Positions 1-64,000 of a stretch of DNA of 64,000 nucleotides are shown in pieces. The translations under genes were made by a program, and so were the position numbers. The first letter of the stretch is position 1, and every line of letters starts with the position of its first letter. Below the pieces are notes generated by a model. That model had not been told where the DNA came from. It did no database searches and saw only the letters and a list, made by a program, of their open reading frames with translations. This DNA is from Linum tenue. Lineage: Eukaryota; Streptophyta; Magnoliopsida; Malpighiales; Linaceae. Location: assembly GCA_946122785.1 (NCBI GenBank), contig CAMGYJ010000011.1, positions 1,240,001-1,304,000 on the forward strand. The letters are read 5' to 3'.

Positions 1-186
1 CCAGCAATGAGCATATATGTTTCATCAGCTCTATATATGTATGTTCTAGTAGACAACTCAAAGCCAAAACAAAATTCCACCACACACCTGATAGCAAGAA
101 CCAGAGAAAAACAAACAAACAACAACAGGAAATCGTCGATCCGAGTTTCTATTATGCTCGACGGAGAAGAGAAAAGAAAGAGGCAT

Positions 187-2332
187 TCATGGCTTCAGAA
201 CCCTCTCGATTGCAGCAGCATAGAATTCCTTGGGCATGGTACCAACCACAGTCTCTTGCTTTTCTCCATTCTTGAAAAGCAGAACCACAGGCACAGCCTT
301 AATGTCATAGTCCTCAGCAATTTCCGAATCATTGTCCGCATTGAGCACGAAGCACTGGATTCGTCCTTGATACTCCCCAGCAAGCTCATCAATCACACGG
401 TGGACCATTTTACAGGGGCCACACCAACTTGCATGGAACTCAACTAAGACCGGGGTATCGCTTTTCAGAATTGACTTCTCCCAGGAGTCCTTGGTAACAA
501 CTGCTGCTGCTGAACATACCCAAAAACATAGTGGTTAAAGAAGCCTGTCTGATTACTAGACTCCAGATGTTCACTGAAATCTGTGTATGACAACTTTGAT
601 TAAACCAACTATAAAGAAAGCAACAGAAAACAACACTAAAGATAATCAAATCCCCAAGATTCTTCTCAGGAAACTCTCAGCTAAGGAAGATACCATCTGC
701 ATGAGATTTTGGCTCATCTAATACTATTCTGGCCATACAGATAGATCCCTTAAGGTACAAGCATATGCCAAATGTTCCTACCAGGCCAGTAACTAAGCAT
801 TCAAACTAATCATTGTCATTGAAAACATCTAGTAACCATCCATTGCTTCAGTGGATTGCTCAACTTCCTTGGAAGAGGAGCTTTCTTTTGTATAAGGCTG
901 GCATAGTTCAAATAAAGCATGAAAAGAAGCATTTATAAGTATCAACAAGCACCAGATTCGGCAAAGGGACAGCGTGAGAGCTCCTCGAATGCACAATCTA
1001 ATCATTCAATACTCTCAACTTCATACATGAAATGAAAATCAAGCATTCTGAGATTACCATTCAATACTCTCAACTTCATACATGAAATGAAAATCAAGCA
1101 TTCTCCAATCTCAGAGGGAATGCAGGAGGACTCTGAACTTAGAACCATCGTCTCCAACAGCATATTAGCCTAACAGGATCGGAATATGAGTGTAGAAACA
1201 GATAATGCAATGATGAAGACTATGACTATCATCGTATTTGGAGAGGCGAATTATGAATTAAGGTTACAGGAAGATACAAGAGATGTGTTTCCAAACTGCT
1301 CTAATCAAAAGAACAGCAGGTACAGATAACAAAAACCAATGCTAACATTCTCGTTCCCTTTCCTTCATTGAAATGAAAGCTCAGCCATTGAATTGCTTTC
1401 TGCCAGTCTCTGAATCAAGTGCCTAACGATAATGTGCGAAAGCTCTATTGGCCTCTGCCATTCTATGGGTCTCCTCCCTCTTCCTTATAGCATCACCACT
1501 TCCTTTGGCGGCATCGATCAGCTCATTACTTAGTTTGAACACCATGTCCCTACCTTGCCTCTTTCGAGCTGCCACCAACAACCAACGAATCGCAAGCGCT
1601 TTGCCCTGAGTGGTATCTACCTCAACAGGAACCTGTTGAGTGGCACCCCCAACTCGCCTAGATTTCACAGCCACATCAGGAGTAACTCCTTGCACTGCGT
1701 CCCTCAACACTGCCAACGGATTCTGCCCCGTCTTTTCCTGAACCCTTCTCAAGGCTCGGTACATGATGAAATAAGCCAGTGACTTCTTCCCATTTTTCAG
1801 GACTCGGTTAACGAACATGCTAACTAAACGATTACGGTAAACTGGGTCGGGTTTTGCCGTTTTCTCTTTCTTGCCACCTTAACAATTGACAAATTTTCCG
1901 TCAGAGAAGCAAGCGCACAATTGAATCAAAATCTTAAACCACTCCGACGGGAAGAATCCCACCAATGAAATCAGAAATGCTCGTTAAACAGAAACTGGTG
2001 TAAGCCCTAAGCATGAATTTGACGGACAACTATGGCACGCAATCGGAAATTGAAATGCATCAGATGGGAAAACGGAAGGGACGGAATGGGAAACATTTCA
2101 AGGGTTGTGTAGCTAAGATGAGGAAGTTTCTACCTTTGGATCCGCGCATGCAAACGACCTTGAGGGGAGAAGACAACGGAGAGCTGGTTAAACGGAGACC
2201 TAATCCTCTGACGTCGGCGGAGAGGTTGAAAGGGAAGGAGATGGCGGAGCTGGAACTGAGCTCCGCCGGACGGAGTTTGGCAGAAGCCGAGAGAGGAGGA
2301 GGGCGGAAGCACGCGGAAGTAGAAGCCGCCAT
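187..2332 (-). CDS. TRXM3: Thioredoxin M3, chloroplastic (shares exon 1 with RPS7)
   Basis: Thiol-disulfide oxidoreductase of the chloroplast m-type group; the Arabidopsis orthologue (GAT1) is linked to redox control and plasmodesmatal transport. Exons are complement(2134..2332) and complement(187..509), 173 aa. Residues 1-66 form a Ser/Ala-rich transit peptide without acidic stretches. The thioredoxin fold follows, with active site WCGPCK at residues 95-100, the cis-Pro region [14 protein letters not shown], and an end in AAIERVLKP. Exon 1 ends in phase 1 and the acceptor at 510/511 restores frame, giving [15 protein letters not shown]. The acceptor lies in a CAG repeat, so in-frame NAGNAG variation by one to three Ala is possible. 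No alternative transit-peptide exon was found between 510 and 1422. The roughly 1.6-kb intron contains the complete second exon of RPS7, so TRXM3 mRNA must skip it. The family identification is from remembered m3-type sequences. Confidence 0.88.
1003..1104. repeat. 55-bp-period direct repeat within the TRXM3 intron
   Basis: About 47 bp beginning CATTCAATACTCTCAACTTC at 1003 recurs almost exactly at 1058. It lies between the RPS7 stop codon and the thioredoxin exon, so it is in the RPS7 3' UTR or downstream intron. The rest of 510-1422 shows no coding sequence. Confidence 0.85.
1423..2332 (-). CDS. RPS7: Plastid-type ribosomal protein uS7, nuclear-encoded (transferred rps7)
   Basis: Small-subunit 70S ribosomal protein that binds the 3' domain of 16S rRNA. 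Exons are complement(2134..2332) and complement(1423..1877), 217 aa. Exon 1 is the TRXM3 transit-peptide exon (66 aa, phase 1). Exon 2 opens in matching phase after an AAG acceptor and encodes almost the whole of plastid rps7, from [19 protein letters not shown] to [18 protein letters not shown]. Only about the first eight residues of the usual plastid protein are replaced. The sequence follows the plastid protein and not mitochondrial RPS7; for example [14 protein letters not shown] and [18 protein letters not shown] are plastid-type. The reading frame is intact, with many substitutions relative to typical plastid rps7, which argues for a functional gene and against a recent passive plastid DNA insertion. 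Polyadenylation must occur between 1422 and about 510. Confidence 0.9.
2134..2332 (-). other. Shared chloroplast transit-peptide exon of TRXM3 and RPS7
   Basis: This 199-bp coding exon holds the ATG (2330-2332) and ends with an AAAG/GTAGAA donor at 2134/2133 in phase 1. Both downstream acceptors, at 1878 (rps7) and 510 (thioredoxin), are in the matching phase, so one exon can serve two proteins. Its product is rich in Ser, Ala, Pro, Leu and Arg and has almost no acidic residues, as expected of a stromal targeting peptide. Confidence 0.88.
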
Positions 2333-2491
2333 TTTCAGAGCGCCGGGGAGAGTTCTTTCGGGGTGAGGAAATGGAGAAGACGCGAGTCAGGAAGTCGGAG
2401 AAGAAGATCAGATAAGGAGAGAGAATTAAGAGCTGCCAAATTAAAAACAAAAAAAAAACCTTTTTTTATTAATTTTACTGTTTAAAGTGGT

Positions 2492-2502
2492 AAAAAAAAA
2501 AA
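2492..2502 (-). terminator. RNA polymerase III terminator of tRNA-Arg
   Basis: A run of 11 T on the minus strand begins 6 nt beyond the tRNA 3' end. This is the standard Pol III stop signal. Confidence 0.85.
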
Positions 2503-2508
2503 TTTGAA

Positions 2509-2581
2509 CACACCCGGTGGGACTCGAACCCACAATCGTTTGATTAGAAGTCAAACGCCTTATCCATTAGGCCACGGGTGC
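2509..2581 (-). tRNA. tRNA-Arg(UCU): tRNA-Arg (anticodon UCU)
   Basis: On the minus strand a 73-nt cloverleaf starts GCACCCGTGG. It has an A box (TGGCCTAATGG), an anticodon stem around CTTCTAA (anticodon TCT), and a T arm with the B box GGTTCGAGTCC. The acceptor stem GCACCCG pairs with CGGGTGT, including one G-T pair, and the discriminator is G. There is no intron and no encoded CCA, as expected for a nuclear gene. Confidence 0.96.
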
Positions 2582-2810
2582 TTGTTGTTCAATTTGTGAT
2601 GTCTATATTTAATATTCATAACTGGATTTGACAGTTCGTAGTAAATTACACAAAGCAAGACTCTCAAACTTGTACAGAAGTGGGAAATGTACACAAAGAA
2701 ATCTAACCACAATGATCATTTATCAAGGCTTTTCAAGGTAATGGCTAGTTCCAATTCCCTAGTGGTTATAGGTTTAACCATCTGTAAAATGTTCACTCTA
2801 CATTCTACAA

Positions 2811-5477
2811 CTACATCCTGAACACACCAAACTTGGTATCTTCGGAGGGGCGGTTCGTGGAAGCAGATATACACAGCCCTATAACTTTCCTCGTATCGGC
2901 TGGATCGATGATGCCGTCGTCCCAAAGCCTTGCTGTGGAATAGTACGAGCTGCCTTCTCGTTCGTATGCCTCCACCACTTTCCCCTTGAAGCTTTCCTCC
3001 TCTTCTGGTGTCCACTGCCTCGTCAAAATTTACTCATCATGAGGTGTGACTGACTCAAATGCTTAATATGCAACCGTATGGAGGGAAGAAACAGTGTTGC
3101 CGTTTTTTACCTGGATTCCCTGCTTTTTCTTGTTCGCCTTTTCGATTTGAGATAACACCCCAGCAGCCTAGTAGAAAAGAGCAATATAATGTGAGAAGAA
3201 TAAGAGCTTATCAATCAAGTTGTCAGCTTCCGAAGAAATGACAAAGACTAAGTAAGCACCTGAACACCACCCATGACTGAGATTCTTGCATTTGGCCACA
3301 TGAAGAGGAAGTCTGGACTATATGCACGACCGCACATTGCATAGTTCCCAGCACTGAAGCTCCCACCAACCATGATGGTTACCTTTGGCACCTATGTTGA
3401 GAAAACACTTATCCGAATCAGTGGAGAGTGTTTTTGGAATGATGTTATGTTTCTTTCAGGTTTGTTCATGAACTATGAGACCGTGGTCTGATAAACTTCG
3501 TTTTCAGTTGCCGAAACCATACACCATGAACATGCTACTTAGAGGTGGCAAACAACAGCAAACAAGAGGAAGAAGTGCTAGCAACCTTTGCACAAGAAAC
3601 AGCCATAACCATCTTCGCCCCAGATTTTGCTATACCATTTGCCTCGGACCTTGAGCCAACCTACAAAAGGATCATATACCATTACACAACATGTATCGAT
3701 CTTCATGCTCCAAAAGAAGGGAATTAACTTACCATGAATCCAGTGATGTTCTGCAGGAAAACTAGAGGTATGTTACGCTGACAACAGAGTTCAATGAAAT
3801 GGGCCCCTTTTAGAGCAGATTCATTAAACAATATCCCATTGTTTCCAATGATTCCCACAGGTTGTCCAAATATTTTAGCAAAGCCTGTCACCAGGGTCTG
3901 CAGAGATGCAACTGAGATTCGTTTACTCACAATATCAAAGTATCAAACAAAGTGAGGTATCGAAGGGTCCTGAGAGGTGCTCACTGTTCCATATAATTTC
4001 TTGAACTCATCGAACTCACTTCCATCAACAATTCGAGCAATAACTGATCGAATATCAAAGGCCTGCTTGTGGTCAGCTGGAGCGATAGTTCTCAGTTCCT
4101 TTATGTCGTACACTGGCTCTTTATACTCAGAACTTATCTTATGTCCTTCACGTTTGACTCCAGCCATATGCAAGTTCTTGATAATGTTCCTTCCAAGAGC
4201 AAGTGCATGCAACTCATCTACAGTTTCAGAAATAGATTCATAGACACATCATCAGATTTGGATTAACATTGTCCTGATGCATCAGAAAGCAATGACAAGG
4301 GCAAATTTCTTCCTACCTTGAGCAAAGTAGTCTGAAACCCCTGATGTTTTGCAATGTAAAGAAGCACCACCCAAGTCTTCAGCAGATACTTCCTCTCCTG
4401 TAGCAGCCTAACATGGAATTCTCCTTCATTTCAACTTCACCATAAAGTATATAAGATGGATCACCATGCATCTAGAAAACAAGAAGTTGCCACTGACCTT
4501 GACAAGCGGTGGTCCAGCCAAAAAGATGGTTGCATTTCCCTTGACCATCACACTTTCATCAGCCATGGCAGGAATGTAGGCACCACCAGCAGTACAGGAA
4601 CCCAATACCAGTGCAATCTGTGGTATGCCTTCAGCAGACATTACAGCTTGATTGAAGAAAATTCTACCGAAGTTATCCTTGTCGGGGAACACCTCAGCCT
4701 GCTTTGGAAGAAAAGCACCACCACTGTCGACGAGATAGATGCACGGCAGTCTGCATCGAGCAGCAATCTCTTGTGCCCTGAGATGTTTCTTCACTGTAAT
4801 GGGATAGTAAGTTCCCCCCTTGACGGTAGGATCATTCGCTACAAACATACAAAGTCGCCCATGAACAGGACCTATTCCTGTAACTACTCCACCAGAAGGC
4901 AGGGATTCATCGTATAATTCATGGCCTGCAAGCTTAGGGCGCAAGAGAAATGAGACATTTCAGTTCACAACATTACCAATATTGTCTGAACTTAAGCCGT
5001 AGCCTTCCACCATACGATCCAAATCATTTACAACTAAATTAAGGTTTTAAGAACTCCCAGTACCTGAGAAAGCTCAAGAAATGAAGAACCAGGATCAAGC
5101 AGCCGGTCAATTCTTTCTCTTGGCAGCAGCTTATTCCTGCTTCTGTTCCTCTTGACCGCCGCTTCTCCTCCTCCAGCCAGAACCTCCAAAATGACAAAGG
5201 CAAGTGGAAAAAACCCCAGCCCATATTAGAATTCTGAATTTCTCACACTACCCACATCACAAAATTTCCCATTTCTTACCTGGTTTATGTTGGATTGGAG
5301 CTGGGAAATGAGAGACTCCATAGCCATAGAGTTGTGCGAAAACGCCTCGGAAGTCCTGTCCACTCCATCGGGAAGAACCCCGAAGCTGAAAGCTCTTGTG
5401 CAGCGCAGAAGATGAGGCGAGCTCGACTTGGATGCCAAAGAAGCCGAAGCAATTCTTCTCGCCAAACTCCTCAACAT
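2811..5477 (-). CDS. MCCB: Methylcrotonoyl-CoA carboxylase beta chain, mitochondrial
   Basis: Carboxyltransferase subunit of the biotin-dependent mitochondrial MCCase in leucine catabolism; it moves CO2 from biotinylated MCCA to 3-methylcrotonyl-CoA. Ten exons, complement: 5280..5477, 5064..5183, 4498..4932, 4317..4407, 3985..4217, 3733..3897, 3586..3660, 3260..3391, 3111..3167, 2811..3014. All junctions are GT..AG and the sum is 1710 nt (569 aa), close to the usual ~585. The N-terminus [18 protein letters not shown] is a presequence. The carboxyltransferase signatures are intact: [98 protein letters not shown], and the C-terminal [20 protein letters not shown] ending TKFGVFRM. No lesions were seen; it looks complete and functional. 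Confidence 0.95.
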
Positions 5478-6588
5478 TTCTCCCCCTTCTCAAGGTGTCT
5501 TGCCGTTTCTAATTCACTCTGTACTTCGTTCTTCCGCCTTCCCGATCATATAAACGCCTTTTCTCCGTTTCTTCTTTTTGTTCATCAATCTTCAGTGATC
5601 GGATTCACTGTGTTATATATTGCCTATGAATTTACTAATTAGTTGAAAGTAAATATTTTTTTATTTTATTTTTTAAGTTCTGGATAAGATGGACGAGTCC
5701 AAAAATTGTCGCGCGCCTTTCCACTTGCTAGAGCCTAGACTCTAGAGACTGGGAAGCAAAGCAATTCGAAAATCCATCACTGGCGTCGTTGTTCTGTACG
5801 CTGTCTGCTGCAAAGCTTCCTGATCTCAAGCTCTACTATTCAATGGCTGTCACTCGACCTTTTTCTTCTTCTTCTCTGACTTGTGCCTCCGTCATTGAAT
5901 CTCCTCCCCGGCGAAAATCAGTGGCTCCGAGAAACCGCTCTTCGAAACCCATCTCCCAAACGACTTCCCTTCCAATACCCACGACTCCAACCACCAGTAG
6001 TTCCTTCTCCGGCGGACCGGCGCGCCAATTTCCATCGTCCCTCCCAAAAAGGTGTCTCCTTTGTACTTCCAGTTCAATGATGGAACAGTGTTTGGTCTGA
6101 TTGAGGGGGAATTGAGGTAGTCTTTTTCTTTTTTACGCAGGTCCTTGTTCCCATTGGATTTGGCACTGAAGAATTGGAAGCTGTGATACTAACCGATGTT
6201 TTGCGGCGAGCTGGTGCAGAGGTCACTGTTGCCTCAGTGGAACCACAGCTCGAGATTGAGGCTGCAGCTGGTACTAAGCTAGTTGCTGACACCTCCATTT
6301 GTGCTTGTTCTGCTGAAGTCTTTGATCTCGTGGCTCTGCCGGTTAGTCCGTTGTTTTACTTCCAATGATGAACCTAGTTGTTTTGCTTCAACTTTCTGTT
6401 CAGGTTGGTGAATTAGGAATCACAGGCATAGTTTGAATTATTATTACTCTAGAACTATAATTGCAGCTGATGGGGTGTTCTAATATAGTCTGTGGTTAGG
6501 GAGGAATGCCGGGCTCGGCTAGGTTGAGAGATTGCGATGTTCTGCGCCAAATTACGAGCAAGCAGGCTGATGAGGAGAGGTTTATTGG

Positions 6589-6603
6589 TGCCATACTGCC
6601 ATA
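6589..6603 (+). repeat. 8-bp tandem duplication causing a frameshift in DJ1C exon 3
   Basis: TGCCATAC is followed directly by TGCCATAT. Without one unit the exon reads GAI-CAAPAVTLLPWGLLRRKQ in frame up to its donor at 6658; with it the frame is lost. Confidence 0.85.
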
Positions 6604-7329
6604 TGTGCAGCTCCAGCTGTCACACTTCTTCCATGGGGCCTCCTCAGAAGGAAGCAGGTTTGCTTACTACATATGGATGCAGGATGAACTGTGCTTGTGT
6701 GTTTCAATTGCTAATCGTTCGATAGCGTGCAATGCAAGATCACATGCCACCCTGCATTCATGGACAAGCTCCCCACCTTCTGGGCTGTTAAATCAGATCT
6801 TCAAGTTTCACGACAAGTTACTACGAGCCGCGGGCCTGGAACATCTTTTCAGTTTGCTTTAGCCTTTGTGGATCAGCTGTTTGGGGAGACGGTTGCCAAG
6901 GAAGTTGCAGAGATATTGGTAATGACTAAGGATTGTGCATCTGGTAATTTATTTCCCCAAGTTTATGAAGAAACAGGCTGGCAAGTTGAATGAAATTTTG
7001 TGTTGCTGTTGTGATAGTTGATGGATACAAGTGATGATGACTGCAGAAAGGAAGAGTTGAACCCAACAGAGTGGTCTTTTGAACATAATGCTCGTGTAAT
7101 TTCTTGCTCCCCCATTTTGCTTTTCTGGAAAAAAAATAACAAATATCTTCTAACCTCTGACTGTCATTACAATCATCACTTGACAGGTGCTACTTCCAGT
7201 TGCGAATGGCTCGGAAGAAATTGAAGTAGTTACCATTGTCGACATTTTGAGGCGAGCCAATGTGGAAGTTTTGGTTGCTTCAGTTGAAAAATCTGTGCAA
7301 ATTTTGGGATCACAAAGCACCAGAATAGT

Positions 7330-8542
7330 GAGATTTTTCCATAAATAGCATTGTTTAAAAAATAAATTCCAAAAATAGCACCCAACTCCGAAAAATTCCA
7401 AAAATAGCACCATTTTTGTAAAACCGCCACCCGGAGGTGCGTTTTTCGATGAAAACGCCACCCGAGGGCGCGTTTTTCGATGAAAACCGCACTGGTAGGG
7501 AGCGGTTTTGCAGACCGCACCCCCAGGGTGCGTTCTGCCTTTTTTTTTTTGTTGCAAACCGCACCCCCAGGGTGCGTTCTGTTTTTTTTTTTTTTAAATC
7601 CTAACTTAGGTGGAAACTTCAAACGAACGTATCTTTATGTTCGGGTATCCGATCGTCGCGATTTTTTTTTTGATTCCGCATAACTTTTTGAGATCTTGCA
7701 AGCCGAAGACTGCCAAAGGTGGTTTGGTCTCGCCTTCGTCCAAAAAAATGTCGTTTGCTACCCTGAACGAACTTTTTTCCGATTTCGTCAAACTTTGGAC
7801 AACCATAACTTTGTGTTCCAAAATCCAAACGTCATGACATTTTTTTTTATTTCGCATAAATTTTTAAGGAATACAACTTTTATCATAGACATAATTTCAA
7901 AATGTACGTGGATTGCTGAGAAGGGAAGATAAGCTATTCCCAAAATCCTGTATATCCAAAAATAATTCCTGTTTTGAAAATACATTCCTAGTAAAAATGT
8001 AGTCCTTAAAAAGTTATGCGAAATAAAAAAAAAAGTCATGCCGTTTGGATTTGGAGGACAAAGTTACGGTTGTCCAAAGTTTGACGAAATCGGAAAAAAG
8101 CTCGTTCGGAGTAGCAAACGACATTGTTTGGTATGAAGGCGAGACCAAACCACCTTTGGCAGTCTTCGGCTTGCAAGATCTCAAAAAGTTATGCGGAATC
8201 AAAAAAAAAATCGCGACGATCGGATACCCGAACATAAAGATACGTTCGTTTGAAGTTTCCACCTAAGTTAGGATTTAAAAAAAAAAAACAGAACGCACCC
8301 TGGGGGTGCGGTTTGCAAAAAAAAAAAAAAAAGGTAGAACGCACCCTGGGGGTGCGGTCTGCAAAACCGCTCCCTACCAGTGCGGTTTTCATCGAAAAAC
8401 GCGCCCTCGGGTGGCGTTTTCATCGAAAAACGCACCTCTGGGTGGCGGTTTTACAAAAATGGTGCTATTTTTGGAATTTTTCGGAGTTGGGTGCTAATTT
8501 TGGAATTTATTTTTTAAACCGTGCTATTTCTGGAAAAATCTC
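7330..8542. mobile_element. Non-autonomous Mutator-like foldback element inserted in DJ1C exon 6
   Basis: A 1,213-bp insertion flanked by the 9-bp direct repeat CAGAATAGT (7321-7329 and 8543-8551), the size typical of Mutator-like elements. The ends are inverted: GAGATTTTTCCATAAATAGC on the left matches the reverse complement of the right end. Almost the whole element is a palindrome. Arms of about 0.5 kb (7330 to ~7880 and ~7990 to 8542) are inverted copies around a short unique core, with A/T runs and GC-rich hairpin blocks such as CACCCCCAGGGTGCG. It encodes no transposase. Open frames in the arms mirror each other and are not genes. Confidence 0.88.
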
Positions 8543-9049
8543 CAGAATAGTTGCAGACAAGTTCATAGGCGATGCTGCTAGATTTGACTATGATCTTATA
8601 GTTCTCCCGGTAAGCATGTTGCAATGATTTTATCCGGTACTAGGGACCAAGGACTAGACTGGATACAATTCTTCAGAAGTTTCCTTTCTACAAAATTTCA
8701 GGTTGGAAGGGCTGGATCAGATCGCCTTCAGAAATCAAAGGTTCTAAAGAAGCTACTGCAGGAGCAAGATGGAGGAAGAATTTACGGAGCAGTTTGCTCC
8801 TCCCTATCCGTTCTTCATGAACTCTGTCTGCTAAATTATAAGAGAGCCACTGCACATCCTAGAGTTGGTAACAAGTTAATGAACGAGATGGTGAATGACG
8901 CCAATGTTGTCATTGATGGTAGGCTGGTTACCTGCAAGGGTCTTTCTACTGTAATGGATTTTGCATTAGCTATAGTAACCAAGTTTTTTGGTCATGGTAG
9001 AGCTAGAAGTGTTGCTGAAGGGCTTGTGTTGGAGTACCCTAGAACTTGA

Positions 9050-9076
<27 letters not shown>
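9050..9076. repeat. (GA)n microsatellite just after the DJ1C stop
   Basis: Thirteen to fourteen GA dinucleotides directly follow the TGA stop at 9047-9049. Confidence 0.95.
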
Positions 9077-9080
<4 letters not shown>

Positions 9081-9442
9081 GCTAGGCACGTTAAAGTTCA
9101 AACCATTATCTCATAATCTCTTGTTACCATATGTGAATAATCCTCCTGATGAAAGGAAACAAACATCTACTCTACAAGTCCAGAACAAAGAATATACAGA
9201 CAACAGTGACCGTAGCTTTGCATTGTTTTCTAGTTAATAATATGAATTCACTGTTCCTAAACTCCACGAGGACAGCATAAGCGCCATTGTATATAATTTA
9301 CAGGGCAAAACTCACATCATCTGCTATCTACAAACAACGATAGCTATCTACCCTATATAGTTTCAGTAAGTATTCATATAAGCATATGCCCAAAGGTCGA
9401 AACTTCTCTCAAAGGTAGTACTTCTTCGAAAATGTGCTGATC

Positions 9443-11106
9443 CTACCAAGGCCCTGTCAGTGTTCTCCTCAAGCACAGCCTTTTCCCTCCCCATGGATGA
9501 TTCATTTTCTCCAAGAACTGCAATCACAGAAAAAGGGTAAATCGCCATTGGCATTCAAGCACCCGTTCTGTTAAACAAAGAAGCTGCCCATCTATACTAA
9601 TCTCAAGGAAAGGGGGAAGAAGAGCTTCTTACCTGATTCTTCTGCATCTGCATTATTTCAGCCTGCAAAAAACCAGCAGTGTTTTGATCAAGATAAGATG
9701 TCACAAAGGCTGAATCCACCAACATCTGACTGTTGCAATTTAAGAATGAACAGTACCTGTTTTATTTCCAGCTCTTCATTCAACTCCTTGAGTTTCGCCA
9801 CCTCAGCTTCCAGTTCCAGCGTATATGCCTATTCAAATACAATGCAACATCATGCATATGTACATAGTACGCTAAAGGCTTGGGCATTCTACCAAACTTC
9901 TAAAAATCTACAGGGTCACTATAACTAAGCACACATTGAAACATATACAGTGTCACAATTGAAGCACACACAAAGCTGAAAGATGGCGCTCACCTGCTTA
10001 CGAGCTCGAGATCGTGCAGCAGACTCCCTATTCTTAATCATCCTTCTCTGCCTTCTCTCAACAACCTTCTCCAAAGCCGAATTAGGTTTTCTACCCCGAG
10101 TAAACACATACGGAACTGGCGATACAGATGAAGTATCGGCATCACTCCTCGAAAGCACATCAGGTGACATCTGGCTAGCAGGAGAAGCTGTTGCAACTGT
10201 AACACCTCCAGTTCCTAAACCACCCACACGACCTAAATTGCTATTGTTTATACCCGTCGACAAATCTCCCAAGCCAACAACACCAGAGCTCCTCACCCCT
10301 TGACTCGGCAGCTGCGCACCACCATTCACCATGTGCATAGGAGATGCAAATGCCACTGTAGCTGGCTTGGGAAAGAGCGGGGCTGGCTGCTGGTGCTGAC
10401 TCCTAGGTTGATGATGCAACTGCTGAGCTGGCTGCTGGTGCTGACTCCTAGGTTGATGATGCAACTGCTGAGCTGGCTGCTGCTGATGATGCTGGGTGGG
10501 TCTGATTCCTCCAACATTCATCCCCAAGCTCGAGGCTTGATTTGGTTGTTGTTGGAATCCAAGTGCCAAACTGCTGCTGTTGTTATTATTCAGTTGACCT
10601 AGTTCGCCAAAGAATCCCACATTGTTATTCTGCCTTCCCATTGGCTTGTTGGTATCCTCTCTAACTACACCTGCTCTCGACAGGAACTCCTCCAGTGTCA
10701 TCTCTCCTAGTGTTCGTTGCCTCTGAGGTGGATCAGGTGGAGCCACGTCCTTGGCAGCTATTGTATTCTCTTTTATGAAATCTTTCCAAACTTCATCCAC
10801 AGTTTTCTGGCTTAGTGTCCTAGGCAAAGTCAAGGAACCTTGTCTCTGAAGATTCCCACCTGAAGCACCAGCTTGCATGCCAGGTTCTTCAGCCGAGCAT
10901 ATGTTCTTGAGCAACTCGTCCATGTTCATTGAGCCGAAATCTTTCCCTAAGCTTCCACCCCAGGTGTTCTGAAGCTCATCGAAGGTGAGAGAATATACTG
11001 AAGACTGACGGACCAGCGGAGAGCTGACAACCGGCGGTGGCTTGGCTCCTGTACCGTCACCAAATGAAGTGTTACCAAAGTTACTGAAGTTGAAATGCGA
11101 TCCCAT
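9443..11106 (-). CDS. ABF2: ABF/AREB-type bZIP transcription factor (group A)
   Basis: Nuclear bZIP factor of the ABA pathway; group A members bind ABRE (ACGTGGC) sites after SnRK2 phosphorylation. Exons, complement: 9994..11106, 9757..9828, 9633..9662, 9443..9517; 429 aa. All four family modules are present: C1 RQSSVYSLTFDELQNTWGG (about residue 34), C2 GSLTLPRTLSQKTVDEVWKD, C3 RQRTLGEMTLEEFLSRAGVV, and C4 ending RRTLTGPW at the C-terminus. RQSS, RQGS and RQRT are SnRK2/CDPK-type sites. The basic region is RRQRRMIKNRESAARSRARK, followed by leucine heptads in AYTLELEAEVAKLKELNEEL. The middle is Gln/His-rich and contains a perfect 15-residue duplication. Which ABF (2, 3 or 4) is the true orthologue is uncertain. 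A GTAAGC donor near 12205 on the minus strand suggests a 5'-UTR intron. Confidence 0.92.
10382..10482. repeat. Perfect 45-bp tandem repeat coding a Gln/His tract in the ABF gene
   Basis: A 45-bp unit (10382-10426) is repeated without change at 10427-10471 and starts a third time for 11 bp. It encodes two copies of a Q/H-rich 15-mer in the activation region and keeps the frame. Confidence 0.95.
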
Positions 11107-12865
11107 TTCCCGAAAAGGCCTTCAAGTTACTCCAATGAAGTGTATAGAATGGAATCTCCCAGTCCTTTTTAGCTAGAGACCTTTCAAATTGCAATAACTA
11201 CAATAAAACATAGGGCAAATCAAAGCGTCAACAATCCATACATATTTAGTAAACCAAACTGAAACTATGAAATTGAACCTTTGAAAAGTCCCTAAACTGA
11301 AAAGCTTGACAGATGTGAACTACTGATTGAACTCACAATCCACAACAAAATGAATTAAAATCCAAGCTTTTCTAGAAATCCTCCACATCTCACAAGATAG
11401 TACGATACACAGGCAATCCTCAACTTGCAAGTATCACCATAGAGAGAAGAAAACAAGATAAAAGAAAGACAAATCAGAAAGCAAGGAGGGAGGGAGGGAA
11501 AATATCTAGTCCTACCACTACCCAGGAACCCTGTTTCAGCAGTAGATCAAAGGACATAGTTTGTCTTGTTGTTTGGCCTCGTCCAAGCATACGGTCGAAA
11601 ACATATAGCACAAATTAGATCATAGAGACTCAAGTAACGACCTTTTTCTATGCTAAACCTTCCTTATGTCTCAGATCCGATAGAAAGAGGGAAGAAGAGC
11701 AGAATCAAGATGAACTTATCCAACACCAACCCATTTCCCGGTAGCACAGAAAACTCCCAAAATCTCAAACACCCGCTCAAAATAACGAGCCAACAGCTGA
11801 GAATTCATCCCATGATCCATCTCCAGACCCATTTACCCCCAACTGGATTCCAATATTCACCAATCCAAAACCGAAAAAGTCGGAAACTTCTTCACAACCC
11901 AAAAAGGGGAAACGAAAAGTTTCGACTCGGATCAAACCCTAAGCTCCAAATCTCCCCCCAGAAATCGGGAAAATCAACCCCCACTGCAAGATCGAGAAGC
12001 AGCAGGCAAGACCACCATCCCAGACCAAAAACAAAAAAAACCCAGAATAGTAATTATTCCTATTAAAAAACTAATAAAAGAAGATGTAAATCACTCAATA
12101 TCCATTTCCTAAAATAAAATCTTAAATACAGAGAGGACGAAGGAGGTAAACTGGAGCGAAAAGGAGGGGAAAACCAGAGGGAAAAGGTAGAAAAAAAACA
12201 CCGCTTACCTTAATAATAAATACGGGGGAAAATTAATTGGGATATTTTGGTGGCGTGGAAATCGGAATGGAGACGGAAGAGAAAGGTTAGAGAGAGAGAG
12301 AGAGGTGTCGTTTCTAGTTCAGCAGAGCTCTGGTCTCCGGCGGGAGGAAGGAGAAGGCGACAAGTGGAAGTTGGCAATCGGAGTCGTCCTTTTAAAGCTC
12401 CTCCGTCCCTCCCAATTTGGTAATCTCCATTTTCCTAATTTTATTTTCGAGTTTTTTTTTTTTTTTTGCAGATTATCTCCTTTGGGTATTATTAATTATT
12501 TTATTTGGTCCGATCCAGAAATTTGAGACCACGCGGATCGCGCAACGTGGGCCAATCGGATTAGAGTGTTGGGAACTGTGATGTGATGGTGCAGCCAATG
12601 GGAGGAGGTCAAGTGGGAGTGATCTCAGCCGTTGGTTTTCCTCCCTTTTTCTCGTTTTCAATATTTGATCCAATAATATGAAAAAAGTGAAAACAGTTAT
12701 CTTTTGGGATTTTTTTCCCAGCAATGTCGTATCGTATGAATGACAAGTGTATAGTACGGCATGGTATGATATGGTTAGAGCACGATATGAGCAATGGATA
12801 CGAAATGCATGGTTCCGTCAGACACTAGTTGGAAAACTAGATATGTCGTGTTTGTAGTGGAGAAC
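11107..12865. other. Upstream region of the ABF gene; no coding sequence seen
   Basis: AT-rich leader, probable 5'-UTR intron and promoter of the bZIP gene, with a GA-rich patch near 12285-12303. The short open frames here have no recognisable domain. From about 12480 to 12865 nothing was recognised. Position 12861-12865 (AGAAC) is the target site of the LTR element. Confidence 0.6.
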
Positions 12866-13622
12866 TGTTTACACCATAAATTTTGTCTTGTACCACATTG
12901 GTGAGTTACAAGATAATCAAGGAGTTTATAAGGCCACACCCATTATAACAATTAATGTTGTTTAAATTGGGCCTTATGGATATTGATTTTAAGTCCAAGT
13001 CACTAGCTCATTAATGAGCATGGACATGATTCAATAAGTGACATGGGCCTCTCGTAAGAGGTCATGCCATGCCACGAGATGGCATGAAAATTTCTAAGTA
13101 TGAGAAGTCCATGGCCATGAATGAAGAGGCCATGCCGCCCCATGGCCAAGGCCTAATGACTGAAAAATAAACTAAGTCTGGAAGAGGTACATGCCACTTC
13201 AAGGAGAAGCACGTGCCGCCTCACGAGAAGGGGCATGGACGCAAGAAAAGATACTAAGTATGAGAGGGCCATGTTGTGTCACGAGAAGGGTCACAAACAT
13301 GACTGAGAAGTTCATGGCTGCGAATGAGGAGGCCATGTCGTCGCATGAGCCGAAATATACTAAGTCTGAGAAGGCCATGCCGCCTCATGAGAAGGGTCAT
13401 GTGCATGATTAAGAGGTCTATGGCCGTGTCATGTGATGGCCATGGACGCGAAGCAAGAAGAATTAGAAATGATTGAAAATACTAAGTATGGAAAGTCCAT
13501 GCCGCCTCATGAGAGGGGCCTTGTGCATGATTGAGAGGTCCATGCCACCTCACGAGGATGGCCATGGACACGAATGAGAAGGTCGTGGTGGTGGAGCATT
13601 ATATCACTAGTGACTAAGTCCC

Positions 13623-13751
13623 AAGAAGGCCATGGACATGAGTAAGAAGTCCATGGTCGTAAGACAAGAAGGCCATGGACATGAGTAAGAAGTCCATGGC
13701 CGCGAGACAAGAAGGCCATGAACATGAGTAAGAAGTCCATGGTCGCGAAGC
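13623..13751 (+). repeat. 43-bp tandem triplication in the 5' LTR
   Basis: Three units starting AAGAAGGCCATGGACATGAG at 13623, 13666 and 13709, slightly diverged at their ends. The same array occurs at 19294-19422 in the 3' LTR, so it predates the insertion. Confidence 0.88.
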
Positions 13752-14035
13752 AAGAAGACCACGACCCCCTTTGCGAGACACTACATGCTCGTCAAAAGAC
13801 TAGCATGGCACGAGATTCAGAACAAGACCAGGCGAGGCAAGATACACTCCAAAACCCACGACGGTTCCAAGAGAGGCACCTAGGTGGTTGAAGGAGTAAC
13901 CACCACTCTGAGGAAGCAAGGAGCGGTTCTTTTTGGGAGTTGTCCAAGAGGCGGTTTATTATCGAAGAAGGAGGAGCGGTTCTTTGTAGCAGTTATCCAA
14001 AAAGCGGTTTTCTATGGCGGTTACCTCCTCGGGGC

Positions 14036-14043
14036 TATAAATA
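14036..14043 (+). promoter_or_regulatory. LTR TATA box (5' LTR)
   Basis: TATAAATA in the context GGGGCTATAAATAAGAGG, about 300 bp before the LTR end, where Pol II would start the element's RNA. The 3' LTR has the same box at 19707-19714. Confidence 0.75.
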
Positions 14044-14347
14044 AGAGGAGGGGTCGACAGAGACAAGGGTTCCAAGACCAACACTCTGACACACATGTCA
14101 AGTTTATCCTTTACCTTTTCTCTATCATGTAGCCATAGATGTAGTTCGTAGTTTGGAGCTCTCGCTGAACCTCCATAGGAGTAGAAGTAATTTAATTTAG
14201 ATTCCGTTCCCAAAAACCATCAATCAAACACCCTCGTTCGAACTTTGTTTGAAGAGGTGTGAGCCGTGTCTTAGAAATCGTTGTCCATAGAAGTCAAAGG
14301 TGCAATCCATCTCAATTCAACACAAGAAGTTTTCTCGCCGGAAAACA

Positions 14348-14367
14348 AATTTGGCACACCTAGTGGG
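14348..14367 (+). promoter_or_regulatory. Probable tRNA primer-binding region of the LTR element
   Basis: The sequence directly after the 5' LTR reads AATTTGGCACACCTAGTGGG. The layout (TTTGGC... then GTGGGAC) resembles plant Ty3 primer sites, but I could not assign the tRNA. Confidence 0.5.
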
Positions 14368-14385
14368 ACACTTGTGGTCGATTTG

Positions 14386-17382
14386 ATGGCTCCGAGGCGG
14401 AGGAATCAAGAAGGTGACGTTCCGGCTGGATTCGTGGAGGAGCAGGTGGCCACCATCGAGCATGGCCAAACATCCGACGCGGTTGCCGGAGGAAACGGTG
14501 GAGCAGAGATCTTGGTGGCAACTGCGCCTGGTGGAGATCTTGGTGAAGTCATGAGGGCCCTTCGTCAGATGATGGAGGAGAACCGCAAGATGGTGGCTGA
14601 CACCCATCAAGCCACGGAGGAGAACCGCCGAATGTTGATGGAGAACCACCGCATGTTGGAAGAGACTCGGGCCAATACTCATCAGGTAAATTCTCAAATG
14701 GACTGTCTCAATTCTCGCATAGATAGACGTTTCAGTCAATTGTTTGAAGTAGCCAACAAAAATACAAATGAGGTGGATCAACTCCGACAGTCTTTAAGTA
14801 GACCAGTAGTGCAGTCAAGAGCTTTGCCATTAGATGGCACAGGCCTAACGCCTACTGATAGTGTTCTTTCTCCCGCTGGTGGTCGGAATGGCCAACCACG
14901 GCAAGAGAACTTGCCGCCTCAAACGGCAAGCCAACCACCTCCACGTCGAGTAGGTGAGGTCGAGATTCCTGCTACAACTCAAGTGGGGGAATCGTCACAG
15001 GCACGCGTGGGAGTTGAAGTGGTACCCCCGCGTGGTGAGAACCTCGCCACCATGTTCAACACTCGAGTTGAGCAGCCACCCGTGCAAGTGGGTGCTCGTC
15101 CCTCTATCCCGGAGGCAAGACCCTACGTGGCTCCCGTGAATTTGGGGGTAGGAGGAGGCCTAGGTGGTAACATGGATCAAATCCCACCTCGAGGCTACCC
15201 AACTCCAACGCCACCCCATTTCAATGGGCATGGCATGGACCCCATTGGGTTTGTACCGTATGGGGGGCAACAAGGGGGGCATGAGGCCAACACTCTTAGG
15301 GATCAGGTGGCTCAACTCCTCACGGAGCAGTTTGGCATGGGAGTGAGACCTGCTATGCCACCTGTATACCGTAAGCCGTACCCAGAATGGGTAGATAGGC
15401 TTTACCCATTTCCAAGGGGATTCAGAGTTCCCGAGTTTGCCACATTCACAGGGACTGGAGATCAGTCCACTGTAGAGCACGTTGGACGTTTCACTGTCCA
15501 ATGTGGCGATGTAGGAAATTTTGTTAAGTTAAGACTGTTTGGAAACTCGTTGACAGGACCAGCTTTTGCTTGGTACGTCAACTTGCCGTCTAACTCCATC
15601 CAGACTTGGCAACAGATGGAACAAGTCTTCCACGCTCAGTTTTACAGATCTGAGCCCGAGGTGTCCATGGCTGACTTGGCGCGTATGCGCCAACAACCAG
15701 GGGAATCGGTTGAGCATTTCTTGACTAACTTCAAGAATGCCCGTAACCGTTGCTTTGTTAATTTGACGGAGAGGGAGTTCGTCAAGCTGGCACAAGGGGG
15801 TTTGAGTTTTGAACTAAGGAAGAAATTCCAAGATAGGCAGTTCTCTAATTTATTTCAACTCATGTCTTGTGCCGTGAGGTATGAGTCTCTTCTACATGAG
15901 GAAGAGAATCGTAGGAGTGCATCAAGGGGATCATACTTCCCAAACTTAGACTATACCATCAATCATATTGGACACGAGGCCAATGAGGTTGAGGTAGACT
16001 TGGCTGAGATAACTCCAGGAAAGCCATACATATGTGCTTCTTTGTCTAAAGTGGAAGAGGGACCACAAGGGGGGAGACCCAATCGTGCTCCCATTCAGCC
16101 AAGGAAGTATTCCTTTGATGTCTCCAAGGCAGACTTGATGTTTGACCAACTCTATAAGGATGGTCAAGTCAAGTTGACAGGGGGGCAAGTCTTTCCCTCA
16201 CCCGAGAAATTAAAAGGGAAAAAGTATTGTAAGTGGCATAATAGCATGTCACATGCCACTGATTCTTGTGTGGTGTTCCATAATGTCTTGCAGGATGCCA
16301 TTGAAAAGGGACGTATCAAGTTCCCAGAAGCAAAGAAAGATGCCATGTTGGTGGACACTGATCCGTTCCCCAAGGTGCTTGGCATCAACATGGTCAACCC
16401 AGACTTCTCCAAAGTCGAGTTACCACGCTTCAAGCTGGTGTTGGATACAACACCGCCTCGAAGGAGAGCCAATGTGGTTTTCGACCAAGGAAGCTCGTCA
16501 TGTACCAAGCAGGCTAGCCTGGCCGCAATGATGACTAATGAAGTTGAGAAGTTGTGTGCTCATTGTAAGAAGAGTTTTAAGGTTGACGAAGAGAAGTCGA
16601 GATGTCCATCTGGGGGGCAGGTGGTTTCCAAGAAGCCACATCAACCCAAAGCCTCACATGCTTGTGATAAACATACTAATATGGCTAAGTCTGGACATGC
16701 CGGCATGCCACCAACCACTTGTAGTGGAAATTGGGGCATATCTAACAAGTCAAGACGTAAGAAAGCCATAAAAGGTTATTGCAGATTTGAAAATTTGGCT
16801 AATTATGGACAACGTGTATCCAAGAAGTCATATGAAGTCCAAGCCACACATGTTTGTGATAAGCATGCTAGTTTGGCTAAGTCTGGACAAGAGGGCATGC
16901 CACCAATCATCAACAGTGGACATGAGGTCAAGTCTAACAAGAAAAGATGTGGGAAAGCCAAAAAGAGTTCTCGTAGTCTTGAAAATTTAGCTAAGTATGG
17001 GAAAGGAGGCATATCACTCACCATAAATAATGGAGTTGGGAGCATGTCCAAGAAGCTAAATGAATTTCAGCCTACACATGCTTGTGATAAGTACACAAGT
17101 TTGGCTAAGTGTGGACAGGGGGGCAAGTCCATGTCCAGGAGTAGTAAGTACATGTCATCAATCATGAATGATGGCCATAGGGGCATGCATAAGAAGGTAT
17201 CATACGCACAAATCAGACATGGCCTCACAAAGAACAAAGGATGGTCGTGTGCTAAGGGTAGGGGCCAACAGGTTTGGAGGTTGAAAGACAAAGTCAAGTG
17301 GGCCACATGGGTGGTCGCCAACTTGTCAAGACTGGACATCGTCTCCAACAACATGAGGAGAGTAAGCATGTCTCAACCATGA
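14386..17382 (+). CDS. gag: Retrotransposon Gag protein
   Basis: 998-aa Gag of the LTR element. The ATG at 14386 (MAPRRRNQEGDVPAG) is the first after the primer site. Order: an acidic, glutamine/methionine-rich coiled-coil-like segment (MMEENRKMVADTHQATEENR), a proline-rich linker, then the Retrotrans_gag core around residues 330-500 (RLYPFPRGFRVPEFATFTG ... TWQQMEQVFHAQFYR ... MRQQPGESVEHFLTNFKNAR). A Cys/His segment, YCKWHNSMSHATDSCVVFHN, follows. The C-terminal third has three degenerate copies of a basic repeat of roughly 65-75 residues built on H(A/V)CDKxxxxAKxGxxG. It stops with TGA-terminated QP and has no fused pol domain. The frame is fully open despite lacking pol. Confidence 0.9.
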   Translation: MAPRRRNQEGDVPAGFVEEQVATIEHGQTSDAVAGGNGGAEILVATAPGGDLGEVMRALRQMMEENRKMVADTHQATEENRRMLMENHRMLEETRANTHQVNSQMDCLNSRIDRRFSQLFEVANKNTNEVDQLRQSLSRPVVQSRALPLDGTGLTPTDSVLSPAGGRNGQPRQENLPPQTASQPPPRRVGEVEIPATTQVGESSQARVGVEVVPPRGENLATMFNTRVEQPPVQVGARPSIPEARPYVAPVNLGVGGGLGGNMDQIPPRGYPTPTPPHFNGHGMDPIGFVPYGGQQGGHEANTLRDQVAQLLTEQFGMGVRPAMPPVYRKPYPEWVDRLYPFPRGFRVPEFATFTGTGDQSTVEHVGRFTVQCGDVGNFVKLRLFGNSLTGPAFAWYVNLPSNSIQTWQQMEQVFHAQFYRSEPEVSMADLARMRQQPGESVEHFLTNFKNARNRCFVNLTEREFVKLAQGGLSFELRKKFQDRQFSNLFQLMSCAVRYESLLHEEENRRSASRGSYFPNLDYTINHIGHEANEVEVDLAEITPGKPYICASLSKVEEGPQGGRPNRAPIQPRKYSFDVSKADLMFDQLYKDGQVKLTGGQVFPSPEKLKGKKYCKWHNSMSHATDSCVVFHNVLQDAIEKGRIKFPEAKKDAMLVDTDPFPKVLGINMVNPDFSKVELPRFKLVLDTTPPRRRANVVFDQGSSSCTKQASLAAMMTNEVEKLCAHCKKSFKVDEEKSRCPSGGQVVSKKPHQPKASHACDKHTNMAKSGHAGMPPTTCSGNWGISNKSRRKKAIKGYCRFENLANYGQRVSKKSYEVQATHVCDKHASLAKSGQEGMPPIINSGHEVKSNKKRCGKAKKSSRSLENLAKYGKGGISLTINNGVGSMSKKLNEFQPTHACDKYTSLAKCGQGGKSMSRSSKYMSSIMNDGHRGMHKKVSYAQIRHGLTKNKGWSCAKGRGQQVWRLKDKVKWATWVVANLSRLDIVSNNMRRVSMSQP

Positions 17383-18523
17383 GGAAACCAAGGCAGAGGA
17401 AAACCCATGGTCGTCTTAACATGTCAAGCGATGTGGCTAAAGCATATGAGCATGAGACCCCATGTAAGGCCACCAAGGCAAGACATACCGACCATATACC
17501 ACCTACTGGTAAGCTAGAAGATTCAAAATTAATGTATGGAGAATCATGTTCCATGGAGGAAAAGAAGCATGTGGTATATGGATGGCTTGCATGTTTTAAT
17601 CCATGGACTTGGCAGTGGGTGTACACCTTTGGCGCATTAGTTGTTGCCAGAGGCGATGGAGAGCAGTGACGTTTGTCACTCCTTTTTATCTTAAATAAAT
17701 AAATATCATATATATATTAATTAATAAATAAAAGCCAATCATGGCTATATAAGAAAAAATAGAGAGAAAATAACAAAGTGAAAATCTTGAGTCGGAGTTG
17801 TTAGACTTCGACATAAAGATCTTACCACCAAGTCGTATTGATGGCTTGGCATGCCGAGCCATATATCAGATCATGCCATGCCATGTCGTTTTGTTCCAAA
17901 TAGCCACATGTTTGAGTGATGACCCTTACATGAGGGGTATGGTGCTTTGAAGATGAGTGATGGCTAGCCACGTAAAGGATTAGAAAAAATTCCAAGTGTT
18001 ATTGAACCCCATGGTCATGGACTCATGGAAGAGATGCAACTTGGTACTTGTCCTAGTTACTCGTTGTGGCTAAGTAATTTACTTAAGAAAAAAAGAGTTG
18101 ACCTGCACAAGGACAAGCTAATTTCTGGGCTACGCATCTCTACTGCGAAACATCCAAGGAGAGGGATATGATTTTGTTAAATTAATTCTCTTCATTGGCT
18201 GAATTAATTAATTGGCCTCTTCTCGTTTGTACAAGAAGAGAAAAATAATGAATTATTTCATTGTTCCTCTCGAGTTGGCTCATAAGCTGACTAAGACCAG
18301 GTTTTTCTTTGTGAAGCCAAATTTGGCTAATTAACGAGAGCTGGCTTGCCATCTAAGATCAATTTGAGACGAGTGTGGTGCGACCACATTCAGTGCCATG
18401 AGAATTGTCAAGTATTTATGTTCTTTATGTAGGGTCCTTGCTTTGCAAGGGTGGCCAGTCAAATGGTTAAGGAATTGAAGTTGGTGTCAAACTACTTAGT
18501 CCATATTTCTTATGCACTAAGTA
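17383..18523 (+). other. 3' internal non-coding region of the LTR element
   Basis: 1.1 kb between gag and the polypurine tract. It contains only short frames and an AT-rich part near 17690-17770. No trace of pol was recognised in any frame. Confidence 0.7.
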
Positions 18524-18536
18524 GTTGGGGGGCATT
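18524..18536 (+). promoter_or_regulatory. Polypurine tract region of the LTR element
   Basis: GTTGGGGGGCATT directly before the TG of the 3' LTR; the G-run is the likely plus-strand primer. Confidence 0.7.
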
Positions 18537-20018
18537 TGTTTACACCATAAATTTTGTCTTGTACCACATTGGTGAGTTACAAGATAATCAAGGAGTTTAT
18601 AAGGCCACACCCATTATAACAATTAATGTTGTTTAAATTGGGCCTTATGGATATTGATTTTAAGTCCAAGTCACTAGCTCATTAATGAGCATGGACATGA
18701 TTCAATAAGTGACATGGGCCTCTCGTAAGAGGTCATGCCATGCCACGAGATGGCATGAAAATTTCTAAGTATGAGAAGTCCATGGCCATGAATGAAGAGG
18801 CCATGCCGCCCCATGGCCAAGGCCTAATGACTGAAAAATAAACTAAGTCTGGAAGAGGTACATGCCACTTCAAGGAGAAGCACGTGCCGCCTCACGAGAA
18901 GGGGCATGGACGCAAGAAAAGATACTAAGTATGAGAGGGCCATGTTGTGTCACGAGAAGGGTCACAAACATGACTGAGAAGTTCATGGCTGCGAATGAGG
19001 AGGCCATGTCGCCGCATGAGCCGAAATATACTAAGTCTGAGAAGGCCATGCCGCCTCATGAGAAGGGTCATGTGCATGACTAAGAGGTCTATGGCCGTGT
19101 CATGTGATGGCCATGGACGCGAAGCAAGAAGAATTAGAAATGATTGAAAATACTAAGTATGGAAAGTCCATGCCGCCTCATGAGAGGGGCCTTGTGCATG
19201 ATTGAGAGGTCCATGCCACCTCACGAGGATGGCCATGGACACGAATGAGAAGGTCGTGGTGGTGGAGCATTATATCACTAGTGACTAAGTCCCAAGAAGG
19301 CCATGGACATGAGTAAGAAGTCCATGGTCGTAAGACAAGAAGGCCATGGACATGAGTAAGAAGTCCATGGCCGCGAGACAAGAAGGCCATGAACATGAGT
19401 AAGAAGTCCATGGTCGCGAAGCAAGAAGACCACGACCCCCTTTGCGAGACACTACATGCTCGTCAAAAGACTAGCATGGCACGAGATTCAGAACAAGACC
19501 AGGCGAGGCAAGATACACTCCAAAACCCACGACGGTTCCAAGAGAGGCACCTAGGTGGTTGAAGGAGTAACCACCACTCTGAGGAAGCAAGGAGCGGTTC
19601 TTTTTGGGAGTTGTCCAAGAGGCGGTTTATTATCGAAGAAGGAGGAGCGGTTCTTTGTAGCAGTTATCCAAAAAGCGGTTTTCTATGGCGGTTACCTCCT
19701 CGGGGCTATAAATAAGAGGAGGGGTCGACAGAGACAAGGGTTCCAAGACCAACACTCTGACACACATGTCAAGTTTATCCTTTACCTTTTCTCTATCATG
19801 TAGCCATAGATGTAGTTCGTAGTTTGGAGCTCTCGCTGAACCTCCATAGGAGTAGAAGTAATTTAATTTAGATTCCGTTCCCAAAAACCATCAATCAAAC
19901 ACCCTCGTTCGAACTTTGTTTGAAGAGGTGTGAGCCGTGTCTTAGAAATCGTTGTCCATAGAAGTCAAAGGTGCAATCCATCTCAATTCAACACAAGAAG
20001 TTTTCTCGCCGGAAAACA
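18537..20018 (+). repeat. 3' LTR
   Basis: 1,482 bp, the same length as the 5' LTR, with two differences noticed. The target duplication AGAAC follows at 20019-20023. Confidence 0.94.
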
Positions 20019-20106
20019 AGAACAAAATAAATCGAATAGTATACAGTGTTTTTATATCTTATGGTATCATAATCTTTCTTCCACCTTTTTTTCTAATGGC
20101 AATGAG

Positions 20107-20784
20107 TAGGGCTGGGAAAACGGTTGCGGTTTCGCGGTTAAACCGATAACCGCACCGAAATCGTGCGGTTATTGGTTAACCGCAAACCGCATATTTTGCC
20201 TATTTTGCGGTCGCGGTTGGAGATATGGACTGTTTTGCGGTTTGCGGTTTAACCGCAACCGAAACCGCAAATCCATATAACCGCAAGGCTAACCGCGAGA
20301 TAGCCCCAGCCCATAGTTGACCCTCAGCCCAGCCCAAACTTGACCCCCCAGCCCAGCCCAAAGTAGACCCCCAACCCAGCAGCCCAAACCCGACCCAACC
20401 CCTCCCCCACTTCTCCCTTTTGCCGTCGTTTTGATTTGACGAAACGAAAGTCGAAAATCCATTTCCCTTCGACCCTTCCCATCTTCCCGCGCCGTCGTCT
20501 GATGCAGGGGCTTGATGGAAGTGAAAATAGACAAAACAGTAGCTGCTGTGTTTTTTTCATGTTAGTTCGCGGTTAGTTTGCTTAATCACAGTTTCGTATA
20601 CTGTTTCGGTTGTTGCGGTTTTTACAACCAGAAACCGCGGTTCACCGTTAATCGCGTTCTGCGGTTTTTGGTTAACCGCTAACCGTGAGGGACGCGGTCG
20701 CGGTTGGCTAATATGGGTGTTTTGCGGTTGCAGTTAACCGCAAATTGCGGTGCAGTTAACCGCAACCGCACCGTTTCCCCCCTA
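20107..20784. mobile_element. Non-autonomous hAT-like element
   Basis: 678 bp with imperfect inverted ends TAGGGCTGGGAAAACGG... and ...CCGTTTCCCCCCTA, flanked by the exact 8-bp direct repeat GCAATGAG (20099-20106, 20785-20792). Both ends carry many GCGGTT/AACCGC motifs; the middle has AGCCCAGCCCAAA repeats. No transposase. Confidence 0.85.
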
Positions 20785-20792
20785 GCAATGAG

Positions 20793-21613
20793 GAATTGAA
20801 CTCTTGACTCGAGGTAGTTGTGCTATTTCTGATATTTCAAATAGATCGTACGTAAAACCCTATTGTTCGAACTATATAGGGTTTAGTAATGCATAAATAC
20901 TAGCCGAAGAAACTACAAAGCCCTATTTCAGCCATTGATATGACTAGTAGTCGAACTCGTGGCAGTATATGGTAGTCAAAAGAACTCACTTTTAAGGCAA
21001 GCAGGCTGAGATAAGAAACGATGGAGTTACATCCACATCAAAATATCAAGAACTGAGAAGGGGAAGAAAAAAAAAGGGAACATAACATGATACGCTTCTT
21101 TTTGAATCGAGGGTTCCATGCGAGCGAGGCAATGTCTTATTGATTGTATTGAAAATATTGAATACTGAATTAAAAACGTTAATTATTATGTTCTTTCTGT
21201 GCCAATCACAACTCAAATGAATAGTGTAACTAATCACCTATTAATTAATTATTAATTAAAATTGCTATATCTATTGCCCCTAAAATAATAACAGAGAAAA
21301 AAGATTTGCATACGATTCTACCAACTGACCAAAACATTTTTCTTTTAACGTTATGCTACTTTGCTTTGACCAAAACCGACATGCCAACGACTCCCACAAT
21401 TATTTCGGCCGTTTAGACTTTCATGCCTCTGGTTTTACATGGTCATGGCCTCATGGGCCAGGGTTTTTGTGCCAGTGTGGTCAGATTTGGGCTTCCGTGG
21501 CCTGACTTGGTGTGTGGGCTTTCTCTCTTCGGAGACGACGGACGTAGGCTTTTGAGTCTGTCCAATTCCGCTCTTCCTTTCAAGTTTCATCTGCTTCGTG
21601 ACCTTTCCCAGTT
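20793..21613. other. Intergenic stretch, no gene recognised
   Basis: AT-rich sequence with only short frames and no identifiable domain, RNA gene or element. Confidence 0.5.
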
Positions 21614-21621
21614 ACTATGAA

Positions 21622-23668
21622 TTTAGGGGGTGGGATTCGGTTGGTAAACGGTAAATTGTTTACCGAATTTATTGGTTTCGGTATACTGAAGTTGGTCAAA
21701 TCGGTTACCGATTACCGATATTGGTTTGTAACCGGTTTACCGATTACCGAATTACAGGTATTACCGAAATACCGTGAGAAGTTATTTCGGGAGCTTTTTC
21801 GGTCGGTTTACCGAATTATTTACCGAACCGAAATTCTGGAAGTGGGGTGATGTTGTAATATTTTGATTTTTTTGAGTTTTTTCATCATTTTTGTAATTAA
21901 TAATTTATTATTAACTCTTATTTACAATATTTTTTAGGCCTATACTTACTTACATTCATGTATGTAATATTTTATTGGCAAAATTCACTTCCATAGCCAT
22001 AACTTTGCACTTTGTGACAAATATAGCCAGATTCTGAGAAATACACAGAAATAGCCATTCCGTCCATTAATGTAACGGAAATATAACGATTGCTGACTGG
22101 ACAACCCGTCGTATTTAACTGCGTTTAATTTGGACTATGTGGCATGCCATAGTGGAAAATAAAATTATTTATATTTATTATGCTAAATAAAAAGATGAAA
22201 AAGAAAAAGAATTTTTTTTTCATCTCTCCGCCCCTTTTTCATCTTTCCTCCAACTCCCCCAAACCCCTTTCATCTACCACCGCACAAAACTTCAATCTGC
22301 CAAAAATCTCGATCTCCAAAAGCTTCCTCTCCTCCTCCGCCGTATTTGTCGCCGCCGCCAAAGCCGCCCTCCGCCTCCTCACACTCCTCCCTCAAGCCCC
22401 ACCACAGAAACTAACCTTCAGATCTAGATGATTCCCAATCACCAAATTCACCGCCGTCGTCGTTGAAGCAGAGAAGTAGAGGAAGAAGGCGAAATCGAGC
22501 AAGGGGGAGAACGACCCTCATCTTTGCTGACCTAATTTATCAACTGGGATCTGATGAGGGAGAGAACGAGCGGATTGGTCCTCTGATTTCTGGGAATCGC
22601 CATTGAAGGGACAGAGCTCCGAGCTCTGAATTCGCGAGATCTGGAAAGTTGAAGCAGCCGGAGGAGACAAAACGTCGTCGGTGTCAGCTGTACTTGTGGG
22701 TACGGTGACGAGGTAGTGGCTGGGTGTTGTCGGTTTGGGAAGATTCCACATCGGCGGTAGCGGCGGCGGAACTGAAACTCCCTCCCGACGCCGAGACAAA
22801 TCTTGCAACAACATCATCGGCAAGAGGGATGAGTCGGCAACGCCGGTGATGTCAGATCTGCAAGAAAGGGATGAACGTTGGTTGGTGGAGTAACGCAGGC
22901 GATGCGGCGGCGAAATTGTTGTTTCCATCTCCTCGATTTGAGAAACATTCACCACCAGCACCATATGCAATTGCAACACTTTCTTCTCATTTGGTGATGA
23001 TGAATCGTGGGATTGAGAGCGGTAATGAATCAAAGATGACGGCGATTGAAGATGAACCCATCAACAACCAGTAGGTGCCGGTGGTTGTTCTCCTGCCAAT
23101 ACCCAACCATGGAACCGGCGAAGAACAAAGGAAATTTTTAATTAAAAATTTGTGAAGAGGAAGAAAAATACGATCCATAAAAGTGTATTTATGTTTTTTT
23201 ATTTGAAAATGTGATGTGGCGATTATGTGGCAGTGGGGGGTCTATGTGGGCATGACGTGGCCATGACGTGGCAGCGTCATCAGAATGACATCCATTTAAC
23301 TGACGGAATTATTAACGTCGTCAAATTATTTAACCGAAATGGCTATATTTGTCAAGCAAGTTTATAAAATGTGGCTATATTTGTGTATTTCTCAGAATCT
23401 GGCTATATTTGTCACAAAGTGCAAAGTTATGGCTACGGAAGTGAATTTTGCCTATTTTATATTTGTGAATAATGATGTATATGTTATATGTTAGTGGAGT
23501 AGGGAGGGGGGATTTCGGTATCGGTATTACCGATTTACCGTCAGTATTTACCGATACCGTGTCCGGTAAACCGACTCCCCCAACTTCCCGCTCGACTGCC
23601 GATACCGCCGGAAACCGTTTACCGCCGGTTACCGGTTCGATAAAATGGTAAACCGTTTACCACCCCTA
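21622..23668. mobile_element. hAT-like element split by a nested Mutator-like element
   Basis: Left end TTTAGGGGGTGGGATTCGG and right end TTTACCACCCCTA are inverted relatives, and both are followed inward by repeated GGTAAACCG/CGGTTTACC motifs. The flanks ACTATGAA (21614-21621) and ACTATGAT (23669-23676) agree at 7 of 8 positions. Removing the insertion at 21977-23452 and one target copy leaves about 560 bp, a normal size for a non-autonomous hAT. Confidence 0.7.
21977..23452. mobile_element. Mutator-like element (possible Pack-MULE) nested in a hAT-like element
   Basis: 1,476 bp. Long terminal inverted repeats of at least about 80 bp start GGCAAAATTCACTTCCATAG and end with the mirror ...GTGAATTTTGCC. 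The flanks TATTTTATT (21968-21976) and TATTTTATA (23453-23461) match at 8 of 9 positions. The interior (about 22220-23100) is much richer in GC and codon-like than its surroundings, which suggests captured gene fragments. I could not identify the source and no transposase is present. Confidence 0.78.
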
Positions 23669-23775
23669 ACTATGATCAGTGATCACCCTCGAAAATATCA
23701 TCGCACGTTCGACCGCTTGGTTTGGTTTAGTAAATTAGTGTACTAGTCTTTTTTTAGTTTTGTCATTCCCATGCT

Positions 23776-25883
23776 AATACATGAGATGAGATGTACTTAT
23801 AAAATTATTATTATTTGGTTTTGTACTCAAATATGAGAGTTCAAAGGTTCAGACTTCGAAGGTATTCAGTTCAATCGTATATAGAAGTTGATTTTTATTT
23901 AGGATTTTTATAAGTCGTTCTTTTCACCTCTAGAAGCGGGCCCATTTGTAGTCCAGGAGGAATTACAACCCCAGTCAATTTGTTGTATAAGATTATAATG
24001 TGTTTATCCACATGACCATAAAACATTACCCTCCTATGCCTAGTGCCTAGATCGAGACCTAGGTTCAATCGTGAGAAAATATTGTCATTTGTTATTTTCA
24101 ACCTTATTTTCTGACGTCATTCCTTATTTTGACTCAATATAATCAAATGTCTTAAGAAGTCAGGAAACCCAAGTCAAAACTTTTCTGCTTTTGGGAAACG
24201 ACGAACGGTCATGTCTCATCAAACCTCCATAATAAGAAAATTTTTGTTGGGTATCTGATTAATTAGCATTGCGTGTACTTGTGATATGAACACAATCTCC
24301 AAACTTCCAAATTTGATCTTCACGCGGGGTTTTGAAACTTTGATGATCCATCATTGCCGACACAATGTGAATGTTCACATTTTTCTCTTGATGATCGATT
24401 GATTACTATATGCGTCTACATTTATTTCCCGCTGACTTATTTTCCATGTAATGTATGGAAACTCTAGAAACTTTGAAAGTTAAGCCTGATCCGTTGAACC
24501 AATTAAACTGTAATGAAGTTAAAATCAAACTCGGATCTAGGGCGATTCAGATGAGTTTTAATTAGTACTGTTAGTGGTTGATTGGTTGAATATGTCTACA
24601 AAGAGTTACATATAAAAAAAGAATTAAATGAATCTGAAATATCGTCAACCGAAATCAGACCAGATCATTATGTACATTGGTTTCCACAATTCAAATCGAT
24701 GACTAGATCATGGAATACTACAGAATAAACCTCGGATAAGAGACTACACCAACTACTTCACAAAGCTAAAAATCATTCAACACTTGATTAATCGATACGA
24801 TCGGAAGCCAAATCGTGCGAATACATGAGATGAGATGTACTTATAAAATTATTATTAATTGGTTTTGTACTCAAATATGAGAGTTCAAATGTTCAGACTT
24901 CAGAATCAGAGGTATTCAGTTCAACAGTATATAGAAGTTGATTTTTATTTAGAATTTCTATAAGTCGTTCTTTTCACCTCTAGTAGCGGACCCACTTGTA
25001 GTCTAGGAGGAACTACAACCGGAGTCAATTTGTTGTATAAGATTATAATGTGTTTATCCATATGACCATAAAAACATTACCCTCCCATGCCTAGTGCCTA
25101 GATTGAGACCTAGGTTCAATCGTGAGAAAATATTGTCATTTGTTATTTTCAACCTAATTTTCTAACGTCATTCCTTATTTTGACACAGTATAATCTGATG
25201 TCTTAAGAAGTCAAGAAACCCAAGTCAAAACTTTTCCGCTGTTGGCAAACGGCGAACGGTCATGTCTCATCAAATCTCCCTAATAAGAAATATTTTGTTG
25301 GGTATCTGATTAATTAGCATTGCGTGTACTTGTGATATGAGCACCGTCTCCAAACTTCCAAATTTGATCTTGACGCGGGGTTTTGAAATTTTGATTATCC
25401 ATCATTGGCGACACAGTGTGAATGTTAACATTTTTCTCTTGATGATAGATTGATTACTATATGCGTCTACATTTATTTCCCGCTAACTTATTTCCATGTA
25501 ATGTATGGAAACTCTAGAAACGTTGAACGTACTATTGCTTAAGCCTGACCCATTGAACCAATTAAACTGTAATGAAGTTAAAATCAAACTCGGATCTAGG
25601 GTGATTCAAATGAGTTTTAATTAGTATTGTTAGTGGTTGATTAGTTGAATATGTATACAAAGAGTTATATATAATAAAAAAGAATTAAATGAATATGAGA
25701 TATCGTCAACCGAAATCAGACCGGATCATTATGTTCATCGGTTTCCACACTTCAAATCGATGACTAGATCGCCGAAAATACTACTGAGTAAACCTCGGAT
25801 AGGAGACTACAACGACGACTTCACAAAGCTAAAAATCATTCAAACACTTGATTAATCGATACGATCGGAAGCCAAATCGTGCG
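23776..25883. repeat. Tandem duplication of a ~1.05-kb unit
   Basis: Both copies begin AATACATGAGATGAGATGTA (23776 and 24820) and end GAAGCCAAATCGTGCG (near 24819 and 25883). They differ by scattered substitutions and small indels, so the duplication is not recent. No coding sequence was recognised in the unit. Confidence 0.9.
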
Positions 25884-26105
25884 AACTCTCCTGTAGTCAT
25901 TAGAAGGTTGAATTTTTTTTTTCTTTTGTAGAAAGGTTTAATAATTACTCATTTACTTACCTAACACCTTTTTCAAAAGTCATTAATTAATGAGCAAAAA
26001 AATAGTTTGACCACAGTGTGGAATTTGTTGGACTAGTTTGGGCCTCAGGAGTGAAAAAAAACGAATATTCATTCCCCGGTGTAACGCCGCCAGAATCTTC
26101 CGCTC

Positions 26106-26113
26106 TATATATA
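26106..26113 (+). promoter_or_regulatory. TATA box of the DUF1685 gene
   Basis: TATATATA in CGCTCTATATATACAACC, 105 bp before the ATG at 26218; spacing fits a short 5' UTR. Confidence 0.55.
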
Positions 26114-26217
26114 CAACCAGCAAAAAAAACCCTCGCAGCCCTACACAAAAAAAACCCCAGCGCCGCCCGCCTGGGTCCCAACAATCGCACGCGCCGCCTC
26201 CGCAGCGGAGAGTGTAA

Positions 26218-27035
26218 ATGGCAGAATTCAAAATCACGCAGCCGGAACTTGCGGCGCCGTCGCAGCGGCAGCGGCCGCACCTGCGGAAGATCCTGTCCTG
26301 GTCTCCGGAGACGGGGAGGGAGGAGGTGTGGCGGCGGCGCAAGGGGAACCACAACCAGAAATCGGCGAGCCGCAGCCGCCTCGGCCGGAGCGTGACGGAC
26401 GAGGATCTCGACGAGCTGAAGGCGTGCATCGAGCTCGGGTTCGGGTTCGAGCCGGACTCGCCGGATCTGGACCCCAGGCTCTCCGACGCGCTCCCGGCGC
26501 TCGGATTCTACTGCGCCGTCAACAGGCAGTACAACGAGATCATCCTGTCGCGGACTTCCTCCGACTCGTCCATCTCGTCGGACGGCAGCGCGTCCGTCGT
26601 CGTCGATCCTGGTGAGTATTGCCCGACCCGCAGTTTTTTTATTTGATTCGAACTTTAGGGTTTTGTTTTTGGAGAACGCGTGGACGTCACATAAATAAAG
26701 TCGCGCAGTCAAACTAACTTAATGTTATTCGTGTGACACAATCAATTTTAAGACGATCAGGGTACACGGACGGTATAGTTGTGCTATTCGGGAATTGAAT
26801 TTGGGACCTTGAGTTGCAGACACGAACGATGTTACTGATCGGATGCTAACATGGTTCGAATTATTTTTGAAAATTGAATTGAGATTCGGCTGAATTTAAA
26901 TTGAGTTTTTTTTTTTGGGTTGGATTAGGTGAGGATGCGGAGACGGTGAAGACGAGATTGAGGCAATGGGCTCGGGTCGTTGCGTGTTCAGTGAAGCAAT
27001 TAGCGGGGAGCCAACAAATTAACAAAACTGATTGA
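26218..27035 (+). CDS. DUF1685 family protein
   Basis: Plant-specific DUF1685 protein of unknown biochemical role. Exons are 26218..26611 and 26929..27035, 166 aa, phase-1 junction, donor G/GTGAGT and acceptor TTAG/GT. Family marks are the SVTDEDLDELKACIELGFGF block (about residues 59-78), the DALPALGFYCAVNRQYNE block, and the C-terminal VKTRLRQWARVVACSVKQL block, which in the family follows a Pro/Glu-rich linker. The N-terminus is basic (Arg/Lys-rich) with an SRSRLGR segment. Exon 1 is strongly GC-rich compared with its neighbours. It ends NKTD-stop at 27033-27035. Confidence 0.88.
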
Positions 27036-28162
27036 GAAATTTGTTGTATAATTTTCTCTCTTAATTGTTCCTTCTCTTCTGTTTGGATTGCAACCGATGA
27101 TTGATTGATCATGTAGCTAAATAACCCAAAAAAATAGTTGGGATGGTTAATCAGGAGGCATTAGGGTTTAATTTCTGACCAATCTGATTGCTAATATACA
27201 GCGATTGGAGGTTTAAATGTCTAATTATATGCTGGTTTGCCCTTAATTTCAGATTAAAGTCAAAAGAGAGTTTCAATGTTTGATTTGCATGAGATCATCT
27301 TTATTCCCAGGTCTCTCAATCCCCTTCATGACAACGGTTTGAGTGAGTAGGTTTTCTTATGTGCCATCGTTTGAACCACACGATTTTAAACGCGTAACTA
27401 TCGTCATAACAAAACTATGCGAGGATGGAATACGACATACCAAAACTAACCCGTAAATATGGTCCAATGAAAACTCACGTGCACCATACACGAACAATCA
27501 TTTATGAAGTTCGTGATACAATCTCTTTTTTTTTAGAATGTCGGTGTTAATTGAAGTTTCTTTATTGTATTGTTTGTAAAACCGGGAGAAAATAAGAAAG
27601 GTTTAAGGTTTAAGAGATAATTAAATGCTTGAGAGATATGAATGAACACAGTGTTAGTGAGTGAGTGCTAGAACATAGTTATAACTTATAAGTTATAACA
27701 CATATTTAGGTAGGTTCATGGTCAATAAACCTCAAACCCAACCATGAAGGACAAACAACTAATCAATGGAACTTCTACCATATCAAATATCTTATAATCC
27801 AACTATAAAATGAGAAATTCACAAAGATTAAGAGCGCAAAAATTTGTAGTTTAATATTGTACACATCAACGATTTCATTACACTTATCAGTGTGAAAGTC
27901 ATCTATGAATTGATCTCTCCAATATCCACCAAATTGTTTTTCTCGCTTCCCACCAAATAACGATACGCGCTTCTTCCAAATCATGTGCCTAAGTGAAATA
28001 ACCTAATTCCCATTCCAAAAGATTTTTTTTCTTTTTCAGTTGAAAAGGGAACACAAACTTGGAAGAAAGAACAAAATTAACTAGCAAAACCAAAACCCTA
28101 GAACATGATGGGAAAAAAATGGGCCAAAAAAAAAAAATTAGTGGTTTTACACCAATTAGATA
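27036..28162. other. Intergenic stretch between DUF1685 and ZIP genes
   Basis: AT-rich 3' flanks of two convergent genes. I see no further gene, RNA or structured repeat. Confidence 0.55.
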
Positions 28163-30385
28163 TCAAACTACAAGTGCCAAGAGCGACATGGACGTAGCTC
28201 CAAGGAAAAGCGAAGCATATGCTCCCACTTGAACCCTGAAATCCGACTCCAACATCTTCCCGCCCATGAAATCCGTCGCCAGCAAATCCACCAGAGCCAT
28301 GTAAATCAGAATCCCGGCCGACGCCGAGGTGAACATTCCCTCCACGATCAGGGAAGCCGAGCTGTTCTCCTTGTAGTGATTTGAGATCCCCATCCCGATC
28401 CCGATTCCGATTGGTGCTGTGATTGAGAAGAATACCGCCATTAACACCCTCGATTTCATCTTCAGCTTCGCCTGGTTTAAGCAAGTTTAAAGAGAATTTT
28501 TGGAAGTTAGGATATGTTCGAGAAAAGGGATTGTTTCTTGTGGATTCAGTCATGGTTAATTTGTCTTGATTGTGGTTTTCATGACAAATTAGTTGGATAG
28601 GATGGACCGATGGCACTTTTTTTGTTCCTTTGCCTAGGGGTTATGGTACAAAATCAAAGAGAATACAAAACCAGTGTCTTATCATTTCGGATATGATTGT
28701 ATCAAGATGACATTATTCGTATAAGAGGTGGTAAGACTCGGAATTTTGTAGGTTTTGGTTGCTCGACAGTTTTTTTGTAGTAAAACATCATGCATGAATT
28801 CGGTTAGGGATGACAAAATTATCCAAGATATTGGTATTGTCCAAATCCAATTTACTTGGAGAGGTTGAATCATGTTTTGGTAGTAAAATTTTCAGAGCAC
28901 TCATACTTAATTTTTAGTTTTTCTCTAAACTATAGTCCCATCATACTTGGTATTCAAAAGAAAATAAATACTCGATTATACTATGATTTTCACCTTTTCT
29001 TGGCTCCGGGAAATAAAGTGACAACACAATCATTGGAGACGTGAGTTGGGCTTGAAATAGACTAGTGAGATAGTTAATTTTTTTTATGTGTATAACATCT
29101 TAATTTAATTAATTCATATGTGTCCAATTCAAGTAAGTTGACCTAAAATTGGATCCAATTCAAACTGAATCGAAAACCATTTAAATTGCATATGATCATA
29201 TTTCATTTACGTCCGACATAAATACTCACATGAGTCACGCCAATCAAGTCAAATGATCAAACGAGTCAACTCATTATCATTCCTCCTCGAATTCCCTACT
29301 TACTTGAGAAATGGAGCCTCCCAGCCCGACACCTTCGAACAGTTGATGGAAAGTCAAGGCCGCCATGAGCGGCTTCACCGTCTTAACACTCTTACAAGTC
29401 CCCAACGACATCCCAATAATCGTCGAATGAACCACCACTCCCATCTCCAGTATCTGCATATCAATCGCAATTAGATTAAGCTGCTGATCACATGGTTAGT
29501 AAAATACCGTACAACTAAACTAGGTATAAAAAAATATATGAAGCAGGTGTCAAGAACCAGTTGGTCCCAATAACTCGAGTTGTTGGGAGAGGTTCAATCG
29601 TGGATCTTACACCACTCTCTAACAGCAGGTTGACAATATAAAGTACGAATAGGAAAGTTTTAAACTACATTCATAGATACGCATGCATTAAACGGAGTAT
29701 TTACTAAAACGATTGCAGGCAGTATATAAATGAAAATGAAGAGCAGAAATCTCACCTGCGATACAATCCGCCGCCGGATCATCTCATCGTCATCATCATC
29801 ATCTTTCCGATCACCACCCGCCGCTTCAATATTCTCGTCACCAACATCATCGCCGCCTTTCTTCTGATGAAGCTGCTGCTGCCTCTTATAAAACCCCATC
29901 GCCAGCGACTCCATCGACAGCGTGGCGATCGCAAACATCATCGCCACGAACCCGGCGAACGGAAACTTCCCCCAGGGGACCTCCGGCAGGCAGTCCGACC
30001 CCAGCTTCTCGAACGCGTCGGGGATGATGTGGACCAGCCCGGTCGCCAGAATCACCCCGCCGGCGAACGCCTTCACGATCAGCATCCCTCCGCCGCCGCC
30101 TCCCGCCGCCCCGCCGTGGCCGCCGTCGTCGGGTGCCACCGCGGTCTCGGACGACGTCGTTTTGGAGCGCTTCAGGAACAGCGGCAGGCTCACCCCGATG
30201 GCTCCCGCCGCGAGGATGGATGCCATCGAGCCGACTTTGTACTTGACCAGCGTTCCTCCTCCTCCTCCGCCGGACGACGACTTGTCGTCGCCGTCGCAAG
30301 CGGCGGCGGCGGGCTCCGTCGGGCAGAGGAGGAAGAGGAGGAACAGTAGTGATAGTAGTGTTGTTGAGGTGTAGTATTGCGCCAT
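28163..30385 (-). CDS. ZIP: ZIP family metal (Zn/Fe) transporter
   Basis: Membrane transporter moving divalent zinc or iron-type cations into the cytosol. Exons, complement: 29756..30385, 29304..29453, 28163..28471; 362 aa, normal for plant ZIPs. Order: signal peptide ([20 protein letters not shown]), TM1 [22 protein letters not shown]2 with the conserved [22 protein letters not shown]3 [20 protein letters not shown], a long cytosolic loop, TM4 with the metal-site [16 protein letters not shown]5 with [15 protein letters not shown], and three more TMs to the end. The loop between TM3 and TM4, usually a His-rich metal sensor, has one His and instead a run of six Asp. TM4/TM5 metal ligands are intact. 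Subfamily (IRT/ZIP1/ZIP4-like) is not resolved. Confidence 0.92.
29549..29625. repeat. Short dispersed repeat in ZIP intron 1
   Basis: The block around CCCAATAACTCGAGTTGTTG followed by GAGGTTCAATCGTGGATC also occurs twice near 54.0 and 54.2 kb, so it is an interspersed repeat fragment of unknown class. Confidence 0.75.
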
Positions 30386-30615
30386 GGTTTTTTTTTTAAT
30401 GAAAAATTAATTATGGAAATGTGGTTGCGATTATGCGATAATAGAGATGGAATTTCGATATATAGAGATGGAATATTTTAGTCGAATTTTTTTTTTACTG
30501 TAGCGACTGATTCGAGAGAATGGGAGGATCTGTGGGAATGGCTGGCCTAACGATTAAGAGAAGGAATCGAAGTTGGATGGTTTCTTGGATGACATGAATA
30601 TGCTAATATTATTTG

Positions 30616-31169
30616 TGTTTGAGCCAAGATACCCTGGTACCACCGGTCGAGATGAAGCCGGCCCGACTCACAATCCGGGCGCCATGATCCTGCAAAGACA
30701 AGCGCCTAGTGGGCTTCGTGGTGCCCGTTAGCACTCCAACGCTCAAGTCAGTACCAAATCTAGAGAGATAAGTACTCTCTGAAGTTTTAGTGAGAGAAGC
30801 CAACCTGCGTAAATGCCACCTACCGAGTACTATTTATACTCGTCGAGATCCCAACCAAACTCCTGGGATTCAGCCCCCACGTCATCGTCGCATTAAATGC
30901 TTAGTACGACCCAACGGTCAGGCGCCTATACGTGGCGGCCTCCGGACCTCCTTTCAAGGGCGCATAGCGGGACCACGTCCTCCAGGTGTCATCTTCTCCG
31001 CTCGCTTCTTCGTACAAATTTGTCCCCATGCCCACTTTTGTCGTCATGCGCCATTTCCCCTCTTGGTGGGCCCGACTCTTCTTTTCGAGCCAAACTAATC
31101 AGACCTCTTAATGGGATTGGGCCTGAATGGACTTATGCCCTCCTAGGATTTATCTATAATGACCCAACA
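30616..31169 (-). mobile_element. Solo LTR
   Basis: 554 bp with TG...CA ends flanked by the exact 5-bp duplication ATTTG (30611-30615, 31170-31174) and no internal retroelement sequence. The minus orientation is preferred because that strand has TGTTGGGTC at its start and an AGTATAAATAG TATA box before a transcribed-looking region. Likely the recombination remnant of a Ty3-type element. Confidence 0.78.
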
Positions 31170-31174
31170 ATTTG

Positions 31175-32642
31175 ATTCATAGTGTATGTTTGGATTGGTC
31201 GTACACTAAACTTATCATAATACGCCTTTTTAATTTTGTTATTGGGATCATGAATTATTCAGCGTTTATGACGTATGATATTATACACTAATTTTTAATG
31301 GGTGAAACCGGTATCCAATTATCTATACTCGAACCATATTTCAATTTAATAAAAAAATTAATGAACGACTGTTCTGATTCGTCGAATTATATCGAAGTAC
31401 ATTAACGAACGAAGATATATATTAATATATTATATGTATGATGTACGCTGCCATTTTCCTATGTTATTATATCAATATTGGATTCTGTGGAATGTTTTGC
31501 AAGGAAAAAAACGATTGGAATGTGTTTCTAAATTTAGCGATTTGACTGTATTGGGTGCATGCCCCTAAGCGGCAATATGCTTAACATTGAGAATTTAGCT
31601 GCCAACTCTTAATTTTTGATAATGTAACAATTAAGAAAAGACAAGACTTCGTATTCATAGCTACTATTTGTTTGGATGGAAACATTTGAGTAATTTACTT
31701 TAATATGTAACCAACACATTTTTGGAATCTAAAGAACAAAACTATGACGAAGCAAACAATGAAGTTTTCTCGGTAAATTTGCAAAAGTCTGAATTGAAAA
31801 CAGTAGATCTGATTTTTGTTTCAATCAATTTTGGGGGTGTGCATGGAACTTGGTTGGCTGGGAGTGAGTTGGGCCTTGGTTGGGGCTTGGGCTTAAGAGC
31901 ATTAGAGTTGGGCGGGCTAGGAGTGGGTTGAGAGCTTGGGGTTCTGGTTGGTTTGGGGGTTTGGGTCGAAATTAGGAGCACGTTTTTTCGGGTACTCCTT
32001 TCCGTTCGATTCACTCATCATATTTTATGAACCATCCATGTATGTCAACTTCAGGGTAGCCTATTGGTCATTCTAGAGAGTTCGAAATGATGACATCTTC
32101 TGGGAGGGGGAGAGGGGGTGGAGAGACTCCCAATAAGACAAGTCAACGGATCATGTAGTCTGGAGTAAAATCTCAACTGACACTGTTACTGTTACTTGAC
32201 AAATAGATTCGGGTTCGTGGTGCCGAGTCGAGTCGTGGACATGAGGTGGAGACCGACATTACATGGTTCTGTAACATTCAAATTATATGGTACGTTCCTA
32301 CCAACAACCCAAAAGGGAGCAGTTGGAGGAACGGTGCGAGATTGACAATGCCACTTATTGGAAGCTGTCACCGCTAATCTGAGAAGTTGTTCCATCACTT
32401 ACGCGAAAACTCCAAAAGACCATTGGAGGGTCTCCAGTTGGCCTGCCAATTTGGACATCAGTAGGTATCCGTGCAAAAGCATTCTACAACGACTGTTACC
32501 CTCTCCCATGCATTTAGGAAGTGTATCATGTATTTCACTATGTATGACGTTAACTTCATCGAGTGTCAGAATAATATCATGAGTTAGTAGTGCTAGGCTC
32601 CATTTATGCTAAAAAAAATATCTGAAAGTGGCTCTCAAGGCT
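31175..32642. other. Intergenic stretch, no gene recognised
   Basis: AT-rich, with a G/T-rich low-complexity patch at about 31845-31970. The short open frames resemble no family I know. Confidence 0.5.
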
Positions 32643-32653
32643 GAAAATATCAC

Positions 32654-34398
32654 TTTTTTTTCTTTTTTTTTTGGTCGTAAAACAGAGCGCTTAAAGGGCG
32701 CCCCAACCTTTATTCATTAACGAGACGAGGGGTTTCCACCCCAATTCTGTCAAAGTACAACTAGTAGGCTAAAGTACTCGAGGGAACATCAATAACATGG
32801 ACTCCTACATGATAACTATGGCCAATAGAAGCCAAGTGTCAGCAACATGGTTCCCCTCCCTATAAACGTGCTCTATCCGAACCTGCCAAGGGCGATGAAG
32901 CCAACGACGAATCTCGGCAATGGTAACGAAATGTGGATGATGCTCAGAAGCTGTCTCGATGAGAGTCTTCGCTATAAGAGAGTCAGTGTGGAGAATCACC
33001 TTCCTAGCCCCGAGTTCCCAAGCAAGCTTCAGTCCCTGCACAATTCCAGCCAGCTCTGCACGGGTAATCGAACCCCCTCCCAGGTTGACAGTAAAAGCTT
33101 TGATGAAGCGGCCATCGCCTCCCCTAACGATGCCGCCGGCTGCCGTGCTAGAAGGAGAATAAATGACCGAGCCGTCGGTGTTCAGACATATCCAGTCTAG
33201 TGGTGGCGACAGCCAGTGGATCAAACGACTCGCAGGAAGCCCCCTCCTCCGAAAATATTGTTCTCCTTATCAAAAGCAGCAAGAATCTGTTGCTTTAGCT
33301 GTTTTGTGTGGAACTGGATCTGTGCAGGGGGCTGTAACTCACCTTGGAACACGTGGCTATTCTGGTTTTTCCACATAAGCCAACAGGTGCAAGCGAAAAG
33401 TGTACTATCCACGATGAGACTTCGTCCTGCAATATAATGAAACAACCATTGTCTCAAAGGTTGGCAGAAGAAGGCTGCATCGGGTCGGTGTCCAAAAGAT
33501 CAGCCCACGTTGCTCTAGCCATTGGGCAGTCTCGCAAGATGTGAATGGTTGTTTCCGGCCCGCCTCCACAGAGTTTGCACGAATTGTCTTGGGTAAGATG
33601 GCGTCGTCTTCTCTCCGAGTTCGTGAGTAGGCGGTCACGAGTTGCAAGCCGCAAGAAAGTCCGCGTACGCTGCAGGACTGGTGTTCGCCAGATCGTTCGA
33701 CATATCGGGTGTGTCGAGGGAAGCTCCTGATTCTGGTCTAGTAGCTGGTACGCTGAACGTACCGAGAATTTCCCATCAACGATAAATCTCTAAACCCGCA
33801 CGTCATCATCTTGCTCCCCAGGAATGGGATGGAGAAGTACCTGCGCAACAATTGAAGGGGGTAAGAAATTACGCAAGTAATCGACATTCCACTCACCATT
33901 CAGAATGAAGTCCGCCACTGGAAGATGCAAGGCCTCCTGGGGAATCTCTGGGGCAAACGCCGATAAGGGTTCTCCATCGTTGAGCCAACGGTCACGCTAG
34001 AACCTCGTTGTGCGTCCGTTCCTAACGTTCCAAGCAGAGACCCTGCTTCGCGCAGGTGCCAAACCCGCAGTACTCCTCGCCAAAGGTTTGATATTCTTCC
34101 CTGGGTGCGGAGCACGTACTCGCCATCTCGAAGCTTGAAGTACTTTGCTCTAATTAGGCGGACCCAGAGCTCCCCATGATTGGTTAACATCCGCCAGACA
34201 AGCTTCAACATATAAGCATCGTTAGTGCGTCTCGAGTCTCGAAGAGCCAGACCTCCCTCCTCTTTCGAGGCGCAAAGAGTAGTCCAGTCCACTAGATGAA
34301 TTTTCCTCGCTCCCTCCATACTCCCCCAAACAAACCCCCTAATTTTTTTTTGTCGATATAGCCATCCAAAAATATAAAAAAATAAATAAAAAACATCC
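32654..34398 (-). mobile_element. 5'-truncated LINE (non-LTR retrotransposon)
   Basis: Minus-strand order: a post-reverse-transcriptase segment (GARKIHLVDWTTLCASKEEG, ANDAYMLKLVWRML-like) at ~34320-34050, a zinc-binding zf-RVT domain (CKLCGGGPETTIHILRDCPM) near 33590-33540, then an RNase H domain (CLNTDGSV, RAELAGIVQGLKLAWELG, VILHTDSLIAKTLI, EGNHVAD) at 33195-32835. The frames are broken and the reverse transcriptase is missing. A poly(A) tail appears as a T-run on the plus strand at 32654-32672. GAAAATATCAC on both sides (32643-32653, 34399-34409) may be the target duplication. Confidence 0.88.
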
Positions 34399-34509
34399 GA
34401 AAATATCACGCGGAACATAAATATCACTTTGTTTTCGAGAAGGCTAAGAAAAGGAGAACCAAAAGAAACAATAAAATAATAAAACATCCGAAAATATCAC
34501 GCGGAACAG

Positions 34510-34626
34510 AAATATCTGGCCCATCCACAAGAGAAAAGCGAAAAATATCTCGCTGGCATTGGCCCAAGATATTTATTTCTCAAGTCGAAAAAATGACGTG
34601 GCACTCCTCCTCTCTCCTGACACGTC
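34510..34626 (+). promoter_or_regulatory. Cluster of evening-element and ACGT motifs upstream of the COR27-like gene
   Basis: A perfect evening element AAAATATCT is at 34542-34550. Related AAATATCT cores are at 34510-34517 and, inverted, at 34567-34574. An ABRE-like ACGTGGC is at 34596-34602, and GACACGTC at 34619-34626. Arabidopsis COR27/COR28 are known clock- and cold-regulated genes acting through such CCA1/LHY and HY5/bZIP sites. The link to this gene is inferred from position, 260-375 bp before its ATG. Confidence 0.65.
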
Positions 34627-34885
34627 CCAAAAAGCGCTGCCATGTGGCCGCTCCTCTCCCTTCTTCTCTTCCCCTCTTCCCTCTCCCAGCAGAAGTAAAT
34701 CTCTCTGCAACAAAATTTTTTTTTGGACGGAAGATTTCCCCTCTTCCTCGCTGCCGATTGACAAAAAGGGAAACCATCTTGAACTAGAAGCTCCACCGAT
34801 TTCCACAATCAAGTTGGATCTCTCGCTGTTGCTTGGTTCAAATCTTGAAGGGGTGGAGAAAAGACCTAGCCGGAGAAGATTTGTC

Positions 34886-36687
34886 ATGGAGACGGGGATT
34901 CCCGATAGATCCTGCACCGGTTCCGGCCGACGCACCGCCGACGCCAAAGAGATTCCGGTAATTTGTCTTTCGTCGAATCTGGTTGAATTAGTCCATCGAG
35001 TTCCCTCTTATTGTTGTTGTAGGTCTCTGCTTGCTTTTGTGTGAATTCGTGGAGAACTTCTCTGCGTGAAAATGGAAATTCCAAGCCGTGTATCCGGTTA
35101 CTTGTGAACATGGTTTGGTTACTGAAATTGCAGGAAGAAAAAATTGTTAGCTTGTGATTGGTCTGATTTGGAACGATTTTGATTTTTTCTTGTTTGGAGT
35201 TCGGGGTAGGGATTTAGTTCCTTGAAGTGGTAGTGGTGGGGATGATGTTGTGAATGGCTTACATTTTCTGAATCTGGTTGAAGAACATTGAATGTTAAAC
35301 CCAAGACCAACGTAGAGAAGAAAGCCAGCGTCTCAGAAACTGTATTTAACCTAATGCTATTCGAAGTTTATGCTGGAAAAATTTAGTCGTTTGCATCCTT
35401 TGTATGGTGAGCAACTTAGTTATCTGACATGGTTTCAGCCGAAAATGGGAATGGGATGGGTGCGTGAGACAGTTACCTGGATGAGTCTTTAAGCTTGAAT
35501 CTAAAGTTCTATTCCCCCGATTTTCCCCCTGTTCATGTATTGATGGCTAGCTCAACTCTTGGCATTGATCCATGGAAAACCTACAATACTTATTATATTC
35601 TCGTTCAATGACAGGGGCCATCTGGAGCCTGGACAAATGAGAAGCACCACTTGTATCTTCATTCATTAGAAGCATCATTCCTCGAGCAATTGCACCAATC
35701 CATCAGCTTGCGTGGCTGCTTGCGGAAGGTTGATTGCAGGCCATATTCATCCAGACAAGCCAAAGATTGTAATTCGTTGCAGCAGGTTAGGGGTCTAAAA
35801 TATATGCCTTCTCTTATATTGAAGAAATGGAACAGTGGCAAGTTATTGAAGTTAGAAGGAAACAATTGTAAACTTCTGCTTCATTTCGTCTTTTACACCC
35901 TGTGCCAATGCATTGCTGGTTTTTTTCAGGGTACTTTTCAAAGAGATAGCAAGCAAAAGATCAACTGTGAAGGAGACGAGGACTTGTTCGAGAGCACTTG
36001 TGATTCCCATTTTGTAGAAGGAAGTCCTCCATCGATGCATCATGATATATCCGAGGACTCGGAGCATACAACATCTAGTGATCTCCACACTGCTTTTGGT
36101 AAAGAGGGGAAACGCAAGAGGAATGAGTTGCCTGTTTCCCCTGCATCAACACAAAGTTCGAGTGACACCAGTTTCTTAGGTATTCAATCACATATTTCAT
36201 TCAAACTCTCACTACGTCACTACCATCATGCACTGTTCATTGTATTGTCTGTGTGTGTGTGTGCCAATTTTTATCCATAATCCTTCCATAAATAAACATT
36301 TTGCCTAGTTCCATACCTTACGTTTGTATGATTTATTATGGTTTGACAATGGTGTTAAACATTTGGCATTATGTTATGTTTTGTTTTGTGCAAACTTTCT
36401 GATTGATGTTCTCCTTTGTTGACAACCGATTTTACAGAGGTTTCAGATCAAAACTTCGCGGGTGATGATGATGCTGTATATAAGTCGAGCCCGGCATCCA
36501 GATTCAAGAGGTCAAAGACGGATGGACCAAGCGATCATGTAAATTCGCTGGACTTGTCTGCTTACTCATTACATGTTTATGATATTGATTTGAGGCTCAC
36601 CTGGCGAGAACCCCCATTTTTGACGTGGCAATTTTGGTACACCTTGTGCAGTTTTCGGCATTTCGCAATACTGAAGACATCACCTGA
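34886..36687 (+). CDS. COR27: COR27/COR28-like cold- and clock-regulated protein
   Basis: Small plant nuclear regulator; Arabidopsis COR27/28 act in the circadian clock, light signalling and freezing tolerance, partly through COP1. Exons: 34886..34957, 35615..35785, 35930..36179, 36438..36538, 36652..36687; 209 aa. Recognition rests on WTNEKHHLYLHSLEASFLEQ (about residues 30-49), matching the family core WTNEKHSLYLKSMEASFV, and EVSDQNFAGDDD near the C-terminus, matching the second conserved block. Basic KRKRNE and FKRSK segments could be nuclear localisation signals. The rest is Ser/Asp-rich and likely disordered. The last exon (FSAFRNTEDIT then stop) is short and least certain; if exon 4 instead reads through its donor, a short different tail results. 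Confidence 0.8.
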
Positions 36688-38046
36688 GCCGAGCTTCCAA
36701 CTCGAAGAACGATGCATATACATCATGGCTCACTTCCATAAGGGCCTCGAAAGCTGAAGAACTCTGTTCAAAGATTCCTTTATCGGCAATGTCCCACGAG
36801 CTAAGCTCCCTACAATGTCTCTACTATTTTCAGGGTATGGTGATTTTTGCCGCTCACAGAACAACGAGCGCGCGGCAATTCGATAGGCACTCAATTTGCA
36901 CTTCTTTCCCTTTCAGAGCAGTTTTGTAGGTTCTTTTGTTCAATATAATACAGAGAGAAACATGGAAGAAACACACGTAGTAGGCTTAGAAGTTAGGAGC
37001 TGGATTTGTGGCACTAATGTATATATGCCAATACATTGGGCCATAGGTTCTTCTACGCTTATACTTCCGTAATGTGTAGCCTGGTTTCTTTGTAACGAAG
37101 TCTATGAATATTGGTGAACACAGATTCTTACCATTTTGTAAGAAGCGCCTATGAACAACGATTGAACACAATTCATTTCATATGGATATATTTTGCATTT
37201 ATATTAGCCCCAAATGCGCTGGTTTTCTTGGTTAGAGAGGGTTATGATTGTGTTACTGATAGTGGTTAGTATTGTGCTAACCATGAGATGTTGTAGAGCG
37301 GTCTGTGTTCGGAGTTGTAGTCTAACATCTATAAAAAGAAAAACGACGATAGTAACATCATGCTAATCATGAGTTGTAGCGGTCTGCATACTATAAAAAC
37401 CGACAACAAAAACAATGACTATAATTACGAGTGCGTCAAAACGATAATATGGTGCTACTAATCCTTATCCTCTCCAATCAAAAGACAAAGTCCAACGTTG
37501 ACTTCTGCACCCAACTGAAGCATAAGGTGAAGAACTGAGGGACAGAGGAAATCAAAGGAGAGACAGAGACTTGATCAGGAGGAATAGAAAAACCGGAGGG
37601 GGAAAAAAAACAACGGAAAAGTTGTCCGTTTCTTTTCCTCCTTCCTTTCCAACTGAAAGTTGCCGTCTTCTTCTTCCTTCCTTCACCAAACCCTCGAAAA
37701 TAATATTCAGAAAATTCATACCATATCAAACGCCTATCTAGACACTAATAAAAAAACCTGTCCCCTCCTTCCATGTTAAAACCTCCGGGAAACATTCATC
37801 TCGGAGCCCTTAAAGGCCCTTTTCATTTATTGTCCTCCCATGAATTCATCCCTCGACGGTTTCCGCTTCAGAGTCCTTGAAATCTTCGGTTATTAGTTTG
37901 CAGAGCTCGATTGCTTTGCTTTTTCCCGTCGCTTTCCTCCCCTCTCCCAATTTTGATCCCTGGGAGAACGAGAAAGAGATTATCAATCCAACTTGAGGGA
38001 GGAGGAAAGGAAGAGACTTTATCTATTTTTATCGGGGTATAGATTG
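36688..38046. other. Intergenic stretch between COR27-like and FUT11 genes
   Basis: Contains the COR27-like 3' UTR and the FUT11 promoter and leader. Two similar segments with AACATCTATAAAAAGAAAAA-type and CATACTATAAAAACCGACAA-type sequence occur near 37325 and 37387. No other gene was recognised. Confidence 0.5.
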
Positions 38047-41000
38047 ATGGGTATGCTGTCAAATCTAAGGAATTCGAGAAATCCAGAAGATGGATTGTTG
38101 CTATCATCGGGTTCCTCACCGCCGGCAGCTGGGCAGGCGGCGGCGGCGGGTAAGCGGAAATGGTCAAATTTCCTGCCGGTTTTCATTGCTCTTGTGGTTT
38201 TAGCCGAGATCGCCTTTCTGGGTCGTCTCGACATGGCGAAAAATGCTGCTGCCCGGGTCGATTCGTGGGCAGATAGCTTTCTTTATCAGTCGCCGCCTGG
38301 TTTGAGGGAGAAGGCTCCGGTGGTTAGAAGAAATGATATGGTTTTGGGGTCGGAAACTTGCGAGGAGTGGTTGGAGAGGGAGGATGCTGTGCCTTACTCG
38401 CGGGATTTCGATCAGGTTCCCATCTTGGTCGCCGGTGCTGAGAAGGTTTGTTTTGAATTTTGATTGATTCAATTCGGTTCTCTTGTTGATGCTCCTTTTT
38501 GCCCAATTTTGTTCTGTTCATTCGATATTCTCTGTCGTGTCTGTCTAACCGTAAGAAGGAAGATTTACTGAATAGGAAACTTTAGCGTTTCAGTTTTGGA
38601 TTCATGAATGATTCTGTTGTTACTTGTTGCAATGTTAGAGAATGAGAAATTTGCTTTGGCAGCTGTTAAATTTTGTTACTTTCTGGTCTTATTATCTATG
38701 TATCACTTCAGCATCTGAACTGGGACTACATCCATTTTATACACAGGAGAGGAGGAATTGTTCTGTGGGGTGTCAGTTCGGATATGACTCCAACAGAACT
38801 CCTGATGCATTATTTGGTACGCTAAATGAGAAGTCGGCAACTGTCAGTGTGCATCGGTCAATGGAATCGGCTCAGTATTATCCAGAGAATGATATTGCTA
38901 AGGCACGACGGTGGGTAAGCACAATCTGAGATCAATGCCTTTGTTGCTGTTTTGGAAAATGTTACGCGCCTTTCTATTAAAGAATAGTTGTGTTTTCGAT
39001 CTAGTACTTGAGATTTCTGCTGTAAACGTATAATTGCTGAATATCCTTTGAAAGACATAGAGTTTAACAGATTCAGAATGCCCTCGCTGTTTTTTGTAGT
39101 TCTGTTTTGCTTCAACTTCTAAGCCAGAAAAATGCTACCAAACTTCTGTTTCTAGTTTTGGTGTTTTGCTTCGTAATTGGACAATGGCATTCTGGATACT
39201 TCCTTCTGTTCTTATAGTTGATTTATATTGTGACATTCTTCCCTTTTCTTCTTCTAGTGATTTTGGTTCTTCTGCCTGTTTTCTGCTCTGCCTTTGCTGA
39301 TCCTATTTATGCATGGGGTTATACCATAAGATATGAGCCTCTTTCTTATCGATAGACAAGTACAGATAGACTTTTCCTTTCACACTCATCGTTCAATTGT
39401 AGTGTCGACGTGAGGAAATATTATCAAATAGTATCTTGGATGTGGATGTGATACACCTTGGTTCCGAAGTCTGCATCCTGTTGTAATTCTACTTGTTTGT
39501 ATATAATACATGACAGAAATCTGTTGCTAGGCACTTGGAGACTTTTATCCCCTTGAGAACTAGTAGTAGTAGTGATGATATTGTGAAACATTGATTGAGT
39601 TGAATCCTTTTTCTGCTACTGAAATCAAGTTTGATGATAATAGTAATTTTTGTCAAGATTCAATGATGTATAATTTATATTTTGGTGAATTAAGAGGAAA
39701 ACTGATTTTTCCTATCTTTTTATTGATACATTATAGAAATGGATACCGGATAGTTATGACTACAAGTCTATCCTCAGATGTGCCGGTGGGATATTTTTCC
39801 TGGGCAGAGTATGATATCATGGCACCTCCCGAGCCAAAGACCGAGAAAGCCCTTGCAGCTGTGTTCATTTCAAACTGTGGTGCCCGCAACTTCCGTTTGC
39901 AAGTTCTTGATGCCCTTGAAAAATTGAAAATCCCAATAGACTCTTACGGTGCTTGTCACCGGAACCGTGATGGTAGAGGTGAGCACAACAATTTGGTTTC
40001 TGACACATTGCATATCTTACGCTGTGAGCTGAATTATGTTCCTGTGTCGTGTAATATGTTGGTAATTTTGAGGTTATCCTTTGATGATGGGACTTGGTAC
40101 AACTTTAAGTTTGAGAATCAAATACCGTGTTATCTCTCATACTCTTTATCCCAGTGTGTATGACAAAATCCTCAACAGAATGTTTCTAGGCTGAGATCTC
40201 CACGAAAATGATCTTTTGTAGGATGGTTGTTGTCTCGCTTAAACGAGACAAGTTAGTCAGCTTCTTTGGAGTTCAAATGTTAAAGTTAACTCTCTTTAGA
40301 CTTCAAATCATGATTTGGGTTACTGGCAGAAATGCATTAAGTGGGGAAAAGCTCTCTTGACGACCGAGGGAACAGATTAAGCACATAGAATAGTGTTGAT
40401 GAAGTGTTGTATGTCTGATAGTGTAAATGTGTTCTTTAATTTATATGTTGTCGCTTCGCGCTTGCATGGCATTTGGATTTATGTATGGTAATTAGTGTTT
40501 TAATCATTCCCCCCCTTTTTGTAGTGAACAAAGTGGAGGCTCTGAAGCGCTATAAATTTAGCTTAGCTTTTGAGAATTCTAACGAGGAGGATTATGTTAC
40601 GGAGAAATACTTCCAATCCCTCGTTGCTGGTATTACACTTCAAATCCTTTCTCTGCTTTCTTTTTTCGCACTCATTTACTTCTTTTCTGTGTTGCGTTTG
40701 CTATAGAGCTGTATGTTGCTTTCATGTTTATGATTAGGACTGAAAACAAAATGAAACTGAAAATAGTCATTAGCAACAAGCATAACTATCTATAGGCTTC
40801 CCGGAATTATGAGTGCTAGTCATTTGATCAATATTGCATGTCTGTAGGAACCATCCCGGTGGTTGTTGGTGCTCCAAACATCCAAGATTATGCCCCTGGG
40901 CCAGGTTCGGTATTACATATCAAAGCCCTTGAAGATGTTGAGACTGTTGCAAAGACCATGAATGAGCTATCCGAAAACCCTACTGCATACAATCAGTCGT

Positions 41001-41750
41001 TAAGGTGCTATTTGTTACCATCTGAACTCCATAAAATTGAGTTTCTGTTTTTGGCTTGTGAATGAGCGAGATGCACAATTTTCAGGTGGAAGTTTGAGGG
41101 CCCATCTGATTCATTCAAGGCACTGGTCGATATGGCAGCAGTACATTCTTCATGCCGTCTTTGCATTCACCTAGCTACAATGATTCGTGATAAAGAAGAA
41201 AGTAGCCCAGGGTTCAAGAGACGCCCCTGCAGATGCACACGAGGGTCCGAGATTGTACATCATGTATATGTTAGAGAACGAGGAAGGTTCAAGATGGAGT
41301 CGATTTTCTTAAGGTAACTAACCTCTTCAACTGTGCAGTCAAACGTCCTCATACGGAAACTACAGCTTGATTAGTACCCATGAAGAAGCAAACATCACAA
41401 GAATCCTTCCTCATTCTGAAAGTTTGGAGAACATGATCCGAAATCTCAATCGAACCTACTGCAAATTGCTAATACAACTGTCACAACAATGCAGGTCTGG
41501 GAACTTAACAGTGGATGCCCTGGAGCACGAGGTGCTGAAGAAGTTCAAGTCCATGAAACACATACCAGTTTGGAGAGACGAAAGACCAGAAAGCATACGA
41601 GGAGGAGAAGACGATTACAAAGTCTACAGGCTATACCCTGTAGGGTTGACGCAGAGGCAAGCGCTCTACTCTTTTAAGTTCACCGATATCGACTTACAGA
41701 ATCACCTGGAAGCAAATCCATGCGCTAAGTTGGAGGCCGTCTTTGTCTAG
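38047..41750 (+). CDS. FUT11: Glycoprotein core alpha-1,3-fucosyltransferase (GT10)
   Basis: Golgi enzyme adding alpha-1,3-fucose from GDP-fucose to the innermost GlcNAc of N-glycans. Exons: 38047..38445, 38747..38910, 39737..39978, 40525..40629, 40848..41004, 41086..41313, 41495..41750; 516 aa, close to Arabidopsis FUT11/12. Type II layout: short cytosolic N-terminus, membrane anchor [20 protein letters not shown] (about residues 41-60), stem, then the catalytic region. GT10 signatures include [62 protein letters not shown] and [16 protein letters not shown]. The Cys-rich C-terminal part holds [12 protein letters not shown] and [10 protein letters not shown], and the end matches the family ([14 protein letters not shown] [15 protein letters not shown] ... 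CAKLEAVFV). Phases match at every junction. No lesion seen. FUT11 versus FUT12 is not resolved. Confidence 0.94.
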
Positions 41751-42469
41751 TTAACAAATGGGACTTTCCTATGGTCTTGAGCTTGAATCCTCAGCTCGGC
41801 TCACCCTAAAACTGCAGGCAATATTTTCGGCCGAAAAGTTTAACAGTGGATCTGTTTAACTGTCATCCATGTATGAACATTCTTGTACACAGTACAGAGT
41901 TGAATCACTTTTAGTGTAGCTCGGGAAAACAGGATAGGAAACAGAATGATTCTGGGAGAACCCTTGTTTTACTTCACTGATCTGAGAATGCTATTGGTGC
42001 ATTCTGTTTAGACGAGAGAATCTTGGTCTCATGTTGAGCAATTTTCCACCCTCCTTTCGGTTCTTTTAAATCTCTGTTGGCTTTTTACCTGCACCATCCC
42101 CTGTGGTTTCTGTATGTAAACATTTGTCTTTAGTTGTTAAGATGATAGGATTAACATATGATTGCCACAGATTGGTGTAGTGGTGGTTTATGCTGGGAGG
42201 AGTATAACATAAACTACATCTTGGTTTCCAACTTTGAGATCAAAGGTTTATCTATAAGGGTGTGCACCGGATGGATCGGGTGGATTTAAGTGTCAAATTG
42301 GCCCACCAACTTATTAACAAATTAGTATAACTGTGATTCCTATTTATTCACATTTTTCTTTGAGTTACGTGTCGGTCGTAAGTGAGTGTGATTGGGTTAT
42401 GAGTTAGGCAAGTTAACTAACATTTATAATAAATTTTTATATTTGTAAGACAATAACTTAGACATTTCT
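41751..42469. other. 3' flank of FUT11
   Basis: Probable 3' UTR followed by AT-rich sequence; no gene or element recognised before the repeat array begins. Confidence 0.5.
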
Positions 42470-45400
42470 CGGTCGATTTTTTTGAATACTATTATTCCTC
42501 CATTTTTAAGGAGTTTTGTTATAGATTTTGACCGATTTTTTTGAATGCTATTATTCACTAATTTTAAAGACTATCCTTAACAGATTTTGGACGTTTTTCA
42601 AATACTATTATACATCGATTTTGAATGCTATCTATCACAAATTTTGGCTGAATTTTTTGAATGCTATTAGACTGATTTAGAAGGCTATTCATAACATATT
42701 TTGACTAATTTTTTGAGTGCTATTATTCACTGATTTTGAAATCCATCACAGAATTGAGCCTGTTTTTTGAATGTTATTATTCACCAATTTTGAAGGTTAT
42801 CTATCACAAATTTTGCCTGAATTTTTTAATGCTGTCATTCGCCAATTTTGAAGGCTATTCACCACATATTTTGGTTAATTTTTGAATACTATTACTCACC
42901 AATTTTCAAGGCAACCCATAATACATTTTGACCAATTTTTTTGAATGATATCATTCATCCATTTTGAAAACTGTCTTTCACATATTTTGGCCAATTTTTT
43001 GAATGCTATTTTTCACTGATTTTGAAGGCTATCCACCACATATTATGACCTAGTTTTTTTAAAAGATATTATTCACAGATTTTGAACGCTACAAATTACT
43101 AATTCAGCCAAAAGTTGTTCTTCAACGATGATTCAGGCCATTTAAGCACAAATTTGGTAGTATTTCTTCCGAGATAATTTTTGGCATATTACAAATGGGT
43201 ACCATCATAGATTTCGGGCGATTTTTTCGAAATGTCATTTTCTTTGGATTTTGGATGCTACAAATCACGAATTCAGCCCGGGGTTATTCCCCACCGATAA
43301 TGAAGTCTATTGATCCTATTATCCACCGATGATTAAGTGTATTATGAACCGATTTGGGCGAATTTATTTCTGGATGACATTTTCGTATTTTTTAGGTATT
43401 TTTTTTTGGAAATGCAATTTTTTTGGATTTTGAAGGCTACAGATCACGGATTCAACCCGAGACTATTTTCCACCGATGATTAAGTCCATTAAGCACCAAT
43501 TTGGCGAATTTATTTTATCATGGCATTTTCATATTTTTTGGGCAATTTTTTTCGAAAGAACATTTTCCTTGGATTTTGAAAGCTACAAATCACAGATTCG
43601 GCCTGACGCTATTCTTCAACGATAATTAAGTTCATTAAGCACCGACTTGGGCGAATTTCTTCCACGTCCATTTTTGGCAAGTTACAAAGGAGTACCATCA
43701 CAGATTTTGGGTGATTTTTCCGAAATGCCATTTTCTTCAATTTTGGAGACTACATATCACGGATTCAGTCTGAGGCTATTCTCCAACTATAATGATGTCT
43801 ATTGATCCGATTCTCCACCAATGATTAGGTCAATTAAGCACCGATTTGAGTGAATTTATTTTCGGATGACATTTTTGTAATTTTTTGGGAGATTTTTTTT
43901 CGAAAGCCTATTTTCCTTGGCTTTTGAAGGCTACAGATAACTGGTTCGACCTTAGACTATTCTTCAACAATGACTAAGTCCATTAAGCACCGATTTGGGT
44001 GAATTTCTTCTGGGTACATTTTTGACAGATTTCTAAGGAGTACTATCACTCATTTCGGGTGATTTTTCCGAAATGCCATTTTCTTTCGATTTTGGAGGCT
44101 ACAGAACATGAATTCTGCCCGATTCTATTGTCCATTGATAATAAAGTCTACTGATTCGATTCTCCATTGATGATGGGTCCATTAAGAACCGATTTGGGAG
44201 AATTTATTTTTCGGATGACATTTTCGTAATTTTTTGACCGTTTTTTTTTTTCGAAAGACCTTTTTCCTTTGATTTCGAAAGCTATAGATCGCGGATTCGG
44301 CCTATGACTATTTTTCAACAATGATTAAGTCCATTAAGCACCGATTTGGGCGAGTTTTTTCTAGGTCTATTTTTGGTAGATTCAAAAGGGGTATTATCAT
44401 AGATTTCAAGCGATTATTCCAAAATGCCTTTTCTTTCGATTTTGGATGATACAAATCACGAATTAAGCCAAGGTTATTCTCCACCGATAATGAAGTTTAT
44501 TGATCCTATTCTCCATCGGTGATTAAGTCCATTAAGTATCAATTTGGCGAATTTATATTCGGACGACATTTTCGTAGTTTTTTGGACGATTTTTTTCGAA
44601 AGTCAATTTTCCTTGTATTATGAAGGCTAAAAATCACGGATTCAGCATGAAGTTATTCTTCAACAATTATTAAGTCCATTAAGCACCGATTTGGGCGAAT
44701 TACTTTTGGGTCCATTTTTCACAGATTCTACATATCACAGGTTTCGGGCAATTTTTCCGAAATGTCATTTTCATTCGATTTTGGATGCTACATATCACTG
44801 ATTCAGTCCGAGGCTGTTTTCCCCCGATAATGAAGTATATTTATCCTATTATTCACCGAAGATTAAGCCTATTAAGCACAAATTTTGGCAAATTTATTTT
44901 CGGTTGACATTTTCTACTTTTCTGACGATCTTTTTCGAAAGGCTAGTTTCTTTGGATTTTGAATGCTACAGATCACTTATTCAGCTTATGGTTATTCTTC
45001 AACGATTATTAAGTCCTTTAAGCACCGATTTGTGTGAATTTCTTTCGGGTCTATTTTTGACAAACTTCAAATGGGTACTATCATAGTTTTCGGGCAATTT
45101 TTCCGAAATGCAGTTTTCTTTTCGATTTGGAAACTATAGATCACAGATTCAGTCCAGACTATTCTCCACCGATAATGAATTCTATTGATGCGATTCCCCA
45201 CCGATGATTAAGTCCATTAAGAACCTATTTGAACGAATTTGTTATTGGATGACATTTTGAGAATTTTTTGGGTAATTTTTTCCAAATGTCATTTTCGTTG
45301 GATTTTGAAGGCTACAGATCAAGGATTCGATCTGAGGCTATTTTTCAAAGATGATTCCATTAAGCACCGATTTAGGCGAATTTCTTCCAGGTCCATTTTT

Positions 45401-45658
45401 TGCAAATTCCAAAGGGGTACTATCACAGATTTCGGCCGATGAAGTGTCATTTCTTTTGATTTTGGAGGCTATAGATAACGGAGTCAGCCTAAGACTATTC
45501 TCAAATGATAATGAAGTCTATTAATCCGATTCTTAACCGATGATTAAATCCATTAAGCACCGATTTGAACGAATTTATTTTCGGATTACATTTTGTAATT
45601 TTATTGGCGATTTTTTTTGAAAGACCATTTTTCTTAGATTTTGAAGGCTATAGATCAC

Positions 45659-46285
45659 TAGCGCATCAATGTTTTTTCCAAGTTCGTGAAGTTTCCTCCT
45701 CTCTGCCTCCAGTGCCTGCCCCTCCCCCTCAGCCCTCAAGGTCTCGCCTTCCCTTCTAGATCCCTCCTCCTGATGGCTTTCTGAAGATCAACTTCGATGT
45801 TGCGGTTCGTGCTCCCGGTTGCTCGTCTGGTCTAGTGGTTCGTGGTACAGACGGGCATGTGACTTTGGCAGTAGGGTTTCACCACCACAACATTGCTGAT
45901 CCCTACCTCGCAGAACTTTGGCTGCTAGGGACCCCATCTCCCTCTTGGTCTCCAAATCCCTTCCCCGTGTCATCATCGAAGGTGATTCGGAAGTGGTTAT
46001 TCGTCAGCTTGCCAGGGAGTTTCATCAGATTCCATCGGAGGTCCGGTGCTTCGGGATTGTCTCCTTCTCCTGTCTTCGGTTTCTGTCTCCTTAGAGTTTA
46101 GGGCAGTTCCCAGGACTGCTAACAGGGCTGCCCATAGAGTGGCGCAGAAAGCCCTGTTACTTTCTCCTCTTGAGTTATGTTCCTTCGACTTTGTTGGATG
46201 ACTTCACTGATGTAAAGGGTCGGGAGGTTTTTTTGGGTAGATTGTATAGTTTTTCTCTATTGACATTTCTTGAAAAAAAAAAAAG
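45659..46285 (+). mobile_element. Severely 5'-truncated LINE in the tandem array
   Basis: A 627-bp insertion with a poly(A) tail at 46273-46284 and the 16-bp target duplication GAAGGCTATAGATCAC (45643-45658, 46286-46301). It encodes a degenerate LINE-type RNase H domain (PDGFLKINFDVAVRAPG, then GLVVRGTDGHV and ADPYLAELWLL). Confidence 0.9.
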
Positions 46286-46317
46286 GAAGGCTATAGATCA
46301 CATATTCGGCCTGATGA

Positions 46318-47199
46318 TAAGGGTGGGAAACAGTGTGGTTGCGGTTAATTGCACCGAATAAGCGCGGTGAACCACCATCGTGATAAGGATACAACTTTTG
46401 ATTAATTACTTTTGTATTTAATTACTTCACTTAGTGGTTAGGTCACTCTTACATTACAACCTACGTGGGATCATGTTAGTTTTTCTGTTGTACAAATTGG
46501 GTATTTATTCCCAAGACTTCAGCTAATGAAATCACGAATTCTAACTCTCACACATCGCACAAGGGAAAAACCACCCACCGTTACCGCAATACAAACGGTT
46601 TGCGGTTAATTGCAGTTAACAACACATCAAACCACAAATCGCTGATGGCAACGCCTCCTCCTCCGTCGCTCGTGCTTTGCTCTGCTTCTCGATGGTCGAT
46701 GGACGGGGACGCCTGCTCCCCTGCTCGTGAATTTTGCTAGTGGAGCTGGACTGACTGCTCATGCTCGGCTGCTCGCTGGCCGCTGCTCTTCCTCTTCACC
46801 ATCGACAGTCGACAAAGCCACAAAGGTTTAGGCGCTCAGGTTTAGTGACACTGCTGCCTGCGAGCAACAAAGGAAAGGTCGAAACTCGAAAGGAAGGAAT
46901 GGAGATAGTTGGAAGTTTGGAGATAGTTTGGGGCTTTGGACTGGAGAGTGGAGAGGGATTGCATTTTGGGCCGTTGGATGGGTTGGGCCTGGGCTGGGCA
47001 TACTCTTGCACGGTTAGTTATTCGGTGAGGTTACTTACTCGGTGTGGTATTCAGTTAGACCACAAACCGCAAAAGAGCCAATTCCACTAACTATTATCGA
47101 AAAAATGCCCTTTTATACGGTTTGCGGTTAACCACAAACCGCTCTTATTCGATGTGGGTGCGGTATAACCACAAAATCGCAATCGTTTTCCCACCCCTA
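46318..47199. mobile_element. Non-autonomous hAT-like element in the tandem array
   Basis: About 880 bp with inverted ends TAAGGGTGGGAAACAG... and ...CGTTTTCCCACCCCTA, and internal GCGGTTAA/TTAACCGC-type motifs shared with the element at 20107-20784. It interrupts a repeat unit (CGGCCTGATG / ATGAGGCTATTC). A clean 8-bp target duplication could not be read, so ends are approximate. Confidence 0.72.
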
Positions 47200-50100
47200 A
47201 ATGAGGCTATTCTTCAATGATGATTAAGTCCATTAAACACTAATTTGGGCGATCTATTCCTAGTCCATTTTTGACATATTCCAACGGGGTACCATCACAA
47301 ATTTCGTGCAATTTTTCCAAAATATCATTTTCTTTCGATTTTGGAGGATGTTGATTACGGATTCAGCCCATGCTATTCTCCAACAATAATGAAGTCTATT
47401 GATCCGACCCTCCACCAATTATTAGGTTCATTAAGCACCAATTTGTGCATATTTATTTTCGGATGACATTTTCGTAATATTTTGCGTGATTTTTTCCGAA
47501 AGATAATTTTCCTAAGATTTTGAAGCCTACAAATCACGGATTCGGCCTGAGTCCATTCTTCAACAATGAATAAGTCCATTAAGCACCGATTTGGACAAAT
47601 TTCTTTCGGGTTTGTTTTTTGCATATTCAAAAGGGGTACCATCACTAATTTCAGGCGATTTTCCCGAAATGTCATTTTCTTTCGAATTTGGAGGCTATAG
47701 ATAATGGATTCAGCCCGAGGCTATTCTCCACCGATAATGAAGTCTATTGATTCGATTCTCCACCGATGATTAAGTCTATTAAGCACAAATTTGGGTGAAT
47801 TTATTTTCGGATGACATTTTCGTAATATTTTGCGTGATTTTTTCCGAAAGACCATTTTCCTATTATTTTTAAGGCTACAGATCATGGATACGGTCTGAGT
47901 CTATTCTTCAACAATGAATAAGTTCAGTAAGCACCGATTAGGACAAATTTATTCCGGGTCCATTTTTGGCAGATTTCAAAGGGGTACTACTATTACTAAT
48001 TTCAAGCGATTATTCCGAAATGTCATTTTCTTTCGAATTTGGAGGCTACAGTCTACAGATCACGGATTTAGCCTGAGGCTATTCTCCACCGATAATGAAG
48101 TCTATTGATCCGGTTCTCTACCGATGATTAAGTCCATTAAGCACCAATTTGGCGAATTTATTTTCGGATGACATTTTCGTAACTTTATTGGTGATTTTTT
48201 TGAAAGGTCATTTCTTTAGATTTTGAAGGCTACAAATCACAGATTAAGCCTGAGGCTATTCTTCACCCATGATGAAGTCCATCAAGCAACGATTTCAGGG
48301 GATTTCTTTCGGTTCCATTTTTTGCGGATTCCAAAGGGGTACCATGACAGATTTTGAGCGATTTTTCCAAAAATGTCATTTTCTTTCAATTTTGAAGGCT
48401 ACAGATCACAAATTTATCTCAAGGCTATTCTCCACTAATGATGAAGTCTATTGATCCTATTCTCCACCGATGATTAAGTCGATCAAGCACCGATTTTGGT
48501 GGATTTATTTTCGTATGACATTTTCGTAACGTTTTGGGTGATTTTTTTAAATGTAATTTCTTTAGATTTTGAAAGCTACAGATCATAGATTTAGCCTTAG
48601 GCTATTCTTTACCGATGATTAAGTCCATTAAGCACTGATTTGACTGGATTTCTTTCGAGCCCATTTTTGGCATATTCCAAAGGGCTACCATCACAAATTT
48701 CAGGCGATTTTTTCGAAATGCCAATTTTCATTCTATTTTGAAAAGTATAGATCACGGATTCGGCATGAGGTTATTCTCCACCGATGATGAAATTTGTTGA
48801 TCCTATTTTCCACTGATGATTAAGTCTATCAAGCACCAATTTGGGCGCATTTATTTTCGGATGGCATTTTAGTAACTTTTTGTGTGATTTTTTTCGAAAT
48901 GCCATTTCTTTAGATTTTGAAGGCTACAAATCAGAGATTCGGCCTGAGCATATTCTTTACTTATGATTAAGTCTATTAAGCACCGATTTGTCCGGATTTC
49001 TTCCTGGTCTATTTTTGGGTTGATTTATGGCTACAGATTAAGTCTATTAAGCACAGACTTAGAGCAATTTTTAAGGCTACAGATCATGGATTCGGCCCGA
49101 TGATATTCTCCTCCGATGATGAAGTTTGTTGAACCTATTCTCCATCGATGATTAAGTCCATCAAGCACATATTTGGGTTGATTTATTTTCGGATGACATT
49201 TTCGTAACTTTTTGGTCAATTTTTTTCGAAAGACCATTTCTTTAGATTTTGAAAGCTACAGATCTCAGATTCGGCCTAATGCTATTCTTCACCAATGATT
49301 AAATCCATTAAGCACCGATTTGGACGGATTTCTTACGAGTCCATTTTTGGCGATTCCAAAGGAGTACCATCACAAATTCCGGGGGATTTTTATGAAATGC
49401 CAATTTTCATTCTATTTTTAAAGCTATGGATCACAAATTTGGCCCGATGATATTCTCCACCGATGATGAAGTTTATTTATCCTATTATCTATCGATGATT
49501 AAGTCTATTAAGCATCGATTTGGGCGGATTTATTTTCTGATGATATTTTCTTAATTTTTTGGGCATTTTTTTCGAAATACCATTTTCCTTTGATTTTGAA
49601 GGCTTTAGATCACGGATTCGGCCTCAGTCTATTCTTCACCGATGATTGTATCAATTAAGCACCGTTTTGGACTGAATACTTTCGGGTATATTTTTTGCAG
49701 ATTCCAAAGGGGGTATCATCATAGATTTCAGGCGATTTTTCTAAAATGTCATTTTCTTTTGATTTTGACGGGTAAAGATCAAGAATTAGGCCCGAGACTA
49801 TTCTCCACTGATGCTGAAGTCTACTGATCCTATTCTCCACCGATGATTAAGTCCATCAAGCACCAATTTGAATGGATTTATTTTCGATGAAATTTTCGTA
49901 ACTTTTGGGCGATTTTTCTCGAAAGACCATTTCGTTAGATTTTGAAGGCTATAGATCACAAATTTTGGCATGATGCTATTCTTCACCGATTATTCAGTCT
50001 ATTAAGCACCAATTTGCATAGATTTGTTTCAGATCCATTTTTGGCGGATTCCAAAGGGCTGCCAATACCATCACAAATTTCGGGCGGTTTTTTCGAAATG

Positions 50101-51660
50101 CCATTTTCTTTCGATTTTGAAGGCTACAGATAACGCATTCGACCCGAGGCTATTCTCCATAGATGATGAAGTCTATTTTTCCTATTCTCCACCAATGATT
50201 AAGTCCATTAAGCACCGATTTTTGGATGATATTTTCGTACCTTTTTTTGCGATTTTCCTTTGAAAGACCATTTTGTTTGATTTTGAAGGCTAAATATCAG
50301 GGATTTGGCATGAGGCTATTCTTCACTGATGATTGAGTTCATTAAGCCTCGGTTTGGGTGGATTTCTATCGGGGCCATTTTTTGCGGATTCCAAAGTGTA
50401 CCCATTACAGATTTCAGGTGATTTTTAGGAAATGCCATTTCTTTCAATTTTGAAGGCTACAAATCACGGATTCGGGTTGAGACTATTTTCAACCGATTAT
50501 GAAGTTTGTTGATCATATTTTCCACCGATGGTTAAGTCCATTAAGCATCAATTTGGTCGGATTTATTTTTGGATGTCAGTTTTGTAACTTTTTGTGCGAT
50601 TTTTTTCGAAAGGCCATTTCCTTGGATTTTGAAGGCTATAGATCACGGATTCGGCTTGAGGCTATTCTTCACCGATCATTAAGTCCAGTAAGCACTGATT
50701 TGGGCAGATTTCTTCTGGGTCCACTTTTCGCTGATTTTAAAAGGCTTTTTCAATTTTGAAGGTTATTCATCACATATTTCAGGCAATTTTTTTTCGAAAT
50801 GCCAATTTCTTTTGATTTTAAAGGTTATCCATAAAAAATTTGGCCGATTTTTGGGAATGCTATTTTTCACCGATTTTGAATTTTATTAATCGCAAATTTT
50901 GGCCAATTTTTTTGAACACTATTATTCACCAATTTTGAAGGCTATTCATAAAAGATTTTGACCGGTTTTTGGGAATGCCAATTTTTCATCGATTTGGAAG
51001 TCTATCGATCAGAGAATTTTTGCGAGTTTTCAGAATGCTATTATTAACCTATTTTGTGAGGCTTTCCGTCACAGAGTTTAGCCGATTTATGGGAAAGCAA
51101 TTTTCAACAATTTTGAAGGCCATCCATCATAGATTTTTCTTGATTTTTTGAAATGCTATTTTCATCAATTTTGAAGTCTATCCAAGTATCCATCAAAAAA
51201 TTTGTCCGATTCTTTTGAATGGTATTATACATCGATTTTTAAGGTCATCATTTACATTTTTTGGACAATTTTTGACAATGCTATTATTCACCAATTTTGA
51301 AAGCTATCCATAAAAGATTTTGACCGATTTTTGGGAATGCATTTTCACCGATTTGGAAGTCTATCCAACAGAGAATTTTTGCGAGTTTCCGGAATGCTAT
51401 TATTAACCTATTTTGTGAGGCTTTCCATTACAGAGTTTAGCCGATTTATGGGAAAGCAATTTTCAACAATTTTGAAGGCCATCCATCATAGATTTTTCTT
51501 GATTTTGTGGAATGCTATTTTCATCAATTTTGAAGTCTATCCATAAAAGAAAAATCCGATTCTTTTGAATGGTATTATACATCAATTTTTAAGGTCGTCA
51601 TTTACATTTTTTGGATAATTTTTGACAATGCTATTTTCACCTATTTTGAAAGCTATCCAT

Positions 51661-52390
51661 TAGGGATGGCAATCAAACCCATGACCGCGTGTACCCGACA
51701 GCCCCCGACCCAGTCAACGCGGGTAATCCCCGCTTTGACCGGGTATGGGTAAAACCCGCAAAAAGTTTGATGAGTATGGGGCGGGTATGGTTTTAGCCTC
51801 CCCATACCCATATCCGCCCCACCAAGAGAATTTCTTCACATATACAAAAACATGTGGATCAAATTGTAATCTATCAATGGTGATGAGGATAACTCAAGGA
51901 AATAAATAGTAGAAATGCAATTGAGTGACCACTTTAATCAAAACCTAATTCATTTCCCTCAATTTTCCTTCACTCTTTCACTTTCCCCCTTGTCAATAAG
52001 ATTATGTTAGTTAATTATTACTTAGTAGATGTATAAGAGTTAGAACATAATAATTTGAAAAATATTATACTCTATATTATGTATTAATAAATGTTTTAGG
52101 ATCATATTCTTTGAACCATATTAAGAAAATGATCGTGTTTTGTTGAATTCGTGATATAATAGGTACGCTTAGGGTTGTAGTTAAAACTTTTCTTGTGAAT
52201 TTTTGGATAATAGTGTTGGATGTACGGGTACGGGTATTACCCATGGGTACCCGAAACCCACGGGTATGGGATGGGTTTGCCGAACATTCCCCCGCATGGG
52301 TATGGGGCGGGTATGGGTTTGGATATTTGAAGATGGGGATGGGGATGGTTTAGACAAACCCACCCCAAACCCGCCCCATTGCCATCCCTA
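51661..52390. mobile_element. Non-autonomous hAT-like element (TAGGGATGGCAA family)
   Basis: 730 bp with inverted ends TAGGGATGGCAAT... and ...ATTGCCATCCCTA and the exact 8-bp target duplication CTATCCAT (51653-51660, 52391-52398). CCCATACCC/GGGTATGGG motifs lie near both ends. No transposase. Confidence 0.9.
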
Positions 52391-52460
52391 CTATCCATCA
52401 CAGAGTTTAGCCGATTTTTTGGGAGTGTTATCATTCCCCGATTTTGAAGGCTTTCAAAAG

Positions 52461-53264
52461 AGGAAAAATACGTGAAATATTTATACAAATCATAATAGAA
52501 CGGGTCGAGAATGGAGGCGGAATATTGCAGGTTGGAAACAATATCTATGTCTCGCTCCATGCTGTTGCGGGTCAGGTAATACCTGCCCCCAAATAGATCA
52601 GGTCGCTCGAGTCGCACATGTCAGGTCGAAAATTGCCATCACTAAAAATGAGGTGCAGGCCATGACCGCAACCCACCGAATAAATGCCGTAAATTTACGA
52701 ATCAATGACTCACCCATATACGATAATTATAAATATTTATGTATGGGTCGATATCAAACCACTGTTGAACCACCATATACATTAGGTCAATGCTACGCGA
52801 AATTTAATTGGGCCACATGAAGCTGATGTGGAGTGGGCTGACTCAGGTAATCCCAACTCAAACCCATTGCCCGGAATATATCGCCAAACCGATTTTAACC
52901 AGAGTGACGGAGTCCGTCATTCCCCACTGACCACTTCCCATCAATTTAGCTTCTTTTCTTGCAATAATTTAAGTTTTAATTTTTAAATGCATTTGTTTTT
53001 CCCGCCGAGCGGAAAGAAACAAGGAACGAAAAGGAAAAACATAGGTCGTCTTCCTCAATCTGGCGCTCCGTCTCCCTGTGAGCAGGAAACAACTGTTTTC
53101 GGTGAACTTCATCGCCGTCGATCCAATCTAGAGTTTGTACCTTCTGCCTGCACTCAAATCTACCGTGTTCTCCTACATTGATTATGGAAAACAAAACGTC
53201 GAATCCCCAGTTCCGAGCAGCCCTCTTTCTTGGTCGAGCTGCTCTGCCCCGCCGTACAAGGCTA
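52461..53264. other. Intergenic stretch, no gene recognised
   Basis: Mixed sequence with short frames on both strands (about 52.98-53.37 kb) that have no family features. Confidence 0.5.
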
Positions 53265-53272
53265 ACCGAAGC

Positions 53273-53823
53273 TAGGGATGACAATGGGTCGGGTCGGGCG
53301 CGGATAGTGCATATCCGTTACCCTACCCATAGTAGTTCGGGTTTTACCCATACTCGTACCCACATGTGAAACGGGTAGAAATCAAAACCATGCCCATATC
53401 CGTTCGGATTTCGGGTATCCACGGTTATCCATGGTTCATAATTATCTTCATAACTCCAACCAATCTGTTAACATTCACATGTATTCTCACATTACGTAAG
53501 AGGAAAAGTACGACAATAATTCACTAGAATGAAGAAAATTAATTAAAACTACACAATTTCATGAAAATGTTATATTTATATGGTAAATATAAAATATTTT
53601 AGAGAAAACTAATAATTATTTCTAGACAAAATACATATGCATGTGTATAATCGGGCGGGTTCGGGTCGGATAGTGAGAAACCCATGCCCACCCATTACTC
53701 GCAATATTCGGGTTCGGATTTTACCCGCACCCACTAAATGTCCTTCGGGTTCGGGTTTTACCCTACCCAATTAGGCCGGAGTCGAGCGGATATCCGCGGT
53801 TACGGATATTTTTGCCATCCCTA
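53273..53823. mobile_element. Non-autonomous hAT-like element (TAGGGATGGCAA family)
   Basis: 551 bp with ends TAGGGATGACAATGGG... and ...TTTTGCCATCCCTA. The flanks ACCGAAGC (53265-53272) and AACGAAGC (53824-53831) match at 7 of 8. GGGTCGGGT and GGGTTCGGG motifs lie near the ends. Confidence 0.85.
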
Positions 53824-53995
53824 AACGAAGCCAAAGATAGGATTACCGTAATGTTCCTCTGAAATTTTGATTCCTAGCCAACTCTCTTTTCTTATTCAAT
53901 AAAGCTTGTTTGAAGTTATTCAGACGCCTTGCTTTTTATTGTAGGTGCTTGCTATAGACAAATTTCGAACTCATTAGGAGCCTGCAGCTGGGTCT

Positions 53996-54280
53996 GAATC
54001 AGTTGATCCTAATAACACGAGTGGTTGGGGGAGGTTCAATCGTGGATCATGTACCATTCACTAACACACCCCCTCAAACGAAATCCAGTCACCTCATAAG
54101 GGCTTTTATTTGCACAGGTCTGAATACAGAGATACCATGTGCTTCACAAACGGGGGTCACCGAACACAAGACCTTTCGGTCACATAAGACTCTGATACCA
54201 TGTCAAGAGCCAGTTGATCCCAATAACTCGAGTTGTTGGGGGGAGGTTCAATCGTGGATCATATATTATTCACTATTTCT
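53996..54280. repeat. Paired copies of a dispersed repeat
   Basis: Two segments of about 70 bp (near 53996 and 54207) share TTGATCC(T/C)AATAAC, GTTGGGGGAGGTTCAATCGT and GGATCAT. A third copy is in the ZIP intron at 29.55 kb. Class unknown. Confidence 0.75.
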
Positions 54281-56572
54281 CATTCTGGAAGGAGAGAAAA
54301 CCTGGTGTGAAATAGATTGTGAAGTTTGTTTAGAGTAATAGAAAGCTTGCTTATGAGTCGAGTGAAGATGTGATAGAGATTATCAAGATGAACCCTTATG
54401 GTTAAGTGTCTAATATGGACACTGTTAGCTAGTTTCCTGCGATATGATAGTTTCCCAAGAAAATACAAAAGTTATCCATAACTCGTTGGCAGATGCATAA
54501 TCTATCTAGGTTGTCTATTCTTGTTAAGTCTGTGTGTCTAGACTTATATATGTAAGCTTTCACCAGAAGTCACAATAGATAGGAAAAACATGAAACTCGG
54601 TTTATGTTGATCAGTAACCTCCTTAGTTCCTAGTTAATCATATGGATGAGCTAATTTGGTCCATTGTTGTACAATTACTGTTTACAAATGTGTTTTCGTT
54701 GTACGATGAGATGCAATGTACCACAAGTTCAAATTCTTTGTACTAATAGAATTTCATAAAGTTGGGTTTTTTTGTGTAGCTATACTCTATCCCATAAGTC
54801 AATGTCACATGGAGAGTGGCTTTTTTTGTAGTTCATTCATTTCCATCACTCCAATTCTCCTTTTGTTTAAGCGAGGCTTCACTCAACAAATTTTTATCTC
54901 TTCATGTGCTCTTTCATTAGTGTAGAATGCTAGTGGCCCTGTATTTTAAAATGCAAGCAATTGACTCACAAATGAAACAACTTAACCCAATAACCAAAAT
55001 TTGAACTTAGGTCCTTCACTAAGACTGCTGAAACTGATTATAAGTGCAAATATCTCATCACATTTCATTGATTTTCTACCTGCGTGGAGGACCTGAATAC
55101 TTGACGTTCTTATGATGGAAACTGAATTATTTGATGCTTTGTCCTTTCGCAGCTCAAGCTAAACCATAATTCTATGTGAATATATGAATTACTATACGCT
55201 TTCTCCTCCATGATCATATTTAGGCTGTCATGTGAACTTAGCAATCGTGATAAAAGTGTGCACAACAGAAATACTGTGTTGTACATATCAGCAAAGAATA
55301 ACTATTGAGGACAGATGCCTTAACATTTGCCAGATACATCAAGATAGACAAGAAACAGCAAAAAAAAAAAAAAAAAAAACGCCAAGTATTCTCAAGTCTA
55401 AAATAAGCTGAGTTTGTGTTGGAAGTCGATCGATGTTTGGTTCGTAAAGTCATCCAAAATCTAGCATCAAAACAGTGAGTACTTTGTGTTGGAAGTTGAT
55501 CGATGGTTGGTCGAGAATGCCATGCACGAGGATTTTATGAGAGCAAGTGATTGAGTGTTGCTGAAGTAAGAACTCGAATTTCTGCTAGGAAGTGAAGAAG
55601 AGCGAACAACTTATTGTGAAAGTCCTTCCATGACTAAACATGGTGGTGCCAGTTTGTGAGAGACCAACAACTTAAGACCATCTCCAACAACAAGGTCAGA
55701 ATGCCAAAAATGTCAAAAAATCTCTTCTAACAACAAAGCTAAAATGGGAAATGCCAAACCCCACTTCCCCTTCCGATGGACTCGCGGGACTATCCATTTG
55801 ACATCCACGCACCCCATTTCCTTCTTCCCTTTCCGAGAGTGAAGCCACTCTCCTCCCTAGCGGTGTCTGTCCATAATAAACACCTTTTTTTAACTCTTAA
55901 TTAAACAAGTGTAAACCCCTTTAAAATCCATAACTAATACAAAATCAATCTAATTAAACTTATTTTAATAATTAACGTGCATGGTATGGGTTGTTTGGTC
56001 TGAATCCACCAATTATTGTGCTTCTCTCATTAATGACATAATATTTAACGATGAATGATTTTTACATCGAAATTAAAAAAAATTATATCAAAACGTTCGT
56101 CTTAATTAATTATTGCTGCCTGTATATAAAGAATCTACAAACTATCTAATTAGAATGATGAAATTTACATTAAACTAGATGGTCTAAGTTGCCGATGTGT
56201 TCACTTCACAATCTCCATTCCTAACCATCTTAATTATACGTCAACCGAGCTCAATAGCCTAGAAACTTAACATACTCTCACAATATGGAAGCAATGCTCA
56301 ACAGCCTAGAAACTTAACATACTCTAACAATATGGTCATTTTGTTTTAGAGAATGAATATTAGGAGGAATAAGGTGATTTACTAGCGGGCAACGACGTCA
56401 GGTTCAAACTCGAGTTTGAATCGGCGACGATGAAGTTCGTCGGAGAAGGAGCGGGAGATCGAGGTAGAAGAACCTATGTTGTGCCTTTCCCTTCTATTTT
56501 TCTGTTGCGGGAAAAACATATGCAATTAAAATAAAATTATTTTTAACTAAATTGGTTGAAAAAAGAAGCTCA
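54281..56572. other. Intergenic stretch, no gene recognised
   Basis: AT-rich, with a poly(A) run of about 20 near 55360 that could mark an old retroposed end, and a short direct repeat (CCTAGAAACTTAACATACTC) at about 56258 and 56304. No coding exon was recognised. Confidence 0.5.
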
Positions 56573-57058
56573 GTTTGGCCCTGCGGTAGCTTTTGCAGAA
56601 GCAGCTTTTGGTTTGAGCTTTTATAGAAGTACTTTTCAAAAAAAGCAGTTGAGTGTTTGGTTGAAAATTTATTAAAAGTGTTTTTTAATATGAGAGGTTG
56701 TGTAAAATGACTATAAATGACTATAATATAAACTATGAATAATAATTCTAAACAATAAAATGTAGTCAAAATGGATATTGTTAGACTTCGTTTAATTAAA
56801 TAATATGATTTTATACTTTATTTTATTTTTAAAACAATATAAATGAAATAATATAATATTTTTCTAAAATAAAACTAAAATATGATAAGGATAATCTTGT
56901 ATTTTCAAAACAGCTTTTCGTAGAAGCTCTAAATCGGAGCTTCTGCTTTTATGTTATACAAAAGCACTTTTCGGTTTTTCAAAAGCCGAACTTTTGGAGG
57001 TGTTTGGCACTGCTTCAGCTTTTGAATCCGAAAAGCACTTCTAAAAGCCGGGCCAAAC
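56573..57058. mobile_element. MITE-like inverted-repeat element
   Basis: About 486 bp bounded by GTTTGGCC... and ...GGCCAAAC. AAGC/GCTT-rich halves (AGCTTTTGCAGAAGCAGCTT and its mirror) allow a large hairpin. I could not read a target duplication, so the superfamily is open. Confidence 0.6.
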
Positions 57059-57082
57059 ATAGACATGCAATATGGCTGTGAG

Positions 57083-57548
57083 TAGGGATGGCAATCTGAC
57101 CCGTTTTACCCGACCTGTTTGACCTGTTTTGGGGCGGGTCCGACCCGCCCCGTAGGCGGGGCGGGCATGGGTAGTCTCATCGACCCGACCTGCCCTGACC
57201 CGCCCCATTCTCGACCCGTTTGTGTCTAAATTACATGTAATCTTAGTAAAATTACTTTGAATTTTACTTTTATCGCATCATATTTTAGCTATAATAGAGT
57301 TGTAAATTAGTGAAAACCTCAATTTCTCCAATAATTTAACTAAAATTGTCATAATATTGTTTATTTTCTTAGTTTTATAATAAAAATAACGAATCTTTCT
57401 AATGTTTTTCAAATAAATTGCATACCCATTAGGTCGACCTGCCCCGACCCGCGACCCGTGATCAATTACCCGACCTGGACCCGCCCTGCAACGGGACGGG
57501 TCTGGGTACCAAGAAACCCGCCCCGGACCTGCCCCATTGCCATTCCTA
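57083..57548. mobile_element. Non-autonomous hAT-like element (TAGGGATGGCAA family)
   Basis: 466 bp with ends TAGGGATGGCAATCTG... and ...CCATTGCCATTCCTA and the exact 8-bp duplication GCTGTGAG (57075-57082, 57549-57556). CGACCCGCCC/GGGCGGGTC motifs cluster at both ends. Confidence 0.9.
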
Positions 57549-58154
57549 GCTGTGAGACTTATCCGTCCGTTTGGTCAGCTAGCAGGTAGGCTAGTTCTCA
57601 TGGGCCACTGGTTTGAAGAACTAGTGTTAAATATACCCGGTCCATGCCACATCACTTTCACATGAACCAATCAAATTTTACGTCATCGATGTGCCGCACT
57701 TTTTATAGCGGCACCATAATATTGGCCTATACATTATACACCACTCCTAATGGATCATATATGCGTAGGCGTAGCAAGACCCAGGCTTTGTGGACAGCAG
57801 AATGTTGGATCTGAGTAGCTGACCCATTGGAACTGGGCCAACTGGCATCGAAAAAGCCTGGCCCAACCGCTTCGGTCCTTTGAAGCTTTCACCAAGGCAC
57901 GTCCTTTTTCTCCCCTCCCAGCATAGAGGTTTTGGTAGGGTTTTTTGGTCCAGACTCCGGAGCCATTACTGTCTTCGCCCCTCTCAGTTGTCTTCGCAGA
58001 ACCTGACACCTACTGGTAAATTCCTCTCTGCCTTCCCGTTTCGATTTGTTGAGAAACCCATCTTCGTTGATTCGAAGGATTGTCGAACAAGGGTTTACCA
58101 TTCTAATTTCTCTTTTGAAAAAAAAAAAAGATTCAGCTTTTCCCAGCTACATCT

Positions 58155-61053
58155 ATGGCGAAGAAGCGGAAGCATAGCGAAACAGCGTTGGCGGCGGCGG
58201 CACCTCAAAAGAAAGAGGAAGTTGCTCCCGAGCGACCCAAAAGAACCCTTCTTGGATGGAAGGACAAAGAGGCTGCTGCCGTTGTTGCTCCTGCTGAAGA
58301 CAAAGACGATGAAGTTCATCAGCCTGCGAATTTCAGGAATAAAGAGAAGGTTTTGGTCACTTGCTCCCGCCGAATCGCTTACAGGTTGCTAAAGTTGATT
58401 GATTGGAGTGTATTTCGTTTTTCATTTGATTTGGGATTCTGGGCTATTGAATATGTGGTCCGATTCTGGGTTTAACAATGGCTGTATGATGTTTAGGTAC
58501 CGGCACCTGATGTTGAACGTGGTTTCCCTGCTTCCCCATTGTAAGAAAGATAACAAGGTTGAATCCCAAAGCAGCAAAGGGGTTGCACTCAGTGAGATGG
58601 TTGAGCTAAAGAGCTGCTCTTCCTGTTTGTTCTTTGAGGTATAACATTTCTTCATTTCTTAGCTCGTAATTTGGAAGTTCATCAATAGGGGAAAATTGAA
58701 TGTGAGATAGTAATTTCTTAGCTACAGATTTGGGCAGTTTAGGTGGCTGAGATATGGCATTTGACTTGCAATTCCATTTGGTTTATCACATGAACTTATT
58801 TCCGTGGTCGGTCTACTGTAGTGCAGGAAGCACAAAGACTTGTATCTATGGATGGCAAAGTGTCCTAGTGGACCATCGGTGAAATTCCTAGTTAATGCTG
58901 GTAACTATAATTGCCACGGGGTTCTATACTCATTGGTTCATTTTCACAAGTGTTCTTGTATTGGGTCTACTGCTTTAGTTTTTTCCTTGTGTTGAATCGA
59001 TGTTTTTCATTTGATCAGTGCACACAATGGAAGAGCTGAAGCTTACTGGGAATCATCTAAAAGGATCACGCCCACTTTTAACTTTCTCAGCTAATTTTGA
59101 CAAAGATGCCCACTGGAAGCTTTTGAAGGAAATGATTACTCAGGTTTCAGTTTGTCAACTCTGTTCTTATTTTCTCAATCAGAACTGTACGAGGCAGTAC
59201 AAGCTCGATATGTAATTTTGCCGGTATGATTTTGGTTCAGATATTTGGAGTTCCAAAAGAGCACAGGAAATCCAAGCCTTATCATGATCACGTCTTTGTC
59301 TTCTCCATTGTGGATGACCATATATGGTTTCGCAATTACCAGGTAAACTTTGCACCTTGTAAGTTTCAGTCTGATTCTTGCACATCTGGATCTGTGAAAC
59401 CATCAAATAGCAGGAGTTATGCTTGCTTGTCTTGTTTATTGTGTATATTTCCACTGTTTTTGCTACCTTGAGATGGTTCTCATTTAGGGCCCTTCCTCTC
59501 TCTTACTTTAATTCAAAAGCTTTTCTCTGCCCTCTCTCTTCCTCAAATCTCCAGTCCGCCTCCCCAGGGGTTGCTGCCGGCACCTTTTGGTGACCGGCGG
59601 TAGCCCATTGATCCCTCTTTTTCCATGGTTCCTTTTCAAGCCCTCTTGCCTATGTTTTAGGAAATTTTCCATCGGATTTTCCAGCTTTGTCAGCTTTTCC
59701 TGCCTATGTGGCTTTTCATTGTTCTCTGTTTTAGGGTTCTTGTTTCTGGGTTTGCTCTCCTTGGGGCTGGATTTTGCATCTTTGGCGTCTCTACTAGACT
59801 TTGTGTGGTGGTTGTCCCTCAAGATGGTGGATTTATCTTTCTTTTGGTGAATCCATTCACCATTTTCCCCCTTTGGCCTCTGCGGGTGGTTTAGATCTAC
59901 CTCGTTGTCGTCGTCGTTGGGTAGATGACAGAGTCTGCTCCGGTTGGCTGTGGTGACGGTTCTTGGATTTTGGGGTGTGGGTTCTCCTGCTCGCCTTCAC
60001 CAAGATTTGGTTCCTTGGCTCCCTCTGCTTCTTCAGCTCGGAGCAATCTGATTCTCTTCCCTAACCACTGCCATGTAATCACACATCTGAGATTCACTGT
60101 GTTGAGCGTCTTCGAGCGACTCCCAGGAGGCGGCTTATGGCATTGCTGTGTTCAATAGCCATGGTTTCGATCGGATCGGACGAGCTGAATGTGCTTGGTG
60201 CTACTTTGTTTGGTTTGGTTGCAAGAGAGATTGTTGTGTTTACTGGTTGTGGATCAAGTGTTTCAGACCCAATGTAGGGGTTGGTTCATTTGGTGTTCTG
60301 TGCTTCCCTTTTTCTATCTCTGAAACACCTGTTTGTTTCAACTTTTGCTTGGAGATGTTTACTCCTGCTCTGGTTCTGGTTTCCTCTTTGATTTCTCTTG
60401 TAATCGATCTTACAAAGTGCAATGCAAGTGATCCCATTGTCAAAAAAAAAAAAAAGATGGTTCTCATTTAGACATTGATATCGTTGCTCACTCTGTCATC
60501 ACTTTTTTTTGCTAATCCAGATATCAGTACCTCACAATGAAGCGGATAAAGTGGCTCGTGGAGGCCTGGACAAGATGACCCTTGTTGAGGTAGTTACTCC
60601 AATTCACATCTTAACTTCATTAACATAATGGCGAACTTACAGTGAAACGTTCTTAACCCGTGAATGGTCTTACACAGGTCGGTCCAAGGTTCTGTTTGAA
60701 CCCTATCAAGATCTTCGGTGGCAGTTTCGGCGGCCCAACTCTGTATGAGAATCCATTCTACATATCTCCCAACCAGGTCAGTGTTCATTTCCCTTCGTAA
60801 AAAAGTGTTCTCGTGCAGAGAGTAGAAACTGTGAAGACCCTAGCTAGTTCTTGGTATCTATTGATGACATGTATGATTTTGATAACCTTTCTCCCGATCA
60901 TGCTGCATTTTTTTCCAGATAAGGGCTCTGGAGAAGCGGAAGACTGCCGGGAAATATGCCAAGAAGGTCAAAGCCAAGACGAGAAGGAAGGTGCACGAGT
61001 TATCGAATCAGCTGGAGGCTGGCGAATTTTCTGAGATGTGGAAGGACCAGTGA
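58155..61053 (+). CDS. BRX1: Ribosome biogenesis protein BRX1 homologue
   Basis: Nucleolar Brix-domain protein needed for 60S subunit assembly, where it works with EBP2 and early pre-60S factors. Exons: 58155..58384, 58497..58638, 58822..58900, 59019..59143, 59241..59342, 60521..60589, 60678..60776, 60919..61053; 326 aa, the normal length. A basic N-terminus (MAKKRKHSE) leads to PKRTLLGWKDKE and the Brix domain start FRNKEKVLVTCSRRIAYRYR. Brix motifs follow: LNVVSLLPHCKKDNK, GPSVKFLVNAVHTMEELKLT, NHLKGSRPLLTFSANFDKD, HRKSKPYHDHVFVFSIVDDH, GPRFCLNPIKIFGGSFGG and PTLYENPFYISPNQ. The tail is Lys/Arg-rich and ends FSEMWKDQ. Intron 5 has been lengthened by a retroposed insertion, but splice sites and frame are intact. 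Confidence 0.95.
59488..60455 (+). mobile_element. Retroposed poly(A)-tailed insertion in BRX1 intron 5
   Basis: 968 bp flanked by the exact 16-bp target duplication GATGGTTCTCATTTAG (59472-59487, 60456-60471) and ending in about 13 A, the marks of LINE-driven insertion. The content has short frames without reverse transcriptase or RNase H, so it is a non-autonomous or internally deleted LINE, or a retrocopy of an unrecognised transcript. Confidence 0.85.
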
Positions 61054-62886
61054 GTAGAGTCTTGGGCAGGTTTCTTAGATGAAAGCTTTTTGACAGCATC
61101 TGTTGTGTTATACATCACAAAACATTCAATTACTCTGTATTCAGCATTATGATTTATGACATGAGTTATCAGCAGGCAGCAGCACAGCTGTTTTCCTTCT
61201 CCACAATTCATGTCTGTTAAAGCAAGTTGGAATTGGTTTCTTCATTCACACCATTCCTCATCTTGCCAGCCATCTCTATCAACTATTAAGATATCAGTCG
61301 TCGGATGTTAGCACTCACTAATTACAATCTTTGAGTTTCATGATGAATGTAAAAATTTTATGTCAAAGAGGAAACATAGAGAAATGACCATTGTATTTTA
61401 CATGGATAAATGTTTGGCAAACCCTGTTCTTATATAGATACCCAGAAGCTAATAAAAGTTAGCTATCCCGCTGCCATCAATGGCCTCCAAAAGCAACGTG
61501 GTTGGCTGGTTGCTCCTCCTTGTTTTCCATGTGCTCTGGCTACAGTCTTGTTCAAAGCCTCTACATCTGCATGCACGAGACTGTAATCAATTGGTTGCTA
61601 CCTGTTATGTCTCTTTTGGATCTATAAGCATCTGTTGTAATTAACCTTTGGGATCATGAGGTTTGATGTGTTTTCAGTGTTAGCTACACACTGTACCGTA
61701 CCAGCGATTTAATCGGAAAAATCGTTTATTCCAAATTCAAATTGGTATAAGATTTTATTAATATGAAACCATTGTACCATAATGATTTGATTACAAATAT
61801 CATGTTATTGACTTTAATACATTTTTATGGTAAAACTGTAACATTGCTGCCCATAATGATCTTCGGCTTATATGTTTTAGGCTCTTCTCTTGTTTTGGAT
61901 TCCTTGTCAAATCGGTTTATTCCATTGTACAGGTCAAATAAATGGTTTGAAGTTTAATGCTCGCATCAGGGTCCATAAATTCAAACTATCCATATCATAA
62001 AAATATATGCGTATTTATGGTAATAATTTAAGCTTTTAATAGCCTGAATGTAATATGAAAGGTACCATACAATAATTTAACAAATAGTATATTATCTTCC
62101 CCTAACAGATGTGTATATATGTTTCGTTTTCCGAAATAAAGCATGGGAGAGGGTCGAAATGCAACATTCTGTCTAACATTTAGAAACAAGTCAATCAAAT
62201 CATACCATACATTTTTGTGGGTTAGATGGGATACAGGTTTGGAGGCAAAAATAAATTTTTGAAAGCAGTTTTTTGTATTGACTTCGGTCGGATCTGATCC
62301 GACCGACTCAACTACGTAAGTAAGACTAACAAGTCTGTTTGACTCCAAGGAGATCACCAAGCAAACCAAACCATAGTTATAATCTCACCGTCTAGTCCAA
62401 ATCCGACGTTCCAATCTAAACCGCGGGTTCCCATATGGTTTGGTTCGTATCCGCGCCCTACTTGGTGTATCCAATGGATCGATCCATAGATTATGGATAA
62501 ACGGTACGCGCCCATGAAAGAAAACCCGGTAATTTTATTAATTCTTTTTAATTCCTGAAAACATTGGTCCAGATTTTGAAGCGAATTTAGGTGGCTCGAA
62601 TAAATAACAAAGTAGCTGGAGCAAAAATGGGGAAGCCAAGCAAGCAAAAAAAACCATAAAACTTTGCGTATATTCCTTCGTCTGCTAATTCTTTTTTGTG
62701 TGCCGCTGAGATCTCTCCCTGACTTGGCGCCTTTTTCCATCCAATGATGGCAGACATTTCTCCGGCCGCTTCGATCCGGCGGTGAACACAACCGCACCGC
62801 GCTGCTGAGGACGGAGCTCGCCCTTTTCCGGTCCCGGAATCTCATCCTCCGTACTCTTTTTTATCTTTCCGGGCTTTTTTGTCTCC
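61054..62886. other. Intergenic stretch between BRX1 and the ceramide synthase gene
   Basis: BRX1 3' UTR, then AT-rich sequence, then the promoter and leader of the next gene (GC content rises from about 62.7 kb). Minus-strand open frames at 62354-63311 overlap this leader and look like chance frames. Confidence 0.5.
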
Positions 62887-63012
62887 ATGGACGGCGTCGG
62901 GATCTGGAGCCGCGACATCGGGCGGCCGGAACCCTGGCATTCCGTCACCGCTGTTTGCTTCGCGGTGTGCCTCTGCGGCGCTAGGTTCCTCCTCGACAAA
63001 TTCATCTTTCGG
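62887..63012 (+). CDS. LOH2: LAG1-type ceramide synthase, first exon only (continues past the window)
   Basis: ER enzyme that N-acylates sphingoid bases to make ceramide. Only exon 1 (42 codons) is recognised: MDGVGIWSRDIGRPEPWHSV, then the first membrane helix TAVCFAVCLCGARFLLDKFI and FR at a CGG/GTTAGA donor. The pattern WHxxxAxxFA...RFLLDxFIF matches LOH2-type N-termini more than LOH1/3. The TLC domain with its catalytic His pair must lie beyond 64000; I found no second exon up to the window end. Confidence 0.72.
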
Positions 63013-64000
63013 GTTAGATTGGCCTTTTCTTTTTTCCCCCCTCTCCCCTCTTCTTTTGTTGCATTCGTTTTGTCGCGTCTGGTTTTCTTGGCTCGAGTTC
63101 TGATTATATGTTTGTTTAATTGCTGCGATTCCTTTGGTGGGTATGGAAAAGAATTGAGGCTTCGGCGTCTTTTGAGTTGGGTTTGATTCATGCTCATAGA
63201 CGAATCTACTGCTAGATTAGGATCGACCAATTTGAGAAAGCTCCCGCATAGTTTCCTGAATTTCTTTGAGCGTTGTTTAGCCGATTTGAGGAGTAGGGGA
63301 ACGTTGGCCATGATTGGTAGCGTGGAAGTTCTTGGGAACTACTGCTTTCGAATAGTGTCTCACTGGCCGAGTTTCTGTGCTGTCTGGCTCGGAATGGATA
63401 TGTCTCCTAGCTGTCAAGGCCGTAGTCAAATAATTGAGTGGTTTGGAAGACCCTTTTGGGACTCTAGGTGTCTGGTTTGTGTAACCATTTACTTGGGGAG
63501 GAAGATTTTCTTGGATCTTCTCCAGTTGTCTTTTCTTTGGCTGGGCTCATCAAAATTGGTTTTTTCTCTGTTTGCTTCATCTGCAGCAAATGGGTAGAGC
63601 CAAGAGTTATCATTTGGGTTATCTTGAAGCATTGTGGGATTGACTATAAAATATTCACCAATGATTGTTCAGAATGGTGTGTTCAGTGATTAGAAAAGGA
63701 TGTGATTGGTGTCCGGATCATCTAATATTAGCAAAAAATTTTTGCATCTTTTGCTTCATTTGTTGAGAATGTTTTGTTTAAGGGCAAGAGAAACTTTCAT
63801 TTGCAGAAGCTGTTCTGTTTAGTTCAACTGACAGACTTGGGAAGAAACTGAGAATGCAAGACAACTTTTGTGTTCCATTGTGTTTCTGCCTTTATTTCTG
63901 CTGGGGTTTTATAGAATCTGTCATTTTGGCCATTACACTGTCAGAAGTTGACCCTGTCATCTGTACAGGAGAACTAGAGTGGAACTGAACACTTAACTCT
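63013..64000 (+). other. Intron 1 of the ceramide synthase gene (partial)
   Basis: T-rich intron-like sequence with no convincing LAG1 exon. Short open frames here are not supported by family features. Confidence 0.5.

Follow-up and report, generated by a model that had tools for sequence, protein, structure and literature searches.

Plastid-type rps7 nested in a nuclear thioredoxin m3 gene of Linum tenue: a probable single capture in Malpighiales with two predicted plastid products

How can a single nuclear gene come to supply plastids with two proteins? We addressed this question at a locus on the minus strand of a 64,000-nucleotide stretch of Linum tenue DNA (hereafter the window, meaning that whole stretch), in which a full plastid-type rps7 frame lies between an exon for a transit-peptide-like leader and the exon for the thioredoxin domain of thioredoxin m3 (TRX m3). 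Our analysis makes it very likely that rps7 was captured once by an intron of TRX m3, and that one gene gives rise to two plastid products through alternative splicing. The locus and its surroundings contain the following features (a slash in a motif marks the splice junction).

2509-2581, minus strand: tRNA-Arg (TCT), just upstream of the locus in all four loci found; no part in the mechanism
2332-2134, minus strand: shared exon 1, ATG and 66-codon plastid-transit-like leader plus 1 base; 199 nt; phase 1
1878-2133, minus strand: intron from exon 1 to rps7; 256 nt; ends in TTAAG/, an in-frame TAA directly preceding the junction
1423-1877, minus strand: rps7 exon, 151 residues including the junction glycine; stop codon TAG at 1423
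1253-1289, minus strand: 37-nt block 3′ of the rps7 stop, containing TGTA motifs and unchanged across all four loci
510-1422, minus strand: remainder of the host thioredoxin intron, from the rps7 3′ region up to the acceptor TTCAG/CAGCAGCAG
187-509, minus strand: thioredoxin m3 exon, with WCGPCK and a TGA stop; exon 1 plus this exon gives a 173-amino-acid TRX m3 precursor

The window contains a complete organelle-type gene within an intron of a nuclear gene whose product serves that organelle, arranged as an earlier note on this DNA had described it: a 66-codon transit-peptide exon ends in phase 1, and two downstream acceptors are in the right phase, one opening the rps7 frame (1877-1423) and the other the WCGPCK thioredoxin frame (509-187). 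The claim that no second transit-peptide exon is present also held, as a tblastn search against the window found exon 1 at E 6e-38 and all else at 0.19 or above. The leader contains 17 S/T, 8 K/R and 2 D/E among its 66 residues, and plastid targeting is predicted from such sequence features only. Exon 1 ends at 2134 with the donor AAAG/GTAGAA. Joining it to the acceptor TTAAG/GTGGC at 1878/1877 gives a 217-amino-acid product in frame, and joining it to TTCAG/CAG at 510/509, where in-frame CAG repeats offer further possible acceptors at 506, 503 and 500, gives the thioredoxin precursor; both acceptors join exon 1 in frame in the window and in all four loci described below. Because an in-frame TAA lies directly 5′ of the rps7 acceptor in each of the four loci, and because the first methionine of the rps7 exon, which has no start codon at its beginning, is its residue 21, full-length S7 would require splicing to an upstream exon. 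A possible place for the rps7 mRNA to end is the 37-nt block (1253-1289).

The S7 part matched Pfam Ribosomal_S7 (PF00177) at E 9.9e-56 and scored above the cut-off of TIGR01029 (rpsG_bact), and its closest PDB match was 4v61_AG, ‘30S ribosomal protein S7, chloroplastic’; the exon can be assigned to chloroplast-type ribosomal protein S7 (uS7c), with a full-length domain. A protein search with the 217-amino-acid product, which the earlier note had proposed, bore out the S7 identity, the best match being a 218-amino-acid L. tenue protein (98%). The thioredoxin part matched Pfam Thioredoxin (PF00085) at E 3.3e-25, and many of its nearest relatives among the matches listed are named thioredoxin M3, chloroplastic; on the basis of WCGPC and the nearest named relatives, the exon can be assigned to thioredoxin m3. 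The host gene appears to matter to the plant, since root development is arrested in the Arabidopsis gat1 mutant, which is defective in thioredoxin m3 (PMC3969529).

A search of the L. tenue genome (692 Mb in 17 contigs, so that locus counts are lower bounds) revealed at least four full rps7 copies with 97-100% protein identity to the query: one in the window and the others at C11:2.367 Mb, C7:41.587 Mb and C7:40.666 Mb. Exon 1, rps7 and thioredoxin follow in this order, with the same splice-junction sequences, in 4/4 loci found. The thioredoxin domain led to the same four places at 96-100%, with the next matches at 47% or less, and no full-length copy of rps7 or of TRX m3 was found outside the four loci in the 17 contigs; the remaining rps7-like places are partial, some with stops. 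With the transit peptide as query, identity was 85-100% at the four loci and 58-71% at four weaker matches. The weaker matches (L109, L110, L111 and L112) lie on C8 and C4, and at L109 and L111 no rps7 or thioredoxin was seen among frames of at least 50 amino acids. The neighbour upstream of the locus carries Pfam Carboxyl_trans in all three open frames tested; it is presumably the methylcrotonyl-CoA carboxylase beta gene. The two C11 blocks, 1.1 Mb apart and inverted, are 97% identical. At least two loci are certain, because the C11 and C7 blocks are only about 80% identical; a haplotype or assembly artefact does not explain the four loci as a whole, although the close pairs may still be artefacts.

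Some further repeats were seen. Between rps7 and thioredoxin, a 55-nt tandem duplication (window about 1003-1104, minus strand) is present in both C11 loci and in neither C7 locus. Elsewhere in the window, a 1483-base sequence occurs twice in direct orientation (12866-14348 and 18537-20019), with 99.9% identity and a spacing of about 5.7 kb, and may represent a young retroelement's terminal repeats. Long satellite-like arrays, whose repeat unit measures about 345 bases, occupy 43465-45658 and 47202-50746.

To relate the locus to other plants, we compared RPS7 with TRX m3 precursors in 11 sets besides the window. The two precursors are identical up to the junction in six sets, from Ricinus (66 amino acids), Jatropha (64) and four Passiflora species (63-65; P. 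oerstedii, P. contracta, P. pittieri and P. tenuiloba, with the leader common to both products in all four). The Ricinus pair is named isoform X1 and isoform X2, both from a contig of equal size. These identical transit peptides support the alternative splicing that we infer for L. tenue. At the second L. tenue locus, which formed one set, P0001 and the chimeric P0002 are identical over 194 residues because both contain S7. In Turnera (one set), the thioredoxin model (P0194) is without a transit peptide, and both proteins come from contigs of equal size. Since the transit peptides have diverged in L. grandiflorum, L. perenne and Erythroxylum, and the contigs differ in size, rps7 and thioredoxin are separate genes in these three sets. 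The L. tenue leaders match the thioredoxin leaders of the other two Linum species at 66-75%, as against 51-60% for their RPS7 leaders.

Additional states were found in other sequences. One Dovyalis model (P0007) contains transit peptide, S7 and thioredoxin in this order. In Populus, EANRAF, an S7 motif, stands between the leader and thioredoxin in one of three thioredoxin models checked, which hints at a decayed rps7 copy. P0005 (216 amino acids, with a Salicaceae-like leader) has leader and S7 in one open frame on contigs of at most 1,030 bases; it is probably a spliced transcript, because an intron should interrupt the frame in genomic DNA.

We then placed the S7 proteins in a tree of 46 rows (16 + 5 + 25), hand-picked among the matches listed, from which the plastid rows of Cordyline, Hebecarpa and Jasminum were dropped. 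Sixteen S7 rows, including two from L. tenue, have a trx-m3-like leader and, together with the unplaced P0246, make up the set starred in the tree (97/90); in several of these rows the leader was called trx-m3-like by similarity only, the same-species thioredoxin partner not being compared. On their own the 16 rows are no clade in the free tree, as P0246 falls inside; forcing them together was not rejected (p-AU 0.416), which does not in itself show a clade. We take the families in the starred set to be Linaceae, Erythroxylaceae, Salicaceae, Passifloraceae with Turnera, and Euphorbiaceae. In 14 of the 16 rows the leader is followed by glycine, which is also the residue at position 5 of plastid S7; the two exceptions are P. 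pittieri, with serine, and the Turnera model, which runs on through the intron. The tree and the junction suggest one old rps7 transfer common to the five families. It is conceivable instead that Passiflora, Linum and other lineages each acquired rps7 in their trx-m genes independently, and the extended S7 proteins P0021 and Aquilegia P0251, which have unrelated leaders, suggest that separate transfers do occur. We regard independent entry as improbable, given that all 16 rows with a trx-m3-like leader fall in the one starred set and that 14 of them have the junction glycine of plastid position 5.

A single capture would raise the question of where the intron and its splice acceptor came from. 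We compared four other thioredoxin loci that were fetched (L093-L096, 43-47% identical), leaving out two more loci on C8 at 37%. In all four, GCAG/ occurs in phase 1, no more than one codon away from the corresponding point; other AGs lie close by, and GCAG/ is the likely acceptor. Because these loci share phase and, within one codon, place, the host thioredoxin intron is probably older than the rps7 insertion. For the acceptor of rps7, we used a plastid-derived fragment at C3:9.69 Mb (L086), whose frame shares 96% identity with a plastid S7 along a 77-residue stretch. Aligned without gaps to the rps7 exon from the junction onwards, the fragment is identical at 150 of 222 bases, compared with 47-74 at 12 other offsets (-6 to +6); upstream of the junction, 7 of 20 bases are identical to the locus. 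In this alignment CGAG/GT, at codons 4-5 of plastid rps7, stands exactly opposite TAAG/GT of the nuclear acceptor. The predicted 3′ splice site of rps7 coincides with this plastid AG/GT, and an acceptor-like AG/GT in the right phase was consequently present already in the plastid coding sequence, where it may have been used as an acceptor from the start.

We propose the following mechanism. Plastid rps7 would have entered nuclear TRX m3 once, before several families of Malpighiales separated, as a copy landing in the phase-1 intron that lies between the exon for the transit peptide and the thioredoxin domain. The plastid AG/GT at codons 4-5, its phase fitting by chance, would have been turned into a 3′ splice site. 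Exon 1 would then be spliced either to rps7, with polyadenylation before the thioredoxin exon, or past rps7 to the thioredoxin exon, so that plastids receive both thioredoxin m3 and ribosomal protein S7 by way of a single promoter and a single transit peptide. Later duplications in L. tenue would have brought the unit as a whole to four loci, with both products kept in all of them. The splicing choice, the shared promoter, polyadenylation, import and the replacement of the plastid copy are predictions drawn from sequence.

The L. tenue gene models bear on whether exon 1 is indeed shared. No plain product of transit peptide and thioredoxin is present among the L. tenue matches listed. One deposited model, P0002, is a 301-amino-acid S7-thioredoxin chimera, in which part of rps7 is joined to the thioredoxin exon, and fits the second C11 locus (C11b, L082). 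Another deposited thioredoxin model, P0123, has a different leader of 35 residues. P0123 has the structure expected if the two products used different first exons, such that rps7 took over exon 1 and thioredoxin m3 is made from a promoter between rps7 and the thioredoxin exon, and its leader is encoded in the window at about 1167-1062 (frame 1002-1169). However, both C7 copies have an 8-nt gap that throws the leader out of frame, and both lack the 55-nt duplication in which the donor of this leader lies. Such a leader occurs in none of 17 aligned trx-m3 sequences (Turnera P0194, outside the alignment, has yet another), and its authors describe the first annotation of the L. tenue S-locus as an Augustus prediction made without RNA-seq (PMC11114476), a description that may or may not extend to the present locus. 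A separate thioredoxin promoter and first exon as in P0123 are disfavoured, this structure not being conserved in the C7 copies, and we give different first exons very little chance compared with a shared exon 1.

Selection on both coding parts was measured by pairwise dN/dS (NG86), which here rests on few sites and dates nothing. In the four C11-C7 pairs, dN/dS was 0.037-0.064 for rps7 and 0.046-0.069 for thioredoxin; C7a and C7b are almost identical, with too few differences for a ratio. Identity between C11 and C7 is 93-95% in rps7, as against 85-86% in the preceding intron and about 87%, with many gaps, in the stretch after rps7. Between C11a and C7a, 26 of 31 differences in rps7 are synonymous, where 23% would be expected under neutrality (P 2e-12), as are 20 of 25 between C11b and C7a and 10 of 10 between C11a and C11b (P 5e-7). 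These results show that rps7 is under strong purifying selection and that the thioredoxin coding part is likewise under purifying selection between chromosomes. Between C11a and C11b, thioredoxin has non-synonymous changes only (dN 0.008, dS 0), too few for a ratio. The divergence between the two C11 copies is uneven: rps7 (window 1423-1877 against L082) has 10 synonymous changes in 455 nt, whereas the preceding 255-nt intron is 99.6% identical and thioredoxin has zero synonymous changes. Perhaps this unevenness reflects gene conversion.

It is highly unlikely that the nuclear rps7 is a plastid insertion without function, left open by chance, and that S7 still comes from plastid rps7. A flax plastome reported with rps7(2) and no pseudogenes (PMC12470162) would fit this idea, but four open copies have dN/dS of 0.04-0.06 between chromosomes and conserved junctions, nuclear S7 forms a supported set across families, and elsewhere in the genome rps7-like stretches are incomplete, with stops in some. 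In flax, plastid rps7 may still be in use. The L. tenue assembly yielded no plastid-type rps7 of full length, but the plastome may be absent from it. The plastid-derived insertion at C3:9.69 Mb (L086/L115) has CTG at the position of the initial methionine of plastid S7 proteins such as P0032, and the same CTG is found in a separate insertion, L113 (C7:56.01 Mb; 95.8% over 72 bases to the C3 query stretch); the insertions L114 and L103 stop short of the rps7 start. A 164-amino-acid protein, P0116, has the same residues as the CTG insertions at the start region. These sequences hint that Linum plastid rps7 has lost its usual start codon, which editing or another start could rescue. Further searches gave no confirmed match to plastid rps7 DNA among viral contigs; among other genome contigs, the best 80 of 358 loci were 43-51% identical and bacterial by title, and S7 protein against plasmids returned bacterial records under 60% identity.

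This kind of arrangement is already known from Passiflora, and the Linum locus adds to it. According to their abstract, Shrestha et al. reportedly found that rps7 had moved into an intron of a nuclear thioredoxin m-type gene. The Passiflora event, to which the earlier note had pointed, is indeed in the literature: a thioredoxin m-type gene supplied the RPS7 transit peptide there (Shrestha et al. 2020, GBE evaa123, as cited in PMC8941745 and PMC8429499). Linum resembles Passiflora in the plastid gene, in the kind of host gene and in the transit peptide common to RPS7 and an M3-type thioredoxin; it differs from the report, as far as cited, in belonging to another family and in offering genomic exon/intron structure and four loci. 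Two other precedents named in the note were likewise confirmed. The rpl32 gene in the SODcp gene of Rhizophoraceae, Salicaceae and other Malpighiales is also a ribosomal gene of plastid origin lying within a nuclear gene whose product works in plastids, with alternative splicing and, in some lineages, separation by duplication (PMC8941745), although both the transferred gene and the host gene are different. In rice and maize, rps14 is an organelle ribosomal gene joined to a nuclear gene, sdh2, with one targeting signal serving both through alternative splicing (PMC7795075); unlike in L. tenue, where only the transit peptide is shared, the system is mitochondrial and the S14 precursor retains 225 SDH2 residues.

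Plastid rps7 is reported as a pseudogene in Hypericum ascyron, Cratoxylum and Marathrum, and H. ascyron, of the same order as L. tenue, also has a nuclear RPS7 with a predicted plastid transit peptide whose source was unclear to the authors (PMC8941745). In Ceriops and Avicennia lanata, plastid rps7 has Ka/Ks above 1, which was read as adaptation (PMC8945693). Relaxed constraint through a nuclear copy could be another reading for Rhizophoraceae, and is only an idea because Avicennia belongs to Acanthaceae. In the open-access literature found, we saw no report of rps7/thioredoxin nesting outside Passiflora, the taxon sampling of the Passiflora paper itself aside. Relative to that literature, the present analysis adds the Linum locus, its four retained copies, a probable single origin across five families, a predicted acceptor at plastid codons 4-5, and a host intron matched by other thioredoxin loci.

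What would such a capture mean for Malpighiales? We lean slightly towards a reading in which one capture near the base of the order left its descendants with two sources of S7 for a very long time, and lineages resolved this differently. On this account, one gene with two products would persist in L. tenue (in four copies), Ricinus, Jatropha and Passiflora; the functions would have split after duplication in L. grandiflorum, L. perenne and Erythroxylum; and the nuclear copy would have decayed, possibly, in Populus. A splice acceptor would not have had to arise anew for the capture, because an AG/GT of compatible phase is present at codons 4-5 of plastid rps7, and the selection signal in Rhizophoraceae might be relaxed constraint. 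The locus gives a genomic and comparative frame to a transfer described, in the literature found, for one genus. The joined, duplication-split and seemingly decaying states would allow a test of how two functions share a promoter and a targeting signal, and how they come to be separated. The locus also bears on what makes an inserted organelle gene usable, as the coding sequence seems here to have brought its splice site along. Finally, tests for selection on plastid rps7 in Malpighiales should allow for a nuclear copy.
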